Below, in pieces: positions 1-64,000 of a stretch of DNA of 64,000 nt (the first letter of the stretch is position 1; the number at the start of each line of letters is the position of its first letter). The translations under genes were made by a program, and so were the position numbers. The DNA is taken from positions 2,212,001-2,276,000 of the forward strand of contig NZ_CP120863.1 of assembly GCF_026191725.2 (NCBI RefSeq), given 5' to 3'. Source of the stretch: Roseibium porphyridii. GTDB taxonomy: Bacteria; Pseudomonadota; Alphaproteobacteria; Rhizobiales; Stappiaceae. The notes beneath the pieces were generated by a model. It did not search any database. It saw only the letters and a list, made by a program, of their open reading frames with translations, and was not told the DNA's origin.

Positions 1-42
1 CAGGCGGGCAACTCTTTTTACCGTATCGGTATCAACTGACAT
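1..42 (-). CDS. gatC: GatC N-terminus (aspartyl/glutamyl-tRNA amidotransferase subunit C), partial
   Basis: Only the first 14 codons lie in the window, read leftward from an ATG at 42: MSVDTDTVKRVARL. This matches the conserved GatC start, and a GAGGA ribosome-binding site sits just upstream. GatC is the small subunit of GatCAB, which transamidates mis-acylated Glu-tRNA(Gln) or Asp-tRNA(Asn). The gene runs off the left edge and is divergent from the TetR gene. The call rests on a short but characteristic N-terminus. Confidence 0.7.
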   Translation of the reverse strand, partial: MSVDTDTVKRVARL

Positions 43-203
43 TTTTTCCTCATCGGCTGTTGCCGCGAAGTTCCAGTGTGCTCCTGCACGTGGACGCGGC
101 ATTCCGCTCCTCTTTGCTGTCCATCTGCCTCAAAAATCAAGCGGCGATGCTTGTTTCACAATGATAATCTCACTATTACGGTTCCAATGGGTACCGTTTT
201 AAC

Positions 204-824
204 TTGAGTGAGGAAGTCGTGCAGGCAGATTTGAAACCTCCAGCTGGTCGACCGCTCGACAACAGGGTTACGTCTGCCTTGCTTGACGCGGCTCTTAGTG
301 AGGTTTCTGAACACGGCCTTGAGAAGACGACAGTTGCCGAAATCGCGGCGCGTGCCCACACAAGCAAGCAAGCCATTTATCGAAGGTTCAGCGACAAGAC
401 GGAGCTTGTCGCAGCTGCGCTTCTGGAGGCTTTTCGCCTGTCGGTGCCGCCTCCGCCACAACGCGCCAGCGTTGCGCAGGATCTTCAGCAGTGTCTTCAA
501 TACTACACCGCTTTGCTGCATCAAACCCGGCTTGGCCCCGCGCTCAGGTCGCTGGTTCCCCATCGCCGTGAGCAGCGGCTGGTGGCGGTACTGGATGAAG
601 TTGAGGCATCGCAAAGACTGATGCTGCGTCAAGTGCTGATTGCAACACCCTTTGAATCTGACATGGAGACCAGGATCGATCTGTTGTTGGGTCTCATCTA
701 TTTTCGCATCCTCTTGTGCGGCATCGACATTCGTAATGACGACATTGAACGGGCGATCTATCTTGTACTCGGATTGATTGCGCCAAGAGAGCCGATGCCA
801 CCAGCGGGATTGCCGGGACTTTGA
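204..824 (+). CDS. TetR/AcrR family transcriptional regulator
   Basis: A 206-residue one-component regulator. The N-terminal helix-turn-helix (about residues 25-70) has the TetR signature, with TTVAEIAARAHTSKQAIYRRF followed by SDKTEL. The C-terminal ligand and dimerisation domain is helical and not diagnostic. The listed start is a TTG at 204; a GTG at 219 in the same frame is an alternative and neither has a strong Shine-Dalgarno. It is divergent from gatC and precedes the YHS gene. The effector and targets cannot be told from the sequence. Confidence 0.8.
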   Translation: MSEEVVQADLKPPAGRPLDNRVTSALLDAALSEVSEHGLEKTTVAEIAARAHTSKQAIYRRFSDKTELVAAALLEAFRLSVPPPPQRASVAQDLQQCLQYYTALLHQTRLGPALRSLVPHRREQRLVAVLDEVEASQRLMLRQVLIATPFESDMETRIDLLLGLIYFRILLCGIDIRNDDIERAIYLVLGLIAPREPMPPAGLPGL

Positions 825-964
825 ATTTGTCTACTCACAATTTGCTGTCGTCTGGCTGGCATTTCTGTGATCAAGGGTGATTGGCATTGAGAAGCGTCAA
901 GGGGCATTTTCCGACCAGTGCGGTGCAGAAGTGCGCCGCTCTCCCAATCGCCAAGGAGACGTCA

Positions 965-1459
965 ATGCCGCTTTACACCTCCAAATCTGTTCTGCTGGGT
1001 CTGACAGCCCTGTTTTCAGCAGTGTCCTTCACAGCTTCCGCTGACGAGATCACCACTTTCACCAAGGGTGGCGCAGCCATCGGCGGCACTGATCCCGTCG
1101 CTTATTTCACCGAAGGCAAGCCGGTTGCCGGTTCCGACGAATATACGTTCACCTATGATGACGTGACCTGGAAATTCTCTTCTGAAGAAAACCGCGACAA
1201 GTTTGCTGCTGAGCCTGCGAAATACGCCCCACAATACGGTGGTTTTTGCGCATTTGGTGCAGCCATGGGCTTCAAGGTGCCGGTCGTACCGGAAGCCTGG
1301 TCGATCGTCGACGGCAAGCTTTATTTGAACAACTCCCTGAAAGTTCAGGAGCGTTTCGAGCAGGATGTGCCTGGTCATATCAACAACGCAACTTTGAACT
1401 GGGAAATCATCAAGGACAAAAAGCCGGAAGAGCTGAAAGAGCCGATCATCCGCAATTGA
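965..1459 (+). CDS. Secreted YHS domain-containing protein
   Basis: A 164-residue protein starting at the ATG at 965, which has an AAGGAG ribosome-binding site at 953-958; the open frame extends further upstream but without such support. Residues 1-24 form a Sec signal peptide ending in FTASA. The mature part holds a YHS-like domain with GTDPVAYF, TWKFSSEENRDKFAAEP and YGGFCAFGAA, including a Cys that could bind metal. Proteins of this type occur in alphaproteobacterial periplasms, but their role is unknown. It is followed by a strong intrinsic terminator, so it is probably monocistronic. Confidence 0.8.
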   Translation: MPLYTSKSVLLGLTALFSAVSFTASADEITTFTKGGAAIGGTDPVAYFTEGKPVAGSDEYTFTYDDVTWKFSSEENRDKFAAEPAKYAPQYGGFCAFGAAMGFKVPVVPEAWSIVDGKLYLNNSLKVQERFEQDVPGHINNATLNWEIIKDKKPEELKEPIIRN

Positions 1460-1481
1460 TCGCCTTTCTCCTGTTGCAAGA

Positions 1482-1508
1482 AAGCCCGCCAACCGGCGGG
1501 CTTTTTTG
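1482..1508 (+). terminator. Rho-independent terminator after the YHS gene
   Basis: AGCCCGCC at 1483-1490 pairs with GGCGGGCT at 1495-1502 around a four-base loop, and six T follow directly (1502-1507). It lies 20 bases after the YHS stop codon. Confidence 0.9.
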
Positions 1509-1617
1509 TTTCTGATTGCCTGACGGTGTGTCGAAGAAACTTAAACAGAAGCATCTTTAAACGGAGGTGGTTCGATGCTATTTCTTGAGTATGAAACTCA
1601 ACTTAAAAAAGGTAGTC

Positions 1618-2415
1618 ATGGCACTTCGACCAAAACGCCGTCCCAGGTTTCTGACTGTCAAGTCGGCAAGGTATCTGAGCCCTAACTTCATCAGGGTAAC
1701 GTTTCAGGGACCCGAGCTTTCTGATTTCCCGTTGGGACACGAAGGCGCCAATTGCAAATTGGTTCTTCCGCGAGAAAACGAAAGCCGCGAGTCTTTCGAG
1801 AAACATTTTGGGGCCGAAAAAGCAGGCAAGAAGCTTCATCCGGTTCGAACTTATACGGTTCGTGCCTTCCGCAGCGATCAGTTGGAGTTGGATATCGACT
1901 TTGTTGCTCATGGTGACGACGGTCCTGCCACCAAGTGGGCGCAACAAGCCAGTGAAGGTTCCTTCCTGGGATTCTTCGGACCAAGCCAGCCCAAGATCAC
2001 ATCATTTTATGCTGACTGGTATCTTGTCGCCGCAGATCTTTCGGCAATGCCGGTGGCAGAAGCGACGCTGGAAATGCTACCTGCCGAAGCCAAGGGCGTT
2101 GCTCTTTTTGAAGTGCCTTCAAAAGACGACATCCGCAACTTGGAACTTCCTGCGGGAATTGAGGTTCACTGGCTGATTCAGGAGGACGTTCACAAGCCCT
2201 CCACCGCTCAGATCGATTTTGTCAGGGCGATGCATTGGCCGGAAGGAACTGTTCAAACTTGTATTGCCGGGGAAAGCTCGGTCATTCGGGCTTTGAGAGA
2301 CTACCTCCATAATGAACGCCGGCTGCCAAAGGCTGATACCTATATTTCCGGCTACTGGAAGATTGGCCTGATTGAAGAGGAACACCAGAAAGCCAAACGA
2401 GCCGACGCTGCCTAA
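1618..2415 (+). CDS. Siderophore-interacting flavoprotein (ViuB/SIP family ferric reductase-like)
   Basis: A FAD/NAD(P)H-dependent reductase family protein, usually involved in releasing iron from ferric siderophores in the cytosol. The FAD-binding part has SPNFIRVTFQGPEL and HPVRTYTVRAF (the RxYT flavin motif), then a middle segment ELDIDFVAHGDDGPATKWA; the SIP C-terminal domain ends with the conserved SGYWKIG. I prefer the ATG at 1618 because family members begin close to this sequence. In-frame starts at 1567 (GTG) and 1591 (ATG) are possible. The strongest Shine-Dalgarno nearby (GGAGG at 1563-1567) serves a different frame. No siderophore genes are adjacent. Confidence 0.85.
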   Translation: MALRPKRRPRFLTVKSARYLSPNFIRVTFQGPELSDFPLGHEGANCKLVLPRENESRESFEKHFGAEKAGKKLHPVRTYTVRAFRSDQLELDIDFVAHGDDGPATKWAQQASEGSFLGFFGPSQPKITSFYADWYLVAADLSAMPVAEATLEMLPAEAKGVALFEVPSKDDIRNLELPAGIEVHWLIQEDVHKPSTAQIDFVRAMHWPEGTVQTCIAGESSVIRALRDYLHNERRLPKADTYISGYWKIGLIEEEHQKAKRADAA

Positions 2416-2443
2416 CGCATCTACCTGCTGCCTGATATCGGTA

Positions 2444-3067
2444 TCAGCGGCTTGCTGAAGCCAGTGCCGCACCGAAACCGACAAACAGGCCGCCGGTCAC
2501 TCTGCGCACCCAACGAATGCGATTGGCCGAGGTCAGAAAGCGCCTCATGTGATCGCCGGCAAAGGCAATGACCGCGTGGTTGGCGAAGCACAGCAAGGCA
2601 TAAGTAAAGGACAGGATTGTTGTCTCCAACAGACTGAAGCCTTCTGCCTGCATAAATTGCGGAAACAGCGCGGTGATAACGAGGATGGCCTTCGGATTGG
2701 TCACAGACACCAGCAATGCTTCAAGGAAGAGTTTTACCGGCTTCTTGCGTTTGGCCGGAACAGTGTCGTGTATCTGGAAACTTGACTTGTCCCATAAAAT
2801 CTTCAGGCCGAGATAGATCAGGTAAGCCGCGCCAACGAATTTCAAAACTGTGAAGGCGAGGGCCGATGTGGCCATCAGAGCGCCGAACCCCAAGGCAACG
2901 GCATAGCCGATGACAACCAGGCCGACGGCGTTTCCCGCTGCGGACGCGAGAGTGGCGTTGCGGCCAAAGCGCAGCGTGTTGGAAATTGCCAGCATGACAC
3001 CCGGGCCGGGACTTATGGCAGGTAGGAGAGAAACGGCAACAAACACGAGCCATAAATCAATCTTCAT
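2444..3067 (-). CDS. LysE/RhtB family amino-acid exporter
   Basis: A 207-residue inner-membrane protein with about six hydrophobic segments. The family hallmark PGPGVMLAISNTLRFGR lies at residues 20-36 and AAGNAVGL follows. LysE/RhtB proteins export amino acids or derivatives by proton exchange; the substrate cannot be inferred here. It ends 28 bases from the convergent flavin-reductase gene. The HD-domain gene upstream on the same strand may be co-transcribed. Confidence 0.88.
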   Translation of the reverse strand: MKIDLWLVFVAVSLLPAISPGPGVMLAISNTLRFGRNATLASAAGNAVGLVVIGYAVALGFGALMATSALAFTVLKFVGAAYLIYLGLKILWDKSSFQIHDTVPAKRKKPVKLFLEALLVSVTNPKAILVITALFPQFMQAEGFSLLETTILSFTYALLCFANHAVIAFAGDHMRRFLTSANRIRWVRRVTGGLFVGFGAALASASR

Positions 3068-3120
3068 CAGTCAAGTTCCTCAAAAGGCAGGACCGCTATC
3101 CGCGGCAGGTGAGGAGAAAG

Positions 3121-3705
3121 TCAGGGTAGGAGGCGCCCGGTCTGAACCGCATTGGCCAGTAGGCTTTGGGCATATTCCCAAAGTCCGGGAAAAGGGGCAA
3201 GACGGGGCTCTTTGGTTTTTCGCAAGACAGCAGCAGAAATGGGTTCGTGGGTGGGGTCGTCAAGACCGGACGCGAACACAAGAACCATTGGATGAAGTGC
3301 ATCCATGGCATTGGCGAATTTCGCTTCCCGCGTCTCGTTGGTTTCGAATTCGAGCCAAAGATTTCTGAACTCTTCGGCTTGACTATCAGGCAGCAGGGCA
3401 AACAACCTTTCGGACGCGCTATGCTCCCGGATCTTGATCGCATCCACATTGTCTTCCGTCACCCAATGATCTCCGGCGTCGATCTCAACGAGGTCATGCA
3501 CCGTCAGCAGTTTGACAACATGGTCCAGGTTCGTGCCTTTGCCGGCGTGCTCGGCAAACGTCAATGTCTGAAGAATGACGTGCCAGCAGTGTTCTGCTGT
3601 CGTTTCCCGCCGGCTTCCGGAGGAAAGCTGATTTAGACGTACAATTTCCTTGAGTTTGTCTGCCTCCAACAGGAACGCGACCTGTCGCGCCAGCGTATCG
3701 GGCAT
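3121..3705 (-). CDS. HD-domain phosphohydrolase (HDDC2/YfbR-like)
   Basis: A 194-residue soluble protein with the metal-binding HD signature: His in RRETTAEHCWHV, the HD pair in LTVHDLVEIDAGD, and a later acidic residue in the helical domain. HDDC2/YfbR relatives are 5'-deoxynucleotidases acting on dNMPs; the specific substrate here is inferred only from family. Its ATG directly abuts the pdxJ stop codon (3705/3706), so the two are almost certainly co-transcribed. Confidence 0.82.
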   Translation of the reverse strand: MPDTLARQVAFLLEADKLKEIVRLNQLSSGSRRETTAEHCWHVILQTLTFAEHAGKGTNLDHVVKLLTVHDLVEIDAGDHWVTEDNVDAIKIREHSASERLFALLPDSQAEEFRNLWLEFETNETREAKFANAMDALHPMVLVFASGLDDPTHEPISAAVLRKTKEPRLAPFPGLWEYAQSLLANAVQTGRLLP

Positions 3706-4455
3706 TCAAAGTTCTCCCATCGATTTGCGGAACCTTCGAACGCTTTCTGCAAAACCAAAAATCAGGGCATCTGCCGTGAAACCATGTCCGATCGACATTT
3801 CGCGAATGAATGGTGTGCGTTCGATCAAAGCCGGAATGTTTTCAACGGTCAGATCGTGTCCCGCATTCACACCAAGCCCGCAGCCTTGTGCTGCTTCTGC
3901 CGTCAAGGCAATCTTTTCCAGCTCCTTTTGCGCGCGTGCGGGATCGTCGTAGCAAGCGCCGTAAGGACCGGTATAGATTTCAATCCGCTCCGCACCAAGG
4001 CGTGCTGCCTGTTCAGGAGTTGCGGGATCTGGGTCGCAGAAGAGTGAAACGGTGACTGTCCATTCTCTTGCGGCTGCAATCGCCGTCTCGAGTTCTCCCG
4101 TGTCCTTTGTAAAATCCCAGCCGTGATCCGAGGTCGATTGGCTTGGATCGTCAGGTACGAACAGAACTTGTTCGGGCCGTGCTTCCTCGACCAGTTGCAT
4201 GAAGTCCGCGGAAGGATACCCTTCCAGGCAAAGCTCCTTGTTCGGGAAACGGTCTTCGATCAGTTCGGCCAGATCGAAGACATCCGTTTTCCGGATATGC
4301 CGTTCATCCGGTCGAGGGTGAACCGTAACGCCTTTGGCTCCGGCCTCCATGGCAATCGCGGCAAGTCCCGTAACGCTGGGCCACGGCAAATCCCTGCGAT
4401 TTCGCAACATTGCGACGGCGTTGACATTGACTGAAAGGCGCGACACTGAAGACAT
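3706..4455 (-). CDS. pdxJ: Pyridoxine 5'-phosphate synthase PdxJ
   Basis: PdxJ condenses 3-amino-2-oxopropyl phosphate with 1-deoxyxylulose 5-phosphate, the ring-closing step of DXP-dependent vitamin B6 synthesis. The 249-residue product matches the family length. It shows the N-terminal RLSVNVNAVAMLRNRR, TVHPRPDERHIR, the loop FVPDDPSQSTSDHGWDF and NAGHDLTVEN near the C-terminus. I start it at the ATG at 4455 (MSSVSRL) rather than the longer open frame to 4527, because this is where homologues begin. It lies immediately upstream of the HD hydrolase. Confidence 0.95.
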   Translation of the reverse strand: MSSVSRLSVNVNAVAMLRNRRDLPWPSVTGLAAIAMEAGAKGVTVHPRPDERHIRKTDVFDLAELIEDRFPNKELCLEGYPSADFMQLVEEARPEQVLFVPDDPSQSTSDHGWDFTKDTGELETAIAAAREWTVTVSLFCDPDPATPEQAARLGAERIEIYTGPYGACYDDPARAQKELEKIALTAEAAQGCGLGVNAGHDLTVENIPALIERTPFIREMSIGHGFTADALIFGFAESVRRFRKSMGEL

Positions 4456-4593
4456 GGTTCGTATTCCGTAAAACGCGGCTGCGATCTTACTTGAAGAGTT
4501 TAGGCTGTAATCGCAACATTGTTTCAAAAGTCATTGATGTCAAACAAGAAATTGTCTCTAAGGACAATGTTTCGAGACGCTTTGAAGTGCTGA

Positions 4594-5070
4594 TTATTTA
4601 ACAAATACAGACGCCGTAGCTGGACTATCCGCCCTCAGTTTTCGCAAATGCAGGTGAATAGCAACAAGGCAGATCGCCCAGACTGAAAAGGTCAGCGGAA
4701 AGCGGAAGGTCCAAAGGGGCATGTAGGCACCGATAAGCGTGCCGGGCCCAGGGAACAGGCACGTTCCTGCGAGGCCGCCGGCTAAAGAAGGAGCGAGCAC
4801 GGCGGCAAAGACAGACAAATACCATCCATTTCGCCCCGGTCGTCCATACCAGCCGGAAAATACGAAGCCGGCACCCAATCCGCCGATGCCGCCCAAAACG
4901 ACCGCCAGGAAAGGGTCGATGAGCATCGTTCCCTGAGGCTCTTCCTGTTTGAGCATCCAGGCAACAGAATAGGCGACCAGAAGGCCGGCGAGTGCGCACT
5001 CTGAAGCGCCGATCCAGCGCCGATTGTCGTGACGGAACCAGAGCCAGGGTTGAAACGTGTCTTCGGTCAT
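4594..5070 (-). CDS. Hypothetical four-helix membrane protein
   Basis: A 158-residue protein with four hydrophobic segments (about residues 25-43, 53-75, 85-112, 122-145) separated by short loops, so probably an inner-membrane protein. The start at 5070 is preceded by a GGGAG-type ribosome-binding site; the longer frame to 5265 lacks one. The N-terminus is soluble and aromatic-rich (TFQPWLWFRHDNRRW). I do not recognise a family. The upstream DUF4166 gene reads in the same direction, 131 bases away. Confidence 0.6.
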   Translation of the reverse strand: MTEDTFQPWLWFRHDNRRWIGASECALAGLLVAYSVAWMLKQEEPQGTMLIDPFLAVVLGGIGGLGAGFVFSGWYGRPGRNGWYLSVFAAVLAPSLAGGLAGTCLFPGPGTLIGAYMPLWTFRFPLTFSVWAICLVAIHLHLRKLRADSPATASVFVK

Positions 5071-5201
5071 ATCTTGCTCCCAGTTGCAGACTGCAGGTCT
5101 GTCTATCGGGCAACCTTTGAGGCCCTTGGGAGAAAGTCGGCAGTTTTTCTGCATATGAGCGCAGCTGCCGAAAACGGTCTTCTGCAACTGATGTTGGAGG
5201 G

Positions 5202-6887
5202 TCAGCGCTGATCTGTTTTGGCCGGAGACAGCCAACCCTGGTAGTGAACGAGCTCTCCGAACCATGGCAGTGAGATCTTCACATCAAACCGGAAGCGACC
5301 GTCCAATTCATATTCACTGGCTTCGCTGACGGGAAGAAGCCACAAGGGCAGCGGTATGCCAAACACTGTGCCGCGAGAGACCGGGTAGCGAAGCTTTGTT
5401 CCGGTGCGCGTCAGGTCGATCTCAAATCGCATCGGTCCGAAGCGCTCGTAAACATGGCCTTGGCCCAATCGGTCTCTTGGCGACAGTACCGATCTGAAGA
5501 TCTTTCCGCCAAAGTTGCGTTGCCAGACCTCTTTGCCACCGCGTCGTTCAATCGTCACTTCAACAGGCGTTCGGTCATGTGCTGGTGGAAACCCAATGAT
5601 GTTGCAAAGGATATTGCCTACAAGGGAGCGTCCACGAGACACTTTGGCTTCACCTATCCAACGATGCCGATCAAACACCGTATGAAGTGCCTGAACTGAC
5701 CCTGGCAAGGAATTGAATTCATTGCCCAACGCCCTTTGAAACACCGTTGGGCTTGGGTCGGCAGCGTTGAAACACCTAACCTCAAGTCCTGCAATGGCAG
5801 GTTCTATCTCGTTGAGTTTGATTTCACCAAGGCAGGCGCGCGCGCCCGGTACTACTTGCCTGTCCAACAGGCGTACACACAGAACTTCAGCGGCAATCGC
5901 GGGCACTTGAGGCCCGTCTCCTTTTTCTGCGATCAATGTCCAGCTTTTGCTGAGTGGAGCGCCTTGAGGATCGAGACCGGACAATTTGACCTCCATGCCG
6001 CCACGATCGGACCCGAAGGGCTTCAGGGTCTTCGCTGCAAGCTGGAGAGGCCGTGCCATTGGAACAAGAGAATTTATGAGTTTCAGCCGAACTCCCAAGG
6101 AAAGCAGCCAGAGCCCGAGATGCATGACGGAAAGTTCCAGTCCGGCACGAAACAGTACAGTCCCCGCCTCAAAATGCTTTGGAAAGAGCACAAGGTCGGG
6201 AGCGCCGATAAGAGAAGACCAACGGAGAGGAAGGCCGTCTTGCCCGGCGGGACCGATTTTCCGGCGAGACAGTCCTGACCAACCGGTGAAAGTTTCGATC
6301 TGTCCTGAACGGGTGACAACAAGCGGATGTCCTGCCTGTGCCAGGATTGCCTGAATGACGGAAAGTCCTCGTGGTGCCTTGTTACCTGGCAACAGTGTGG
6401 TTTCGATGAGGTCGAGCCGTGAAAACGCCGACCTCAAGGCGTCAACAGCTGAAGACGACAATGCAGGGACGCTTGAGACGCCGGAGAGCAAAACAAGCTC
6501 ACGCTTCTTGGCGAGTTCATCGAGGCAAGATATGCCCATTGTAAATTCGGCGTCGTCGGAAAAATCGAGATAGTGGCTGCCTGCCTTGAGAGCGGCTTGG
6601 GCACCCCGATAGTCACCTTCCTGGTAGGATTGAAACGGACCAGCAGCATCGACAATCACAAAGGGCAACAGCCTTGCAAGACTGTCTTCAAAGTCCTCCG
6701 CAGAGCTGTCCAGCTGAACCGGTTTGCCACCATTTTTCCGACAAAAGGCTTCTGCCTTTGCAAGGCTCCGACCTGCGACAATGACATCAAACGTGTTTTT
6801 GCGCAGCAGAGCTGCGGCAAGTTTGCCGCCGAACACCCCATAGCCACCGAGAATGACGATCCTTTTTGGAGAGACGGTTTCAGTCAA
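5202..6887 (-). CDS. Saccharopine dehydrogenase-like NAD(P)-binding protein with DUF4166 domain
   Basis: A 561-residue two-domain protein. The N-terminal Rossmann fold begins with VILGGYGVFGGKLAAALL and continues with DAAGPFQSY, typical of saccharopine dehydrogenase-like enzymes. The C-terminal part (about 370-555) matches the DUF4166 pattern (FQRALGNEFNSLPGSVQALH, then RYPVSRGTVFGIPLP). The combination is known in Proteobacteria, but its substrate is not. It overlaps the upstream DCC gene by 8 bases, suggesting translational coupling. Confidence 0.8.
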   Translation of the reverse strand: MTETVSPKRIVILGGYGVFGGKLAAALLRKNTFDVIVAGRSLAKAEAFCRKNGGKPVQLDSSAEDFEDSLARLLPFVIVDAAGPFQSYQEGDYRGAQAALKAGSHYLDFSDDAEFTMGISCLDELAKKRELVLLSGVSSVPALSSSAVDALRSAFSRLDLIETTLLPGNKAPRGLSVIQAILAQAGHPLVVTRSGQIETFTGWSGLSRRKIGPAGQDGLPLRWSSLIGAPDLVLFPKHFEAGTVLFRAGLELSVMHLGLWLLSLGVRLKLINSLVPMARPLQLAAKTLKPFGSDRGGMEVKLSGLDPQGAPLSKSWTLIAEKGDGPQVPAIAAEVLCVRLLDRQVVPGARACLGEIKLNEIEPAIAGLEVRCFNAADPSPTVFQRALGNEFNSLPGSVQALHTVFDRHRWIGEAKVSRGRSLVGNILCNIIGFPPAHDRTPVEVTIERRGGKEVWQRNFGGKIFRSVLSPRDRLGQGHVYERFGPMRFEIDLTRTGTKLRYPVSRGTVFGIPLPLWLLPVSEASEYELDGRFRFDVKISLPWFGELVHYQGWLSPAKTDQR

Positions 6888-7317
6888 TCAGCCTGTCTTT
6901 CAACTCTTTTGAGGGAAGGGGGCATGCACGGCGTCCAAGACGATAGCGGTTTTGCGCAATCCGGTCATAAAGCCAGTTTCCAACACCGATGGGCAGAAAA
7001 TCAAAAACAGTCAGCAGCTTCCAGGGCCATCCGATGCTGTGCATGGCTGCGGTGAACGAGGCCATCTTTGTGTAGGCTTGACCGTCGACTATGACGATAT
7101 TCGTCTCCATGAGGTCGGCATCAAGGCCATATTTTTCGTAAAGTGAGCGGCCGGTTTCAGACTGCGCGTCAACGAACCTGAAATCCGCGGTTTTGTCGTG
7201 TCGTGCCATGAAACGCGCAAACCCGGAGCAGACCAGGCAGATACCGTCAAAAACGATCAGATTGCCTTGCGGCAGTTGCCCGGGAATGGTCTCGTCGGAG
7301 TGACTGCAAGATGTCAT
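6880..7317 (-). CDS. DCC-family thiol-disulfide oxidoreductase-like protein
   Basis: A 145-residue protein of the DCC (DUF393/YuxK) family. The defining motif FDGICLVCSGFARFM, an Asp followed by a CxxC, is at residues 24-38, and a later QSETGRSLYEKYGL segment is also typical. These are thioredoxin-like proteins of uncertain redox role. The gene leads a two-gene unit with the DUF4166 gene, overlapping it by 8 bases. Confidence 0.85.
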   Translation of the reverse strand: MTSCSHSDETIPGQLPQGNLIVFDGICLVCSGFARFMARHDKTADFRFVDAQSETGRSLYEKYGLDADLMETNIVIVDGQAYTKMASFTAAMHSIGWPWKLLTVFDFLPIGVGNWLYDRIAQNRYRLGRRACPLPSKELKDRLID

Positions 7318-7444
7318 GTTGCCCCTTGAATGCAGGCTCTACGTCTCAGTGTGCTCAAGTTCGCTTGTGATTTCGATTTGGCACAACGCCGCAGCGTTTT
7401 TTCTCGCAAAACCCCACTTGCCTCCCATGCTTTTTCAGATTATT

Positions 7445-7464
7445 TGTAATGTAATAACATTACA
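7445..7464. promoter_or_regulatory. Predicted Zur box upstream of zigA
   Basis: TGTAATGTAATAACATTACA is a near-perfect palindrome 17 bases before the zigA start. It resembles the known alphaproteobacterial Zur operator (GTTATrnyATAAC type). Zur represses such genes when zinc is plentiful. The assignment is by pattern and by the identity of the downstream genes. Confidence 0.8.
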
Positions 7465-7481
7465 TATCGGTTGGAGAGGCC

Positions 7482-8696
7482 ATGTTAGATAAACGCTTAC
7501 CCGTCACCGTGCTGTCGGGATTTCTCGGCGCTGGAAAAACCACACTTCTCAATCGCGTACTCAACAATCGCGAAGGTCTCAAGGTTGCGGTCATCGTCAA
7601 TGACATGTCCGAAGTCAATATCGACGCCGATCTTGTGCGTGCCGGCGGCTCAGAGCTTAGCCAGACCGAAGAGACCCTTGTTGAAATGTCTAACGGCTGC
7701 ATTTGCTGCACATTGCGTGATGATCTTTTGATCGAAGTTCAGCGGTTGGCATCTGAGAACAAATTCGACTATCTCCTGATTGAATCGACGGGCATTTCAG
7801 AGCCTTTGCCGGTGGCGGCGACTTTCGAGTTTCGCGATGAAGCAGGGCAGAGCCTGTCTGATGTTGCCCGACTTGATACCATGGTTACGGTTGTCGATGC
7901 GGTCAATCTGCTGAACGATTTCTCAAGTCACGATTTTCTGCGCGACAGAGGCGAGGTCCTTGGAGACGAAGATGAACGCACACTCGTGCATCTTCTTACC
8001 GACCAGATAGAATTTGCAGATGTTGTTGTTCTCAACAAAGTCAGCGCCGCACGGCCGGAACAGGTTGATGCCGCCCGTAAGATCATCCGGAGCCTCAATG
8101 CAGACACCCGGATCCTTGAGGTGGATTATAGCGATATCCATCCCTCGGAAGTGCTCGATACAAAACTGTTCGACTTTCAAAAGGCGCACGAACACCCCTT
8201 ATGGGCAAAGGAACTTTATGGGTTCGCGGAACATGTGCCAGAGACAGAAGAATACGGTGTCACATCCTTCGTCTACAGAGCCCGTCGTCCTTTCGATCCT
8301 GTGAAAATCCATAAGGTGCTCAATAGCCCGCTTGAAGGCGTCATCCGTGCCAAAGGGCATTTTTGGATCGCCACACGGCCGGAATGGGTCGCCGAGTTCT
8401 CACTGGCCGGGGCACTCTCCAGCGTGAGCCCGATCGGAACCTGGTGGGCATCCGTCCCGCCGAGCCAATGGCCTCAGGATCCGCGGGCGCAAGCCTATGC
8501 TCGGTCCAATTGGGTCGAGCCCTTTGGGGACCGGCGTCAGGAGTTGGTGTTTATCGGCTCCGGTATCGACTGGCCAACGATCAAGGAACGACTGGACCAA
8601 TGTCTGCTTGACGAAAGTGCCGGTGATGATCTGAATTCATTCCAGCAATTGCCGGATCCCTTTCCGCGCTGGCGCCGGGTGGAAGAAGCAGCATGA
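7482..8696 (+). CDS. zigA: Zinc metallochaperone GTPase ZigA (COG0523)
   Basis: A 404-residue G3E GTPase thought to deliver zinc to client proteins during zinc starvation. Walker A is [15 protein letters not shown] (residues 12-26). The metal-binding CxCC is in [14 protein letters not shown], followed by ESTGISEP and the guanine-specificity VVLNKVSA. The C-terminal CobW_C domain covers about 270-370. The ATG at 7482 has a GGAGAGG ribosome-binding site and lies just below a Zur box. It overlaps the DUF1826 gene by four bases (ATGA), a pairing common in zinc-starvation operons. Confidence 0.93.
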
Positions 8697-9319
8697 CTAT
8701 CCTGGAAGCGATGGATGATACGCCCTATCGAGTGGCAAGCGATGTCATGAGTGGGCCTGAACCGGAGATCCTCGCAGATATCCATCTGCGCGGGGTGGCT
8801 GCGTCGATCTGGAACAGGACTTGCGAACCTGCATTTGTGGACTGGATTGACGGATTGCCGGTGGAAAGCCTGCCGGAGTTAAGGACGACCGTGCCGGTTC
8901 ATTTGGCGGAAGCGGCTGCGATTGCCGCCTGCGAACAGGCAAAAATCCCATCAAGTTCTGAACGCGACATCTTGACCGGTGATATTGCCGCATTGGCAAT
9001 GATGCTGAGCAAAACGCTGGACGTCCGACAGATGCGGATCCGCCTGGATGTATCAGACGAAATGATGTGCCCGAAATTTCATATGGACAATGTTCCGGCG
9101 CGTTTGCTTTGCACTTACCGGGGGCCCGGCACGGACTATGTCCCGCAGGAAGACCTGTCCGAACCGTCACGCATCAAAAGTGTGAAACGCGGCGCAGTCG
9201 CCCTTTTTCGTGGCAGTGCATGGTCCGGTGAGGAGCGAACTGGGCTTTTGCACCGATCTCCTGCTGTCGATGAAAGCGTAGGAGCAAGACTGCTTCTCGT
9301 GATCGATCCGATCGACTGA
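8693..9319 (+). CDS. DUF1826 domain-containing protein
   Basis: A 208-residue soluble protein of the DUF1826 family, recognised by SIWNRTCEP near the N-terminus and the iron/zinc-ligand-like segment [23 protein letters not shown]. Genes of this family commonly follow zigA-type GTPases under Zur control, so a role in zinc limitation is inferred. Its start overlaps the zigA stop (ATGA at 8693), implying coupling. A GC-rich hairpin follows the stop codon. Confidence 0.85.
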
Positions 9320-9323
9320 GATC

Positions 9324-9347
9324 GGCCCCGCCCATGCAGGCGGGGCC
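9324..9347. terminator. GC-rich hairpin between convergent DUF1826 and serA genes
   Basis: GGCCCCGCC at 9324-9332 pairs perfectly with GGCGGGGCC at 9339-9347 around a six-base loop. The T tracts on either side are weak, but the position between two convergent genes suggests a bidirectional terminator. Confidence 0.65.
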
Positions 9348-9363
9348 TCATCTGCTTTGCTTG

Positions 9364-10608
9364 TCAGACGCGGTTGAGCAACCTTGCTCTGATCGTGTTG
9401 GGCAGGCTGCGAATTTCTTCCAGGATTTCGACCGGCTGCTCGACCGGCGTGTCGACGTCCAGAACCACATAACCGATGTCCTGATGGGACTGCATGTGCT
9501 GAGAGAAGATGTTGAGGTTGTGCCGGGTAAAGAGGTCGTTCAAAGTTCTCATGGCTCCGGGTGCATTGTGGTGCACCTGAATGAAACGCGTCGCGTCCGA
9601 GCCTCTTGAGAGCTGCACCTGCGGGAAGGAAACCGCACCGATTGTGGAGCCGACATCTGAGTATTCCACCAGACGCTTGGAGACTTCTTCCCCAATCCGG
9701 TCCTGGGCTTCTTCTGTCGAACCGCCAACATGCGGGGTCAGAATGACATTGTTCAGGCCGCGCAGCGGAGAAATGAACTCATCCTTGTTGGATTTTGGCT
9801 CAACCGGGAAAACGTCAATCGCAGCGCCGGCCAGATGGCCTGACTTCAGAGCATCGGCAAGAGCGTCAATATCGATCACCTGACCACGGGCGTTGTTGAT
9901 CAGGAATGCACCCTTTTTCATGGCAGCGATCTGTTCGGCCTTGAACATGTTGCGTGTACCGGGCGTATCGGGAACGTGAAGGGACACCACGTCCGATTCA
10001 CCAAGCAGCGCATCCAGGCTATCGGTCGGTATGACGTTGCCATGCTGGAGTTTGTCGACCAGGTCGAAATAGATGACCCTGAGGCCCATGGCTTCAGCAA
10101 GGTTGGAAAGCTGTGTACCGATATTGCCGTAGCCGACGATCCCGAGCGTCTTGCCGCGAATTTCGTGGGATCCGACCGCGCTTTTCAGCCAGCGGCCTTC
10201 ATGGGCTGCGGTCGATTTCGGGAAAACGCCACGCATCAGCATGACGATCTCGGCAATCGTCAGCTCCGCGACTGAACGGGTGTTGGAAAATGGGGCGTTG
10301 AAGACCGGTATGCCACGGTTCAACGTGGCAGAAAGATCAACCTGGTTGGTGCCAACCGAAAAACAACCGACGGCGACAAGGCTCTTGGCTGCCTCGAGAA
10401 CGGCTTCAGTTACTTGCGTTCGAGAGCGAATACCGAGGATCTGGACACCCTGCAGCTTCTCGATAAGGGCATCCTGCTCCAGGGCCCCCGGCAGGACTTC
10501 CACATTGGTGTAGCCGTTCTTTTCAAGAACCGCGCGCGCTGTCGGCGAAATGCCTTCAAGCAGCAGCCAGCGGATCTGATTTTTCGGCCGGGAAAGACCA
10601 TGAATCAT
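9364..10608 (-). CDS. serA: D-3-phosphoglycerate dehydrogenase SerA
   Basis: SerA oxidises 3-phosphoglycerate to 3-phosphohydroxypyruvate, the first step of serine synthesis. The Rossmann motif is GIVGYGNIGTQLSNLAEAMG. Catalytic residues sit in NNARGQVID (Arg), DVFPVEPKS (Glu) and LTPHVGGST (His). A C-terminal ACT domain (PGAMRTLNDLFTRHNLNIFS) gives serine feedback, as in the E. coli-type enzyme of about 410 residues. I start at the ATG at 10608 (MIHGLSRP; 414 residues), which has a GAGAAGG site; a start at 10671 would add 21 residues. Confidence 0.94.
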   Translation of the reverse strand: MIHGLSRPKNQIRWLLLEGISPTARAVLEKNGYTNVEVLPGALEQDALIEKLQGVQILGIRSRTQVTEAVLEAAKSLVAVGCFSVGTNQVDLSATLNRGIPVFNAPFSNTRSVAELTIAEIVMLMRGVFPKSTAAHEGRWLKSAVGSHEIRGKTLGIVGYGNIGTQLSNLAEAMGLRVIYFDLVDKLQHGNVIPTDSLDALLGESDVVSLHVPDTPGTRNMFKAEQIAAMKKGAFLINNARGQVIDIDALADALKSGHLAGAAIDVFPVEPKSNKDEFISPLRGLNNVILTPHVGGSTEEAQDRIGEEVSKRLVEYSDVGSTIGAVSFPQVQLSRGSDATRFIQVHHNAPGAMRTLNDLFTRHNLNIFSQHMQSHQDIGYVVLDVDTPVEQPVEILEEIRSLPNTIRARLLNRV

Positions 10609-10760
10609 GGGCGTTTTGCCTTCTCTTGTCCTGAAGTTGCCATGGGACCGAAGCAGCGTCTTCGATGGCATAAATTGCCGGTGTCGTATACGCGCTCGTT
10701 TGCGTCGCGTCTAGGTCGGCAAACGTCAATAAGAAGGATGTTCCGGACAAAATTCCAGCT

Positions 10761-11093
10761 TCAATTCGCCGGGGTCTCAAGGTCTGTGCGGAGCTTCGCC
10801 ATCAACTCGACAGCGCTTTCGGCATATTCGCCGATCCAGCGGGCATAGATGTCTCTGATCGGCAGTACATTGAGATGATTCCAGCGTTCGCGCCCCTTGC
10901 GCTGAACGATGATGAGATCGGCAGCTTCCAGAACACGCATGTGCTGCATGACCGTGCAGCGATCCAGCTCAGGGAAGGCGGAACAGAGTGCACCTGTCGT
11001 TTGAGGGCCGCCTTTCAGAAGATCCAGCATCCGTCGTCTGCGTCTATCGGCCAGGGCCTTGAATATTCGGTCTGAATCATCGCTGCTTGACAT
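10761..11093 (-). CDS. ArsR-family winged-helix regulator (module 1)
   Basis: A 110-residue regulator of the ArsR type associated with SRPBCC genes. The winged helix includes FKALADRRRRRMLDLLKGG, LCSAFPELDRCTVMQHMRVLEAADLI and KGRERWNHLN. It has no obvious metal-ligand set of classical ArsR, so the signal is unclear. The start at 11093 lies inside a perfect inverted repeat, suggesting autorepression. It is divergent from two SRPBCC genes that it probably controls. Confidence 0.85.
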   Translation of the reverse strand: MSSSDDSDRIFKALADRRRRRMLDLLKGGPQTTGALCSAFPELDRCTVMQHMRVLEAADLIIVQRKGRERWNHLNVLPIRDIYARWIGEYAESAVELMAKLRTDLETPAN

Positions 11094-11112
11094 GTTATAA
11101 AAATATAACATG
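11091..11112. promoter_or_regulatory. Operator: perfect inverted repeat on the ArsR start codon
   Basis: CATGTTATA (11091-11099) and TATAACATG (11104-11112) form a 9-base inverted repeat with a 4-base AAAA spacer. The left arm contains the start codon of the leftward ArsR gene and the repeat lies 38 bases before the SRPBCC start. It is probably the binding site of the ArsR protein. Confidence 0.7.
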
Positions 11113-11149
11113 ATAGATCGTGTTGCAAGACACATGAAGGCGAGTTGCC

Positions 11150-11566
11150 ATGTCTGTTGTTCAAATCGACCTTGCAAAAGAGTGCCAGGCACCTGCGGAG
11201 CACCTTTGGGACATTCTTGTAAGCCCGCGCCTCTGGTGGGGGGCGGGGGTTGTTCTGGACCCGGTTTCCGGCGGCAGGTTTTATGAGCCCTGGAAAGATG
11301 TAGCCGGTGAGCACCATACCCACGGGCGCGTTCTTGAGATCAAGGCGCCGAATTTCCTGTTGCTGAAATGGTGGGATGAAGACTGGTCATTTGAGACTGA
11401 AGTCAGCTTCCAGATCTCAGCTTTGAAGGCGGGGAGCCATATCAGGCTTGTTCACAGTGGGTGGCAAGCTGCGCCGGAAGCAGAGCAACGAGACTTGATA
11501 GCGGCGCACAGGCAAGGGTGGAGTTATCACCTTGAAAACCTGGTGACCTTTGCCGGCAAAAACTGA
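11150..11566 (+). CDS. SRPBCC (AHSA1/START-like) domain protein
   Basis: A 138-residue single-domain protein with the SRPBCC helix-grip pattern: an early strand and helix (CQAPAEHLWDILVSPRLWWG), GGRFYEPW, and a C-terminal helix (QGWSYHLENLVTFA) characteristic of AHSA1-like proteins. Such proteins bind hydrophobic ligands; no substrate can be proposed. It is the first gene of a two-gene unit divergent from the ArsR regulator. Confidence 0.8.
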   Translation: MSVVQIDLAKECQAPAEHLWDILVSPRLWWGAGVVLDPVSGGRFYEPWKDVAGEHHTHGRVLEIKAPNFLLLKWWDEDWSFETEVSFQISALKAGSHIRLVHSGWQAAPEAEQRDLIAAHRQGWSYHLENLVTFAGKN

Positions 11567-11589
11567 AGATGTGAAGCGAGGATAGAACC

Positions 11590-12045
11590 ATGTTGTCGTT
11601 CAGCGTATCCGGCCGGATATCCAAACCGGTGTCTGAGGTTTTTGAAGCCATCGTCAATCCAGACCGTTTGTCAGGTTATTTCACCACCGGAGGCGCTGAA
11701 GGGCGCATGGAGCCCGGAGCAACCGTCCTATGGAGCTTTGCTGAATTTCCCGGTCAATTCCCGGTCAGGGTGAGCGAAGTCGTCAAAGATCGGAAAATTG
11801 TTCTTCACTGGGCGTCTGATGAACAGACAGACGGTGAGGACCAAGGCGAAACAACGGTTACCCTGGAACTCAGCGAACTTGATGATGGCAGGACGCTGAT
11901 AAACATCAGCGAGGAAGGCTGGGGGGAAACTGCCAAAGGCAGCAAGGCTTCCTATGGAAATTGCGAGGGTTGGACGCAAATGCTGTGTTGTCTGAAAGCC
12001 TTTGTGGAGCACGGTATAAATCTGCGGGATGGATACTACGCGTAG
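11590..12045 (+). CDS. SRPBCC (AHSA1-like) domain protein
   Basis: A 151-residue protein paralogous in fold to its upstream neighbour. It shows SGRISKPVSEVFEAIVNPDRLSGYFTTGG at the N-terminus, then VLWSFAEFPGQFPVRVSEVV and a C-terminal helix (CEGWTQMLCCLKAFVEHG). The 23-base gap to the previous gene implies one transcript under the divergent ArsR. It ends 27 bases from the convergent arylamine N-acetyltransferase. The ligand is unknown. Confidence 0.8.
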   Translation: MLSFSVSGRISKPVSEVFEAIVNPDRLSGYFTTGGAEGRMEPGATVLWSFAEFPGQFPVRVSEVVKDRKIVLHWASDEQTDGEDQGETTVTLELSELDDGRTLINISEEGWGETAKGSKASYGNCEGWTQMLCCLKAFVEHGINLRDGYYA

Positions 12046-12072
12046 CCCGCGTGTCGTCCGCGAAGGACAGCG

Positions 12073-12897
12073 TTAGCTGGTGACAGCAGGCGGAGTCAGG
12101 GTAGCGAGACGTTTCGCAACCGCGTCGATGTCGGCATCGTTGTACCCAAGACCGAGGTCTTCACGCATAAATCGGGAGAGGTCGCTTGAGGTTAAGATGG
12201 TGCGTGACGCCTTGACGCCGTTTGACGTATAGCCTGCAAGGCCATTTTGAAAGCTGATCCATCCGTCGTCGGTCAACCGGTAGAACTTGATGGAAGACGA
12301 AAAGGAAATCTCCGGCCATTTGGCGCAAAGATAGTTGGCAGCCTCCACATCGACCTGCTTGGGTGACACCCGGTCAAACCCATAAAGCGGCACCCAGCCT
12401 GCGGCGGTCTTTCGCTCCAGAACCTCTTCGTTTTCAGCGGTGTCAAACCGCATGCGGTAAGTCTGGTCCCGGACAGGCTGTTCCCCGCTTGTAGAGAGGT
12501 TGATCGGTTCTGCCGGTGCCTGGCCACCAAAGCCGGTATCCAGCAGCCAGTCGGCTCCATCCATTTCCACGATATGTGCCTGATGTGACCGAACACCGCC
12601 TTCCGCTGCGCCCATTCGAACCCGGGCAAGCACACGTTGACTGGGAAGGCCAAGAGCTGAAAGGGCCCTTGCGAGCAAGGCATTCAACTCAAAGCAATAG
12701 CCGCCTTTTCGATCCAACACGAGTTTTTGCCAGAGCGCGTCGTCGTCAAGATCCGGTACCTGCCCCAGAAAGGGCAGAACGTTTTCAAATGGAATGGAAG
12801 CGATCTGGGCCGCTTGAAGCTTCCGCAAGCCTTCAAGAGTGCGCGGGCACTCGGGAAGACCTATTCGGGCAAGATAGGTTGAAAGATCAAAGGGCAT
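12073..12897 (-). CDS. nat: Arylamine N-acetyltransferase
   Basis: A 274-residue cytosolic enzyme that transfers acetyl from acetyl-CoA to arylamines or hydrazines through a Cys-His-Asp triad. The Cys is in RKGGYCFELN, the His in HQAHIVEM and the Asp in WLLDTGFGG, all in the expected order. IPFENVLPF near residue 40 is also typical. I prefer the start at 12897 (MPFDLSTYLARIGL) over 12930. An intrinsic terminator for ilvBN lies just upstream, so nat needs its own promoter. Confidence 0.9.
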   Translation of the reverse strand: MPFDLSTYLARIGLPECPRTLEGLRKLQAAQIASIPFENVLPFLGQVPDLDDDALWQKLVLDRKGGYCFELNALLARALSALGLPSQRVLARVRMGAAEGGVRSHQAHIVEMDGADWLLDTGFGGQAPAEPINLSTSGEQPVRDQTYRMRFDTAENEEVLERKTAAGWVPLYGFDRVSPKQVDVEAANYLCAKWPEISFSSSIKFYRLTDDGWISFQNGLAGYTSNGVKASRTILTSSDLSRFMREDLGLGYNDADIDAVAKRLATLTPPAVTS

Positions 12898-12906
12898 GAA
12901 CAGTCC

Positions 12907-12944
12907 GAAAAAGAAACAGGCCAGCTGCATATAGGCAGCCGGCC
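12907..12944 (-). terminator. Rho-independent terminator of the ilvBN unit
   Basis: Read leftward, a 10-base stem (arms at 12935-12944 and 12919-12928, one G-T mismatch) closes a six-base loop and is followed by TGTTTCTTTTTC. It is 36 bases after the ilvN stop. Confidence 0.8.
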
Positions 12945-12980
12945 TTTCTTCTTAAAGCTCTTGGATATTGGTGCCAGGGG

Positions 12981-13559
12981 TCAGAGCCCTTCTGGACCAC
13001 GCTGAACAGCAGCAACACCTGTGCGGGAGACCTCAACCAGCCCAAGCGGTTTCATGATAGCGATGAACTGTTCGATCTTGGACGTGCGTCCGGTAATCTC
13101 GAAGACGAAATGATCCGTGGTCGCGTCGATCACGGTTGCCCGGAAGGCATCGCCGAGGCGCAGTGCTTCAAGCCGCTTGTCACCGTCACCAACGACTTTG
13201 ACCAGCGCGAGCTCGCGTTCCAGGGGTTTGTCCTGGTTGGCCCGTCGGGCCCGCACCGTCAGGTCGGTTACCCGGTGAACAGGCACCAGACGATCGAGCT
13301 GATGACGGATCTGCTCGATGATCATCGGGGTGCCGGTGGTCACGATGGTGATCCGCGACAGGTGCTTCTCATGCTCGGTTTCCGACACGGTCAGACTGTC
13401 GATGTTGTAGCCCCGGCCGGAGAAGAGACCAATCACACGGGCGAGCACGCCCGGTTCGTTGTCGACGAGGAGCGATAGCGTGTGAGTTTCGATCTCATTG
13501 CTGACCTCCGCTAGGAAATAGGCGGAAGGCGCATCTACATTTTGTGCGTTCATGTTCAA
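12981..13559 (-). CDS. ilvN: Acetolactate synthase small (regulatory) subunit
   Basis: This 192-residue subunit stimulates the catalytic subunit and confers valine feedback inhibition in branched-chain amino acid synthesis. The N-terminal ACT domain is visible in THTLSLLVDNEPGVLARVIGLFSGRGYNIDSLTV. The C-terminal domain contains KPLERELALVKV and FVFEITGRTSKIEQFI, as in IlvH/IlvN proteins. It lies 20 bases downstream of ilvB in the same transcript, with a terminator just beyond its stop. A second in-frame ATG at 13553 is an equally good start. Confidence 0.95.
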   Translation of the reverse strand: MNMNAQNVDAPSAYFLAEVSNEIETHTLSLLVDNEPGVLARVIGLFSGRGYNIDSLTVSETEHEKHLSRITIVTTGTPMIIEQIRHQLDRLVPVHRVTDLTVRARRANQDKPLERELALVKVVGDGDKRLEALRLGDAFRATVIDATTDHFVFEITGRTSKIEQFIAIMKPLGLVEVSRTGVAAVQRGPEGL

Positions 13560-13579
13560 AATTCCTTTGCCTGGTCGCC

Positions 13580-15355
13580 TTAGACGAGAGATTTGCCTTC
13601 AGCACTGATTGCGTTGGCAACTGCTTCGTCGTTGGCTTCGTCCGGCAGCAGCATTTCATTGTGAGCCTTGCCCGAGGGGATCATCGGGAAACAATTGGCG
13701 AGATTGGCGACGCGGCAGTCAAAAAGGACCGGTTTGTCGATTGCGATCATTTCTTCGATGGCACCGTCCAGATCAGCCGGTTTTTCCACCCGGAAACCGA
13801 CACCGCCATAAGCTTCTGCCAACTTGACGAAGTCGGGCAGGCTGTCGGTATAGGAATGGGACAAGCGGTTGCCGTGCAGCAGTTGCTGCCACTGACGCAC
13901 CATGCCCATATATTGGTTGTTCAGGATGAAGACCTTGACCGGCAGGCCGTATTGAACGGCAGTCGACATCTCCTGAATGTTCATCAGGATCGAGGCATCT
14001 CCGGCAATGTCCACGCAAAGTGCATCGCGATGGGCAACCTGAGCGCCAATGGCCGCAGGCAGACCGTAGCCCATGGTTCCAAGCCCGCCGGACGTGAGCC
14101 AGCGGTTCGGCTCTTCGAAGCCGTAAAACTGCGCCGCCCACATCTGGTGCTGACCGACCTCGGTGGAGATGAAGGTCTTGCGGTGCTTGGTCAGTTCATA
14201 AAGACGCTGGATCGCGTGCTGCGGCATGATCACGTCGGAATTGGGCTTATAGGCAAGTGAATTGCGCGCCCGCCACGCATCGATCTGCTCCCACCAGGCT
14301 TTCATCGCGCTTTCATCCGCCTTCAAGGACGAAGAGCGCCAGATGCGCACCAGATCCTCAAGCACATGACCGACGTCGCCAATGATCGGCAGATCGACAT
14401 TGATGGTTTTGTTGATCGAAGAGGGGTCGATATCGATATGGATCTTGCGCGAGTTCGGCGAGAACGCATCGGTGCGCCCGGTGATGCGGTCATCGAAACG
14501 CGCGCCGATGCACACCATCAGGTCGCAGTCATGCATCGTCATGTTGGCTTCAAACGTGCCGTGCATGCCCAGCATGCCGAGCCAGTTGTCCCCGGAAGCC
14601 GGATAAGCACCCAAACCCATCAATGTCGATGTGATCGGGAAGCCGGTCAGCGAAACCAGTTCACGCAGCAGCTGGCAGGCTTGCGTTCCGGAGTTGATCA
14701 CCCCGCCACCCGTATAAAGGATCGGTTTCTTCGCAGCTGCCATCAATTCGGCAGCATGGCGAATGCCTGCGGCGTCGCCCTTAACCTGCGGACGGTAGCT
14801 TTTGTGCGCAGCCGCGGGGTTTGGCGTCGGACCCTGATAGGTTCCGGTCGCAAACTGAACGTCTTTTGGGACATCGACAACAACCGGACCTGGACGGCCG
14901 GAAGTTGCGACATAAAAGGCCTCGTGCAGGATGCGCGGCAGGTCGTCGACGTTGCGCACCAGCCAATTGTGCTTGGTGCAGGGACGGGTGATGCCAACCG
15001 TGTCGCATTCCTGAAAGGCGTCGTTGCCAATCAGGTGGGTTGGGACCTGCCCGGAAATGCAGACGAGCGGAATACTGTCGAGCATGGCATCGGTCAGTGC
15101 GGTGACCATGTTGGTCGCGCCAGGGCCGGACGTGACCAGCGCAACACCTGGTTTGCCGGTGGAGCGGGCATATCCTTCGGCCGCGTGGCCGGCGCCCTGC
15201 TCGTGGCGCACAAGAATGTGCTCAAGGCCTTCCTGCTGAACGATCTCGTCATAGATGGGAAGCACTGCACCGCCCGGGTAGCCGAAGATCGTGTCAACTC
15301 CCTGGTCTTTCAGCGCCTGTATGACCATTTCGGCGCCGGTCATTTCCCGTGTCAT
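13580..15355 (-). CDS. ilvB: Acetolactate synthase large (catalytic) subunit
   Basis: A 591-residue ThDP- and FAD-dependent enzyme that makes acetolactate or acetohydroxybutyrate, the first common step to valine, leucine and isoleucine. The N-terminal catalytic Glu is in VRHEQGAGHAAEGYAR. The ThDP/Mg motif is GDASILMNIQEMSTAVQYG followed by NNQYMGMVRQWQ. Length and domain order match biosynthetic AHAS. A leader peptide and attenuator lie upstream (15488-15597), and ilvN follows after 20 bases. Confidence 0.96.
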   Translation of the reverse strand: MTREMTGAEMVIQALKDQGVDTIFGYPGGAVLPIYDEIVQQEGLEHILVRHEQGAGHAAEGYARSTGKPGVALVTSGPGATNMVTALTDAMLDSIPLVCISGQVPTHLIGNDAFQECDTVGITRPCTKHNWLVRNVDDLPRILHEAFYVATSGRPGPVVVDVPKDVQFATGTYQGPTPNPAAAHKSYRPQVKGDAAGIRHAAELMAAAKKPILYTGGGVINSGTQACQLLRELVSLTGFPITSTLMGLGAYPASGDNWLGMLGMHGTFEANMTMHDCDLMVCIGARFDDRITGRTDAFSPNSRKIHIDIDPSSINKTINVDLPIIGDVGHVLEDLVRIWRSSSLKADESAMKAWWEQIDAWRARNSLAYKPNSDVIMPQHAIQRLYELTKHRKTFISTEVGQHQMWAAQFYGFEEPNRWLTSGGLGTMGYGLPAAIGAQVAHRDALCVDIAGDASILMNIQEMSTAVQYGLPVKVFILNNQYMGMVRQWQQLLHGNRLSHSYTDSLPDFVKLAEAYGGVGFRVEKPADLDGAIEEMIAIDKPVLFDCRVANLANCFPMIPSGKAHNEMLLPDEANDEAVANAISAEGKSLV

Positions 15356-15487
15356 TCGTTCTCGTCCTCAATTCAAGCACCTGAAACAGTCAGGTTTTGG
15401 CTCGTCAGTTCTTGTTGTTTCCTCATCCGCATGCAGCGTCAAAGGTCCGGTTGGGTCTTTTTGGAAGCGCTGTCAGGAGGGGGGTAC

Positions 15488-15512
15488 AAAAAAAGGCCCC
15501 TTGGGGAGCCTT
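15488..15512 (-). terminator. Attenuator terminator in the ilvB leader
   Basis: Read leftward, AAGGC pairs with GCCTT and CCC with GGG across one bulged T (15493-15512), then seven T follow (A run at 15488-15494). It lies between the leader peptide and ilvB, the arrangement of a transcription attenuator. Confidence 0.85.
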
Positions 15513-15540
15513 GGTCGCGCGCCATCCTGTCCGTCCGGGA

Positions 15541-15597
15541 TTATCCCGCCGCGGAGGCGCGCTTTCCTACCACTACTAGAATGAGCGACATCATCAT
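15541..15597 (-). CDS. ilvB operon leader peptide
   Basis: An 18-residue open frame, MMMSLILVVVGKRASAAG, reads leftward from an ATG at 15597 to a TAA at 15541. It contains a Leu-Ile-Leu-Val-Val-Val run, all products of the pathway, and ends 28 bases before an intrinsic terminator. This is the classic layout for ribosome-mediated attenuation: stalling at Ile/Leu/Val codons when charged tRNAs are scarce would prevent the terminator and allow ilvBN expression. Such leader peptides are known in alphaproteobacteria. Confidence 0.88.
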   Translation of the reverse strand: MMMSLILVVVGKRASAAG

Positions 15598-15927
15598 GTC
15601 GTCCCGGTCCTTTGATGCTTGCGGGCGTTTGAGGCCCGGTTTTGGACAGTGTGGCACATTTTCGTACCGCCTTGATCAATCGGCCTCTTTCAGCCTCTGG
15701 ATCCATGACACAAGCCAGGCTGTCCGCCCGGTCTTGATGCGCTGCACCCTAGTGAGGCGGATTTGGCGGGTCAAGCCCCAATTTCGATTATTGCGCTAAA
15801 GATCGCAGATGTTTTTGAATGTTACGGCAAGCATCCGATCAGATTGCAATCTTTGCTCAAAGCACCCCGGAGCTTGATCCTGTCGTATCTCTGTCGTCCG
15901 TTCTTCAAAAAAGTGTCCCAAATTCCA

Positions 15928-15956
15928 TTGCTTTGATGCAGCACGCCCTATATACA
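15928..15956 (+). promoter_or_regulatory. Candidate promoter of the tRNA-Lys gene
   Basis: TTGCTT at 15928-15933 and TATACA at 15951-15956 are separated by 17 bases, a standard -35/-10 layout, and end 44 bases before the tRNA. The other 500 or so bases between ilvB and the tRNA hold the ilvB leader and presumably its promoter; I see no further gene there. Confidence 0.5.
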
Positions 15957-16000
15957 GCGCATCTCCTTGCGAACCGCATATGTGCGGTGAACGCGACGAT

Positions 16001-16076
<76 letters not shown>

Positions 16077-16386
16077 AGTCTTTCTTTTTGAAATAGAAGT
16101 GCTTTTCACGAGAATGCGCAATTTGTGCGCCGTGAACAAGGCGGGAATATGTGGATGCGTGTGAATTCGCACGATTCCTCATATTCTGTCTGATTTTTAG
16201 CTCCAAAAGCAAGGCGCTCAGTGTAAAGCGCATCTAAAGTGATTTGCCAATACCGCCAAAGATTGATCGCGAGTTGATTTGGGATCCTTTGTTTCGTGTA
16301 AATTGAAATTTCACTTTGCTAATGAGGAGCCTAGACGCAGATAACGCCCAAAAATATTGCACGTCAAAAGATCGGATGTTTTCGCC

Positions 16387-16818
16387 ATGAGATTGGCATT
16401 GTTACTTTCTTCCTTGTTTTTTTCATCGGCTGCAATGGCGATAATGGATCCGGGGCCGCCGCCCTGGAATTGCAGCCCTCGCGCCGTTTGTAATGGCGAC
16501 AATGTGTGTTTGACGGTCTTCGGCCCCCCAATGGATTTTGTCCTCCATAAAGTCGAGTTCGAAGAGAACAGTTTCGTTTTAGAGGGAATGCATGGTGATG
16601 AACGATTGGCGGCGATCTTTTCGTCAATCGAAGATGCTCAGTTCTTTGTCGAGACCAACCATTCGGACAATCGCTCCCCGATCATCCTCATTCCAGATGA
16701 TACGGTTTCGGACGCCCACGGCTTTTACGTCTATTCCATAGGGTCTCGCGGTTCTGGTGAGCGTTTCGTCAGCGAGGAAAAGCTCCGTGTTGTCTGTAGC
16801 AGGATGCCGAAGAGATGA
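16387..16818 (+). CDS. Hypothetical secreted protein
   Basis: A 143-residue orphan. Residues 1-18 are a Sec signal peptide (MRLALLLSSLFFSSAAMA) with an AxA-type cleavage site, so it is probably periplasmic. The mature part has four cysteines that could form disulfides and no family I recognise. The ATG at 16387 is chosen because it opens the signal peptide; the frame continues 30 bases upstream. It is the first gene after the tRNA, in an AT-richer region of likely foreign origin. The 310 bases between tRNA and this gene show nothing else. Confidence 0.6.
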   Translation: MRLALLLSSLFFSSAAMAIMDPGPPPWNCSPRAVCNGDNVCLTVFGPPMDFVLHKVEFEENSFVLEGMHGDERLAAIFSSIEDAQFFVETNHSDNRSPIILIPDDTVSDAHGFYVYSIGSRGSGERFVSEEKLRVVCSRMPKR

Positions 16819-16833
16819 AACTGCCGCGTTTTT

Positions 16834-17397
16834 ATGCAATTTGAGAAAGCGCAACTTAACAACGGAACCGATCTCGGTCCCGATCGAATAACTTCTTATA
16901 GAGAACGGTCCTTAGTTCAGAACAGCTGCAAAAAGTTTATTGGTGGTGTTTATGGGCCGATGGCCGATGCTGGCATGTTGACGCAGCCGCTTGATCCAGC
17001 TTCTGAGGTCAAGTCCTTTATGACGGCAAGTGGCATGGATCAGAAAGCCGCAACGGAAGCGCTCACCAACACGGAGGCGTTTGCAACTGGACTCGGCAAT
17101 TAGCTTAAAGGCGTGCCGGAAAGCATGAAAGCTGATGTCCAGGCACTGCTGGTTTCCTTGACAGATACGGCGGCCGGGTATTTTCTGCTCCAAGGCCTTT
17201 CCGGTCGGCTGAACGAAAACGGGATCCGTGTCAGCGGCGAGGGCGGCAGTCAGGGGCAACTGACAGATGACGATGTCAAAAAACTGCATGCGGATCCTCG
17301 CATCGATCCGCGCAATCGCAGTCATCCCGATCCTGACAAACGCTATGATCCGGAGTTGCGCAAACGGTACGATGAAGCCTGCAATCGGAAGAAGTAG
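16834..17397 (+). pseudogene. Decayed phage scaffold/capsid-assembly-like gene with in-frame stop
   Basis: One reading frame carries two halves, 16834-17103 and 17113-17397, separated by a TAG at 17101-17103. Read through the stop, the product would be about 187 residues ending in LTDDDVKKLHADPRIDP and KRYDPELRKRYDEACNR. That C-terminus resembles podovirus capsid-assembly (scaffolding) proteins. The N-terminal 30 residues look unrelated and may be a deletion junction. A capsid-like remnant lies downstream, which supports a phage origin. The family call is by eye and moderate. Confidence 0.5.
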
Positions 17398-17578
17398 TAC
17401 GCTTTCGATTGCTTCAAAAACTGCTATTTGACTGGATCTCTACCAGAAATTACATTTTTATAGTTATGACAGCAAAGTTCAACCGCACATGTGCATTCGA
17501 ACATTTAATGGTTTTATATATTCAGTGCAATTTTACTGAGTTGCAATTGAGCGCTTTAACTGATCACGGGAGGCAGTA

Positions 17579-18190
17579 ATGATCTCAGTTCAAAAGCTCG
17601 TCGACCAAATTCTTTTCTTTATGTTTTTTGTGGTATTTTTCGGGTTCGTCTATCTTGTTTACTACTACCAAGAGTTTGGTGTTCGAGTTGTTGATATTAG
17701 CTTTGATGCAAATCACATTGCCTATCGAGGAATTTCCTTACTTGGTAAAGAATTATCTTTCTTTCTTATTTATATGATTGCTGTTATTCTTATTCTTTTA
17801 CTTAGAATAAATTTTATACTGAAGATACGTCGCCTAAGTATTAATCGCGATTATTTAGTGGTTCCTGCTATGTTGATTGTCTTTTTTGTTGGATGGATCG
17901 AGGCCATTGATCGTGCTGTGAAAGATGCGTCGTCAGATATGTATTTGGAATCAACGAGCTTGCAAGAAATACTGGTTTTTCATTCCGCTGATGCTGATAA
18001 GTCGAAGTTTTTCCAAAGTCTGAAAGACAGAGGCAGGAAAATACTAATATTGCGGCAACATCAAAGTAAATTGGTGTTATTTGTTGCTCCAAGCATCAAA
18101 GCAAAGAGACCCAAAATACCCTTGTACCATGTAGGGTTGTCATCAGGCGACTACTATAGTCATAATAGTCCCATTGAGAGGCTTCGGTAA
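17579..18190 (+). CDS. Hypothetical AT-rich membrane protein
   Basis: A 203-residue orphan with three strongly hydrophobic segments (about residues 10-30, 57-80 and 94-112) and a soluble C-terminal domain containing ILVFHSADADKSKFFQSLKDRGRKILILR. Base composition is markedly AT-rich compared with the chromosome. A GGGAGG site precedes the ATG. It overlaps or abuts the next gene. I do not recognise a family. Its location between two phage remnants suggests acquired DNA. Confidence 0.6.
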   Translation: MISVQKLVDQILFFMFFVVFFGFVYLVYYYQEFGVRVVDISFDANHIAYRGISLLGKELSFFLIYMIAVILILLLRINFILKIRRLSINRDYLVVPAMLIVFFVGWIEAIDRAVKDASSDMYLESTSLQEILVFHSADADKSKFFQSLKDRGRKILILRQHQSKLVLFVAPSIKAKRPKIPLYHVGLSSGDYYSHNSPIERLR

Positions 18191-18203
18191 ATGGGGTTTT
18201 GCT

Positions 18204-18674
18204 GTGCGTTTCCTAATTGTGATTATATTCGTTGTCTTTAGTAGTGTGACGTCGTTGGCTGACTTCATCAAAATCGACGACGAAGGTGCGTTCGCAGGTA
18301 GAGCAGTAAGCGTCGATTCTCGTGGGTATTCATTTGATATTGAATGCTCAGGTCGGATTATTAAACGGAAATGGCAGGTAGGAGATACGATAGTTTTTGG
18401 AAACAACTGCGACTTTCCGGACATTGACGGTACCGGAGGAGACGGTTGTATTGATCCATATTTTGTGCCGACTACTCTAAACAACATTTGGCGCATTGTG
18501 GAGCATGATGAAAATGGTGGTTATAAGTATGAGGAAGTAGCAGTATCTATAAAGAAGATAACCAAAAATTACCTACATTATAGACCCTATCAATACAGTG
18601 GTTATATTACTGCTCCATTGAGTATGACTTCTATTACTCACACGCCTCAAGAACACTGCATTAGCGAAAAATAG
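18204..18674 (+). CDS. Hypothetical secreted protein, AT-rich
   Basis: A 156-residue orphan. A signal peptide (VRFLIVIIFVVFSSVTSLA) begins at the GTG at 18204, which I choose over an upstream TTG at 18174. The mature domain has a few cysteines and the segment NNCDFPDIDGTGGDGCIDPYFVP. It lies 13 bases after the membrane-protein gene and shares its AT-rich composition, so the two are likely a pair with linked function. No family recognised. The 206 bases after it up to 18881 contain only the ribosome-binding site of the capsid remnant. Confidence 0.55.
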   Translation: MRFLIVIIFVVFSSVTSLADFIKIDDEGAFAGRAVSVDSRGYSFDIECSGRIIKRKWQVGDTIVFGNNCDFPDIDGTGGDGCIDPYFVPTTLNNIWRIVEHDENGGYKYEEVAVSIKKITKNYLHYRPYQYSGYITAPLSMTSITHTPQEHCISEK

Positions 18675-18880
18675 TTCATTGCAGTCATTTGATTTTTTCC
18701 AAATTAGTTCAATTGCGACGGTAGTTTTGTAGGTTGACTTTAGCCGCCCGCGCTTAGGCTCTTCTTTGCCAAGGGCGGACCTGCAAGCGGCGTGGCCTTC
18801 TCCGATGATCGGACCTACGCGCGTAAGTGGCCTCTCCAGCCCCGGTGTTTTTCAGTTCAATCAACATCGAGGTAATCGCG

Positions 18881-19537
18881 ATGAGTGCGCAGGCACCTGA
18901 ATGATTCCGGACCCAATATCCAAGCCGGGCCATGCATATCTACCAGGAGCGGGGCAACCGTCTCCGGCCGACTGTTTCACCTGCCGTCAGGTTTAAGGGC
19001 TCCAGCAAGGCGATCTTCTATCTTGCCGGCAAAATGAAAGCCGAAAAGAAGGATCGCAACCAGCAGAACACGCCTTCCGGTTCCGCCCGGAAAAAGTTCG
19101 AAGTCGACATGTACACCTGGACCGCCTTCGACGAAGTCGAAGAGTGGGATCTGGATCGCATGTCGATCGACGAACGCGAGATCGTTTATGAGACCGGTGC
19201 TTTGGCACTCGGCCGTGCGACCGATATCGAAATCTATCAAGTCATGGCGGCAAAACACACGAGTGCTGCAGCCGGTCTGGACTTTTCGGCCGGAGCTTTC
19301 AATGCAGCCAATGCGCTGACGCTCTGTTCCGTTCTTCAGCAAGATAAAGTTCCCTGGGACGGCAACGTTTACTGCGGTCTGCCATCGCTGCAATGGAACC
19401 AGTTGCTTGGAAACAAGGTGGTCAACAGTGCCTATCATGTCGGCAGCGACATCCCTTTTGTGAAGGCAACCGATACGCGGTTCTGGAACGGCGTCAATTG
19501 GTTCTTGTTTGAAGAGGAGGAGGCGCAGGATCTCTAG
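18881..19537 (+). pseudogene. Phage major-capsid-like gene, nonsense-mutated and truncated
   Basis: An ATG at 18881 with a GAGGTAA site opens MSAQAPE, then TGA at 18902-18904 interrupts. The same frame continues without a break from FRTQYPSRAMHIYQERGNR to 19537. The TGA probably replaces a Trp codon. The rest contains DEREIVYETGALALGRATDIE and VKATDTRFWNGVNWFLF, which resemble major capsid proteins of tailed phages. The 3' end stops early in EEEEAQDL, short of the expected length. It marks a dead prophage beside tRNA-Lys. Confidence 0.6.
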
Positions 19538-19569
19538 GCGCGCAAATGGACCGAGAGCGCAAAAAAGAT

Positions 19570-19586
19570 CGTGACTCATAAGGAGC
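19570..19586 (+). repeat. Copy 1 of a 17-base direct repeat (translation-start motif)
   Basis: CGTGACTCATAAGGAGC occurs identically here and at 20646-20662. It contains an AAGGAGC Shine-Dalgarno-like core. Here it precedes only a 10-codon frame (ATG at 19604), possibly the remnant of a lost gene. Confidence 0.75.
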
Positions 19587-19602
19587 GGATACGAGGCCAA
19601 TA

Positions 19603-19632
19603 GATGAAGCTGAGGTCATTGTCAGCTTCATC
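19603..19632. terminator. Perfect 11-base hairpin
   Basis: GATGAAGCTGA (19603-19613) pairs with TCAGCTTCATC (19622-19632) around an 8-base loop. It lies downstream of the leftward lipoprotein gene. There is no clear T run on either side, so a terminator role is only possible. Confidence 0.4.
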
Positions 19633-19655
19633 CTGAAGTACTGCTTTTTGGTTAT

Positions 19656-19889
19656 TCACATCTGAAAGAAGCGGTTGGAAAAGACAGACCGTGTTCCACG
19701 GATAGTGTCTATAAGCACAGCGTCTTTACCGTACTTTTGGCACTCTGCCTGTCCCAACTCAGCCATTTTTCTAGGAAAATTCGGATCGTATTGGATCAAA
19801 ACATTTTTGGGATTCGAAGAAACGACCGTTTGGCACGCAGTCAGTAGACTAATCAAAAGTAAGGCGGTGCTGTCTTTTACAAACCGCAT
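19656..19889 (-). CDS. Small hypothetical lipoprotein
   Basis: A 77-residue protein with a lipoprotein signal: MRFVKDSTALLLISLLTACQ, where the lipobox LLTAC gives Cys19 as the lipidated residue. The mature part is short (NFPRKMAELGQAECQKYGKDAVLID) and is probably anchored in a membrane facing the periplasm. No family recognised. It is the only leftward gene in this part of the island. The 214 bases between it and 20104 show no other gene. Confidence 0.6.
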   Translation of the reverse strand: MRFVKDSTALLLISLLTACQTVVSSNPKNVLIQYDPNFPRKMAELGQAECQKYGKDAVLIDTIRGTRSVFSNRFFQM

Positions 19890-20103
19890 TATATTCCCCC
19901 ATGTGCATGGCTAAGTTTTGAATGGCAAATTCAGTCGCTGTGCGCGTAAAGTGATTCACCGTATGGTTGCTTTGAGGTGGTAGGTGCACAGTCGGGACAT
20001 TGATCCTGCAAATTGAAAATTTAACGCACACACCGGACACGACATTTGCTGAACACAATCAAGTTCGGCGGGGTTGGCTGTGTCTAATTAGGAGCCGAAC
20101 ATT

Positions 20104-20618
20104 ATGGACGATGAAGAAGCGCGGAGACGCTGGGATCATGAACAAAAGCGCTCGGTTGCTGAAAAGTTTTTCGACGACGAAAAAGAATATCGTTTAGCGA
20201 CGGCAAAGGCGGCGACAGACTCAGGTGTTCATGCCTTAAAAGCTGGGTGCTCATTAACGGTGCTGCTGCCGTAACAATGCTAGCCTTCATGGGTAGACTA
20301 GTATCAGTAGACGACAAGGTAATGAGCGTTGCTCTAGAAAAGTTTTCTTCTCCGCTAATGTGGTTTGCTTGGGGCGTCGCAATGAGTGCGCTTGGTATTG
20401 GAATGGCTTACTTCGCAAATTATTGTGTTGCGACAAGCTCAGCAATGAAGAGCCTTCAATACGAGCACCCTTACGTAAAAGAAACTATCTCTTCTGTGTC
20501 TTGGTGGCGTGCAGCGATAGTTTTTCAGATCCTTGCAATCGTGTCGGGATTGTCTGCTTGGGTCCTATTTTTGGTCGGCGTTTACGCAGTGAAGGCTGCT
20601 GTAGTGGGTGTTAGCTAA
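20104..20618 (+). pseudogene. Small membrane protein gene with a -1 frameshift
   Basis: An ATG at 20104 with a TAGGAGC site opens MDDEEARRRWDHEQKRSVAEKF and runs to ATDSGVHALK before the frame closes at 20275. The continuation is in the -1 frame: a slip near TTAAAAG (about 20236-20242) would give ALKSWVLINGAAAVTMLAF and then run to 20618. The joined product would be about 170 residues with three or four membrane helices after a charged N-terminus. It could be a pseudogene, a sequencing error or a programmed frameshift. Confidence 0.55.
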
Positions 20619-20645
20619 TTGCACGGCGTACAGACCAGAAACAAA

Positions 20646-20662
20646 CGTGACTCATAAGGAGC
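20646..20662 (+). repeat. Copy 2 of the 17-base direct repeat
   Basis: Identical to 19570-19586. It provides the ribosome-binding region of the gene at 20670. Shorter WAGGAGCSGA versions sit before the genes at 20104 (20089-20098), 21242 (21225-21234) and 21606 (21592-21601). Confidence 0.75.
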
Positions 20663-20669
20663 CGACGTA

Positions 20670-20984
20670 GTGATAACGAGGTCCTCGTCGAGACAAGTCC
20701 GCCGAAACCCCAAAGATATCGTGCTAACCAAAGAAGTCACTTTGCAAGAAATTGCAGATTGGCTTCTGAAGATTTTTGGTCCCTTGTCGGAGCATATTTC
20801 GAGTGATGTTCGCGATCTCGATATGTTGAAAGAAAAACTATCGCCGGTTTACAGTGAAATGAAGGATGGTGACCAAGTGTGGCTGTGTTGTAGTCAGGTG
20901 CGCGGTCCGCTTACGGGACATGAAGGTGTTGCGCTTGTCCGAAATGGACAGCCAGTAATTTACAAAAAAATCATTCAGTATTAG
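20670..20984 (+). CDS. Hypothetical small protein
   Basis: A 104-residue soluble protein with a GTG start, supported by AAGGAGC eight bases upstream. The sequence is basic at the N-terminus (ITRSSSRQVRRNPKD), then helical (LQEIADWLLKIFGPLSEHI), and ends with GDQVWLCCSQVRGPLTGHEGVALVRNGQPVIY. I recognise no family. It belongs to the run of small genes that share the translation-start motif. Confidence 0.55.
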   Translation: MITRSSSRQVRRNPKDIVLTKEVTLQEIADWLLKIFGPLSEHISSDVRDLDMLKEKLSPVYSEMKDGDQVWLCCSQVRGPLTGHEGVALVRNGQPVIYKKIIQY

Positions 20985-21003
20985 CGAGCGGTAATCTGAG
21001 AGC

Positions 21004-21201
21004 ATGGAAATTATTCTCCCAGCCATTTTCCTCGTTTTATTTCTTTTGATTGTTTCGGGATTGACCAAGTTGCTTCGTGTTGGCTCTTTGAAAAGCCCGA
21101 TGAAGGAACTGGCTTCGTTTGCAGCGTTCGTTGCCGCCATATTGGTGCTGGCTGGCTGCATTTTCTCTGTTTATTGGCTTCTTACAATTTGGGCGTCATA
21201 G
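21004..21201 (+). CDS. Hypothetical small membrane protein
   Basis: A 65-residue protein made of two predicted membrane helices (about residues 4-23 and 38-60) joined by a short basic loop (KLLRVGSLKSPMKE). It follows the 20670 gene after 19 bases. No family recognised. Its size and location suggest island cargo. Confidence 0.5.
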   Translation: MEIILPAIFLVLFLLIVSGLTKLLRVGSLKSPMKELASFAAFVAAILVLAGCIFSVYWLLTIWAS

Positions 21202-21241
21202 ACTTTGAAATTTTGGTGAAATCAAAGGAGCCGAGTATACG

Positions 21242-21547
21242 ATGGAAAGTTTAGTGTATCTTCTTCTGTTCGGCCCATATTTGTTTTTTGCTATTGGTTT
21301 TGTAAATGGAATATTTGCTCGTCGTCAAAAATCTGGTTCGGGTTCAAAAGTGGTCGCGATGTTTAGCGTTCCTATTTCTCTCCTAGCAATTCTGTTTCTG
21401 AGTTTTTCTCTCATTCCGGGAAAAAGCGGTCCGAACATGCTGGGTCTTTCATATATTTTTGCGGCTCCGGTGTTTTTGTTGTTGTCCCCCTTGATCGTTC
21501 ACGCTGGCTGGTTCATTGGCAAAAGTATGCGACTAAACATCTCTTAA
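21242..21547 (+). CDS. Hypothetical small membrane protein
   Basis: A 101-residue protein with three predicted membrane helices (about residues 4-24, 36-57, 68-90) and a basic loop (RRQKSGSGSK). The AAGGAGCCGA element lies just upstream of the ATG. No family recognised. Confidence 0.5.
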   Translation: MESLVYLLLFGPYLFFAIGFVNGIFARRQKSGSGSKVVAMFSVPISLLAILFLSFSLIPGKSGPNMLGLSYIFAAPVFLLLSPLIVHAGWFIGKSMRLNIS

Positions 21548-21605
21548 AATGAACAGCCAGTCGCCGAGTTACAAAACTAATTGAGAATTCTAAGGAGCGG
21601 ACACC

Positions 21606-21830
21606 GTGTTCGACAAGCACACCCTTCTTAAGGGTTGGCACGATCAAACACAGAGTGAACTGGCTTTCGCCCGCTCCATGCGAGACCAGTGGCAGCGCGA
21701 GGTTGATCGGCTCGAAGGCAAGATGCCGTCGCTCTGCCTCCGCGCGGACCCGTCAGTTCCAGAGAACGAATTTCGTGCCGTTCATCCTGACGGGCGCGTC
21801 GAGCGTTTCGTTATTGTGGATGACAACTGA
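21606..21830 (+). CDS. Hypothetical small soluble protein
   Basis: A 74-residue protein with a GTG start and an AAGGAGCGGA element immediately upstream. The first half is a charged helix (WHDQTQSELAFARSMRDQWQREVDRLEG), possibly a short coiled coil; the second half is LRADPSVPENEFRAVHPDGRVERFVIV. GC content is nearer to the chromosome than in its neighbours. Function unknown. Confidence 0.5.
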   Translation: MFDKHTLLKGWHDQTQSELAFARSMRDQWQREVDRLEGKMPSLCLRADPSVPENEFRAVHPDGRVERFVIVDDN

Positions 21831-21922
21831 GGAGCCACCAAACTGCTCAAGGGTACAGGCGGACTTGATCGTATTTTCCGTCTTTGCCGTACTGCAGATA
21901 CGATCGAACCTTCATGTTCCCG

Positions 21923-22156
21923 TCATTTCTGTTTGGAAAAGAGAGCCAGCATTGCGGCGCAGTCTGCGTCGCTTGGGTTTTCGGACATCACGGCTGCGCG
22001 CGCTGCTTCCTTGCTGACGGCCTGACCTGAGCTTTTTCCCAATTCGATATAGAGCGCGACCAGCTTTTCGCAGGTTAGTTTGGTGTCTGTTTCGCTGGCT
22101 ACTGAAACCGCGGCGGACAGTGACAGGGTCAGTGCTGCAAGGCACAGCATCTTCAT
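21923..22156 (-). CDS. Small hypothetical secreted protein
   Basis: A 77-residue protein with a signal peptide (MKMLCLAALTLSLSAAVSVAS) and a short helical mature part with two cysteines (LTCEKLV and DADCAAML) that could form a disulfide. It is probably periplasmic. No family recognised. A GC-richer composition than the preceding genes suggests that the island ends near here. Confidence 0.6.
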   Translation of the reverse strand: MKMLCLAALTLSLSAAVSVASETDTKLTCEKLVALYIELGKSSGQAVSKEAARAAVMSENPSDADCAAMLALFSKQK

Positions 22157-22195
22157 GGTCGTGTTTCCTTGAATGAAATGGATGCTTGCAAGACG

Positions 22196-22654
22196 TCAGT
22201 TCGATTTCGGGCCACAGGAAAGATCACCTGTCTGATAGATCTGAACTTCGCTCACGGTGTCTGCGGGCAGGCGCACAACGAAAGTGCCTCGTTCAGAATC
22301 GATCAGCATTTCGCCGGAGCCTTCGACAGAACACACTTGCCGCGCGTTGCCGGCGTCTTCTTCGCACCGAATTTTGCCGTCAGTCGCACGCACCACGATG
22401 TCTTTGTATTCCATCAGCATGATCGCCTGTTCCAGGCGTTCATAGTAAAGACTGACGTCGGAAATGATTTCGCATTCAGCTGCTTCAGCAGATGACGCTG
22501 GCAGAAGCACAAAGGCAAAAGCCCCGAAAATACCGGATAATATGCCGGGCTGGAGGGCTTTGCGAATTGGGGAAAACACTTTTGTGTTTAAATGAAGCTC
22601 GACTTTTGAGCGGTTCTTGACTTGTGTGATCACAGAAAATCCTTCTCTCTGCAT
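22196..22654 (-). CDS. Hypothetical secreted protein
   Basis: About 152 residues from the ATG at 22654. A basic N-terminus leads into a hydrophobic segment ending in PASSAEA, a signal-peptide cleavage site near residue 57. The mature part (AECEIISDVSLYYERLEQAIMLM, then KIRCEEDAGNARQVCSVEGSGEML) has four cysteines. The open frame continues to 22849 but would overlap the luxR start. The true start could be a GTG at about 22630. No family recognised. Confidence 0.5.
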   Translation of the reverse strand: MQREGFSVITQVKNRSKVELHLNTKVFSPIRKALQPGILSGIFGAFAFVLLPASSAEAAECEIISDVSLYYERLEQAIMLMEYKDIVVRATDGKIRCEEDAGNARQVCSVEGSGEMLIDSERGTFVVRLPADTVSEVQIYQTGDLSCGPKSN

Positions 22655-22748
22655 CGACACTAACGCGGCGTAAAAAACGCTCAAGCTATGGATTTCATTA
22701 GCTGAGCGCCTAAAACAGTCATTTAGTCCGGGAGAAGATCGACAAGAA

Positions 22749-23474
22749 ATGAAGAAACTGGAGCAGTTTGCCGACCAAGTCTTGTCGGCCGATAGCCCAC
22801 AGGCAGCTTGGGAAAAAACGATCGGTTTTTTTGAAAGTTTCGGTTTCAAGGGAGCGGTCTACGGACAGCGCAGACGAGATGTCGTGCCGACTGCCAATGA
22901 TATCTGGTTTTCCGATCAGTTGACCGAATGGAAGGCTGCTTACTTCAAGCAAAAAGACTACGAGCGCGACCCGCTCTTCATTTACGCGCCCAATCTGCCC
23001 AGCCAGTTCATGACCGGAATACACTTTTTGCCGGATCATGCGTATCTGACCGAGGAAGACATTGCTGTCATTCGCCGGGCCGAGGAACATGGGCTGACGT
23101 CCGGGATTGCGCTCAGAATGTCGCGAGAGGACGACCCGGTTGTCAAAGGGTGGAACCTTGTCAGCGACTTGTCACGGCCAGACATTGAGGCGGTCAACGA
23201 ACAGTTTGGCACACTGCTTCACATCTGTGCGGCGATCGCGCACCACAAGATCGGACGCCTGGAGAACCTGTCGCAAGCCAGCCTGAGCAACCGGGAGCGT
23301 GAATGTCTTCTTTTGCTGGCCAAGGGCTTCAGAACTGCCCGGATTGCCGAGCATATGTCAATCCAGGCGGTCACGGTCGATCTGCATTTGCGCAACGCAC
23401 GGGCAAAGCTCGGAGCGCGTACGCGCGAGCAAGCGCTCGCGACTGCAATCGTCACGGGGCGCATACACCTTTAG
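22749..23474 (+). CDS. LuxR-family regulator with autoinducer-binding domain
   Basis: A 241-residue quorum-sensing-type regulator. The N-terminal domain keeps Trp61, Tyr65, Asp74 and Pro75 at the same spacing as TraR W57/Y61/D70/P71; the position of TraR W85 appears not to be Trp. The C-terminal HTH is LSNRERECLLLLAKGFRTARIAEHMS followed by LHLRNARAKLGARTREQALATAI. No luxI-type synthase is visible in the window, so it may be a LuxR solo. It converges on the leftward YeeE gene of the sox region. Confidence 0.88.
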   Translation: MKKLEQFADQVLSADSPQAAWEKTIGFFESFGFKGAVYGQRRRDVVPTANDIWFSDQLTEWKAAYFKQKDYERDPLFIYAPNLPSQFMTGIHFLPDHAYLTEEDIAVIRRAEEHGLTSGIALRMSREDDPVVKGWNLVSDLSRPDIEAVNEQFGTLLHICAAIAHHKIGRLENLSQASLSNRERECLLLLAKGFRTARIAEHMSIQAVTVDLHLRNARAKLGARTREQALATAIVTGRIHL

Positions 23475-23510
23475 CAAGTGCCCTGGCAGGCCTTGTGCGC
23501 CGTGCGCCTG

Positions 23511-24599
23511 TCAGTCGAAACTTGCGTGGGCCGGTCCCATTCTTGAGAAAACGGACAGCTGACTGAACACATGGTCGGTGACCACGGCGGACATCCAAAT
23601 TCCGATCAATGTCAGCCACGCCGTGACTGCGAAGATGGACGCCCCTGTGATGCCGGCTCCAACGGCGCAACCTCCTGCCAGCATGCCGCCAAACCCCATC
23701 AGTGCTGCACCGGTTAGATACCGGGCCATGGAGGGGCCGCTTTCAAAACCCTGCAAGAGGAGTTGTCTTGTCAAAAACGCCGCCAGAAACGAGCCGAGGA
23801 ACACGCCGGGTACAAGGCCGGTGTTGAAGTCTATTCCTTCGAACGGGGAGGACAGGAAGCGCATCAGCATGTCGGCAGAGGGGCCGGTAAACGTTACGCC
23901 GTCAACCGGGACCGGATCAAACGCCTGTCGTGTCATGGAGGTGGTGAACCACAGCGCCAGCGGAACCGTGAGGCCGGCCCCTATGGCCGCTGCCGTTTGC
24001 CAAATGGAGCTGCGGTTGCGCCAGGCGAATGCGAGACCGGCTAGGAACCAGAGACTGCCGAAGAGGAATATGGCGCTGTCCGTCATGCCCAGAAAATAGC
24101 TCAGATTGTTGCCACCGGTGTCTACCGTTGTCCAAAGATTGGACAGCCAGTCCCGCATTGGTTTGAGGCTGCCGTAAAGGCTTGCCTGGGCGACAACGGC
24201 AAATACCAGCCCGGACAGCAGGGCACGCAGGTTTCCAGTCGCAGAAAGCACCAGAAGACGACTTGCGCATCCGCGGGCCATGACCATGCCGGCGCCGAAC
24301 ATCAGCCCCCCAATCAAGGCACCGGAGAGGCTTTGGGGAGAGGCGAGCTGGCGGGTTTCTCCGGTATCGATTTCACCGAAACGTGCCAGAAGCTGTGTGG
24401 CAATCAAGGCGCTTGAAAAAGCCAGGAGCCAGATTGGCAGACGGTCTGCGGGCCGGCGCCGTGAAAACTCCAACGCAGCGGCGCGCAAACAGAAGCGGCT
24501 TTGCTGTGCGAGCGCACCGAACAGCACACCAACCAGAAGTCCGCCAAGCAAAAGCACCGTCGGTTCTGAAAGTCTGTCAAGGATATGGGTCAGGTCCAT
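23511..24599 (-). CDS. YeeE/YedE-family sulfur-compound transporter (second SoxT-like)
   Basis: A 362-residue inner-membrane protein with about nine hydrophobic segments. Conserved cysteines lie in QQSRFCLRAA, MARGCASRLL and GGCAVGAGITG, the pattern of TsuA/YeeE thiosulfate-type importers, where they are thought to relay the sulfur compound. It is a paralogue of the next gene upstream but only distantly similar. An ATTC-N8-GAAT operator lies 108 bases before its start, so it is probably under SoxR control as a separate unit. Confidence 0.85.
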   Translation of the reverse strand: MDLTHILDRLSEPTVLLLGGLLVGVLFGALAQQSRFCLRAAALEFSRRRPADRLPIWLLAFSSALIATQLLARFGEIDTGETRQLASPQSLSGALIGGLMFGAGMVMARGCASRLLVLSATGNLRALLSGLVFAVVAQASLYGSLKPMRDWLSNLWTTVDTGGNNLSYFLGMTDSAIFLFGSLWFLAGLAFAWRNRSSIWQTAAAIGAGLTVPLALWFTTSMTRQAFDPVPVDGVTFTGPSADMLMRFLSSPFEGIDFNTGLVPGVFLGSFLAAFLTRQLLLQGFESGPSMARYLTGAALMGFGGMLAGGCAVGAGITGASIFAVTAWLTLIGIWMSAVVTDHVFSQLSVFSRMGPAHASFD

Positions 24600-24706
24600 G
24601 ATCAGTCCTCTGCTGCGGGTCGGGTGCTTTCAGTTGTTGAATGTCCCTTCAGTTTTGAGACTCGAACCCGGGTGCGCATTGACCGAACTCAAGGAAGTAT
24701 AGAAAA

Positions 24707-24722
24707 ATTCGATATTATGAAT
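24707..24722. promoter_or_regulatory. SoxR/SqrR-type operator (site A)
   Basis: ATTC-GATATTAT-GAAT is an exact match to the ATTC-N8-GAAT motif reported for the persulfide-responsive repressor SqrR. It lies upstream of the second YeeE/YedE gene. Confidence 0.7.
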
Positions 24723-24780
24723 ATGAATATTGCAAGGAACGCGATTGCGATTAACAGGCATTCAAGCGGGATGGATTGGA

Positions 24781-25836
24781 CTATTCAGCCGGAGCAAAGC
24801 CGGTGATGAGTTGCTTGAGGCCGAACGCCGCGCCTGCAAATATTGCAAGGAACGTTACCGGAGCACTGAAAGCCAGAACGGAAAACGCGGAAATTCCCTG
24901 CCCGACACTGCAGCCGATCGCCAGGATCGCACCCGGTCCCATGATCGCAGCCCCGGTGATCTGCCGGCGCAGTTCGCGCGGGTCCTCGCAGGCCTCCCAC
25001 CGGAAGTGTCCTTTGGAAAAAGAGCCCAGAAACGCACCGATAATGACGCCGACAACCGATCCGACGCTAAAGGACAGTGTGTTCCCGGATGCGGTCATGC
25101 CGTAATAAATGGTGTCACCAATGGGGGCTGCGAATGTGTGTGTCTCGATAGGTTCCGCCTCAAAACCCGTCATGGCGACCCAATAGGTCCCGACCCATCC
25201 GGAGACGATGGCAAGGCCAACAACAGCGCCCCAGAAGATCAGGTGCGGAGATTTTCGGAAAGCGGAGCTGCTGAGCGTGAATGCGATGATCAGACCGCCA
25301 ACAATGACCCCGGTGACGACAGGTGCGACACCGAAACTGGCTTCAAAAAACTGGCTGACCCCTTGCGGCGTTTGAGCGCCCGTTTCGACCGGGAAAAGCC
25401 AGACGCGGAAGTGAGCCAAAGGGCCGGACATCACGAAATAGGCGGACAAGCCCATAACAAGGACAATGACAAAGGCTCTCAGATCGCCGCCGCCAAGGCG
25501 CGCGAGTGCTCCATAGCCACAGTTGCCGCTGAGCGCCATTCCATAGCCGAACAACAAGCCTCCAATGATGGATCCAAGCGGGTTCCAAACCCTGTCCAGA
25601 TAGGCTGTGCTCGCGCCTTCAAGGTAACCGGTAGACATTGCGATATGCGAGCCGATGATTGCGATACCGATCGCAAACGCCCACATGCGCAGGCGGCCGT
25701 CATCCGACCCATAGAGGAAATCCTCAATGGCGCCGAGTGTGCAAAACCTTCCGATGCGCGCAGCCAGGCCCAGGGCAATTCCACCCAGGAGACCAATGAG
25801 CGCAACCAAGTTGGCTTCTCCGAGAACCTCAAGCAA
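24781..25836 (-). CDS. soxT: YeeE/YedE-family transporter, SoxT
   Basis: A 351-residue polytopic inner-membrane protein with about nine helices. Conserved cysteines are in RIGRFCTLGAIEDF, SGNCGYGALARL and AIGCSVGQGISAF. It is the third gene of a soxS-soxR-soxT unit, the order known from Pseudaminobacter salicylatoxidans. SoxT-type proteins are thought to import a sulfur intermediate that signals to SoxR or feeds the cytoplasm. The start is a TTG at 25836, with a strong GGAGGAG site seven bases upstream. Confidence 0.85.
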   Translation of the reverse strand: MLEVLGEANLVALIGLLGGIALGLAARIGRFCTLGAIEDFLYGSDDGRLRMWAFAIGIAIIGSHIAMSTGYLEGASTAYLDRVWNPLGSIIGGLLFGYGMALSGNCGYGALARLGGGDLRAFVIVLVMGLSAYFVMSGPLAHFRVWLFPVETGAQTPQGVSQFFEASFGVAPVVTGVIVGGLIIAFTLSSSAFRKSPHLIFWGAVVGLAIVSGWVGTYWVAMTGFEAEPIETHTFAAPIGDTIYYGMTASGNTLSFSVGSVVGVIIGAFLGSFSKGHFRWEACEDPRELRRQITGAAIMGPGAILAIGCSVGQGISAFSVLAFSAPVTFLAIFAGAAFGLKQLITGFAPAE

Positions 25837-25877
25837 GTCCGGCTCCTCCCATAACCGGGCGCTGCTAACGCGTACGG

Positions 25878-26261
25878 TTATTCCTCTCGGCAGAACAGGT
25901 CATAAACGACTTCCATGATTTGCTTCGGGCGATTGTCTGTCAAGCTGTAGTAGATCGCCTTGCCTTCGCGGCGAGGTGTCACCAGACCCTCCAGACGCAG
26001 GCGCGTCAGTTGCTGCGAAACGGCGGCCTGTCGTGCAGAAAGCAGGTTTTCCAGTTCGGCGACCGATTTTTCTCCCGATGCCAGGTGGCACAGGATCATC
26101 AGCCTGCCTTCGTGGCTGATGGCCTTCAGGAAATTGGATGCACGCTGGGCGTTCTTCATCATCCTGTCCATGTCTTCGGCGCACATATCGGCGTCGAATA
26201 CCGGCAAGCGAGAAGCGCTTTTGGTTGAGTTTTCGGGTGTGCCTGGCACGTCAGCAGTCAT
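25878..26261 (-). CDS. soxR: SoxR, ArsR-family persulfide-sensing repressor
   Basis: A 127-residue winged-helix repressor: FLKAISHEGRLMILCHLASGEKSVAELE, then SARQAAVSQQLTRLRLEGLV and REGKAIYYSL. Cys58 and Cys124 are 66 residues apart, exactly as the sensor pair Cys41/Cys107 of SqrR, and should form a tetrasulfide crosslink on exposure to persulfide. Cys27 is extra. It represses sox genes in the absence of reduced sulfur. Five ATTC-N8-GAAT-like sites in the cluster are its likely targets. It lies 7 bases after soxS. Confidence 0.92.
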   Translation of the reverse strand: MTADVPGTPENSTKSASRLPVFDADMCAEDMDRMMKNAQRASNFLKAISHEGRLMILCHLASGEKSVAELENLLSARQAAVSQQLTRLRLEGLVTPRREGKAIYYSLTDNRPKQIMEVVYDLFCREE

Positions 26262-26268
26262 AATTTGC

Positions 26269-26637
26269 TCAACCTGTCTGTTCCAGTGGAATATTTGCCC
26301 TGCTGAACATCATGCCGAGCAGGCTCCAGAAAAAATCCTCACCGGGGTATCCTTCGATTCGACCGACCTCGACGCCATTTTGCACGAGAATGAAGGTTGG
26401 TGTGAAGCGGACCTTCTTGTCAAAGGTGACTTCGGGTTTTTCGCTATACAAATCATAGCGTTTGAGCGGAGCTGTCTTGCCTTCTGCCGTCTTGGGGTAG
26501 ATATGTGCGATCTCTTCATCCCACTTGGCGCACCAATAGCAGGCGTCTTCCTCAGCCATGAGCAAGTATGTTTCCGCCGCTGCGGAAGCTGGCGCAAACG
26601 CAAGCAGCAGAACGAAGAGCGCCTTTATGAAAGTCAA
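26269..26637 (-). CDS. soxS: SoxS, periplasmic thioredoxin-like protein
   Basis: A thioredoxin-fold periplasmic protein of about 122 residues with an active-site CYWC (in EEDACYWCAKWDEEI) and the cis-Pro loop RFTPTFILV. SoxS keeps the SoxY cysteine in the reduced, active state. A TTG at 26637 opens a clean signal peptide (MTFIKALFVLLLAFAPASAAA) with GGGGA nearby, so I prefer it. A GTG at 26667 would add 10 residues. It is divergent from soxV across an operator-like site. Confidence 0.85.
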   Translation of the reverse strand: MTFIKALFVLLLAFAPASAAAETYLLMAEEDACYWCAKWDEEIAHIYPKTAEGKTAPLKRYDLYSEKPEVTFDKKVRFTPTFILVQNGVEVGRIEGYPGEDFFWSLLGMMFSRANIPLEQTG

Positions 26638-26675
26638 TATGTGTCCCCGATTGACGAACCCGCACACTTAATCAT

Positions 26676-26691
26676 AATCTAATTTATGAAT
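26676..26691. promoter_or_regulatory. SoxR-type operator between soxS and soxV (site B)
   Basis: AATC-TAATTTAT-GAAT matches ATTC-N8-GAAT with one substitution. It lies in the short AT-rich gap between the divergent soxSRT and soxVW units, so one site could control both. Confidence 0.6.
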
Positions 26692-26718
26692 ATATCAAGC
26701 TGAGAAGCAGCTCATTCC

Positions 26719-27459
26719 ATGTTCGAGATTAGCTTTTTTGGTGCTCTGGCAGCAGGTTTCCTGTCATTCCTGTCGCCATGCATCCTACCGATTGTACCAT
26801 TCTATCTCAGCTACCTGGCCGGGGTTGGAATGAATCAGGTGGACGGCGGGGAGGCGGTCACGGGCGCGGTGAAACTCCGTGCCTTTCTTGCGGCCTGCTG
26901 TTTTGCGCTGGGCGTGATCACCGTTTTCATGGGGCTGGGTGCCACAGCCACAACTTTCGGTCAGCTCGTGCGCGATTACTTCGATGTGCTGAGATGGGTG
27001 GCCGCCGCGATCATCATCGCCATGGGGCTGCATTTTCTTGGGGTTATCCGCATCGGTATTCTCTATCGGCAACTGCGGGTGGAGACCGGCAATTCAGCGA
27101 ATGTCGGTCTGGTCGGCGCCTTTGTCGTTGGGCTGGCTTTCGCGTTTGGCTGGACGCCGTGTGTCGGTCCGGTCCTTGCCGCCATCTTGTTCACAGCAGC
27201 GGGTCAGGAGACCGCCGGGCAGGGGGCGTCTCTCCTGTTCGTCTATGGCGTCGGAATGACGCTTCCCTTCATTGTTGCTGCGCTCTTCATCGGACCGTTC
27301 ATGTCCTGGATGGCAGGGTTTCGCAAATATCTGGGCCTCATCGAAAAACTCATGGGCGCTCTCCTGGTCCTTTTCGGCGTTCTGATCGCCACAAACTCCA
27401 TCAACGTTATCGCTCAGTGGATGCTGGAATACGTTCCCTGGTTCAGTGCCATTGGCTAA
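26719..27459 (+). CDS. soxV: SoxV, CcdA/DsbD-type membrane electron carrier
   Basis: A 246-residue inner-membrane protein with six hydrophobic segments. The two redox-active cysteines are in FLSFLSPCILPIVPFYLSYLAG and FAFGWTPCVGPVLAAIL, the CcdA signature. It moves reducing power from cytoplasmic thioredoxin to periplasmic SoxW/SoxS. It starts 28 bases after an operator-like site and is followed directly by soxW. Confidence 0.93.
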   Translation: MFEISFFGALAAGFLSFLSPCILPIVPFYLSYLAGVGMNQVDGGEAVTGAVKLRAFLAACCFALGVITVFMGLGATATTFGQLVRDYFDVLRWVAAAIIIAMGLHFLGVIRIGILYRQLRVETGNSANVGLVGAFVVGLAFAFGWTPCVGPVLAAILFTAAGQETAGQGASLLFVYGVGMTLPFIVAALFIGPFMSWMAGFRKYLGLIEKLMGALLVLFGVLIATNSINVIAQWMLEYVPWFSAIG

Positions 27460-27475
27460 TCGAGGAGAAATCACG

Positions 27476-28036
27476 ATGACACGTTTGTTTGCTGCGATAA
27501 GCGCAATCCTCCTGTCCTGCCAGGTGTTTGCCGCCGAGATTGGAGACGACGGGCTCCACAAGGCAGACTGGATGCGCGACACATTCAAGGATCTTTCTGA
27601 AGACCTTGAAGAAGCCAATGCCGAGGGCAAGCGACTCATGGTCATTGTGGAGCAGCGCGGCTGCATCTATTGCCAAAAGATGCATGAGGAAGTCTTCGTG
27701 GTGCCGGAGATAGAGCAATACATCGAAGACAATTTTTTTGTTGTGCAGATCAATATGTTCGGCGATGTCGAGGTCACCGATTTCGATGGCACGACATTGC
27801 CGGAAAAAGACATGGTCAAGCGTTGGGGTGCGTTGTTTACCCCGAATATCTATTTCTTTCCCAAAGAGGTTTCTGAGGGGGACATGGCAACTCAGGCGGC
27901 GGTCGCAAATATGCCGGGTGCATTCGGGCGCTGGACGACACTGAACATGCTGAGCTGGGTGGTTGAGGAAGGCTACAACAGCGATGAACCTTTCCAGAAA
28001 TATCATGCGCGAAAATTCGAAAATCAGGGCAAATAG
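27476..28036 (+). CDS. soxW: SoxW, periplasmic thioredoxin
   Basis: A 186-residue thioredoxin-fold protein with signal peptide MTRLFAAISAILLSCQVFAA and active site RGCIYCQKMHEEVF. A GALFTPNIYFF segment supplies the cis-Pro loop. It receives electrons from SoxV and reduces periplasmic Sox partners. The ATG at 27476 has a GAGGAGA site; the open frame upstream overlaps soxV and is not used. The gap to soxX is 153 bases and contains an operator. Confidence 0.9.
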   Translation: MTRLFAAISAILLSCQVFAAEIGDDGLHKADWMRDTFKDLSEDLEEANAEGKRLMVIVEQRGCIYCQKMHEEVFVVPEIEQYIEDNFFVVQINMFGDVEVTDFDGTTLPEKDMVKRWGALFTPNIYFFPKEVSEGDMATQAAVANMPGAFGRWTTLNMLSWVVEEGYNSDEPFQKYHARKFENQGK

Positions 28037-28098
28037 CGACCAGTTTCCGTGGCGACATTTTATTCTGAAAATTGCTGCACCTGCGAACAGATAGATAA

Positions 28099-28114
28099 AT
28101 TCATTTAATTGAAT
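28099..28114. promoter_or_regulatory. SoxR operator upstream of soxX (site C)
   Basis: ATTC-ATTTAATT-GAAT is an exact ATTC-N8-GAAT match, extended to a 7-base inverted repeat (AAATTCA/TGAATTT). It sits 76 bases before the soxX start and probably controls soxXYZA. Confidence 0.78.
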
Positions 28115-28189
28115 TTGTTATTGCGTAAAAAGGAATATGTGATGTAGTGTCGCACAAACGGTCGATGAGAATCGTCTGAGGGAGGGCGC

Positions 28190-28663
28190 ATGAAACACCT
28201 AATTATCGGCTTCACAGCTATGCTTACCGCATCCACGGCATTTGCCGAAGCGGTTAAACCAACTGACGTTGTCTTCGTTGATGGAGCCGTTGAAACATCG
28301 CTTTCCGGAGTGGCCGGAGACCCCGCAGTGGGGGCAGAAATCATGAACAAGGGTGCGGGAAACTGCATTGCCTGTCATCAGGTTTCGGCGCTTAGCCATC
28401 TTGCATTTCACGGCGAAATCGGACCTCCGCTCGATGGTGTCGCGGATCGATGGACCGTCCCGGAACTGCGGGGCATTGTCGCCAATGCCAAAGTGATGTT
28501 CGACGGCAGCCTGATGCCCTCATTTTACAGAACCGAAGGGTTCATTCGCCTGGGAGACGCTTACACAGGCGAAGCCCATGGAGGCGGCGAAGTGCAGCCA
28601 TTGCTGACGGCACAACAAGTCGAAGATGTCGTCGCCTTTCTTGTAACGCTCAAGGAACAATGA
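28190..28663 (+). CDS. soxX: SoxX, c-type cytochrome subunit of SoxXA
   Basis: A 157-residue periplasmic monoheme cytochrome c. Signal peptide MKHLIIGFTAMLTASTAFA; heme motif C59-I-A-C62-H63; axial Met109 in SLMPSFYR. With SoxA it joins thiosulfate to the SoxY cysteine oxidatively and takes the two electrons. A GGAGGG site precedes the ATG. It heads the soxXYZA unit, 10 bases or so from the soxY ribosome-binding site. Confidence 0.95.
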   Translation: MKHLIIGFTAMLTASTAFAEAVKPTDVVFVDGAVETSLSGVAGDPAVGAEIMNKGAGNCIACHQVSALSHLAFHGEIGPPLDGVADRWTVPELRGIVANAKVMFDGSLMPSFYRTEGFIRLGDAYTGEAHGGGEVQPLLTAQQVEDVVAFLVTLKEQ

Positions 28664-28685
28664 CTTTCCTGAAATGGAGACCAAC

Positions 28686-29108
28686 ATGGAACTGACACGG
28701 CGAAAAATTCTGGCGCTCGGCTCCAGCACTTTCGCGCTGGCGAGTCTGACAAGCCTGCCCGTATTTGCCAGCACGACCGATGACGAGATCGCGGCGCTGA
28801 CTGGCGGTGCGGAGCTTGGGGAAGGGGCGATCACGCTGACGGCCCCGGAAATCGCTGAAAACGGAAACACGGTGCCGATCGCATTCGATGCGCCGGGCGC
28901 TGTGGAAGTCACGCTATTTGCCGATGGCAACCCGGTACCAAACGTTGCGACCTTCAAATTCGGTCCCTTGAGTGCCTCGCGAAGCGCTTCAACCCGTATC
29001 CGCCTTGCAACGACACAGGATGTCGTCGCGATCGCGAAGATGGAAGACGGATCCTTCCAGACGGCGAAAGCAAACGTGAAAGTGACCATCGGCGGCTGCG
29101 GCGGCTGA
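28686..29108 (+). CDS. soxY: SoxY, sulfur carrier subunit
   Basis: A 140-residue carrier protein. The N-terminus MELTRRKILALGSSTFALASL is a Tat-type signal. The mature Ig-like domain ends in the swinging arm VTIGGCGG, whose Cys138 carries the sulfur substrate between enzymes. I start at the ATG at 28686 with GGAGA upstream, since the in-frame start at 28674 has no such support. It pairs with SoxZ. Confidence 0.96.
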   Translation: MELTRRKILALGSSTFALASLTSLPVFASTTDDEIAALTGGAELGEGAITLTAPEIAENGNTVPIAFDAPGAVEVTLFADGNPVPNVATFKFGPLSASRSASTRIRLATTQDVVAIAKMEDGSFQTAKANVKVTIGGCGG

Positions 29109-29133
29109 TCCCCAGGGTATTAGGAGATTTATC

Positions 29134-29463
29134 ATGGCATCTGGTGTGAAACCCCGGGTAAAGGTCCCGAAAAAAGCCGCCGCCGGCGAGACGATCACGA
29201 TCAAAACGCTGATCAGCCACAAGATGGAAAGTGGTCAGCGTAAAGACGATGACGGCAACATCATTCCGCGCTCGATCATCAATCGCTTCACGGCAGACTT
29301 TAACGGTCAGAACGTGATCGATGTGACGCTTGAGCCGGCCATTTCCACGAACCCGTATTTCCAGTTCGAGGCGGTCGTGCCGGAATCGGGTGAATTCAAG
29401 TTCACTTGGTATGACGACGACGGATCTGTCTACGACACGTCAAAGAAGATCACTGTCAACTGA
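29134..29463 (+). CDS. soxZ: SoxZ, SoxY partner
   Basis: A 109-residue protein with no signal peptide, exported bound to SoxY by the Tat route. The Ig-like fold shows KTLISHKMESGQRKD, PRSIINRFTADFNGQ and EFKFTWYDDDGSVY, standard SoxZ landmarks. It lies 25 bases after soxY. SoxYZ is the substrate platform for all Sox enzymes. Confidence 0.96.
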   Translation: MASGVKPRVKVPKKAAAGETITIKTLISHKMESGQRKDDDGNIIPRSIINRFTADFNGQNVIDVTLEPAISTNPYFQFEAVVPESGEFKFTWYDDDGSVYDTSKKITVN

Positions 29464-29502
29464 TCTTCCGATCCACCATACGTCTTGGAGAGGGAGGAAG
29501 GC

Positions 29503-30354
29503 GTGCACAAAAAGACAATAGCAATTTGCTCGGTGGCCGCACTGGTCATGATGCCGGGGACGGCGGTATCGGACCCTGATGACGACAGCCTGACAATCAA
29601 TGGTGAGATTTCCATCGTCACGGAGGTTGAAGCACCAGCACACGCTGAAAATCTTTCAACGATCTATTCCGGCTGGCGCTTTCGTTCGGACGAAACCCAG
29701 GCCTTTCAGATGGACGATTTCGACAATCCCGGCATGATCGGCGTCGAAAACGCCATGGTCAATTGGGAAACCGTTGACGGAACTGAAGGCAAGTCGTGTG
29801 AGAGCTGTCACGGTGCTCCGGAGGACATGGCGGGTGTGCGTGCCGTTTATCCGAAGTGGAACGAAGACAAGGGCAAGGTGACCACTCTTGAAATGGAGGT
29901 CAACAATTGCCGCGAAACGCGCATGGGCGCTGAGAAATGGAAATATACCGGTGGCGACATGACCGATATGGTCGCGCTGATATCTTCTGTTTCGCGCGGA
30001 ATGCCTGTCGATGTGGCGATCGACGGACCTGCCAAAGCCACGTGGGAACAGGGCAAGGAACTCTATTATACGCGTACCGGCCAATTGGAGCTGTCCTGTG
30101 CCAACTGTCATGAAGACAGTTATGGAATGATGATCAGGGCTGATCACCTGAGCCAGGGGCAGATCAACGGGTTCCCGACCTATCGTTTGAAAAACACGAA
30201 GCTGAATTCCGTGCATGCACGGTTCAAGGGATGCGTGCGCGATACGCGTGCGGAGACCTACAAACCCGGCTCACCGGAGTTTGTGGCTCTTGAACTCTAT
30301 GTTGCCACGCGCGGAAACGGCCTGAGTGTTGAAGGTCCGTCCGTCCGCAACTAA
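29503..30354 (+). CDS. soxA: SoxA, diheme cytochrome c subunit of SoxXA
   Basis: A 283-residue periplasmic diheme protein. It has heme sites C99-ESC-H103 and C199-ANC-H203, plus Cys136 (NNCRETRMG), an expected heme ligand, and active-site Cys244 in RFKGCVRDTRAE, the persulfide-type ligand. It forms the SoxY-S-thiosulfonate bond. The GTG at 29503 follows GGGAGGAAGG and opens the signal peptide; a TTG at 29485 is less likely. Retention of both hemes places it with the Paracoccus-type SoxXA. A terminator follows. Confidence 0.95.
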   Translation: MHKKTIAICSVAALVMMPGTAVSDPDDDSLTINGEISIVTEVEAPAHAENLSTIYSGWRFRSDETQAFQMDDFDNPGMIGVENAMVNWETVDGTEGKSCESCHGAPEDMAGVRAVYPKWNEDKGKVTTLEMEVNNCRETRMGAEKWKYTGGDMTDMVALISSVSRGMPVDVAIDGPAKATWEQGKELYYTRTGQLELSCANCHEDSYGMMIRADHLSQGQINGFPTYRLKNTKLNSVHARFKGCVRDTRAETYKPGSPEFVALELYVATRGNGLSVEGPSVRN

Positions 30355-30363
30355 AGCCAATTG

Positions 30364-30396
30364 AGGGCCCCAGCAAACAGGTGGGGCCCTTTGTTA
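30364..30396 (+). terminator. Terminator after soxA
   Basis: AGGGCCCC (30364-30371) pairs with GGGGCCCT (30383-30390), followed by TTTGTT. It separates soxXYZA from soxB and may only partly terminate, given the shared regulation. Confidence 0.75.
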
Positions 30397-30406
30397 CACT
30401 GTAAAT

Positions 30407-30422
30407 ATTCACTTATGCGCAT
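30407..30422. promoter_or_regulatory. SoxR-type operator upstream of soxB (site D)
   Basis: ATTC-ACTTATGC-GCAT matches ATTC-N8-GAAT with one substitution. It lies between the soxA terminator and soxB, consistent with a second sox promoter. Confidence 0.55.
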
Positions 30423-30446
30423 ATGTTTTATGGAGCCAATGGAAAC

Positions 30447-32144
30447 ATGATTTCGCGTCGCGACTTTCTTCAGGTCGGAATGGCGGCTTCGGCAATTGTC
30501 GGAGCGTCCGGTTTCGGCAATTGGGCTCGATTGGCGGCGCAACAAACGCTGACGCAAGACCAGCTTCTTGAATTCGATACCTTTGGAAACGTCTCGCTCA
30601 TTCACGTCACGGATATCCATGCCCAGCTCAAGCCGATCTATTTTCGGGAGCCTTCGGAAAATATCGGCGTAGGCAGCAACAAGGGGGCTGTTCCCCACGT
30701 CACCGGCGCGCAATTTCGCAAACTCTATGGGATCCAGGACGGCAGCCCGAGCCATTATGCCTTGAGTTCCGGAGATTTCGCATCGCTTGCAAATGCCTAT
30801 GGCCGAGTTGGAGGGCTTGATCGGGTTGCGACCGTCATCAAGGCTATTCGGGCCGAGCGCCCGGATGCCATTCTCCTTGATGGTGGCGACACGTGGCACG
30901 GCTCATACACCTGTTTCAAAACAGCAGGTCAGGACATGGTCAATGTCATGAACGCTCTGAACCCGGACGCGATGACATTCCATTGGGAGTTCACGCTCGG
31001 CAGTGAACGTGTCAACGAAATCGTGGAAAGCCTGCCGTTTGCAGCGCTTGGCCAGAACATCTTCGATGTCGAATGGGACGAACCGACGGAGTTGTTCCCT
31101 CCTTACAAGATGTTCGAACGTGGCGGCACCAAGGTTGCCGTTATTGGTCAGGCCTTCCCATACATGCCGATCGCAAATCCGGGATGGATGTTCCCCGAAT
31201 ACGCATTCGGCATCCGGGACGAGAACATGCAGGCAATGGTCGACGAAGTCCGAGCCGAAGGCGCGGAATGTGTCGTTGTCCTCAGCCACAACGGTTTCGA
31301 TGTCGACAAGAAGATGGCGACGGTCGTCGATGGCATCGACGTCATTTTGTCCGGGCACACGCATGACGCATTGCCGGAACCTGTTCTGTCGGGAAAGACC
31401 ATCATCGTACCCTCGGGATCCAACGGCAAATTTGTGAGCCGTGTCGATCTCGATATCCGCAACGGACAGATGCTTGGATATCGCCACAAACTCATTCCGA
31501 TCTTTTCCGATGTGATTGAACCTGATGCTGAAGTTTCTGCGCTGATTGACGAGCAAAGAGCTCCGTATCTGGCCGAGATGTCCGAAGTTATCGGGAAGAC
31601 CGACAGTCTTCTCTATCGGCGCGGCAACTTCAATGGCACCTGGGATGACCTCATCTGCGACGCGTTGCTTTCCGAACGCGATGCTGAAATCGCACTTAGT
31701 CCAGGTGTGCGCTGGGGCCCCTCGCTGATCCCCGGTCAGGACATCACCCGCGAAGACATCTTCAATGTGACGTCCATGTCCTATGGACAGGCCTACCGCA
31801 CCGAAATGACCGGCGAGTTTCTGAAGGTGGTTCTGGAAGACGTGGCCGACAACATCTTCAACCCCGACCCCTATTACCAGCAGGGCGGTGACATGGTGCG
31901 CACTGGCGGGCTTGGTTACCGGATCGATATCGGTCAACCGCAGGGCAGCCGTATTTCGAACCTGACCCTGTTGAATTCAGGCGAAGCAATTGATCCCGCT
32001 CGATCTTATGTGGTCGCCGGATGGGCAAGTGTGAACGAAGGCACTGAAGGACCGCAGATCTGGGACGTGGTCGAAAATCACATTCGCAAACTCGGTACGG
32101 TTACTGCGAAACCGAATAACAGTGTGGAAGTCATTGGCGCATAG
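30447..32144 (+). CDS. soxB: SoxB, thiosulfohydrolase
   Basis: A 565-residue dimanganese enzyme of the 5'-nucleotidase/UshA superfamily that hydrolyses the terminal sulfone of SoxY-bound thiosulfate to release sulfate. MISRRDFLQVGMAASAIVGA is a Tat signal. Metal-site motifs are VTDIHAQ, LDGGDTWHGS, HWEFTLG (the SoxB form of GNHEF), LSHNGFDVD and SGHTHDA, in order. I start at 30447; an ATG at 30423 is in frame but lacks a ribosome-binding site. Confidence 0.96.
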   Translation: MISRRDFLQVGMAASAIVGASGFGNWARLAAQQTLTQDQLLEFDTFGNVSLIHVTDIHAQLKPIYFREPSENIGVGSNKGAVPHVTGAQFRKLYGIQDGSPSHYALSSGDFASLANAYGRVGGLDRVATVIKAIRAERPDAILLDGGDTWHGSYTCFKTAGQDMVNVMNALNPDAMTFHWEFTLGSERVNEIVESLPFAALGQNIFDVEWDEPTELFPPYKMFERGGTKVAVIGQAFPYMPIANPGWMFPEYAFGIRDENMQAMVDEVRAEGAECVVVLSHNGFDVDKKMATVVDGIDVILSGHTHDALPEPVLSGKTIIVPSGSNGKFVSRVDLDIRNGQMLGYRHKLIPIFSDVIEPDAEVSALIDEQRAPYLAEMSEVIGKTDSLLYRRGNFNGTWDDLICDALLSERDAEIALSPGVRWGPSLIPGQDITREDIFNVTSMSYGQAYRTEMTGEFLKVVLEDVADNIFNPDPYYQQGGDMVRTGGLGYRIDIGQPQGSRISNLTLLNSGEAIDPARSYVVAGWASVNEGTEGPQIWDVVENHIRKLGTVTAKPNNSVEVIGA

Positions 32145-32164
32145 TTGAGGCAGGGAGGCCTTTT

Positions 32165-33436
32165 ATGGGCATCAAAAAAGAAACATCCCGCAGAAATTTC
32201 CTGAAAGGAAGTGTCGCGATTGCGGGGGCGTCTGTAGCTGGCGCTGCAAGTGCCAATAGTGCAGATCCGTTGATTACCGACGTTCAGGACTGGGCATCGA
32301 TCACTGGAGTTGGCGTCGATGAAACGCCTTATGGTCTTCCGATCAGTTTTGAAAAAGATGTGGTTCGCAGGAATGTCGAATGGCTGACTGCCTCGCCGAT
32401 TTCGTCAATCAACTTCACGCCGATCCATGCACTTGATGGCACCATTACCCCACAGGGCTGCGCCTTTGAGCGGCACCATTCCGGGGCCATTGAACTGCGA
32501 AAGGAAGACTACAGGTTGATGATCAATGGTCTGGTCGACAAGCCACTGATCTTCACCTATTCGGATCTGGAACGCTTTCCCAGAGAAAACCACGTCTACT
32601 TTTGTGAGTGCGCCGCCAACACCGGCATGGAGTGGGCAGGCGCTCAACTCAACGGGGCGCAGTTCACCCACGGCATGATCCACAACATGGAATACACCGG
32701 TGTTCCGTTGCGCACGCTCTTGAACGAAGCCGGGCTCAGTGCCGCCGGAGACCTGAAAGACAAATGGGTCTATGTGGAAGGTGCTGACGCTTCGTCCAAT
32801 GGCCGTTCCATCCCGATGGAGAAGGCGCTCGACGATGTTCTTGTTGCCTTCAAGGCCAATGGCGAAGCTTTGCGTATGGAGCACGGATATCCGGTGCGTC
32901 TCGTTGTTCCCGGTTGGGAAGGCAACATGTGGGTGAAGTGGCTGCGCCGCATCGAAGTGTCCGATGCCGCAGTGGAAAGCCGCGAGGAAACCTCGAAATA
33001 CACCGACGTTTACGAAGACGGGACCGCGCGCAAATGGACCTGGGTCATGGATGCAAAATCGGTGATCACGTCGCCCAGTCCGCAAATGCCGATCAACCAC
33101 TCCAAAGGCCCCATGGTCATTTCCGGCCTGGCATGGTCCGGCCACGGAAAGATTACGCGCGTTGACGTGTCAAGGGACGGCGGCATCACCTGGGAAACTG
33201 CGCGTCTCGGAAAACAGGGCGATACCAAGGCTTTGACACGCTTTTATCTGGATACCGAATGGGACGGCAACGCGATGCTGCTGCAGTCGCGTGCGATGGA
33301 CGAAACGGGATATGTCCAGCCGACCAAACAGCAGCTGCGGGAAATGCGCGGCGAAAACTCTGTCTATCACAACAATTGTATCCAAACCTGGTTCGTAGAT
33401 GAAAATGGGGTCGTCGAGAATGTCGAAGTCTCTTAA
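32165..33436 (+). CDS. soxC: SoxC, sulfane dehydrogenase molybdopterin subunit
   Basis: A 423-residue member of the sulfite oxidase family. The Tat signal is SRRNFLKGSVAIAGASVAGAA. The molybdenum-binding Cys is in YFCECAANTGMEW, followed by the dimerisation domain after about residue 280. With SoxD it oxidises the SoxY-bound sulfane sulfur, allowing complete oxidation to sulfate without stored sulfur globules. Its 3' end overlaps soxD by 17 bases. Confidence 0.95.
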   Translation: MGIKKETSRRNFLKGSVAIAGASVAGAASANSADPLITDVQDWASITGVGVDETPYGLPISFEKDVVRRNVEWLTASPISSINFTPIHALDGTITPQGCAFERHHSGAIELRKEDYRLMINGLVDKPLIFTYSDLERFPRENHVYFCECAANTGMEWAGAQLNGAQFTHGMIHNMEYTGVPLRTLLNEAGLSAAGDLKDKWVYVEGADASSNGRSIPMEKALDDVLVAFKANGEALRMEHGYPVRLVVPGWEGNMWVKWLRRIEVSDAAVESREETSKYTDVYEDGTARKWTWVMDAKSVITSPSPQMPINHSKGPMVISGLAWSGHGKITRVDVSRDGGITWETARLGKQGDTKALTRFYLDTEWDGNAMLLQSRAMDETGYVQPTKQQLREMRGENSVYHNNCIQTWFVDENGVVENVEVS

Positions 33437-34715
33437 TCAGCTTGTTCTACCGATTGCTGGCGGCACGGCGCTTGCCATCTCAGCCGCGCTTTTGGTTGCG
33501 AACCTGGACTACGGACAGAACCAGATTGAATCTTTGGAACGGCGTGTTGAACAGGTGTCGTTGCAGGCTGAGGACGCAAGCAAACGCGCCTCGGAAGAAG
33601 CGCAGGTCGTCACAGAGCTCAGAGCAAAGATTGAAGAAATCCAGGCGTCTGCAAATGAACGGGTGGCGAGTGGTGAAAACCTGACGGAATATGCACCGCG
33701 CACCGATGGCAAATTCGGTCTTGGACGCGAAGCTGTTTCCGAAGAAATCGCAGCATGGGATGTCGATGTCCTGCCTGATGGCCGCGGTCTGCCCGAAGGG
33801 CGCGGTGACGCCTATACAGGCGAAGAAGTTTTCGCCGACAAATGCGCTTCATGCCACGGCGATTTTGCTGAAGGGGTGGACAACTGGCCAGTTCTGGCAG
33901 GCGGTTTTGACACGCTGGCAGACAAGGATCCGGTAAAGACAGTCGGGTCCTATTGGCCATATCTATCGACAGTATGGGACTATGTTCACAGGTCCATGCC
34001 ATTCGGCGAAGCGCAGACACTCACAGCAGACGAGACCTATGCGATTGTCGCCTACATTCTTTATTCCAACGACCTTGTGGACGACGACTTCGAACTCAGT
34101 CACGAAAACTTCGCCGACTTTGAAATGTATAACAAGGATGGCTTTGTGGTCGATGACCGACCGGAGCTTGAATACACGAAGTGGCGCGCTGAGCCTTGCA
34201 TGGAAAACTGCAAGCCAAGCGTTGAAATCACCATGCGCGCGACGTTCCTTGATGTGACACCAGAAGATGGTGGCGAGTCGGTCATGAATGATGCCACCGC
34301 GCAGGATACGCCGACATTTGTTGCCACTACCGCTGCGCCGGAAGCCGCGGAGAGAGACACAGAAGTTGCCGCGGCCTCTTCAACGGCCATCGATCCGGCC
34401 CTTTTTGCTTCGGGTGAGAAGGTCTTCAAGAAATGCAAAGCCTGCCACGCTGTTGGTGAGGGCGCGAAAAACAAGTCTGGCCCTCAACTGAACGGTTTGT
34501 TCGGCCGCCAGATGGGCTCAGTGGAGGGGTTCAAGTATTCCAAGGTGTTTGTCGCTGCACACGGTGAAGGCCGGGTCTGGGATGAAGCAGCGTTGGTAGA
34601 ATTTCTGGCAAAGCCGAGGTCCTACATGAAAGGCACGAAAATGGCCTTCTCAGGCTTGAAGAAGGAAGACGACCTTGCCGCGATCACCGCTTATCTGAAG
34701 TCGTTCGGAGAGTAG
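33420..34715 (+). CDS. soxD: SoxD, diheme cytochrome c subunit of SoxCD
   Basis: A 431-residue periplasmic diheme protein. An N-terminal hydrophobic segment (residues 8-27) is followed by a likely coiled coil (35-85, ESLERRVEQVSLQAEDASKR). Heme sites are C142-ASC-H146 and C339-KAC-H343. The linker between them is rich in Ala, Thr and Glu. It takes electrons from SoxC. The ATG at 33420 lies inside soxC, so the two are translationally coupled. Confidence 0.94.
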   Translation: MSKSLNQLVLPIAGGTALAISAALLVANLDYGQNQIESLERRVEQVSLQAEDASKRASEEAQVVTELRAKIEEIQASANERVASGENLTEYAPRTDGKFGLGREAVSEEIAAWDVDVLPDGRGLPEGRGDAYTGEEVFADKCASCHGDFAEGVDNWPVLAGGFDTLADKDPVKTVGSYWPYLSTVWDYVHRSMPFGEAQTLTADETYAIVAYILYSNDLVDDDFELSHENFADFEMYNKDGFVVDDRPELEYTKWRAEPCMENCKPSVEITMRATFLDVTPEDGGESVMNDATAQDTPTFVATTAAPEAAERDTEVAAASSTAIDPALFASGEKVFKKCKACHAVGEGAKNKSGPQLNGLFGRQMGSVEGFKYSKVFVAAHGEGRVWDEAALVEFLAKPRSYMKGTKMAFSGLKKEDDLAAITAYLKSFGE

Positions 34716-34721
34716 AGCAAG

Positions 34722-35426
34722 ATGCGCCTCGCTCATCTCCTTTCAGCAATTGCACTTGCCGCGTTCTGTACAACGGCAATTGCCGATGATTTCGGTGATC
34801 CCGCAGCGGGCGAAAAAGTATTTAGAAAGTGCAAGAGCTGTCATCAGCTGGGTGAAGGCGCAAAACACCGCATTGGACCGCATCTGAACGGTCTCTTCGG
34901 TCGCAGAGCTGCCAGTCACGAAGACTTTCGATATTCCAAGGCCCTGGTACGCGCCGGTACCGGCGGGCTGGAATGGCACGCCGATACACTGGATGCGTTC
35001 CTGGAAAGCCCACGCAAGCTTGCAAGCGGCACACGTATGAGCTTCGCGGGCCTCAAGAAGGCAGAAGACCGGCTGAACCTGATTGCTTACCTTCGGGCGT
35101 ATTCAGACAGCCCAGCCAACATTCCGGAGGCGGATCCGACGGCGAGCCCGACTGATCATGACCTTGACCCCGCCATTCTCGCGCTCAAAGGCGATCCGGA
35201 ATATGGCGAATATCTCAGCAGCGAATGTACGACCTGCCACCAGGCCGATGGCGGAGATGACGGCATTCCATCCATTGTCCTGTGGCCGGAAGAAGACTTT
35301 GTGCTTGCGATGCATGCCTACAAGAACAAGACGCGCGCACATCCGGTGATGCAGATGATGGCAGGACGCCTGAACGCGGAGGAGATAGCGGCGCTGGCGG
35401 CCTATTTTTCAGCGCTCGAGCAATGA
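34722..35426 (+). CDS. soxE: SoxE, diheme cytochrome c
   Basis: A 234-residue periplasmic cytochrome with signal peptide MRLAHLLSAIALAAFCTTAIA and heme motifs C37-KSC-H41 and C169-TTC-H173. The first domain closely resembles the C-terminal heme domain of SoxD (FGDPAAGEKVFRKCKSCHQLGEGAK against SGEKVFKKCKACHAVGEGAK), suggesting duplication. The second resembles the heme subunit of flavocytochrome c sulfide dehydrogenase. It is paired with SoxF. It follows soxD after 6 bases. Confidence 0.88.
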   Translation: MRLAHLLSAIALAAFCTTAIADDFGDPAAGEKVFRKCKSCHQLGEGAKHRIGPHLNGLFGRRAASHEDFRYSKALVRAGTGGLEWHADTLDAFLESPRKLASGTRMSFAGLKKAEDRLNLIAYLRAYSDSPANIPEADPTASPTDHDLDPAILALKGDPEYGEYLSSECTTCHQADGGDDGIPSIVLWPEEDFVLAMHAYKNKTRAHPVMQMMAGRLNAEEIAALAAYFSALEQ

Positions 35427-35448
35427 CAGTGCATTTAGGGAGGATAAA

Positions 35449-36708
35449 ATGACACTGAACAGACGGCAATTCATAGGCACAACGGCTGCAGTGGCCGCGA
35501 CCCTATCCGCGCCCATTGTTAGGGCACAAGGGAAACCGCGGGTGGTGGTTGTTGGCGGTGGCGCCGGTGGTGCGACAGCGGCGCGTTACCTTGCCAAGGA
35601 CAGCAAGGGTGAAATTGATGTCACCTTGATCGAGCCGACGCGGAAATACTATACGTGTTTCTTTTCAAACCTTTATCTTGGTGGCTTCAAGGAAATTGAA
35701 GACATCGGGCACACTTATGGCGGGCTCGCTGCCGGCGGTGTGAACGTGGTGCATGACTGGGCTGTTGGCGTTGACCGGGATGCAAAAACCGTAAGCCTGG
35801 CCGGCGGCGGCACCGTACCCTATGACAAGCTTATCCTCAGCCCGGGGATCGACTTTGTCGAAGGCGCAGTTGAGGGTTGGGGCCTCAGCGCGCAAAACGC
35901 GATGCCGCACGCTTATAAGGCCGGTTCACAGTCCGAGCTTTTGAAGGCGCAATTGATGGCAATGCCCGCAGGTGGCACGTTTGCAATGGTGGCACCACCC
36001 AATCCTTTTCGTTGTCCACCTGGACCCTATGAGCGTGTCTCGATGGTGGCTCACTTCCTGAAACAGAACAATCCAACCGCGAAGATCATCGTTGCGGATC
36101 CAAAGCCGAAGTTTTCCAAGATGGCGCTGTTCCAGGAAGGTTGGGCCAACCACTATGAAGGAATGGTCGATTGGATCGGTGAAGACTTTGGCGGCGGAAA
36201 CGTCTCGGTCGATCCCGATGCGATGACGGTCACGATTGATGGTGAGGAAACCAAGGTCGATGTCTGCAATGTGATCCCGGCCATGAAGGCCGGTCGCATT
36301 GCCGAACTGGCAGGCGTAACGGATGGCAACTGGGCCCCGGTAAACGCGGCGGACATGTCGACAAAAGCGGATGCCGACATTTACGTGCTCGGAGATGCGT
36401 CAAGTCAGGGTGACATGCCGAAATCCGGCTTCTCGGCAAACTCGCAGGCAAAGGTGTGTGCAAACGCCGTGCGCGGGGCACTGACTGGTTCCAAGGTCTT
36501 CCCGGCGAAATTCTCCAACACCTGCTGGTCTCTCATTGCTCCCAACGATGGGGTCAAGGTCGGTGCCACTTACGAAGCGACACCGGAAAAAATAGCCAAG
36601 GTCGACGGGTTTATCTCCCAGACCGGTGAAAGCGCAGATCTGCGCAAGGCAACCTACGAGGAGTCTGAGGGCTGGTACTCGGGTATCACCACAGACATGC
36701 TCGGGTAG
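35449..36708 (+). CDS. soxF: SoxF, flavocytochrome c sulfide dehydrogenase flavoprotein
   Basis: A 419-residue FAD enzyme of the FccB family that oxidises sulfide and is reported to reactivate the Sox system. The Tat signal is NRRQFIGTTAAVAATLSAPIVRA. The FAD site is PRVVVVGGGAGGATAARYL; redox cysteines lie in KYYTCFFSNLY and NPFRCPPGPYERV. ADIYVLGDAS and the C-terminal FCSD segment (NTCWSLIAPNDGVKVGATY) complete the match. A large hairpin follows the stop. Confidence 0.94.
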   Translation: MTLNRRQFIGTTAAVAATLSAPIVRAQGKPRVVVVGGGAGGATAARYLAKDSKGEIDVTLIEPTRKYYTCFFSNLYLGGFKEIEDIGHTYGGLAAGGVNVVHDWAVGVDRDAKTVSLAGGGTVPYDKLILSPGIDFVEGAVEGWGLSAQNAMPHAYKAGSQSELLKAQLMAMPAGGTFAMVAPPNPFRCPPGPYERVSMVAHFLKQNNPTAKIIVADPKPKFSKMALFQEGWANHYEGMVDWIGEDFGGGNVSVDPDAMTVTIDGEETKVDVCNVIPAMKAGRIAELAGVTDGNWAPVNAADMSTKADADIYVLGDASSQGDMPKSGFSANSQAKVCANAVRGALTGSKVFPAKFSNTCWSLIAPNDGVKVGATYEATPEKIAKVDGFISQTGESADLRKATYEESEGWYSGITTDMLG

Positions 36709-36720
36709 GCCGAAAGCTTG

Positions 36721-36759
36721 GTGTCCCGGACCGTCGTTGCAACGACTGCCCCGGGACAC
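36721..36759 (+). other. Large hairpin between soxF and the DUF302 gene
   Basis: GTGTCCCGG (36721-36729) pairs perfectly with CCGGGACAC (36751-36759), and inside it GTCGTT pairs with AACGAC around GC (36733-36746). No T run follows. It is more likely an mRNA-processing, stabilising or partial-attenuation element than a full terminator. Confidence 0.65.
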
Positions 36760-36801
36760 TGCTCCAGGCAAAGCCTGCCCAACCCGAAAGAGGATCAAGC
36801 T

Positions 36802-37236
36802 ATGAAAACTGTCGTTCTCGCTGCAACGCTCGGCCTTGCACTCAGCACCGCTGCCTTGGCCGAAAAACCCTTTACCTATCCGTTCGACGGTTCTTTTGAG
36901 GATGCGACCTTTGCGGTCGAAAGCGCGATCGTGGGACAAGGGCTGGTCATCGACTATGTCAGTCATGTCGGGGCAATGCTCAACCGGACCGGATCGGATG
37001 TCGGCAGCGATGCGACGATCTTCAAGAATGCAGACATCTTCCTGTTCTGCTCTGCCGTGATTTCACGACAGGTCATGGAAAAGGATCCGATGAACATCAC
37101 GCATTGTCCTTATGGGATCTTTGTCATGGAGACCGATGAAGGTGTGATGATCGGGCACAAGGATTATCCGGACGGGTCCATGCAGGCCGTGGAGAACCTG
37201 ATGCAGCAGATCGTTGCAGAGGCTGTTGGCAACTGA
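36802..37236 (+). CDS. Periplasmic DUF302 domain protein
   Basis: A 144-residue protein with signal peptide [20 protein letters not shown]. The DUF302 domain shows [32 protein letters not shown] and ends in [19 protein letters not shown]302 proteins often accompany sulfur-oxidation genes, but their function is not established. The ATG at 36802 has an AGAGGA site. Its TGA overlaps the hemA ATG by one base (TGATG), so the two are translationally coupled. Confidence 0.85.
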
Positions 37237-38450
37237 TGGATTACGGCGCTTTTTTCCGATCCGAGCTGAATTCGCTCCGCGAGGCAGGCAACTATCGTGC
37301 CTTTGCCGAGCTTGAACGCCATTGCGGCAGGTTCCCAAGCGCGACCTGCCACAATGGCCCTGGTGAGGTCACCATCTGGTGCTCGAATGACTATCTGGGC
37401 ATGGGCCAGCATCCAGCAGTGCTGAGCGCGATGCACAATGCACTCGACAGATGCGGTGCAGGTGCGGGCGGAACCCGAAACATATCCGGCAATACGCATG
37501 ACCATGCGTTGCTGGAAGCCGAAATTGCAGATCTTCACGGCAAGGAAGCCGCACTGCTGTTCACGTCCGGTTATGTGGCAAACTGGTCGGCACTTGGAAC
37601 ACTGGCGTCTCGTATTCCCGATTGCGTGGTTTTGTCCGACGCTTTGAATCACGCGTCCATGATCGAAGGTATCCGTCACAGCCGCGCCCGGAAGGTCATC
37701 TGGAAACACAATGATCTGGTTGATCTGGAAGCCAGGCTTGCGGAGCTGCCTGTTGAACAACCAAAGCTCATCGCGTTCGAAAGCGTTTATTCAATGGATG
37801 GCGATATTGCGCCGATTGCAGCAATTTGCGATCTGGCGGACCGATATGGCGCCATGACTTATCTTGATGAAGTGCACGCGGTTGGTCTCTATGGCCCACG
37901 CGGCGGTGGGATCGCTGAGCGGGAAGGGCTTATGGACCGCCTGACAGTGATTGAAGGAACGCTTGGCAAGGCTTTTGGTGTTGTCGGTGGCTACATATCG
38001 GCTTCAGCGGAGCTCTGTGATTTTGTGCGCTCTTTCTCCAGTGGGTTCATTTTCACTACCGCATTACCGCCTGCAGTCGCAGCCGGCGCGACGGCTTCGA
38101 TGAGACATCTGAAGAACAGCAATGTCGAGCGTCTTCATCAACAAGCCAATGTGGCTCAGGTGAGACGCCGTTTCGATGCCATAGGGCTGCCTCACCTCGA
38201 CAATCCGAGCCATATTATCCCGGTGATGGTAAGCGACCCGGTCAAGTGCAAGCTGATTTCCGACGTGTTGATGAAAGATCACAGGATCTACATTCAGCCG
38301 ATCAATTATCCGACCGTGCCCAAAGGCACCGAACGGCTGCGCATCACGCCGTCGCCCGTTCACACCGCTTCGGATATTGATCACCTCGTCTCGGCGCTAG
38401 AAGCGTTGTGGACACGATGCGAGCTGGCCCGCCGTCCGGTCGCTGCTTAG
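37236..38450 (+). CDS. hemA: 5-aminolevulinate synthase
   Basis: A 404-residue PLP enzyme of the alpha-oxoamine synthase family that condenses glycine and succinyl-CoA, the first step of heme synthesis in alphaproteobacteria. It contains [33 protein letters not shown], the PLP-contacting [17 protein letters not shown] and the PLP lysine in [14 protein letters not shown]. Its start overlaps the DUF302 stop, placing it at the end of the sox transcript. It may be a second, sox-linked copy that supplies heme for the seven or so Sox hemes. Confidence 0.94.
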
Positions 38451-38459
38451 GCGGCCAGA

Positions 38460-39410
38460 CTATTCAAACTCCATCTGCTCATAGACGCGGCCGGCGTTTT
38501 TTGTCGCAAGTTCTTCAAATGTGTCCAGGTGCGCGTAGGGCGACTGGTCCACATAGTAGGCGTCGGCCAGGTCACCACCGTCTTCAAGATGGTCTCCGAT
38601 CTTGCTGCGCAGATAGAGCAGGTAGTCACGGGTGTAGCGGCGAACCTGAGCCATATTTGTCGGGTGGCCGTGGCCCGGGATGACATATGTTGCATTCAGT
38701 GCTTCAAATCCGTTTTCCCAGGTCTCAATCCAGTCCGCGACAATTGTGTCTTCAAAAATCGGCAGCATGCGCTCGTGAAACGCCATGTCGCCCGCGATAA
38801 CAAGGCTTTGTTCCGGCAGCCAGACTTGCGTGTCACCAGGTCCGTGTGCCGGACCCAGATGAAGAACCTCGATGCGGAAATTACCCATTTCGATGACGCG
38901 TTTGTCTTCAAATGTTTCGGTTGGCGGAGCGACAAACGTTCCTTCTGCCTTGTCCCGGTTGTATCTTTTCATGCCCTCGAGGATCTGGTTGCCGCGTTCC
39001 TCGATTTCATGGGCTGTGTCGACATGCGCAAGAATGGGAACCCCTTGCTCTGCCCAATAGGAGTTGCCGAGCATTGCATGCCCCTGGCCGTTTTCATCAA
39101 TGACAAGCTTAACCGGCTGGTCGGTCACGACGTTGATTTCCCGGTGGAGAGCTTTGGCAAGAATGTAAGCTGCACCGCCGTTGATGACGATCACGCCATC
39201 TCCGGTAACGATGAAGCTCAAGTTGTTGTTGTGACCGGAGTTTTCGTAAGTTGGCGGAGCTGTCGCGCCAATGGCCGACCAGACATGAGGTATCACTTCG
39301 ACCGGCTTTGAATAGAGCGCTGATCCCGGATATTGATCTGGAATGTCTTCGCTGGCATGCGCTGAAAAGGCAAGGCTGGCGGAAAGGAGCAGTCCGACAC
39401 AACGCATCAT
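38460..39410 (-). CDS. SoxH-like metallo-beta-lactamase-fold protein with altered metal site
   Basis: A 316-residue secreted protein (signal MMRCVGLLLSASLAFSAHA) of the MBL fold, similar to proteins encoded beside sox genes. The usual HxHxDH zinc motif is replaced: the equivalent stretch reads IDENGQGHAMLGN. Later motifs remain (LGPAHGPGDTQVW, VIAGDMAFH, VIPGHGHPT). It may bind metal differently or act without it. It overlaps the upstream MBL gene by 4 bases and converges on hemA with a 9-base gap. Confidence 0.78.
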   Translation of the reverse strand: MMRCVGLLLSASLAFSAHASEDIPDQYPGSALYSKPVEVIPHVWSAIGATAPPTYENSGHNNNLSFIVTGDGVIVINGGAAYILAKALHREINVVTDQPVKLVIDENGQGHAMLGNSYWAEQGVPILAHVDTAHEIEERGNQILEGMKRYNRDKAEGTFVAPPTETFEDKRVIEMGNFRIEVLHLGPAHGPGDTQVWLPEQSLVIAGDMAFHERMLPIFEDTIVADWIETWENGFEALNATYVIPGHGHPTNMAQVRRYTRDYLLYLRSKIGDHLEDGGDLADAYYVDQSPYAHLDTFEELATKNAGRVYEQMEFE

Positions 39411-40324
39411 ATGGCCTCCGGAAGAAAACGATAGCCGCCAGCAGCGCGTTCAACACGCCCGATCCCGCCAGATGGCAGATGAAAGCCTGCCAGTTTCAAA
39501 TCGTCGGCAATAATGCGGTCCAACAATGCGATACGGGTTGAGGCTGCGACTTCTGCGTCCTGGTCAGAACCACTCGGCCATTCCGGCTTCATGAATGCAA
39601 CATGGTGGTTGCCGATAGCGTCTCCGACGATCAGCGCAGCTTCAGAACCGCTGCGGACCTCGAAACTCATATGCCCAGGTGTGTGGCCAGGTGTCGAAAC
39701 AGCCTGGATGCCGGGCAGGACTTCCTGGTCTCCATCAAAGAATTCGACTGAGTCCTCAATGGCTTCGAACCGGCGTTTTGCGCCGACGGCCATCGCAGCT
39801 CGTGCTTCTCCAATCGTGTTGACTGTTTCAGGGTTCCACCAATAGTCCCATTCTGCGCGGCTGATCATGTAGGTTGCCTCATAAAACAGAGGATCATCGA
39901 ATTCATCGAGCAGCCCCCAGATATGATCTGGATGGGCGTGCGTGAAAACGACATGTGTGACATCTTCCGGCGCAATTCCAGCCAGCTCCAAACCTTCCAG
40001 AAGCTTGCCTGCCGAAGGTTGGAAATCAGGGCCCGAGCCAACATCGAACAAGACTGTTTTGTCTTCATCCCGGTAGAGCGAAACGTTGCAATCCGGTTTC
40101 AATGTCGCTTCGGAAATACCGGCCTCTTTCAAAAGCGGCGCGAGTTCGTCCCAGGGCATAGGCTCGAAGACAAAACTGCCCGGAAGCGTCAGATGCCCGT
40201 CGCTTACCGTCGTCAAAACTCCGTTTCCGATGGAGAGTTCGGCCTTTGCCAACCGTTCAAACTGAAGGGACACGGGCAATGCGGCGCAACCTGACAGGAA
40301 GGCGCGACGGGATAGGGGCATCAT
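39407..40324 (-). CDS. Tat-exported metallo-beta-lactamase-fold hydrolase
   Basis: A 305-residue protein with Tat signal LSRRAFLSGCAALPVSL and an intact zinc site: FTHAHPDHIWGLL, STPGHTPGHMSFE, VGDAIGNHH and a final His in LAGFHLPSGG. It is probably a periplasmic hydrolase of a thiol- or sulfur-linked substrate, inferred from context. An exact ATTC-N8-GAAT site lies 18 bases before its ATG, so it belongs to the SoxR regulon. It overlaps the next gene by 4 bases. Confidence 0.82.
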   Translation of the reverse strand: MMPLSRRAFLSGCAALPVSLQFERLAKAELSIGNGVLTTVSDGHLTLPGSFVFEPMPWDELAPLLKEAGISEATLKPDCNVSLYRDEDKTVLFDVGSGPDFQPSAGKLLEGLELAGIAPEDVTHVVFTHAHPDHIWGLLDEFDDPLFYEATYMISRAEWDYWWNPETVNTIGEARAAMAVGAKRRFEAIEDSVEFFDGDQEVLPGIQAVSTPGHTPGHMSFEVRSGSEAALIVGDAIGNHHVAFMKPEWPSGSDQDAEVAASTRIALLDRIIADDLKLAGFHLPSGGIGRVERAAGGYRFLPEAI

Positions 40325-40341
40325 ACAAAACCTCTAATTAA

Positions 40342-40357
40342 ATTCTTATATTTGAAT
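40342..40357. promoter_or_regulatory. SoxR operator upstream of the MBL pair (site E)
   Basis: ATTC-TTATATTT-GAAT is an exact ATTC-N8-GAAT match immediately upstream of the leftward MBL genes, so close to the start that binding would block transcription. Confidence 0.72.
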
Positions 40358-40542
40358 ATGTATGAAATATGATGCTTGCACAAGCTCAAATGACGTTGAG
40401 AAAGCCAAAGATGTCCTCAACGGCAGGCTCTGATCCGGCCAGGCAAAGTCATGCAATTCTGTGAGACGCAGTGCAGAATTTGACCTCAGAAAAGGTCAAG
40501 CCTGAAATTGGCGTGAGGCCGAAGGGGGCATTCGGGAAAGTT

Positions 40543-40570
40543 TCTGCGGACCTTTGTTTGATGCCGCAGA
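40543..40570 (-). terminator. Possible terminator hairpin after the GlxA-type gene
   Basis: TCTGCGG (40543-40549) pairs with CCGCAGA (40564-40570) across a 14-base loop, about 34 bases past the regulator's stop. A second small hairpin (TTGACCT/AGGTCAA, 40480-40499) lies beyond. Neither has a good T run. Confidence 0.35.
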
Positions 40571-40603
40571 TTTGCCGCAAGGACACTCTCTCCAAAGGTG
40601 CCG

Positions 40604-41797
40604 TTAGGTCAGTTCAGGGCTGAGCTCGATCTTTGAAAACGAACCGGCAGCCGAAAGACCGCCATTCGCCAATGAACGTTCGTCTGATCTTGAAATCTGG
40701 GTTTTCTTCCGACGTTCCCGAGGGGAAAGGCCGTATTTTTCCCTGTAGACGCGGGCAAAGTGGGCTTGGTCGACAAAGCCGGTTGAAAAGGCAACCTGTG
40801 CAACTGCCATCCTGGTCTTGCGCAGCAATTCGTCAGCCTTGTGAAGACGGATATCCATGTAATAGCGCATCACGCCGATCCCGAGATCCGACTTGAAATT
40901 GCGTTGCAGTTTCCGAGAACTGACACCCGCCAGCATGGCCATTTGATCAAGCGTCAGAAGATCGGTGACATGGCTTTCCATCAGCTCGACGGCAGCCGTG
41001 ACGCAGCTGTTGACGCCTGTGTTACTGCCCAGATATCTGGATCGGAGCGGTTCGTCCTGACCACGCATACCGCTGTGTACAAGCCAGTCGCTGACCTTGC
41101 CGGCAAGCTCTGCGCCTTGTTCCGATTTCACGAGCGCCAGCATCATGTCCAAGGAAGCAACGCCACCTGCACAGGTGTACCTGTTGCGGTCGATCACAAA
41201 CAAACGCTGTTCAAGAAAATAAGCATCGGAGAGGGCATTGAGTTCTTCGAAATGTTCCCAATGAACCGTGAACCGCCGGTCATTCATCAGTCCGGCTTTT
41301 GCCAATAGAGCTCCGCCCCCGGAGATGCCGCCCAGATCAACACCATGTGCTGCAAGCTTGCGCAGCTGGGCAAAAAGACTGGCGTTTTCGGCATCACCCA
41401 GATTGCTGCCGGCGACGACAAGAAGCAGGTCCACCTGATTTGTCAGAATCCCAAGCGGCTCGGTTTCAAAGTAAGCGCCGCAAGTTGCGCGCGCCTTGCC
41501 GGCATTGTGCGAATAGTAGGTAACGCTGAAAAGATCTGAGCCACTAAGAAGATTAGCTGCCCTAAGAGGTTCGGTCGCCGAGGCGACGGACATCAACGCA
41601 TAACCATCGACGAGCAGAAACCCGATCTTTCGATGCTGCTTTTCAGTTTTTGCATCGAACTCGTCCTTGGTGGACCTTCCCTGGGAGCTCTTTGTCAGCG
41701 AACAGCTTTCTCGCAAGGACACCCGCGTCTGGGCACCATCACCTTCTCTCAATTCGATTTCGTGGCTGTGGATCGGATTCAGAAAGGCTTCATTCAT
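40604..41797 (-). CDS. GlxA-family AraC-type transcriptional regulator
   Basis: A 397-residue regulator with a DJ-1/PfpI-like domain (KIGFLLVDGYALMSVASATEPLRAANLL onward, about residues 57-240) and a C-terminal AraC domain (LTLDQMAMLAGVSSRKLQRNF, then VAFSTGFVDQAHFARVYREKYGLSPRERR). GlxA/GbdR-type proteins activate glycine betaine, carnitine or dimethylglycine use, which fits the neighbouring ABC transporter. The first 55 residues precede the domain and are poorly conserved-looking. The start could be later, for example a GTG at 41722. Confidence 0.86.
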   Translation of the reverse strand: MNEAFLNPIHSHEIELREGDGAQTRVSLRESCSLTKSSQGRSTKDEFDAKTEKQHRKIGFLLVDGYALMSVASATEPLRAANLLSGSDLFSVTYYSHNAGKARATCGAYFETEPLGILTNQVDLLLVVAGSNLGDAENASLFAQLRKLAAHGVDLGGISGGGALLAKAGLMNDRRFTVHWEHFEELNALSDAYFLEQRLFVIDRNRYTCAGGVASLDMMLALVKSEQGAELAGKVSDWLVHSGMRGQDEPLRSRYLGSNTGVNSCVTAAVELMESHVTDLLTLDQMAMLAGVSSRKLQRNFKSDLGIGVMRYYMDIRLHKADELLRKTRMAVAQVAFSTGFVDQAHFARVYREKYGLSPRERRKKTQISRSDERSLANGGLSAAGSFSKIELSPELT

Positions 41798-42141
41798 CTC
41801 ATGACACCAGTCGTTCTTTGCGCGGAGCGGTTCTCTCCGCTGACAGAGCCAAATGGGTCCAGCTTGTGCCAGGCGGCTCGCTATTCTCTTTCGTCATCTT
41901 ACGCGTTCTAACAACCGACTGGGCGCATTTCTGCGGTTTCAACGACATCGGACTTTCAACACGAAGACCTGCTTGTGAAATTTTCTCCAATAATTTCACG
42001 TGAGAAGATGAAAAAATCAACCGATTTTTCATTTCGCATTTGATTGCTCTCAGCAATTTGATCTCGTTTGTGCCTGAAACGGTCGATTTTCTGACCATGG
42101 CACAGATGCAAACATGCGCATAGAACCACAATCCGCCATGG
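41798..42141. other. Intergenic region between the GlxA-type and LacI genes
   Basis: A 344-base gap with no convincing gene. A short GC hairpin (GCGGAG/CTCCGC, 41822-41840) lies just upstream of the GlxA start. A 32-codon leftward frame (MTKENSEPPGTSW...) ends at 41799 directly before that start but has no ribosome-binding site. The rest is AT-rich and probably holds the GlxA promoter. Confidence 0.5.
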
Positions 42142-43155
42142 CTAGATTCCAGTTCTGGCGCGGGTGGATTCCCGGACCACCAGATCAGTCTCGAAAAGCC
42201 GTTCGGACGGCCTTTTTCCGTGTTCGATCCATTCTGAAATAGCAGTTGCGGTCGCATGGCCCATACGGACGACAGGAAGATGAACCGTCGTGAGGGCAGG
42301 GAACGTGTGCGCAGATCCGGGCAGATCGTCGATCCCGATGACCGAGATATCGTCCGGAACGGCAACTTTGTGACGCTTCAGTTCATACAGAACGCCGGTC
42401 GCAAGCACATCTGAGAGACACAGGATCGCCGTCGGCCCGTCGTCACGGGAAAGGATCTTGTTTGTTGCTGCGCAGCCGTCCTCAATGGACAGGTCCGCCT
42501 CGAAGAAGCTCAGGCGCGCGGTGTCGTGTCCTTCAAGACCTTTGAGACGTGCAAGTGTGCGGTCGTTGCTGTTGAGAGAACCGTGAACGACCGCGATTGC
42601 CGAGTGGCCGAGCGACAGAAGATATTCAAGGGCGATCCGGCCGGCACCGGCATTATCATAGCCAATTGTGGGAAGAAGGAAGTCCGGATCGAAATAGGAT
42701 GTCGCCACAGCCGGCAACTGGCAGCGTTCGATAAGTTCAAACAGTTCGGGTTCATGCGTGATGCCCGAGACAATCAGTCCTTCCGCGCCGATGTCCACCA
42801 GCGTTTGCGCCTTTTGCGCCTCAACGGAGGCATCGCCGTTGGTCGTGGCCACAACAAGCGACAGTCGATATTCGGATAGTTTCTGTTCCAGGGCCGCCAG
42901 ATATCGCGCGAAGATCGCATGGTCCAGGGTCGGGACCAATGCGCCGACGACCCGAGAGCGGCCCGAGTTGATGGCGCGTGCAGCTGCACTCGGGACAAAT
43001 CTGAGTTCGGCGATTGCTGCATTGACCACCGCCTTGGTGTTTTCGGCAACACTGTCCGGAGTATTCAGGACACGGGAAACAGTCGCGACAGAAACATTTG
43101 CCAGTTTGGCAACGTCCCTGAGATTGGCGCGTTTGCGGTATTTGGGATTGTCCAT
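42142..43155 (-). CDS. LacI-family transcriptional repressor
   Basis: A 337-residue repressor. The N-terminal HTH is NLRDVAKLANVSVATVSRVLNTPDSVAENT, followed by the hinge AAARAINSGRSRVVGALVP and a periplasmic-binding-protein-like effector domain (SVIGIDDLPGSAHTFPALTTVHLP). The start lies 90 bases from the divergent DUF1989-GcvT gene. A perfect 18-base palindrome lies on that gene's start codon, so it is the likely target. The effector is probably the transported compound or a product. Confidence 0.92.
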   Translation of the reverse strand: MDNPKYRKRANLRDVAKLANVSVATVSRVLNTPDSVAENTKAVVNAAIAELRFVPSAAARAINSGRSRVVGALVPTLDHAIFARYLAALEQKLSEYRLSLVVATTNGDASVEAQKAQTLVDIGAEGLIVSGITHEPELFELIERCQLPAVATSYFDPDFLLPTIGYDNAGAGRIALEYLLSLGHSAIAVVHGSLNSNDRTLARLKGLEGHDTARLSFFEADLSIEDGCAATNKILSRDDGPTAILCLSDVLATGVLYELKRHKVAVPDDISVIGIDDLPGSAHTFPALTTVHLPVVRMGHATATAISEWIEHGKRPSERLFETDLVVRESTRARTGI

Positions 43156-43228
43156 GCGCCTCCAAAACTGCCCGAATTGAAATTCTGCAACAAGAGAGAC
43201 TTGACATATGTAACGGGTCTTAACAAGC

Positions 43229-43246
43229 TATGTAACTAGTTACATA
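43229..43246. promoter_or_regulatory. LacI-type operator overlapping the downstream start codon
   Basis: TATGTAACTAGTTACATA is a perfect 18-base palindrome whose last base is the first base of the ATG at 43246. A further half-site (ATATGTAAC) lies at 43205-43213. Repressor bound here would block the divergent control region. Confidence 0.75.
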
Positions 43247-45591
43247 TGGCGGAAATGCTCAATATGCGCAGCCAGGCAGTACTTTACGCGTTCAACAACG
43301 TCGGTCATGAAACGCCGGGGAGAAAGTTTCCCGGCTTCAGGAAACCGACGCAGATCAGAACTTATGCGCTGTCTCCACGCGAGGCCGTGCATTTGAAGAT
43401 GCTTCCCGGTGATCTCCTGTCCGTTGATGGCATTGCTGGTGTCGGTGAACTTCAGATTGTCGCCTTTTCAGGCGACGGCGGCGAGGCGCTTCCTGCACTT
43501 GGGCTCGCTGCTACCTCCGAGCTCGATACTCAAAGTTTTGACAGCGCTGAATTTTGCGGCTGGGTCGCATCAAAAGGGGGTGGAGAGCGACTTTCCTTTG
43601 GTGCCCATCTGCTAAAGGCATCTGTCGAGCCAATAGTCTTGAAAGCGGAGAAGACTGCAGACGTCTGGTTGGTGAGACCTGCAAACACAAATGACCTGAT
43701 CAATGGCACGGCCGGAGGAGTCCTGTCTGTCAGCCACGCGCCTGCGGCTCCATCAGGGCGACCGTTGCCCCTTCCACTTGGCGACATGCGAGAGGAATTC
43801 ACTGTTCAAAGGGGAACAGGTGTTGCCTATGAATTGCGAGAAGGCGAGATCGTTCAGATCATCGACATAGAAGGGCAGCAGTGCTCGGATTTTATGGCGT
43901 TCCGCTCCGATGGGCTTCAAAGCGGTCAGGAGTGGATGATCGACAGCACCGCGACACGCTCGATGGTGAGGCGCTCCTATCCTGAGCCGGGACTGTTTGA
44001 TAAATTCTACGATCGTGAAATGCGCCCCATGCTGAATGTGGTTCAGGATACGTGTGGGCGTCACGATACATTTGGTCTTGCCTGCACAGCGCGCGGCTAC
44101 GAGGAGCGTGGCTTTCCAGGACACGTGAACTGCTCGGACAATATGTCAAATGCGCTTGCGCGGTATGGGGTTGGACGCAGGTCAGCATGGCCAGCCATCA
44201 ATTTCTTCTGGAACACCTGGGTCGACCCGCACCATCACACCATCCAGACGGAAGAGTCGCATTCGCGGCCTGGCGACTATGTCGCCATGAAGGCGATGGC
44301 CGACATGGTCTGCGTGTCTACTGCCTGTCCGGATGACATTGACCCTATCAACGGGTGGAACCCGACTGACATTCACGTGCGTATTTATCGGCCCGATCAA
44401 CCGGTCCGTAGGGCTGTGGCCTATCGCGAAAAGGAAGATGCTCCGATGACAATCAGTCAGAACTCCGCGTTCCATGAGCGGTTGACGAGTCTGACGCAGC
44501 AATTTGCACCTGCAAGAAATCTCTGGGCTCCTGTCAGTTTTCCCTCCTATGGCACACTCGGCGAATACTGGGCCTGCCGGGAAGCGGTCACCGTTCAGGA
44601 CATGAGCGGTTTGCGCAAGTACGACATCATCGGACCGGATGCTGCAAAGCTGATGCAGCTTGCCACCACGCGCAATGTTGAGAAACTCGCGGTTTGGCGG
44701 GCCTATTACACCTTGATGTGTGATGGCAGCGGAACCGTTATCGATGACGGAACACTGCTGCGACTCGGCCCGGAACTGTTCCGCTGGTGCTGTGGATCGG
44801 AGGAAAGTGCCCGCACTCTTGAAGCGTTGGCGCGGGAGAGGGAACTGCATGTGCGCATTCAGGACAATCGCGACGCCTTGCCCAATCTTGCACTGCAAGG
44901 CCCAAAGTCACGCGATTTGTTGCAAAAGATCGTATTCACACAGCCGCATGTGCCTTCGCTGGACCAAATGAAATGGTTCGGTCTGACCGTTGCCCGGTTG
45001 AACGACCGTGAAGGTGCGCCGTTCCTGCTGTCACGCACTGGATACACCGGCGAACTCGGTTACGAAATCTTCTGTGCCAAGTCCGATGCGATTGCAATCT
45101 GGGACGCCGTCATGGCTGCAGGTGAAGAGTTCGGCGTAACTCCGATGGGAACCGCAGCGCTCGAGATTATTCGGATCGAAGCCGGGCTTGCAGCCCGCAA
45201 TGCCGAGTTTGCACCGGGTGTCGATGCCTATGAAGCCGGCTTGGGCTTTGCGGTGGACCTCAAGAAAGAAGACTTCACCGGCAAAGACGCACTTGAAAGA
45301 AATGCCCGTGAACCGCGCCGGGTGCTGAAGGGTCTCCTGATCGACAGCGACGACGTGCCGGCACACGGAGCTCCTGTTTATGCCGGCGAGCGGCAGGTCG
45401 GTGTTGTGACTTCAGCCACGCGATCACCCTCGCTGGAGCGAGCGATCGCGATGGCTCGGATTGCTGTTGAACACGCAGAAACCGGAACAAACCTTGAAAT
45501 CGGGCAGCTTGACGGACGCATGAAACGTCTCGGCGCTGCGGTTTCCGACATCCCCTTCATAGACCCGCAACGAAAGCGGGCACGCGCCTGA
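43246..45591 (+). CDS. DUF1989-GcvT fusion: aminomethyltransferase-like enzyme
   Basis: A 781-residue protein. Residues 180-390 match DUF1989 (urea carboxylase-associated) with VQRGTGVAYELREGEIVQIIDIEGQQCSDFMAF, DTCGRHDTFGLACTARGYEERG and WVDPHHHTIQTEESHSRPGDYV. The first 175 residues resemble a worn second copy (LSPREAVHLKMLPGDLLSVDGIAG). Residues 405-781 are a GcvT-type folate-binding domain (RTGYTGELGYEIFCAKSDA, GTAALEIIRIEAGLAA). It probably moves a one-carbon group to tetrahydrofolate. It leads the ABC transporter unit; ATG at 43255 is an alternative start. Confidence 0.82.
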   Translation: MAEMLNMRSQAVLYAFNNVGHETPGRKFPGFRKPTQIRTYALSPREAVHLKMLPGDLLSVDGIAGVGELQIVAFSGDGGEALPALGLAATSELDTQSFDSAEFCGWVASKGGGERLSFGAHLLKASVEPIVLKAEKTADVWLVRPANTNDLINGTAGGVLSVSHAPAAPSGRPLPLPLGDMREEFTVQRGTGVAYELREGEIVQIIDIEGQQCSDFMAFRSDGLQSGQEWMIDSTATRSMVRRSYPEPGLFDKFYDREMRPMLNVVQDTCGRHDTFGLACTARGYEERGFPGHVNCSDNMSNALARYGVGRRSAWPAINFFWNTWVDPHHHTIQTEESHSRPGDYVAMKAMADMVCVSTACPDDIDPINGWNPTDIHVRIYRPDQPVRRAVAYREKEDAPMTISQNSAFHERLTSLTQQFAPARNLWAPVSFPSYGTLGEYWACREAVTVQDMSGLRKYDIIGPDAAKLMQLATTRNVEKLAVWRAYYTLMCDGSGTVIDDGTLLRLGPELFRWCCGSEESARTLEALARERELHVRIQDNRDALPNLALQGPKSRDLLQKIVFTQPHVPSLDQMKWFGLTVARLNDREGAPFLLSRTGYTGELGYEIFCAKSDAIAIWDAVMAAGEEFGVTPMGTAALEIIRIEAGLAARNAEFAPGVDAYEAGLGFAVDLKKEDFTGKDALERNAREPRRVLKGLLIDSDDVPAHGAPVYAGERQVGVVTSATRSPSLERAIAMARIAVEHAETGTNLEIGQLDGRMKRLGAAVSDIPFIDPQRKRARA

Positions 45592-45624
45592 GAGCGTACA
45601 CAAAACCTACCAGAGGAACGAAAA

Positions 45625-46596
45625 ATGAAATACGGAACGAAATCTTTATTAGCGGCCACACTGATCATGGGTCTCGGCACGTCCGGTGCCTTTTCACAAG
45701 ACAAAGTCATGGTGGGTGAACCCAGCTGGCCTGGGGCCAAAATCATGGCCAACCTGATCGGCCAGGTCATCGAAAAACGGCTTGGTGGTGAGGTCGGTTA
45801 TGCACCGGGCGCCAATGCGGTTATTTTTGCTGCGATGGATGGCGGTCGTGGTGATATCGACGTTCACCCCGACGTCTGGTTGCCGAACCAGTCTTCGTTT
45901 ACAGACGAATATGTCGACCAGAAGGGCACAGTTGCTCTGTCTGCCGGCAGCTATTCCGGCAAAACCGGGTTCTGCACACCGACCTACATGGCGGAAGAGC
46001 ACAACATCAAATCCGTGTTTGATCTTGCCACACCTGACGCACAGGGATTGTTTGACGGTGACGGCGACGGAACCGGCGAAATCTGGGTGGGTGCTTCTGG
46101 TTGGGCGTCGACCAACGTGCACAAGGTCAAGGTGCGGGACTATGGTATTGAGACATTCCTCGCGCCGACAACCGAAGACGAAACTGTCTTTTATGCTCGC
46201 CTGAAAGACGCCGTCGATCAGAAGAAAGGTGTCGTCTTCTATTGCTACAAACCACACTATGTGCACGCACTTTATGACGTCACCATGCTTGAAGAACCTG
46301 AACATGATCCGGAGCAGTTCACGATCATTCAGCCCGACCAGGATGCCGACTGGTACAACAAGTCGAAGATCACGACCGGCGATCTCGTCAAGACCGTCAA
46401 GGTTGCCTATTCAAAGTCCCTCGAGGACAGAAACCCGGCGGCGGCACAGTTCCTTGCCAATATCAGCATGGATGCGGATCACCTGTCGCAACTGACCTAT
46501 GAAGTCGTGGTCAAGGGTGGTGAGATCGATGATGTCGTTGCAGCCTGGATCGATGGGAATGGTGAAGTTGTCGATGGCTGGCTCGGCCTGAACTAA
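45625..46596 (+). CDS. ABC transporter substrate-binding protein, quaternary-amine (ProX/OpuAC) type
   Basis: A 323-residue periplasmic binding protein with signal MKYGTKSLLAATLIMGLGTSGAFS. It shows GEPSWPGAKIMANLIGQVIEKRLGG, DVHPDVWLPNQ, GASGWAS and FYCYKPHYVHALYD; the spaced Trp and Tyr residues suit an aromatic box that binds a quaternary ammonium group. Glycine betaine or a related methylated amine is likely. It follows the fusion enzyme after 33 bases and precedes the ATPase. Confidence 0.88.
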   Translation: MKYGTKSLLAATLIMGLGTSGAFSQDKVMVGEPSWPGAKIMANLIGQVIEKRLGGEVGYAPGANAVIFAAMDGGRGDIDVHPDVWLPNQSSFTDEYVDQKGTVALSAGSYSGKTGFCTPTYMAEEHNIKSVFDLATPDAQGLFDGDGDGTGEIWVGASGWASTNVHKVKVRDYGIETFLAPTTEDETVFYARLKDAVDQKKGVVFYCYKPHYVHALYDVTMLEEPEHDPEQFTIIQPDQDADWYNKSKITTGDLVKTVKVAYSKSLEDRNPAAAQFLANISMDADHLSQLTYEVVVKGGEIDDVVAAWIDGNGEVVDGWLGLN

Positions 46597-46613
46597 CACT
46601 CTCCCAGGTCACG

Positions 46614-46637
46614 CCCCGGTGCCGCTTCGCGCCGGGG
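46614..46637 (+). other. Hairpin between the binding-protein and ATPase genes
   Basis: CCCCGGTGC (46614-46622) pairs with GCGCCGGGG (46629-46637) with one G-T pair; TTTTT follows 14 bases later. Such intercistronic hairpins often leave the binding-protein mRNA more abundant than the rest of a transporter operon. Confidence 0.55.
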
Positions 46638-46669
46638 CTGCGCCTCCTTTTTGGAAAAAGGAGACAGGT

Positions 46670-47719
46670 GTGTCTGACGATATCGCAATCGATGCAAGGT
46701 CTGTGTGGAAAGTGTTTGGGGGTCGGGCAGAGGAAGCTCTGCGCGCCATTCATGCCGAGGGCCTTTCCAAAGCTGAAGTTCTTGAAAAGTATGACTGTGT
46801 GGTCGGTGTCGCTGATGCGACCTTCCAGATTAACCGGGGTGAACTCTTTTGTATCATGGGGTTGTCCGGATCCGGCAAGTCGACCTTGGTGCGCCACGTC
46901 AATCGTCTGCTGGAGCCCACTGCCGGTCACATCCTGGTCAACGGCCAGGACGTTGTTGAGATGAACCCTGTTGAACTTCGCCGGTTGCGAAATCACAGGG
47001 TCGCCATGGTGTTTCAGAATTTCGGGCTGATGCCCCACCGAACCGTGCGTGACAATGTTGCCATGCCTCTGGAAATTCGTGGCACCGGCAAAGCACGGCG
47101 CTGGGAAGAGGCTGACAGGGTTCTGGACCTGGTCGATTTGAGCGGCTGGGAGGACAAGTACGCGCATGAATTATCGGGTGGCATGCAGCAGCGTGTCGGG
47201 CTGGCACGTGCCATTGCCTCCGATCCTGACATTCTCTTGATGGATGAGCCCTTTTCAGCGCTTGATCCTCTCATTCGCAAGCAATTGCAGGATCAGTTCA
47301 TGGAGCTGAGTGCGAAGCTGAACAAAACGACCATGTTCATCACCCACGACCTTGATGAGGCCATTCGCATTGGCAACAGGATTGCCATCATGAAGGACGG
47401 TCAGATTGTCCAGATAGGTACGCCGGAAGATATCATTCTCAATCCGGCTGACGACTACGTCGCTGACTTTGTTGCCGGCATCTCCAAACTCAACATGATT
47501 TTTGCCCACGCGGTCATGAAACCAGTCGCCGAGTTCGAGGCCAAAAACGGTCCGATACCGGAGGGTGCCGGTACGGCGCATCCGGACATGGACTTGAACG
47601 ACCTGATTTCGATCTGCACCGAAGGAGCCGGAGTGGTCCGGGTCAAGGAAAACGGACAGGATCTTGGGGTCATCGACCAGACGGAGCTTCTGCGCGCAAT
47701 CCAAAGCAGTCAGGCATGA
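46670..47719 (+). CDS. ABC transporter ATP-binding protein, quaternary-amine (ProV) type
   Basis: A 349-residue ATPase. Walker A is GLSGSGKSTLVRH, the signature is LSGGMQQRVGLARA, Walker B is ILLMDEPFSALDP, and the switch His is in FITHDLDEAIRIG. An N-terminal extension (EEALRAIHAEGLSKAEVLEKYDCVVGV) and a short C-terminal CBS-like tail are typical of the glycine betaine group. The start is a GTG at 46670 behind AAGGAGA, not the earlier in-frame ATG at 46619. Confidence 0.93.
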   Translation: MSDDIAIDARSVWKVFGGRAEEALRAIHAEGLSKAEVLEKYDCVVGVADATFQINRGELFCIMGLSGSGKSTLVRHVNRLLEPTAGHILVNGQDVVEMNPVELRRLRNHRVAMVFQNFGLMPHRTVRDNVAMPLEIRGTGKARRWEEADRVLDLVDLSGWEDKYAHELSGGMQQRVGLARAIASDPDILLMDEPFSALDPLIRKQLQDQFMELSAKLNKTTMFITHDLDEAIRIGNRIAIMKDGQIVQIGTPEDIILNPADDYVADFVAGISKLNMIFAHAVMKPVAEFEAKNGPIPEGAGTAHPDMDLNDLISICTEGAGVVRVKENGQDLGVIDQTELLRAIQSSQA

Positions 47720-47729
47720 GGGGCATATC

Positions 47730-49250
47730 ATGAGCGTTGTCGATGAAAATGATATCAAGCCTGAAACCGTTGACAGGCTGAACACGTTGATTGCCACATT
47801 CGTTGGCACCGGGCAGGACTATTACCAGCGCACCTTTGCCGTGATGATGAAGGCGCCGGGTTATTGTTTCACCTTGAATTTTGCAGCCGGATTGCTGGGC
47901 CCTATCTGGTTCGGAGCTCGCGGCCTTTGGTCGTGGTTCCTGGGTTTTTTGGTTCTGGAGACCTTTGCATACATTCAAATCGGTCTCGGTCTGTTCGGAG
48001 ATCTGGGTGGGTCACTTAGAGAGCGGGCTGCACAGATTGCGCAGACGTTGGAGTTGCGGCAGCAGCAAATTGCGGCCGCTGAAAAGTCAGGGGCTTCTTC
48101 ACTTGAGAGCCTCAAACGGGCCGCCAGTTCTCTGGAGACGGCTTTGGCGGACGCACAGGCGGCAGCAGCTGCCGCCGACTCCAGCGGTTTGGTTTATCTT
48201 GCTTTCGGTCTCCTTGTACTGATCGGGATCAAGTTCCTGAGCGCGTCTCTGGCAAACTGGACGCTGGAAGAGCAATTCACGCGGTGGCGGTCGGATCAGA
48301 GCGTTGCGAGCGGCTGGTCTGCACAGAGGCTTGCGGTTGCCACTGGACTGACCATTGCCGTCGTCGTGTTGTCGGTGATCAGGTTTGCACAGCCGGACGC
48401 CATCGCAGCCCTTGCCACTTTCCCGACAGATCGCAATTGGCGATTGGGTGTTGGTGATGGTGTGCAGGCGGTGTTTGATTGGACCAAAACCGTTGGAAGG
48501 GGCTTTTTCGACAGTTTGACCTTTGGCATGCGCACGCTGCTCGACGGTATTGAGGTCGTTCTTGTCGGTACGCCTTGGCCGGTTGTTGCCTTGGTCATCA
48601 TCATGCTGGCGTATCTGTCGGCGGGGCCACGGGTCGCAATCTTTACGGGTGCTGCCCTTGCCTATCTCGGGCTGCTCGATTTCTGGGAAAAGGCCATGAC
48701 CACGATCGCGCTTCTCGGCGCGGCAGCCCTGATATCGATCAGTCTTGGCATTCCGCTCGGCATCTATTGTGCGCGCAGGCCCAGGGTTTTCGGTGTCATA
48801 CGCCCGATCCTGGATTTCATGCAGTCCATGCCGTCCTTTGTATATCTGATCCCGGTCGTGGCCTTTATCGGCTCAGGCAAGCCGGCAGGTGTTGTTGCCA
48901 CGATGATCTTCGGGAGCCCGCCTGTTATCCGGTTTACGGTTCTCGGGCTTCAGCAGGTGCCTGAAACGGTGCGTGAAGCTGCACTCGCTTTTGGTGCGAC
49001 CCCGCGCTACCTGCTTTGGCGTGTTGACCTGCCGCTGGCGCGCAGAACGATCATGGCAGGTGTGAATCAGACAATCCTCCTCTCGCTTGCAATGGTCGTC
49101 GTGGCATCGCTGATCGGTGCCAAAGGCCTTGGCGAGGATGTCCTGGAAGCTCTGCAATATGCAGCCGCAGGGCAGGGTATCCTCGCCGGGCTTGCGATCC
49201 TGTTCTGCGCGCTCATCCTCGACCGTATCGTGGTTGGCGGGCGGCACTAG
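47730..49250 (+). CDS. ABC transporter permease, quaternary-amine (ProW) type, with N-terminal extension
   Basis: A 506-residue permease. The C-terminal half is a standard BPD permease (GIPLGIYCARRP, FMQSMPSFVYLIPVVAFIG, the EAA loop REAALAFGATPRYLLWRVDLPLARRTIM). The N-terminal half adds several membrane helices and an Ala/Gln-rich likely coiled coil (about residues 95-145: RAAQIAQTLELRQQQIAAAEK, then SLESLKRAASSLETALADAQAAA). ATG at 47730, 10 bases after the ATPase stop. A terminator follows. Confidence 0.9.
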   Translation: MSVVDENDIKPETVDRLNTLIATFVGTGQDYYQRTFAVMMKAPGYCFTLNFAAGLLGPIWFGARGLWSWFLGFLVLETFAYIQIGLGLFGDLGGSLRERAAQIAQTLELRQQQIAAAEKSGASSLESLKRAASSLETALADAQAAAAAADSSGLVYLAFGLLVLIGIKFLSASLANWTLEEQFTRWRSDQSVASGWSAQRLAVATGLTIAVVVLSVIRFAQPDAIAALATFPTDRNWRLGVGDGVQAVFDWTKTVGRGFFDSLTFGMRTLLDGIEVVLVGTPWPVVALVIIMLAYLSAGPRVAIFTGAALAYLGLLDFWEKAMTTIALLGAAALISISLGIPLGIYCARRPRVFGVIRPILDFMQSMPSFVYLIPVVAFIGSGKPAGVVATMIFGSPPVIRFTVLGLQQVPETVREAALAFGATPRYLLWRVDLPLARRTIMAGVNQTILLSLAMVVVASLIGAKGLGEDVLEALQYAAAGQGILAGLAILFCALILDRIVVGGRH

Positions 49251-49286
49251 GCCGGTGCAGAAGCGCGAAAGGGCGCCAACAAGATT

Positions 49287-49322
49287 TCAGCGAGCGGGCC
49301 ATCTCGCTCGCTGAACTTTTTT
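49287..49322 (+). terminator. Terminator of the ABC transporter unit
   Basis: TCAGCGAGCG (49287-49296) pairs perfectly with CGCTCGCTGA (49305-49314) around an 8-base loop, followed by ACTTTTTT. It is 36 bases beyond the permease stop. Confidence 0.92.
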
Positions 49323-49937
49323 GAGAAGCCGACAGCCCCAATCGATCGCTTGCTGGACACTGTTTCCGGAAGCGTCTCTATGCATGTCTGCGAATGTGCC
49401 TCGGGCCGCCCCAAGAAGAGTAAGCAAGGCAAAGAGCAAACCTCCAGCGCCCCCTACCGAGCGCTGCCGTATGACATTTGCGGGCGAGTTGGCAATGGAG
49501 ATAGGGGAAACCGGGACAAAGCTAGGCACGTGCTTATTTCCCGCATGAAGACTGTTCCAGCTCAGCTGAAGAGTGCGATGGAAGTCGTGATGGCGTTCCC
49601 GACGATTTTTTCCCACCTAGCCTGAGCCTGCGCAGTGCCAATCGAACCGGGCACCTTGGTCCTGATCACGACGATCTCCGAGAGCGACTGCCTTTATTCA
49701 GGCAAAGGTCTGTTAATGTTGATCATCGGTATTTACCACAAGGTTCATTGATACTGGTATTTCTGGCGCCTCTAGACGTATTTTGTTTATCGCTTGAGGC
49801 GACGCAGATACCGTGGAAAACGATCCGCTGTCATTTGCTGCCATATTGCAGCTTTAGCGGTCATTCAAGTTGTGCGTCCGATGCAGCGGGGTTGTTCTCT
49901 CTTGGACAAGTTAGCGTAACAGTTACCTGGTGGGCAC
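49323..49937. other. Long intergenic region without a supported gene
   Basis: 615 bases between the transporter terminator and the next gene. Short overlapping frames exist on both strands but none has a ribosome-binding site, recognisable domain or consistent codon use. The last 100 bases presumably hold the promoter for 49938. It may be the remains of a lost gene. Confidence 0.5.
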
Positions 49938-50717
49938 ATGGTCAAGCTGAGATCCGAGGTCGATCCAATACGTTTGAAGCGCGCCTGGGGCGCGATCGAC
50001 AGCGCGTTTGCGAGGCAAGGTCTTACGCTGCACCGAGGGCACGACTTCGATCAGATTGATAGGATGGCCGAACGCAGTGGACTAAAGATTCTCGAGGCAC
50101 ATTTTTCTCCGCGAACACAGACATTCTCCAGTGGACGGGCGTTCTGGCTCGGGGTGACGGATGTGAAGGACAAACTGGTTGGCAGGGTGTGCGCACGCCT
50201 TGACCAGATCCGACCTCCACAGACGTTGGCGGACTATTGGCGTAAACACTTTTATCGCTGCTTTCCGGCAGAAACCGGCGGTCAGGTCGAACTGGCAGAA
50301 GAACAGCCACGCTTTGCTGAAAAGATCACCGGAGACACGGTCTATATGGGGGGCACTGAAGTGCGTCCTGAATGGCAGAACTCTCATCTCGGCGGCATGC
50401 TGAACCGCATCGCACAGATTGAAGCGCTCGACGAATGGGACGCGGATTTTTACTACGGCTGGATGGAAAAGCGCGTTTTCAAGGACGGTTTTCTAAGGTC
50501 GTGTGGCTTCACGCGCCTGCATGCAAATGCGGTGCGCTGGCAGGCTGGTGGACCCATCCCGATTGATAACGACCTATACCTGGCCGGAAACGAGCGTGAT
50601 GATGTTCTGGATATGATAGACCAGATCCTGAGTGCTCCTCCAAAAGCCATAGAAGACAGAATATCCGCTCAAAACCTCCCGGCGTCTGAAACTTCAAAAC
50701 CAGCCGCTCAAGAGTAA
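49938..50717 (+). CDS. Hypothetical GNAT-like protein
   Basis: A 259-residue soluble protein. The central part (ITGDTVYMGGTEVRPEWQNSHLGGMLNRIAQIEALDEWDADFYYGWM followed by FLRSCGFTR) resembles the acetyl-CoA-binding region of GNAT acyltransferases, but no exact family is recognised. The last 209 bases overlap a leftward frame. Its C-terminal tail (SAQNLPASETSKPAAQE) looks disordered. Function unknown. Confidence 0.6.
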   Translation: MVKLRSEVDPIRLKRAWGAIDSAFARQGLTLHRGHDFDQIDRMAERSGLKILEAHFSPRTQTFSSGRAFWLGVTDVKDKLVGRVCARLDQIRPPQTLADYWRKHFYRCFPAETGGQVELAEEQPRFAEKITGDTVYMGGTEVRPEWQNSHLGGMLNRIAQIEALDEWDADFYYGWMEKRVFKDGFLRSCGFTRLHANAVRWQAGGPIPIDNDLYLAGNERDDVLDMIDQILSAPPKAIEDRISAQNLPASETSKPAAQE

Positions 50718-51087
50718 GGTCGGGTGTGCCTTCGCCCATCATGTCACCGGTGCGCTGAATGTCGTACCAGGGCTCTCCACGGATGGCCGCGTGATACCCT
50801 GGTGCCACTTTCCGGCGGTAATCCAGCGGCAAGGATGTTGGTTGGTCAGACGGCGGCAGGTAGTTCCGGAATGTCGAGTCTTTTCCGATGAGTGTAACTG
50901 GCGGCACGTCGTCGGGAACCAGGTCCGGACGGAACAGCATCAGCTTCTTGGACAGGTGCGTGACCTGGCTGTCTTGCAGGTAGAAACCTTCGTTCTGACG
51001 CCAGAACTTGTAGAGAAACTGCGCTTCGTCACCGGCGGCGCCGCTTTCGACCCGGTCCAGTGATAGCTTCTTAACAAAGGAATTCAT
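50509..51087 (-). CDS. Hypothetical PAS-like protein
   Basis: A 192-residue protein from the ATG at 51087. The segment GYHAAIRGEPWYDIQRTGDMMGEGTPDLTLERLVLKFQTPGGFERIFCLLWLLEE resembles a short PAS-type sensor fold. No output domain follows. The last third overlaps the rightward GNAT-like gene by 209 bases, so one of the two C-termini may be non-native. It is the last gene of a three-gene leftward unit behind an HTH gene. The family call is weak. Confidence 0.5.
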   Translation of the reverse strand: MNSFVKKLSLDRVESGAAGDEAQFLYKFWRQNEGFYLQDSQVTHLSKKLMLFRPDLVPDDVPPVTLIGKDSTFRNYLPPSDQPTSLPLDYRRKVAPGYHAAIRGEPWYDIQRTGDMMGEGTPDLTLERLVLKFQTPGGFERIFCLLWLLEEHSGSGLSYPEHHHARFRPGIGRYQSGWVHQPASAPHLHAGA

Positions 51088-51334
51088 GTTCTCCGCCCTC
51101 GTTAAAAGGCAAGGTTGGCCGATAGCCGTTTTCGATCGCATGTTCGAATATTTCACGTTCCGCCAGTTCCGCCAGGTGCCGGCGTTCACTGTCACTCAGG
51201 TCTGTGACCTTGTCGTGATCGAATTCGTTCATGCAGTAAAAGTCCAGGATGTAAAGACAGTCATACTGGGCTGCGATGTGAAAGAGCTGCAGGAATGTCA
51301 ATTGCTCCGCAGTGAAGTCTGCGTTGTTGTTCAT
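51071..51334 (-). CDS. Hypothetical small acidic protein
   Basis: An 87-residue soluble protein rich in Glu, His and Asp (FTAEQLTFLQLFHIAAQYDCLYILDFYCMNEFDHDKVTDLSDSERRHLAELAEREIFEHA), largely helical. It overlaps its upstream neighbour by four bases and the downstream gene by 17 bases, a tightly packed unit. No family recognised. Confidence 0.55.
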   Translation of the reverse strand: MNNNADFTAEQLTFLQLFHIAAQYDCLYILDFYCMNEFDHDKVTDLSDSERRHLAELAEREIFEHAIENGYRPTLPFNEGGEHEFLC

Positions 51335-51795
51335 GTAAGGTCCTTAATCTCCAAGGCCTCGGGTGTGCCCTGGACAGTCTTTAGAATGTGAAATGTCTGC
51401 TCCAGTCGCTCAAACGCATTTGCGCGCAAGGCTGCCGGCTTTCTGTTCTCCAGATCGCAGACACGGTCATATGCAAAATCAAATAGCTTCTTTGTATCTG
51501 TTGGGCGCGCAGGCCTGTCGGAATTGTCGTTCAACGGTATTGATGCGCTGTCAGCTGACCTGACAGTATTGGGAAGTGGAATGCCAAGTCCCTGATGTAA
51601 CAGAAGCAGTTCGACCGCCTGCAAACGCTGATGGCCGTTTTTCAACTTCCACAGTTTCGAACTGCTTATCCCAAGTAGGGCATTGATTTCCTTATCGGAA
51701 TGTTCGGCCAAAATATCCAGAAACCAGTCGTGGACCAGCTTTTCCAGGTTTTGGACTTCCTCGGATTCAAGGTTTGTCTCAACTTGAAGCGACAC
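51331..51795 (-). CDS. Hypothetical HTH-domain protein
   Basis: About 154 residues from a GTG at 51795 (AGGA upstream); the frame extends to 51861. The middle segment DKEINALLGISSSKLWKLKNGHQRLQAVELLLLHQGLGIPLP looks like an XRE-type helix-turn-helix, followed by a basic and helical C-terminus. It heads a three-gene unit with overlapping ends and probably regulates it. No family beyond HTH is recognised. Confidence 0.55.
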   Translation of the reverse strand: MSLQVETNLESEEVQNLEKLVHDWFLDILAEHSDKEINALLGISSSKLWKLKNGHQRLQAVELLLLHQGLGIPLPNTVRSADSASIPLNDNSDRPARPTDTKKLFDFAYDRVCDLENRKPAALRANAFERLEQTFHILKTVQGTPEALEIKDLT

Positions 51796-52001
51796 GTGCG
51801 AGTTCCTGCATCTAGAATCGATGTTTCGATTTTGGTCAAATTTTGTCCAAAATAGACACAAGTTTTCAGAAAAAGCAACGCAACGTTTCTGTGATCGTGA
51901 CTTAGAGTTTGATCCGAAGCATCAAGGATTTTCGACCGGACACTCTTTTCAAGGCAAGGTTCGAGTTGAGACTTGCCAACTTTAAACGGCATTCTTGTTG
52001 T

Positions 52002-52577
52002 TCAACGGTCGTAAATACTCATGACAACGCCTGACTGGGTGGCTTCCAGTTTCTTGAGCACAAAACCGCTCAAAGAGCCCGTTTCCTGAAAGAGGCGTTT
52101 GCCGGATCCGGCAACGACCGGAAATGTCCAAAGCCGAAACTCGTCTATCAGGTTATGCATGGCCAACAACTGGATGAGTTGCCAGCTCCCGTGCACCTGG
52201 AGCAAAGGCCCGTTCGATGCCTTCAGGTCCGCAATTTCGGTCACGAGATCGCCGCTCAGCTTTTCGGAAGGCGACCAGGTCAACTCGTCCATCGTCCTTG
52301 TTGCGACAAATTTTCTTGCCCTATTCATTATGCGGGCAGGGCCGCTGTCCTCCGCTTCCGGCCAGTGACCGGCAAAAAGCTGGTAGGTCTTTCGCCCGAA
52401 CAGCATGTCATAGGGTTCATTCATGGCTTCGCGTTGAACCTGCTCCATGACGTCTTGCCAGAAGGGCGCTGCCCAACCGCCTCCTTCGAAATCTCCAGAT
52501 CGATCTTCGTCGGGTGAACTCGGTGACTGCATCACACCATCCATCGTTAAAAAAGTCAGAATCGCGAGTTTTCTCAT
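52002..52577 (-). CDS. Dihydrofolate reductase-family (RibD C-terminal-like) protein
   Basis: A 191-residue NAD(P)H-binding reductase-fold protein: MRKLAILTFLTMDGVMQ, PYDMLFGRKTYQLFAGHWPEAE, LLQVHGSWQLIQLLAMHNLIDEFRLWTFPVVAGSGKRLF. Such proteins are common beside ArsR/SRPBCC modules, and their substrate is unknown. The ATG at 52577 overlaps the stop of the SRPBCC gene (ATGA), so it is the third gene of that unit. Confidence 0.85.
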   Translation of the reverse strand: MRKLAILTFLTMDGVMQSPSSPDEDRSGDFEGGGWAAPFWQDVMEQVQREAMNEPYDMLFGRKTYQLFAGHWPEAEDSGPARIMNRARKFVATRTMDELTWSPSEKLSGDLVTEIADLKASNGPLLQVHGSWQLIQLLAMHNLIDEFRLWTFPVVAGSGKRLFQETGSLSGFVLKKLEATQSGVVMSIYDR

Positions 52578-53032
52578 GTCGCCTGTCCTTCGATTAAAGT
52601 GTCTGACAGGAGGTCCAATGTGCTTTCCCAGCCCTCCTGGTGCACCGTGCAAGCCGTGTCGTTGGGAATGCCTTCATGCACAATTTTGACTTCAGTGGCC
52701 TCGCCGGATCGTTCGAAGTGAAATGTGACACACATTGGTACTCCTGCGAGCGGGTCGGGAGCTTCCCAGACCCAGGTCATCTTGATTGTCCTGTCTCGCT
52801 CTATTTCTTCGAAAGTGCCGCTAACCACGGGTCTCCTTCCATCGGGCAAAAGCCAGGCAAGGCGGTATCTGCCACGAACGCGAAATTCGTAAGTCAATAT
52901 TTCGACAGGTGTGTCCGCATTTGGTTTGAACCATCCGGCAAGTGCGGCAGGGTCAGTAAAGGCTGCGAAAATCCGGTTGCAAGGAGCCGCGATGATACGG
53001 CTGACGATCAACGGAATCGGAGCTTCCGTCAT
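52574..53032 (-). CDS. SRPBCC (AHSA1-like) domain protein (module 2)
   Basis: A 152-residue helix-grip protein: SRIIAAPCNRIFAAFTDPAALAGWFKPNAD, YEFRVRGRYRLAW, SGTFEEIERDRTIKMTWVWEAPDPLAGVP and a C-terminal helix with QEGWESTLDLLSDTL. It overlaps the upstream ArsR gene by four bases and the downstream reductase gene by four, so the three are co-expressed. The ligand is unknown. Confidence 0.88.
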   Translation of the reverse strand: MTEAPIPLIVSRIIAAPCNRIFAAFTDPAALAGWFKPNADTPVEILTYEFRVRGRYRLAWLLPDGRRPVVSGTFEEIERDRTIKMTWVWEAPDPLAGVPMCVTFHFERSGEATEVKIVHEGIPNDTACTVHQEGWESTLDLLSDTLIEGQAT

Positions 53033-53403
53033 TCTGTATCCTCGTCACTTCCGTCCGTTGCCCGAAGCTCTGGTTGCCCATCAGTGACGAAACTTTCCAG
53101 GTTCCGAAGAGCGCCTTCCCAGAAGGTGCGATGCCGTGAAATCCAGTCTTCCGCCTGTCTCATGCTGTCCGCAACGAGGTGAAAGTGATGGACACGCCCG
53201 TTTACTTCCCGGCGAACAAGGCCGGCGTTTTCAAGTACTTTCAAATGTTTGGAGATCGTGGGTTGCGCAGCATCGAATGGCGCACGCAGCTCTCCTGCGG
53301 ACAAAGCCCCGCGGCTTGCGAGCATTGAAATCATCTCGCGGCGAGTTCCGTCCCCAAGAGCATGGAAGGCACGGTCGAGACTGTTTTGATAATGTATAGC
53401 CAT
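53029..53403 (-). CDS. ArsR-family winged-helix regulator (module 2)
   Basis: A 124-residue regulator: LDRAFHALGDGTRREMISMLASRGALSAGELRAPF, AAQPTISKHLKVLENAGLVRREVNGRVHHFHL, then ESFVTDGQPELR. It is typical of ArsR proteins partnered with SRPBCC genes. Its start codon lies inside an 18-base palindrome, indicating autoregulation. It is only distantly similar to the ArsR at 10761 but has the same arrangement. Confidence 0.9.
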   Translation of the reverse strand: MAIHYQNSLDRAFHALGDGTRREMISMLASRGALSAGELRAPFDAAQPTISKHLKVLENAGLVRREVNGRVHHFHLVADSMRQAEDWISRHRTFWEGALRNLESFVTDGQPELRATDGSDEDTE

Positions 53404-53412
53404 ATGGCTATA
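53395..53412. promoter_or_regulatory. Operator: perfect palindrome on the ArsR start codon
   Basis: TATAGCCATATGGCTATA is a perfect 18-base palindrome that contains the start codon at 53401-53403. It is the likely binding site of the ArsR protein of module 2. Confidence 0.75.
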
Positions 53413-53584
53413 TTATGAACGCGGCCCAGAGTGTCAAGACCAGTCCGTCACCAGTGCAATCTTAAGGTCTAGCCAGAGCAGGCTGGTGTTTTCAATCAGA
53501 CCGATGTGCTGCGTACATTCTGATCGGTCGAAACGGCTCGGGGCCTCGGAGTTTGTGCGTCCGAGGCCGTCTTGAGCCATTGAA

Positions 53585-54643
53585 TCAGTTGGAAGATGTC
53601 AACATCACGGAGGCAAGGTCCTGACCAACGGTGGTTTCTCCTTCAAAACCGCTCTTTGAAACCGCGTCGCGGTAGTCGTCTTCGCTCAGGGCGCCGTCGG
53701 GCAGTTTGTAAGGACCCTGACGTGGTGCCCCAACAGGCGGGATCAGATGGGTCAGCATCAGGTGTTTGGCACCGGCCCGCTTGGCGAGATGGCCAAGATC
53801 GGTAGCGTTGCTCTGTCGGAAAAATATCGGCGGCGGAAAGCCTGTGCCGCCGTCAGGCCCCATCACAGGGTGAATGGTTGAATGAACGACAATGTCTGCG
53901 CCAGCTGCAAGCTTTTCAACCTGATCGGATGTGGAGGTCTTGCGTGGGGGCTTGCGCATGTCATTTCCGGCATCGCCGCCTATGACCACGCTGCCTGCTG
54001 GTGTGTCGACGCGATAAGACGCGTGCCCGGCAATGTGGGTGGAGCGGATAGCGCTGACCGACACATCCCCTTTCGACCAGACTTTCTGCGCCTCGTCTTC
54101 CGGTTTGAAGTCCTTGACGACAATGAGCTCTGCCGGTCCGCCAGGCAATCGTTTCTTGTTTTCCGCCAGGCGCTGCGCGATCTCGCCGGACTGGATCAGG
54201 GAATCGCCAATGTGTTTGGCAAAGCGTGCGCAGCTCAACGAAAAGCCGAGCGGTGATTTCGTCTCCTCGCTACAGACAAGGTCGACCTTCGGACCGCCGG
54301 AGTTGAAATGCCAACGCAGTTGCATCATGTCGGCGAGACCTTCGGTGTGGTCTGAGTGCAGGTGCGTCAGAAAGACCGCATCGAGCTGACCGACCGGAAC
54401 GCCTGCCTGGCTAAGGCGCTGTGTGGTGCCACGCCCGGTGTCGAACTGCAATCGAATGTCATTGCATTTGGTTTCAGCAGATCCGAATTGCACGAGCGTT
54501 CCCGCGCCTGCCTGCCCTTTGAATACGGGCGGTCCGCCTTGCGTGCCGGTGAGCGTTACTTTCAGGCAACTCTGTGCCTGTGCGCCTGTGGCAACCAACA
54601 GGCACGCACCGAAGAAAACGGCACCAACCAGTTTCCGTGTCAT
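53585..54643 (-). CDS. Secreted metallo-beta-lactamase-fold hydrolase (AtsA/ElaC-like)
   Basis: A 352-residue protein with signal peptide TRKLVGAVFFGACLLVATGAQA and an intact metal site (FLTHLHSDHTEGL, STHIAGHASYRV, VIGGDAGND, LMLTHLIPP) in the style of the ElaC/arylsulfatase branch. The mature form should be periplasmic. It starts at the ATG at 54643, behind GGGAGGTGG. A GntR-type operator-like site lies 36 bases upstream, and malonyl-CoA decarboxylase is the gene before it, so it probably belongs to the catabolic cluster. Confidence 0.84.
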   Translation of the reverse strand: MTRKLVGAVFFGACLLVATGAQAQSCLKVTLTGTQGGPPVFKGQAGAGTLVQFGSAETKCNDIRLQFDTGRGTTQRLSQAGVPVGQLDAVFLTHLHSDHTEGLADMMQLRWHFNSGGPKVDLVCSEETKSPLGFSLSCARFAKHIGDSLIQSGEIAQRLAENKKRLPGGPAELIVVKDFKPEDEAQKVWSKGDVSVSAIRSTHIAGHASYRVDTPAGSVVIGGDAGNDMRKPPRKTSTSDQVEKLAAGADIVVHSTIHPVMGPDGGTGFPPPIFFRQSNATDLGHLAKRAGAKHLMLTHLIPPVGAPRQGPYKLPDGALSEDDYRDAVSKSGFEGETTVGQDLASVMLTSSN

Positions 54644-54678
54644 GTCCACCTCCCATCGATTTATTATTTATGGATTCA

Positions 54679-54694
54679 ATAATATCGATTTTTA
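54679..54694. promoter_or_regulatory. GntR-type operator half-site (site 1)
   Basis: ATAATATCGATTTTTA matches the palindrome ATAATATCGATATTAT at 13 of 16 positions, with the left half intact. It lies just upstream of the MBL gene. Other ATCGAT cores lie close by (54655, 54713). Confidence 0.55.
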
Positions 54695-54765
54695 ATTCAA
54701 ATGCAAAATTACATCGATTGTATGAGGTTTTGTTGCAATGAAATGCTGGACTTAAAGGACTGCCA

Positions 54766-56040
54766 TTATGCAGCTGGTACCTGGTCCTGATTGCTCAAGT
54801 CTTGCTTTCTTGCCGTGCCATCCAACGACCGAATGTCCGAACTCGCGGCGATTTCCTGCCGTGTCGCAAAGCCTTCGTGGTTTTGCGGAACTCTTGCAAG
54901 GTCATAGAGATAGTTGACCATCACACCGGCCGACTGTGCTGTGCCCTTTTCGGAAAGGTCTGCATCGGCATGGACTGCGTGAACAAGCGCGCCGTTGCCA
55001 AGGTGGAAGCGGGCGACCGGATCGAGCGGCAGCCCGTCCTTCCGTTTTGCCGACATGAGATAGTGGGCAGCGAGCAGTTTGAGCTGTTTAGCGTCTGCGC
55101 CCTCGAATGGGATTCCGTTGTCGGCCAGCCAGCGGGTGAGGCCGGGAATGGGTGACAGGGTCACGAATGTCTTCAAATCCGGAAGCTCGGCTGCGAGATC
55201 CGTGGCCACTTGTTTGATCAGGGAGTTGCCGAAAGAAATTCCGGCGAGGCCTGCCTGGCAATTGGAAATGGAATAGAAGACAGCTGTCCTGGCTTTATCC
55301 GCCGTGATCGGTTCGCGGCCCTCGGCCAGCAATTCCTGGACTGACCCTGGAATGTCGCTTGTCAGAGCCACTTCAACGAAGATCAGGGGTTCATCCGGCA
55401 TCGAAGGATGGAAGAACGCGAAGCACCTTCGATCAACCGGTGCCAGTCGACGTCTCAAATCTTCCCAGCTGCCGATTTCATGCACCGCTTCATAGGCAAT
55501 GATCTTTTCAAGAATATGCGCGGGGCTTTCCCAGCTGATGGGACGCAGAACCAAGAAACCCCGATTGAACCAGGAGAGGAAAAGGTGCCGAAAGTCCTGA
55601 TCGAGTGCCTGCAGCTCATGATCCTGTCCACCAAGCCGCAACAGATCCGCCCGCATCTGAACCAGAACTTGTGTTGCCCCCGGTATCTGGTTCAAGCGAC
55701 GGATCAATTCCTGGCGATCAGGTTCCACTGCCGCCATGAAGTCCCGATATGTCTGTTTGCTCGGGCTGGCTTCATAGGCGTCCAGCGTTTGGCGCACCTG
55801 CTCCGGATCAATGTTCATGTCTCCGGCAAGATGATGAAAGAAGGCCAGTTTCCCTTCATCGGTCAGCTCCTGGTATCGCAGCAGGATTTGATCGGCAATT
55901 GTCAGTCCTGTGACATCACCTGTTGCGCCAACAAGCGCCTTTATGAGGTCTTCAAGCGAACGGCCGTCGAACTGCGCGGCCGGTCCTCTGAAATACCGGC
56001 GCTCAAAGATTGTCGACAGCAAATCGCCAAGAATGGTCAT
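54766..56040 (-). CDS. Malonyl-CoA decarboxylase
   Basis: A 424-residue enzyme that decarboxylates malonyl-CoA to acetyl-CoA. The helical N-terminal domain includes FFHHLAGDMNIDPEQVRQTLDAYEASPS. The catalytic domain shows RRCFAFFHPSMPDEPLIFVEVALT, SISNCQAGLAGISFGN, FVTLSPIPGLTRWL and ARFHLGNGALVHAVHADADLSEKGTAQSAGVMVNYLYDL, all standard. It suggests that the cluster's pathway yields malonyl-CoA or malonate. It follows the YciI gene by 96 bases. Confidence 0.93.
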   Translation of the reverse strand: MTILGDLLSTIFERRYFRGPAAQFDGRSLEDLIKALVGATGDVTGLTIADQILLRYQELTDEGKLAFFHHLAGDMNIDPEQVRQTLDAYEASPSKQTYRDFMAAVEPDRQELIRRLNQIPGATQVLVQMRADLLRLGGQDHELQALDQDFRHLFLSWFNRGFLVLRPISWESPAHILEKIIAYEAVHEIGSWEDLRRRLAPVDRRCFAFFHPSMPDEPLIFVEVALTSDIPGSVQELLAEGREPITADKARTAVFYSISNCQAGLAGISFGNSLIKQVATDLAAELPDLKTFVTLSPIPGLTRWLADNGIPFEGADAKQLKLLAAHYLMSAKRKDGLPLDPVARFHLGNGALVHAVHADADLSEKGTAQSAGVMVNYLYDLARVPQNHEGFATRQEIAASSDIRSLDGTARKQDLSNQDQVPAA

Positions 56041-56136
56041 GGGCGGCTCCGAGTGTCTGACAGCTGTGTCTCATAAGATAGGTGTACATGGGCAGCGCGG
56101 ACACTCCCCCAAATAGGCAATGCCGACACCTGGAAG

Positions 56137-56523
56137 TCAGGAGAAGCTGACCTTCTTCCCGGACAATCCGACGGAAACCGTGAAACTGCCCTCATTGACC
56201 AACCATCGGCGAATGGCGAAGGTTCTGACGCCGCGCTTGTGCATCGGGTCGTTCTCGGCGAGAGCTCTGGCCTCTTCAAGCGAGGCGGCCCTGTAAATGA
56301 TCATGCCTTCGCCATTCATATCTTCACCCGTGGCGTCGGACACCGGTCCGGCAAAAACCAGTTTCCCGTCCTGTTCCAGCTCGGCCTGATAGGCCAGGTG
56401 GTCCGGTAGTGTGCCCGGCAGGTCCGCATCCGGTCCGGATGGTTTGGAATTCACAACAAAGAGTTCAAGCGCGAGTGCTCCGCGTTCCTTGGCAATACGT
56501 TTGTAGTCTGCCCATTTCGGCAT
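56137..56523 (-). CDS. YciI-family protein
   Basis: A 128-residue protein with the YciI ferredoxin-like fold: RGALALELFVVN, DHLAYQAELEQDGKLVFAGPVSD and MIIYRAASLEEARALAENDPMHKRGVRTFAIRRW. Some family members are lactone or chloromuconate-related isomerases and hydrolases in aromatic pathways, so a role on a ring-cleavage product is possible. Start at 56523 behind GAAGGAGA. It is divergent from the FAH gene across an operator. Confidence 0.85.
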   Translation of the reverse strand: MPKWADYKRIAKERGALALELFVVNSKPSGPDADLPGTLPDHLAYQAELEQDGKLVFAGPVSDATGEDMNGEGMIIYRAASLEEARALAENDPMHKRGVRTFAIRRWLVNEGSFTVSVGLSGKKVSFS

Positions 56524-56551
56524 GATTGATCTCCTTCTTTCCGGCAGTTTA

Positions 56552-56567
56552 AAAAAATCGATATTAT
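56552..56567. promoter_or_regulatory. GntR-type operator (site 2)
   Basis: AAAAAATCGATATTAT matches ATAATATCGATATTAT at 14 of 16 positions. It lies between the divergent YciI and FAH genes and could control both directions of the catabolic cluster. Confidence 0.65.
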
Positions 56568-56624
56568 TTGACAATCTATAAGATAGTCGTCAAAGTATCA
56601 AAAATTACAGAAACACCGAGGCGT

Positions 56625-57509
56625 ATGATGCGGTTTATTGTAGGGACAGGTTTGTCGGGGCAGGGTGTCTTTCTCGTCGATGGGGAATGGGCCTGGAACC
56701 TGACGGCGATTGACGGACGGGTTGGCACGGATCTGAGGCCGCTGATCGAAGGATCGGTGGATCTGAACAGCCTTGCAGGACAAAAGAACAAGGTGGACGC
56801 GGAGCCGGTCACCTCTTTAACACCTGGACTTCCGGTCATCCGCCCCGGCAAAATCATCTGCCTCGGCCTCAACTATGTCGACCACATCAAGGAAGGCGGC
56901 TATGACGTTCCGGTCTACCCGGCGCTCTTCATGCGGTGCACCACATCCATGATCCCGGCAGGTGCGCCGATGGTCCGCCCGTCGTGCTCCGAACAACTTG
57001 ACTATGAAGCGGAGCTGATGGTGATCATCGGCAAGGGCGGCAAGCACATCAGCGAAAAAGACGCGCTCGATCATGTCTTTGGTTACACCCTTTTCAATGA
57101 CGGCTCGGTGCGTGAATACCAGCGCAAGACCCATCAGTGGACACCGGGCAAGAATTTCGACGCAACAGGGCCGATCGGTCCAGTCATCGTAACGCCTGAC
57201 GAGCTGCCGGAGGGCGCTGATGGGCTCAAGATCGAGTCTCGCGTCGGCACTGAAATACTGCAGAGCGCAACCACATCGGACATGCTTTGGAGCGTTGCCC
57301 GCACCATTGCGACTGTCTCAGAATTCTCAACACTGGAGCCTGGAGACCTTTTGGCCATGGGAACGCCTCCGGGTGTAGGACATGCCAAGAAGCCGCCGCG
57401 TTGGCTGCGCCCTGGTGAAACTGTTGAGGTCGAGATCGAAGGCATCGGCATTTGCGCAAATCCGATTGTCGCAGAAGAAGATCAGGTGACGACGGAGGCG
57501 GCTGAATGA
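56625..57509 (+). CDS. Fumarylacetoacetate hydrolase-family protein
   Basis: A 294-residue hydrolase of the FAH superfamily that typically cleaves acylpyruvates, fumarylpyruvate or 2-oxo-dienoates. It shows GKIICLGLNYVDHIKEGG, the metal-ligand segments DYEAELMVIIGK and FNDGSVREYQ, KNFDATGPIGPVIVTPDEL and AMGTPPGVG. The substrate is inferred to be a ring-cleavage product because a dioxygenase ends this unit. Start MMRFIVGTG at 56625; the frame upstream has no ribosome-binding site. It overlaps the next gene by 4 bases. Confidence 0.87.
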   Translation: MMRFIVGTGLSGQGVFLVDGEWAWNLTAIDGRVGTDLRPLIEGSVDLNSLAGQKNKVDAEPVTSLTPGLPVIRPGKIICLGLNYVDHIKEGGYDVPVYPALFMRCTTSMIPAGAPMVRPSCSEQLDYEAELMVIIGKGGKHISEKDALDHVFGYTLFNDGSVREYQRKTHQWTPGKNFDATGPIGPVIVTPDELPEGADGLKIESRVGTEILQSATTSDMLWSVARTIATVSEFSTLEPGDLLAMGTPPGVGHAKKPPRWLRPGETVEVEIEGIGICANPIVAEEDQVTTEAAE

Positions 57510-58186
57510 ACATGATCGCGTCCAAGGCACCTTCAGGCGAAGCGCTCGCAAAACTGAGGGCGGAAGCGCAAGCAACCATAAGGGACCTGCGTGACCGGAT
57601 CGAGACGCTGGACAATGACAGCATCGATCTGATCCTGCGCTCGGCCCGCTCGCATTATGCCTGGCAGGACAAGTCTGTTCCGCGAGAGTTGCTGGAAATC
57701 ATTTACGACATCACCGCTGCGGGGCCGACCAGCATGAACTCATGCCCGGCGCGCTTCTTTTTTGTCGAAACAGCCGAAGCCAAGCAGCGTCTGGCCAAGT
57801 CGTTGAAAGACAAGAATATCGACAAGATGATGTCGGCACCGGTTTCCGTGATCATTGCGCATGATGTCGAGTTCTGGAAAGAGCTGCCATACCTGTTTCC
57901 TCATGAAGACCGGCGCCCCCATTTCATGCACAAGCCCGAGCATTCCGAGGTGACCGCCTTTCGCAATGGAACCCTGCAGGGTGCCTATTTCATGATCGCG
58001 GCTCGTGCTGTTGGACTGGATGTTGGAGCCATGTCCGGGTTTTCCAATGCGATCGTCGATGAAGAGTTCTTCTCGGGTACATCCCTGAAATCCAACTTCC
58101 TTTGCAATCTCGGCTATGCCGACGAAACAGCTCTGTTTCAGAAATTGCCAAGGCTGCCGTTCGACACGGCTTGCAAGTTTCTGTGA
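57506..58186 (+). CDS. RutE/HadB-like nitroreductase-family protein
   Basis: A 226-residue FMN enzyme. LDNDSIDLILRSARSHYAWQDKSVPRELLEIIYD and AAGPTSMNSCPARFFFV closely match the RutE group (malonic semialdehyde reductases), while GAYFMIAARAVGLDVGAMSGFSN is general for nitroreductases. Reduction of a semialdehyde, or of a nitro or quinone intermediate, is possible. ATGA overlap with the FAH gene implies coupling, and the OsmC gene follows after 10 bases. Confidence 0.85.
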   Translation: MNMIASKAPSGEALAKLRAEAQATIRDLRDRIETLDNDSIDLILRSARSHYAWQDKSVPRELLEIIYDITAAGPTSMNSCPARFFFVETAEAKQRLAKSLKDKNIDKMMSAPVSVIIAHDVEFWKELPYLFPHEDRRPHFMHKPEHSEVTAFRNGTLQGAYFMIAARAVGLDVGAMSGFSNAIVDEEFFSGTSLKSNFLCNLGYADETALFQKLPRLPFDTACKFL

Positions 58187-58196
58187 GGTTCGGTCC

Positions 58197-58652
58197 GTGG
58201 CCTTGAAGGAAAAAACAGTCGTCAAACTCCGGGCAAAGGCAAATGGCCTGTCGCATTCGCGGACGGATATCGGAATTCGCGATGTCAGCTATTCGATTGA
58301 CGAGCCTGTTGCACGGGGCGGGACCAATCTTGGACCGGCACCGACTGAGGCTGCCCTTGGGGCACTGGCCGGTTGCACCAATGTCATCGGACACAAATGC
58401 GCTGCGAAACTCGGTGTTGATATCGGTCATATGGAAATTGAAATCACCTGCGAATTCGACCGCAGGGGCGTCACGCTGGAGGAAGAGATTGACGTTCCCT
58501 TTGTTGCATTGCGTCAGGTTGTGAGCGTCGACGGAAGTCTTTCGGAAGACGATCTTCGGCGGGTCGGCGATGAAGTCGCAAAATACTGTCCCTTGTCCAA
58601 ACTGTTCGAACAGTCAGGGACCAAACTTGAGACGATCTGGCAAAAAGCCTGA
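58197..58652 (+). CDS. OsmC-family protein
   Basis: A 151-residue protein with a GTG start. The two OsmC cysteines are in GALAGCTNVIGHKCAAKLG and VAKYCPLSKLF, typical of peroxidases that reduce organic hydroperoxides. PTEAALGAL and DIGHMEIEITCEFDRRGV fit. Whether it detoxifies a peroxide by-product or has another role in this pathway is unknown. It lies between the nitroreductase and TRAP genes in one unit. Confidence 0.85.
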   Translation: MALKEKTVVKLRAKANGLSHSRTDIGIRDVSYSIDEPVARGGTNLGPAPTEAALGALAGCTNVIGHKCAAKLGVDIGHMEIEITCEFDRRGVTLEEEIDVPFVALRQVVSVDGSLSEDDLRRVGDEVAKYCPLSKLFEQSGTKLETIWQKA

Positions 58653-58683
58653 CCGGTCTCGCTTTCTTTGGGAGGAGAATGCC

Positions 58684-59769
58684 ATGATTGGAAAACTGAC
58701 AAGACAGAGCGCATTGGCGCTGGCTTTCCTGAGTGCAACCGCAGTACCGTCCTTTGCGACGGAAACGATCAAGGCTGTGGTTATTGACGGATATCCGGCA
58801 CGAGCGCTCTGGGTGAAGGAGTTCACCAACTTCTTTATTCCGGAAGTCGACAAACGTCTTGCTGAGACCGGCAACTACAAGATGGATTGGCAGGAGAGCT
58901 ATGGCGGATCCATCGTCAAGCCGAAAGGTGTTCTGGAAGGTGTGAAACTCGGACTGGGCGACATCGGCATCGTCACGACGATTTTCCATTCATCCAAGTT
59001 GCCAAGCCAGGCGCTTGCAGCCGTAACGCCGTTCATTGCTCCGGATTCCCGGGCGGTTGCCAAGGCGGTGGATGAGATCGCCAAAGAGTTCCCGACGATG
59101 CAGAAGGAGTTCGAGGCACAAAACCAGGTCTATCTGGCAACTGGCGTCGTGCTCGATACCTATCAGCTGTTCTCCAAGGACCCGGTCAACTCGCTGAAGG
59201 ATGTTGAGGGCAGCAAGGTCGCCGGAGCCGGCATGAACCTGCGGTATCTTGAAGGCATCGAAGGTGCTGCAGGCGTGCGTGGCGGTCTGACCGACTTCTA
59301 CAACATGCTGCAGACCGGCCTGGTCGACAATGCGATGCTTTGGCCGGAAGCTGCAAAGACATTCAAGATCGCGGAAGTCGCTCCCTACATGCTGAAGGCT
59401 GACCTTGGTGCGGTGAATTCCAAGACGATCACGGTCAACAAGGACTATTGGGACGGTCTTCCGGACGAAGTGAAAAATGTCCTGCAGGAAGTGGCTGTTG
59501 AGTATCGCGACCACGTTGCCGGCATTGCCATGGACAGAGCCGATGCAAGTCGGTCAGCATTTGTCGAATCCGGTGGGACGGTCGTTGACTTAGACCCGGC
59601 TGAGCGGAAAAACTGGGCGGAAGCCATGCCGAACATTGCCGTGGAATGGGCCGCAGAGCTGGATTCCAAAGGTGAACCGGGCAGCGATATGCTGAAAGCT
59701 TATATGACGAAGCTGCAGGAAGCCGGGTACTCACCTGTCCGCGACTGGTCTGCAGAGCTTTCTCAGTAA
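58684..59769 (+). CDS. TRAP transporter substrate-binding protein (DctP type)
   Basis: A 361-residue periplasmic protein with signal MIGKLTRQSALALAFLSATAVPSFA. The fold is that of DctP binding proteins: KMDWQESYGGSIVKPKGVLEGVKLGLGDIGIV, AAVTPFIAPDSRAVAKAVDE, KVAGAGMNLRYLEGIEGA and VDNAMLWPEAAKTFKI. An Arg that binds carboxylates is expected near residue 210. The start at 58684 has a GGGAGGAGA site. The substrate is probably an aromatic or organic acid used by this cluster. Confidence 0.9.
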   Translation: MIGKLTRQSALALAFLSATAVPSFATETIKAVVIDGYPARALWVKEFTNFFIPEVDKRLAETGNYKMDWQESYGGSIVKPKGVLEGVKLGLGDIGIVTTIFHSSKLPSQALAAVTPFIAPDSRAVAKAVDEIAKEFPTMQKEFEAQNQVYLATGVVLDTYQLFSKDPVNSLKDVEGSKVAGAGMNLRYLEGIEGAAGVRGGLTDFYNMLQTGLVDNAMLWPEAAKTFKIAEVAPYMLKADLGAVNSKTITVNKDYWDGLPDEVKNVLQEVAVEYRDHVAGIAMDRADASRSAFVESGGTVVDLDPAERKNWAEAMPNIAVEWAAELDSKGEPGSDMLKAYMTKLQEAGYSPVRDWSAELSQ

Positions 59770-59800
59770 AGCGCCAGCAGCGCACAAGTGGAGCGCCAGA

Positions 59801-60361
59801 ATGTTGCGTCCAATTCTTTCTGGCGTTCGCGCCTTCTCCAGACTTGCCAACTGGGTGGCCATGGGTGCCAACGCAGTTGGTACCCTCATCGTGCTCGCCC
59901 TGATCATGGTGGTGAATTACGACGTCGTCGCGCGCGGTTTGTTCAACGCACCGTTTCGCGGCGCTGTCGAAGTCGTTCAGTTCTCCATGGTGCTGATTGT
60001 CTTCCTGCAACTGCCCGACGTGGTGAGAATGAACCGGCTCACCCGGTCGGACGGTTTTCTGACAATCCTTCAGGCGACCAAGCCGAAACTTGCTGAATCG
60101 ATCCGGCGGATCATCAACTTCGCCTCGGCCGTGTTCATGACGCTGGTTGCCTATGCAATCTGGCCAGAGTTTCTGGAAATGTACGAGACACAGGACTATT
60201 TCGGCGTCCCGGGCATTTTCACGGCTCCCTGGTGGCCGCTGAAACTTGCCATATTCCTGAGCGCAGCCCTGTGCCTGATCTTGTTTGCTCTCAAAGCCCT
60301 GACCGGTGAGAGGTCCACCGACCCTGTCCGTTACACCAAACAGCCAGAGGATAACGCGTGA
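59801..60361 (+). CDS. TRAP transporter small permease (DctQ type)
   Basis: A 186-residue inner-membrane protein with four predicted helices: GTLIVLALIMVVNYDVVARGLFNAPFRGAVEVVQFSMVLIVFLQLP at the N-terminus is typical of DctQ. It docks on the large permease. It overlaps the next gene by 4 bases (GTGA) and lies 31 bases after the binding protein. Confidence 0.9.
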   Translation: MLRPILSGVRAFSRLANWVAMGANAVGTLIVLALIMVVNYDVVARGLFNAPFRGAVEVVQFSMVLIVFLQLPDVVRMNRLTRSDGFLTILQATKPKLAESIRRIINFASAVFMTLVAYAIWPEFLEMYETQDYFGVPGIFTAPWWPLKLAIFLSAALCLILFALKALTGERSTDPVRYTKQPEDNA

Positions 60362-61665
60362 GCCCTTTTGAAATCGGCATTCTGTCCGTCATCGCGATTG
60401 TCGTACTGGTCTATCTCGGTGTTTACATTCCAATCGCGCTTGGGCTGGTGTCCTTTGTCTCGATCGTGTTGATGCGGGACAATTTCGATCTGGCCGTCAA
60501 TCTTCTCAAGATCGCGATTGGCGACAGTGTGATGGAATACACTTTCGCCACGGTTCCCCTGTTTACCTTCATGGGACTGATTGTCTCAAAAGCAGGGCTG
60601 GGAGCCGACATTTATGCGGTTATGAATTCAGGTTTCAAGAAGGTCAAAGGTGGCATCGGCATGGCAACAGTCGGCGCCAATGCTGTCTTCGCTGCCGTGA
60701 CCGGATCTTCGATTGCCTCAGCATCGGTGTTTTCAAAGGTCTCCGTCCCGCAAATGCTGGCCTTTGACTATAACCCGCGATTTGCCGTCGGCGTTGTCGC
60801 TGGGTCTTCGGTCCTTGGCATGATCATTCCGCCTTCCGCCATGCTGATCATCTATTCCTTTGTTGCCGAGCAAAGTGTTGGCGACATGTTTCTGGCCGGT
60901 GTGGTGCCAGGCCTTCTGCTGGCAGCAGCCTATGTGATTGCCATCTTTCTGATGGGCCGATTTGCACCCAGCTATGTGGGTGGGCGACCTGCGGAGGAAA
61001 CTGAATGGATGTCTCCCTGGGAAATCGCCGAAAAGACCCTGCCGACGCTGTTCCTGATTTCCGTGGTCCTGGGTGGTATTTACACGGGATGGTTCACCCC
61101 TGTTGAAGCCGGTGCCGCCGGTGCGCTTCTGGGTCTGGTTATTGCAGCCTTCCGGCGCCGTCTGTCGCTGCAGTCTCTTTGGAGCACGCTTCTCGAAACG
61201 GGGCACATCACGGCATCCATCCTGTTTTTGATTACCGCTGCATCGATCTACAGCCGCATGCTGGGTCTTGCCGGTCTGCCGAATGAACTTGGCGACCTTC
61301 TGACTGAAACCCAGATGAGCTTCTTCTGGGTGATGGTCATCTACGTGTTGTTGATGATCTTCCTCGGCACTTTGTTGGACACGGCCTCGATTATCCTGAT
61401 CGTCGTGCCGCTGTTTTTGCCTCTCGTCGAGCCCATGGGGCTGTCCCTGATCTGGTTCGGCATCGTCACGGTCGTCGGTGCCGAGATCGGGCTGCTGACA
61501 CCACCTCTCGGCATATCCTGCTTTGTTATCAAGGCAACGCTCAACGATCCGCGGATTTCACTCAAGGATGTCTTTATCGGCGCGTTTCCCTTTGCGGTGG
61601 TGATGCTGATCGTCCTCATTATTCTGATCCGCTGGCCTTCTCTGAGCCTGGCCATACTGAACTAG
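60358..61665 (+). CDS. TRAP transporter large permease (DctM type)
   Basis: A 435-residue inner-membrane protein with about 12 helices; GTG start. GGIGMATVGANAVFAAVTGSSIASASVFSKVSVPQML and GSSVLGMIIPPSAMLIIYSFVAEQSVGDMFLAGVVPGLLLA are strong DctM motifs, and LLTPPLGISCFVIKA is the second one. It forms the sodium-driven channel with DctQ. It precedes the dioxygenase by 10 bases. Confidence 0.93.
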   Translation: MSPFEIGILSVIAIVVLVYLGVYIPIALGLVSFVSIVLMRDNFDLAVNLLKIAIGDSVMEYTFATVPLFTFMGLIVSKAGLGADIYAVMNSGFKKVKGGIGMATVGANAVFAAVTGSSIASASVFSKVSVPQMLAFDYNPRFAVGVVAGSSVLGMIIPPSAMLIIYSFVAEQSVGDMFLAGVVPGLLLAAAYVIAIFLMGRFAPSYVGGRPAEETEWMSPWEIAEKTLPTLFLISVVLGGIYTGWFTPVEAGAAGALLGLVIAAFRRRLSLQSLWSTLLETGHITASILFLITAASIYSRMLGLAGLPNELGDLLTETQMSFFWVMVIYVLLMIFLGTLLDTASIILIVVPLFLPLVEPMGLSLIWFGIVTVVGAEIGLLTPPLGISCFVIKATLNDPRISLKDVFIGAFPFAVVMLIVLIILIRWPSLSLAILN

Positions 61666-61675
61666 GAACTCTGTC

Positions 61676-62545
61676 ATGCGTCACGTGACCAAGGACAACA
61701 TTACCGACGTCTTCATGAGCTATTTCGGGCCTGACACGGACCCGAGATTGAAGGAGATTCTGAAGAGCCTCGTCACACACCTGCATGCCTTTGCAAAAGA
61801 GACCAACCTGACCCATGAAGAATGGCAGAAGGGGATCGAGTTTCTGGAATGGGCAGGCGATATCTCTGACAAGGAGCGCCATGAATTCGTGCTCCTTTCA
61901 GATGTGCTCGGACTATCGTCTCTGGTCGACATGCTTCATTCCAATCCGCACGGCACATCTTCAAGCGTGCTCGGGCCGTTCCACATCACCGGTTCGCCGC
62001 CTCTGGCAATTGGAGGGGACCTCAGGCAGGATTTCAACGAGCAGGTTCTTCTTGCCAAGGGAACCATTCGGGATGAAAAAGGCCGACCAATCGAAGGTGC
62101 TGAACTCGACATCTGGCAAACAGCGCCAAACGGGCTTTACTCCAGCCAGGACCCGGATCAGGACACCTATTCCTTTCATGGCATTCAAACGACCGGCAAG
62201 GACGGGCGTTACGCTTTTACCACCGTCAAACCCGTAAGCTATACGGTGCCAAGTGACGGGCCGGTGGGCGACATATTAACGGCAAGCGGACGCCACCCGT
62301 GGAGGCCCTCACATCTCCATTATATTGTCAAAGCGCCTGGTTTCCGGCCACTCGTTACGGAGATTTTCCCCGACGACGATCCTTACCTGGATCAGGACAC
62401 GGTTTTTGGCGTGCGTGCGGATCTTGTCATGACTTATGTCGAAGAGGCTGCCGGAACCTTTCCAACCGAAGGGTTTGAACTATCCGGAAAAGTAGACGGA
62501 CCATATCTTGTGGCGGATTTTGATCTGGTGCTGGTTCGCGAATAG
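61676..62545 (+). CDS. Intradiol ring-cleavage dioxygenase (catechol/hydroxyquinol 1,2-dioxygenase type)
   Basis: A 289-residue non-heme Fe(III) enzyme that cleaves catechols or hydroxyquinols between the hydroxyls. The four iron ligands can be seen in order: Tyr155 (APNGLYSSQD), Tyr189 (PVSYTVP), His213 and His215 (RPSHLHYIV). The N-terminal helical domain and GPFHITGSPP are typical of the catechol/hydroxyquinol group. It is the last gene of the rightward catabolic unit, so its substrate is probably what the TRAP system imports. Confidence 0.92.
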   Translation: MRHVTKDNITDVFMSYFGPDTDPRLKEILKSLVTHLHAFAKETNLTHEEWQKGIEFLEWAGDISDKERHEFVLLSDVLGLSSLVDMLHSNPHGTSSSVLGPFHITGSPPLAIGGDLRQDFNEQVLLAKGTIRDEKGRPIEGAELDIWQTAPNGLYSSQDPDQDTYSFHGIQTTGKDGRYAFTTVKPVSYTVPSDGPVGDILTASGRHPWRPSHLHYIVKAPGFRPLVTEIFPDDDPYLDQDTVFGVRADLVMTYVEEAAGTFPTEGFELSGKVDGPYLVADFDLVLVRE

Positions 62546-62607
62546 GACCGTCAAAAGACAGAGACAGGCTCACACAAAACCCTGATTGAGCTGCAGGGCG
62601 CATTGAT

Positions 62608-62624
62608 ACTTTCTTTCAGAAAGT
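62608..62624. terminator. Short hairpin between convergent genes
   Basis: ACTTTCT (62608-62614) pairs with AGAAAGT (62618-62624) around TTC, in the 148-base gap between the dioxygenase and GntR genes. It lacks a T run. Confidence 0.3.
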
Positions 62625-62693
62625 GGGATCTTTCGCGTTGAACCTTCGCAGCAGCAGCGCCAGGAAACAAAAGCAAATCATTGCGTGTTTCGC

Positions 62694-63374
62694 CTATTCG
62701 GCAGCTTCGAGCGTGAAGTGTCTTTCCAGGAAAGCGCCGGTCCGCTTGTAGTGATCCAGAAGCAGGGCACAGGCATGGTCCGCATCGCGATCGACCGCAG
62801 CGTTCATGATGTCTTGATGCTCCTTGCCGATATCCCGCTTGGAATAATTCAGCGCTTTACCGGCGAGATACCGGTAGCGGATGTTGAGATCGTAGAGCTG
62901 GTTGCAGAACTTGAGCAGTACCGGCGAGTTGCAGGCGCTGATGAGGTTCATGTGAAAGGCCTTGTGCAGCTCTTCAAACCGTTCCACGTTGCCGCGTGGT
63001 TCACGCATCATCCGGTGATGGCTGATCACGAGTCGATCTTCCCAAGCCTGATCTGCGACAGCCAGGCTTTCCCGCAGAGCCATCTCCTCAAGCTGGCAGC
63101 GCAATTTCAGGATTTCGCTGAAGTTGTGCGGGCTGATTTCTGCTGTGCGGAAACCGCGTTGATCGAGGCGTTCCACCAAAAGATCGGAGACCAGCAAGGT
63201 CAGTGCTTCGCGAATTGGCGATCCGCCCATGTCGAGGATCTTGCGCAGATTCTCGATTTTCAACTTCTGACCGGGGGGCAGTTCACCTACCAGGATCATA
63301 CGCCTGATGGACAAATAAGCGCGTTGCGTTGCTGAGGGCTCTTGTGCCGGATCGATGTGTGTTTGAATGTTCAT
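62694..63374 (-). CDS. GntR-family (FCD) transcriptional regulator
   Basis: A 226-residue repressor. The winged helix shows ATQRAYLSIRRMILVGELPPGQKLKIENLRKILDMGGSPIREALTLLVSDLLVERLDQRGFRTAEIS, followed by the all-helical FCD effector domain (RCQLEEMALRESLAV, EELHKAFHMNLISACNSPVLLKFCNQLYDLNIRYRYLA), with acidic and His ligand positions. The start at 63374 lies 5 bases from a perfect palindrome, so it is autoregulated. It probably controls the whole 53585-62545 cluster. Confidence 0.92.
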   Translation of the reverse strand: MNIQTHIDPAQEPSATQRAYLSIRRMILVGELPPGQKLKIENLRKILDMGGSPIREALTLLVSDLLVERLDQRGFRTAEISPHNFSEILKLRCQLEEMALRESLAVADQAWEDRLVISHHRMMREPRGNVERFEELHKAFHMNLISACNSPVLLKFCNQLYDLNIRYRYLAGKALNYSKRDIGKEHQDIMNAAVDRDADHACALLLDHYKRTGAFLERHFTLEAAE

Positions 63375-63379
63375 ACCTG

Positions 63380-63395
63380 ATAATATCGATATTAT
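63380..63395. promoter_or_regulatory. GntR operator, perfect palindrome (site 3)
   Basis: ATAATATCGATATTAT is a perfect 16-base palindrome immediately upstream of the GntR start codon. Related sites occur at 54679 and 56552. Confidence 0.75.
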
Positions 63396-63498
63396 GGCTG
63401 TTATACCACTTTTAACTAGAAGTATTCCAGGTAAGGTCAAGCAAATTTGATAGGGATATGGCCAATCTGGGCTGCCGAATGCCGATTTTCAGGGCAGA

Positions 63499-64000
63499 TC
63501 AGTTTTGAGCCTGTTTCTCAATCAGTGTCTTGATGGCGGCTTTGCGGTCAATCATCCCTGGATGAGTGGAAAGAATATCGGTTCTTTCGCAGGATTCTCC
63601 GCAATCGGCGAGGACCTTGTCCAGGAGGCGCGTCACCGCGAGTGGGTCCCTGCCTGATTTCAGCATCAATTCAACGCTGACCCGGTCCGCATCGTGTTCG
63701 AACTCACGTGAATAGGCTCTGGATTGCAGGATGCCTGCCTGAGCGACCAATTCATCCAACAGCTGACCGTCATCGCCTGTGACTGCGCCGATCAGCAGGT
63801 AAAACCCGGCCACTCGATAAATCTGCTGGAGAGAATGCTTTTCGGTCACATGACCGATTTCGTGGGCAAGCACACCGGCCACTTCATCGAGTGTTTCGCT
63901 GAATGTGATCAGCTCATCGGTCACGACGATGGTCCCGCCTGGGAGTGCGAATGCATTGGCGCCAAAGATGCCGCCTTTGCGAAACTCCAGATCCATGCTG
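63499..64000 (-). CDS. M48-family metalloprotease, partial
   Basis: The C-terminal 167 or so codons of a zinc peptidase. The HExxH motif is in GVLAHEIGHVTEKHSLQQI and the third ligand Glu in SREFEHDADRVSVELM. NAFALPGGTIVVTDELI is the usual strand before the active site. The gene runs off the right edge, so any signal peptide is outside. Proteins of this type degrade misfolded envelope proteins. It reads toward the GntR gene, 58 bases away from its frame. Confidence 0.9.
   Translation of the reverse strand, partial: SMDLEFRKGGIFGANAFALPGGTIVVTDELITFSETLDEVAGVLAHEIGHVTEKHSLQQIYRVAGFYLLIGAVTGDDGQLLDELVAQAGILQSRAYSREFEHDADRVSVELMLKSGRDPLAVTRLLDKVLADCGESCERTDILSTHPGMIDRKAAIKTLIEKQAQN

Follow-up and report, generated by a model that had tools for sequence, protein, structure and literature searches.

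The tcp, tft and pnp pathways, which degrade 2,4,6-trichlorophenol, 2,4,5-T and 4-nitrophenol, respectively, rely on a hydroxyquinol-type 1,2-dioxygenase, as the cluster in this study is predicted to do. The source sections cited here describe a YciI-family gene, pnpX1, in the pnp pathway (PMC6063337), TftG in the tft pathway (PMC3975901), and TcpB of the tcp pathway as a nitroreductase-like quinone reductase. Malonate (mat) loci such as matRABC and matPQMAB are described, in the section cited, as containing malonyl-CoA decarboxylase (MCD), malonyl-CoA synthetase (MatB), a GntR regulator and often a TRAP importer (PMC5237526). In fungi, ring opening of 1,2,3,5-tetrahydroxybenzene has been ascribed to a DUF3500 protein, and the sections cited present this pathway as fungal only so far (PMC12388069, PMC13094099).

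The cluster in this study lies in a 64-kb window (the whole stretch of DNA that was analysed) from a marine bacterium. Compared with tcp, tft and pnp, it is without maleylacetate reductase and has instead an FAH-family hydrolase or, in relatives, a homocitrate-synthase-like enzyme (HMGL), together with malonate genes; it also has a GntR operator where those pathways have a LysR regulator, and TRAP import. It shares MCD (MatA) with the mat loci. The fungal pathway has the same proposed substrate class, the FAH-like split being presumed in this comparison, and uses the DUF3500 protein where the cluster has an intradiol dioxygenase. The nitroreductase-family protein (NTR) passes the NCBIfam equivalog cut-off of RutE from the pyrimidine rut pathway (PRK05365, 258 bits, cut-off 152, match beginning at residue 32), but no other rut genes were found in the cluster, and the constant neighbours of NTR are FAH, OsmC and TRAP. 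Homologues named RutE were also seen in two other settings: a Roseibium plasmid, where they lie in a gallate-type cluster, and a rut operon. The features are as follows.

53585..54649, minus strand: MBL-fold hydrolase, accessory (Pfam Lactamase_B; relatives)
54679..54694, no strand: predicted operator O3, upstream of MBL
54766..56040, minus strand: malonyl-CoA decarboxylase (MCD), accessory (Pfam MCD domains; 35/80 loci)
56137..56523, minus strand: YciI-family protein (Pfam)
56552..56567, no strand: predicted operator O2, between the divergent YciI-MCD and FAH operons
56625..57509, plus strand: FAH-family hydrolase (Pfam PF01557)
57506..58186, plus strand: RutE-like nitroreductase-family protein, NTR (NCBIfam PRK05365)
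58197..58652, plus strand: OsmC-like protein (Pfam)
58684..59769, plus strand: TRAP binding protein DctP (Pfam, NCBIfam)
59801..60361, plus strand: TRAP small permease DctQ (Pfam)
60358..61665, plus strand: TRAP large permease DctM (NCBIfam TIGR00786, above cut-off)
61676..62545, plus strand: hydroxyquinol-type intradiol dioxygenase, HQD (Pfam; PDB relatives)
62694..63374, minus strand: GntR/FCD regulator (Pfam GntR and FCD; relatives)
63380..63395, no strand: predicted operator O1, perfect palindrome, ending 5 bp before the GntR ATG

The gene families named in the original prediction were borne out by Pfam and NCBIfam, with NCBIfam matches of MBL, YciI, FAH, OsmC, the dioxygenase and GntR lying below cut-off. 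Both the GntR helix-turn-helix and the FCD domain of the regulator were above the Pfam gathering score. The start of GntR common to its relatives is the ATG at 63374, which places the end of the palindrome 5 bp upstream, whereas the longest reading frame starts from a TTG at 63440 and would overlap the palindrome. The N-terminus of the MBL protein reads as a signal-peptide-like stretch, and its predicted fold had a mean pLDDT of 61, too low for structure search. The PDB relatives of the FAH protein are HpcE and L-2,4-diketo-3-deoxyrhamnonate hydrolase; it passed no curated hydrolase cut-off in NCBIfam, and its best curated model, 2,4-didehydro-3-deoxy-L-rhamnonate hydrolase, gave 186.5 bits (cut-off 500).

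The palindrome ATAATATCGATATTAT was scanned across the window. The matches at O1, O2 and O3 had 0, 2 and 3 mismatches, respectively, and one further match (3 or fewer mismatches) falls outside the cluster, at 24703-24718, for which no link to the cluster was found. Shuffled windows gave a mean of 0.03 matches, and none of 100 shuffles reached 4. The perfect palindrome before GntR and its two close matches, as originally predicted, are thus well above chance. In the whole genome of study (5.94 Mb), there were 16 matches within 3 mismatches, compared with 4 for the reversed pattern. The strict pattern WWWAWATCGATWTWWW (0 mismatches) gave 5 sites against 2 for the control, namely the three cluster operators, one site before a TAXI-type TRAP gene and one site of another motif kind, which precedes a gene read as zwf. 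The genome site at 2297676 was rejected, its motif being of another kind. Strict sites numbered 83 in 22 cluster genomes and 15 in 15 other genomes, with 3 for the control in all 37.

The shared motif might be a generic AT-rich coincidence, with no single regulator behind it. The small excess of strict sites over the control in the genome of study would agree with this, as would the different motif TTTAAATCGATTTAA(A/T) before the gene read as zwf, a motif found again in genomes of the genus whether or not they carry the cluster. Against it, the sites occupy the same position in many genera, and the reversed control was never as good at YciI. O2 was kept within 2 mismatches in 20/20 genus loci and within 4 in 39/39 loci of a further set drawn almost entirely from other genera, while the reversed control never came within 4. 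Within 3 mismatches, loci L079-L100 contained 49 sites and the control 0. We believe that coincidence is hardly credible.

The other operators were kept less uniformly. O1 was found at positions -21 to -23, with no more than 3 mismatches, in each of the 16 genus loci L079-L094, an O1-type site near the GntR start was absent in five loci with a GntR at 60-62%, and a GntR-proximal site within 4 mismatches was present in just 25 of 53 loci, being weak or missing in many. MBL had its own O3 site in 7 of the 11 genus loci where it is linked, and followed YciI in the other 4; in one relative, an MBL gene that is not linked to the cluster also has a predicted operator upstream. MBL and MCD, which had been placed within the regulon, are accessory instead of core. 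The extent of the regulon was also revised: an operator-type site also lies upstream of a distant TAXI-type TRAP importer in the genome of study. This importer was found in 13/22 cluster genomes and 0/15 others, with the site upstream in 13/13.

The proposed search of genomes for the gene set with the palindrome found co-occurrence, and the claim of a conserved catabolic regulon marked by the palindrome was upheld across genomes. The core, with YciI divergent from FAH-NTR-(OsmC)-TRAP-dioxygenase and GntR convergent with the latter, was present in 22 of the 37 genus genomes searched. Among the 80 HQD loci retrieved, 57 had the NTR gene and 8 showed none of the other cluster genes. One full copy of the cluster is carried by a plasmid. 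This regulon was not found described in the literature searched, outside which most subscription papers lay.

Judged by its relatives, the intradiol dioxygenase is of the hydroxyquinol type, and its best PDB relatives are PnpC and hydroxyquinol 1,2-dioxygenases. Aromatic ring cleavage as first claimed was retained and refined to this type. The conserved regulon includes genes for uptake, for ring cleavage, for FAH and for the decarboxylation of malonyl-CoA. Maleylacetate reductase, the canonical next enzyme, was found neither in the genome of study (E 1e-30), nor in 15 of the 22 cluster genomes, nor in the 80 HQD loci; the query scored 370 bits against maleylacetate reductases in the PDB. In the HQD alignment, cluster-type rows have M86 (79/81) and E229 (81/81), whereas every row encoded next to maleylacetate reductase has A86 together with H or Q229. 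These residues are only suggestive, because rows without maleylacetate reductase fall on both sides. Position 99 (L vs F) was rejected as a specificity marker, because L, F and R all occur there among the rows next to maleylacetate reductase. In the canonical hydroxyquinol pathway, HQD would yield maleylacetate, the RutE-like flavoprotein would replace maleylacetate reductase to give 3-oxoadipate, and FAH and the malonate genes would serve otherwise. HQD, YciI and an NTR-like gene do occur in pnp/tcp pathways, and NTR is frequent in the HQD loci. We consider this route unlikely, since FAH adjoins HQD without NTR in L145, L147, L158 and L178 (contigs partly cut) and since it leaves the following pattern of FAH, HMGL and malonate genes unexplained.

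Among 54 evaluable loci, FAH was present in 43 and HMGL in 10, and the two were never found together; on the tree, their exchange calls for 4 or more changes. MatB was found in 15/23 FAH-type loci vs 0/8 HMGL-type loci. Across the 80 loci, only 35 had MCD and 17 had MatB. The FAH-type loci with MCD but without adjacent MatB (n = 8) are all Roseibium; no MatB adjoins MCD in L109 or the 64-kb window, and the MatB of the genome of study is unlinked (C1:4420421). The MCD of the cluster in this study has 68-72% identity to mat-locus MCDs, and the MCDs of Roseibium clusters group with the mat-locus ones, apart from the MCDs of other clusters.

A mat locus with hitch-hiking genes, in which TRAP imports malonate for MatB/MCD, would explain why TRAP, GntR, MCD and sometimes MatB stand together as in matPQMAB/matRABC. 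We rejected it as very improbable. The cluster GntR has 22-26% identity to three mat-locus GntRs, too distant for a MatR-type assignment, and DctP 23%; the mat intergenic regions bear TTGTATACAA-like sites instead; and TRAP lies within the HQD operon even where MCD is absent. No ring-cleavage genes were found in the three plasmid mat loci examined.

A lower pathway for halogenated hydroxyquinol from bromo- or chlorophenols was also weighed, in which a TftG-like YciI dehalogenates, NTR reduces the quinone and HQD cleaves. TftG, YciI-like by this match, is the sole PDB match of the cluster YciI, though weak (E 0.0012, 22 bits), a 6-chlorohydroxyquinol dioxygenase is among the nearest PDB relatives of HQD, and TcpB offers a nitroreductase-like precedent. 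This route seems improbable to us, because neither an FADH2 chlorophenol monooxygenase nor a maleylacetate reductase was seen in the cluster and the malonate genes are left unexplained. The FAD monooxygenase of locus L132 had a match of only 28% in the genome of study.

In this study, we consider it somewhat probable, from the gene families, the conserved operators and the patterns of gene co-occurrence and absence, that the cluster encodes GntR-repressed hydroxyquinol-type cleavage, followed by an FAH split to malonate and a C3 acid and then by acetyl-CoA formation. The GntR/FCD repressor would bind ATAATATCGAT-type operators in front of its own gene, in the gap that separates the YciI-MCD operon from the FAH-NTR-OsmC-DctPQM-HQD operon, and upstream of both MBL and the distant TAXI-TRAP gene, and an inducing ligand would release it. 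The transporters would take up a polyhydroxylated aromatic compound or a precursor of one, and NTR and OsmC may keep it reduced. For NTR, the role of a hydroxyquinone reductase resembling TcpB seems more plausible than that of an enzyme acting on malonic semialdehyde. HQD would cleave the ring, probably 6-substituted, and FAH, or the homocitrate-synthase-like enzyme in some relatives, would split the C6 product into malonate or malonyl-CoA and a C3 acid. The unlinked malonyl-CoA synthetase and MCD would convert malonate to malonyl-CoA and acetyl-CoA. Several observations count against this reading: the GntR-proximal site is often weak or absent, MCD and MatB are limited to a minority of the loci, the FAH-type loci with MCD but without adjacent MatB are all Roseibium, the FAH protein falls short of every curated hydrolase cut-off, some HQD loci show none of the other genes, and a search of the cluster found no monooxygenase that would make the ring substrate. 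Of the C3 product originally expected, malonic semialdehyde or malonyl-CoA with subsequent decarboxylation, the decarboxylation is backed by conserved genes, but the semialdehyde step is not needed.

As putative substrate, 1,2,3,5-tetrahydroxybenzene fits best. We tentatively suggest, as a possibility still open to considerable doubt, a bacterial central pathway under one GntR operator in which HQD gives 2,4-dioxoadipate, FAH gives pyruvate and malonate, and MatB/MCD give acetyl-CoA. Within this joint reading, and just as tentatively, the homocitrate-synthase-like enzyme might use CoA to give malonyl-CoA and pyruvate, and the tetrahydroxybenzene (6-hydroxyhydroxyquinol) might derive, for instance, from phloroglucinol, from gallate or from the units of phlorotannins.

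The repeated swap between FAH and the homocitrate-synthase-like enzyme is a natural experiment which links an enzyme of unassigned function to a testable chemical step. A regulon so tight across many genera points to a common substrate, probably a marine one, for which no degradation route was found described in the papers searched. It would provide a way out of hydroxyquinol-type cleavage that bypasses maleylacetate reductase and uses malonate as the currency. If the tetrahydroxybenzene reading is true, this pathway would span dozens of mostly marine alphaproteobacteria.

The gene families named in the original prediction were borne out by Pfam and NCBIfam, with two refinements. The closest relatives of the window dioxygenase are hydroxyquinol 1,2-dioxygenases (HQD), and the nitroreductase-family protein (NTR) exceeds the NCBIfam RutE cut-off with a match that begins only at residue 32. 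Proteins of Labrenzia sp. THAF82 match the cluster proteins at 99-100%. The flanking ArsR, SRPBCC and RibD-like genes (52002-53403) were kept in the closest relatives only, 2 of the 80 loci (best 80 of 298). The three palindrome sites lie where they had been placed, and the window holds four matches within 3 mismatches, compared with 0.03 expected.

63380-63395, predicted operator at GntR
56552-56567, predicted operator between YciI and FAH
54679-54694, predicted operator before the MBL gene
24703-24718, fourth match (3 mismatches), outside the cluster, adjoining apparent YeeE/YedE-type transporter genes; no connection of this site to the cluster was found

Promoter-like matches overlap the YciI/FAH and MBL operators (6 found against 3.7 expected, weak alone), and the first operator adjoins the GntR start. 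This arrangement suggests that GntR would act at the predicted operators by repression.

Co-occurrence across genomes, a check put forward with the original prediction, was found: GntR (at least 60% identity) and HQD (at least 67%) occur together in 22 of the 37 genus genomes searched, the window's genome counted. In the other 21 cluster genomes (L079-L100), the order YciI<>FAH-NTR-OsmC-DctPQM-HQD><GntR is kept as contigs permit. The cluster of G035 is divided between two contigs, L083 is a short locus, DctM in L086 and DctQ in L080 match in two pieces, OsmC had no match in L097, L099 and L100, and the GntR-HQD distance reaches about 5 kb in some loci. MCD (malonyl-CoA decarboxylase) and MBL vary among the loci. 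The loci L079-L100 contain 49 sites within 3 mismatches, compared with 0 for the reversed-motif control. The YciI/FAH site was recovered at no more than 2 mismatches in all 20 loci having YciI, and the GntR-proximal site at no more than 3 in 16/16 loci (L079-L094); the latter was absent near the start in five genus loci whose GntR is at 60-62%. As expected from its position behind YciI, MCD lacks a separate site in the genus loci.

Beyond the genus, 298 HQD relatives were found, and the best 80 of 298 were taken as the locus set. At 40% identity or more, these 80 contain GntR and DctM in at least 68 each, DctQ in at least 63, DctP 60, NTR 57, YciI 53, OsmC 51, FAH 49, MCD 35, MBL 10 and a TAXI binding protein 8, all lower bounds because many contigs are cut. 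HQD stands without any other sought gene in 8/80 loci, some of them cut (L137, L141, L144, L148, L149, L157, L159 and L164). On the 112-kb plasmid pDY25-C of Pacificitalea manganoxidans (L228), the order is MatB-MCD-YciI<>FAH-NTR-TRAP-HQD-GntR, with OsmC not at that place. In loci L124-L188 (L124 itself is Roseibium), the best site before YciI had at most 4 mismatches in 39/39, and the control at least 5 in 39/39. FAH shares this site in 32/33; in loci without FAH, the site sits between YciI and NTR. Upstream of GntR, only 25/53 reached 4 mismatches or fewer (control, 2).

Sites were also found away from the cluster. Over whole genomes, the cluster included, strict sites (motif core, 0 mismatches) numbered 83 in the 22 cluster genomes and 15 in the 15 others (p 2e-6), and the control gave 3 in all 37, two of them in the window's genome. 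Among the matches listed, the TTTAAATCGATTTAA kind accounts for many strict sites of the genomes that lack the cluster. A TTTAAATCGATTTAA(A/T) site at G000:C1:2297676-2297691 in the window's genome (L222) precedes a gene reading as zwf; sites of this kind recur in genus genomes, whether or not they carry the cluster. Outside the genus, 3/24 genomes had strict sites (6 in total; control 8, in 2 genomes).

In the window's genome, ATAATATCGATTTTTT at C1:2948815 lies upstream of a TAXI-type TRAP importer, whose orthologue (E 1e-60) is present in 13/22 cluster genomes versus 0/15 others (p 2.3e-4). A ATATCGAT-core site lies upstream of it in 13/13, 8 of which show it only when 4 mismatches are allowed. 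Together with the G053 locus, the 13 loci gave 15 motif matches versus 1 control; the G053 orthologue itself has no site and adjoins a 46% GntR and a 58% FAH. In Pelagibius litoralis, the importer adjoins GntR. The MBL gene occurs in 13/22 cluster genomes versus 1/15 others (p 0.0016), and that one, G001, looks like a cut cluster because it carries MBL-YciI<>FAH at a contig end. All 14 genus MBL genes have a site before MBL or before a YciI-MBL pair; in G031, it is a perfect palindrome on a contig different from the cluster's.

In three genomes (G004, G006 and G007), an extra strict site stands some 7 kb away from that of YciI/FAH. The one in G004 and in G006 (L261:6412-10333; L262) precedes three genes read as a CoxMSL-type molybdenum hydroxylase, and Cox-like genes also stand near TRAP-HQD-GntR in L105. 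L107 (G033) has a 40% GntR relative with three motif-like sites, which lie close to a TRAP permease-like gene and an apparent VOC-family enzyme, so the motif may be common to a GntR subfamily.

Ring cleavage turns hydroxyquinol into maleylacetate rather than into a 2,4-dioxo acid, the kind that FAH-family acylpyruvases split. With a maleylacetate reductase query (370 bits against PDB maleylacetate reductases; cut-off E 1e-30), no match was found in the window's genome or in 15/22 cluster genomes, nor was the enzyme found in any of the 80 HQD loci (best 80 of 298). Six of the seven cluster genomes that have it carry additional HQD-family matches; in the other, G007, HQD matches once and the reductase lies at a contig end. 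G011, which lacks the reductase, has two HQD matches. We speculated from known chemistry that, with a 6-hydroxy group on hydroxyquinol, the cleavage product would be 2,4-dioxoadipate, which FAH could split into pyruvate and malonate. The best NCBIfam model for FAH is a 2,4-dioxo acid hydrolase, with a score far under the cut-off. The sole PDB match of YciI is TftG, a weak one. By description, NTR recalls TcpB, a quinone reductase reported to resemble nitroreductases, and NTR and OsmC may counter autoxidation. MhpA-type FAD monooxygenases are present in 7/80 loci (best 80 of 298) and not in the window. Sulfatase genes near HQD, in L157 (7142-8725, above the choline-sulfatase cut-off) and, by reading, in L145 and L159, hint at sulfated substrates. 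According to a recent review (PMC13094099), the tetrahydroxybenzene pathway is so far apparently fungal only.

FAH alternates with a homocitrate/isopropylmalate-synthase-like (HMGL-like) enzyme, which is under every NCBIfam cut-off. Among the 54 loci judged on both sides (26/80 were dropped), 43 have FAH and 10 the HMGL-like enzyme; none has both. One has neither, and its contig ends 1.3 kb on. The exclusion has p 4.6e-10 with kinship ignored. In all 80 loci (best 80 of 298), the counts were 46, 15 and 0 for both. The exchange requires at least four changes on the HQD tree. FAH adjoins HQD without NTR in L145, L147 (cut inside FAH), L158 (FAH at 46% only) and L178. Beyond the pair in L178 come genes for an MhpA-type FAD monooxygenase and genes resembling those of an ABC importer. 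On the MCD tree, the 11 Roseibium-cluster rows fall together with four malonate-locus rows and are separate from the 25 other cluster rows; one row, L094, was assigned by reading. MCD would therefore have reached the cluster slot twice or been replaced. MatB, a malonyl-CoA synthase above its NCBIfam cut-off, accompanies MCD in 15/23 FAH-type versus 0/8 HMGL-type loci with room for it (p 0.0024). The eight FAH-type loci without MatB are all Roseibium; in the window's genome, MatB is unlinked (C1:4420421). This distribution of MatB fits hydrolysis to free malonate in the FAH type, whereas the HMGL type would make malonyl-CoA directly.
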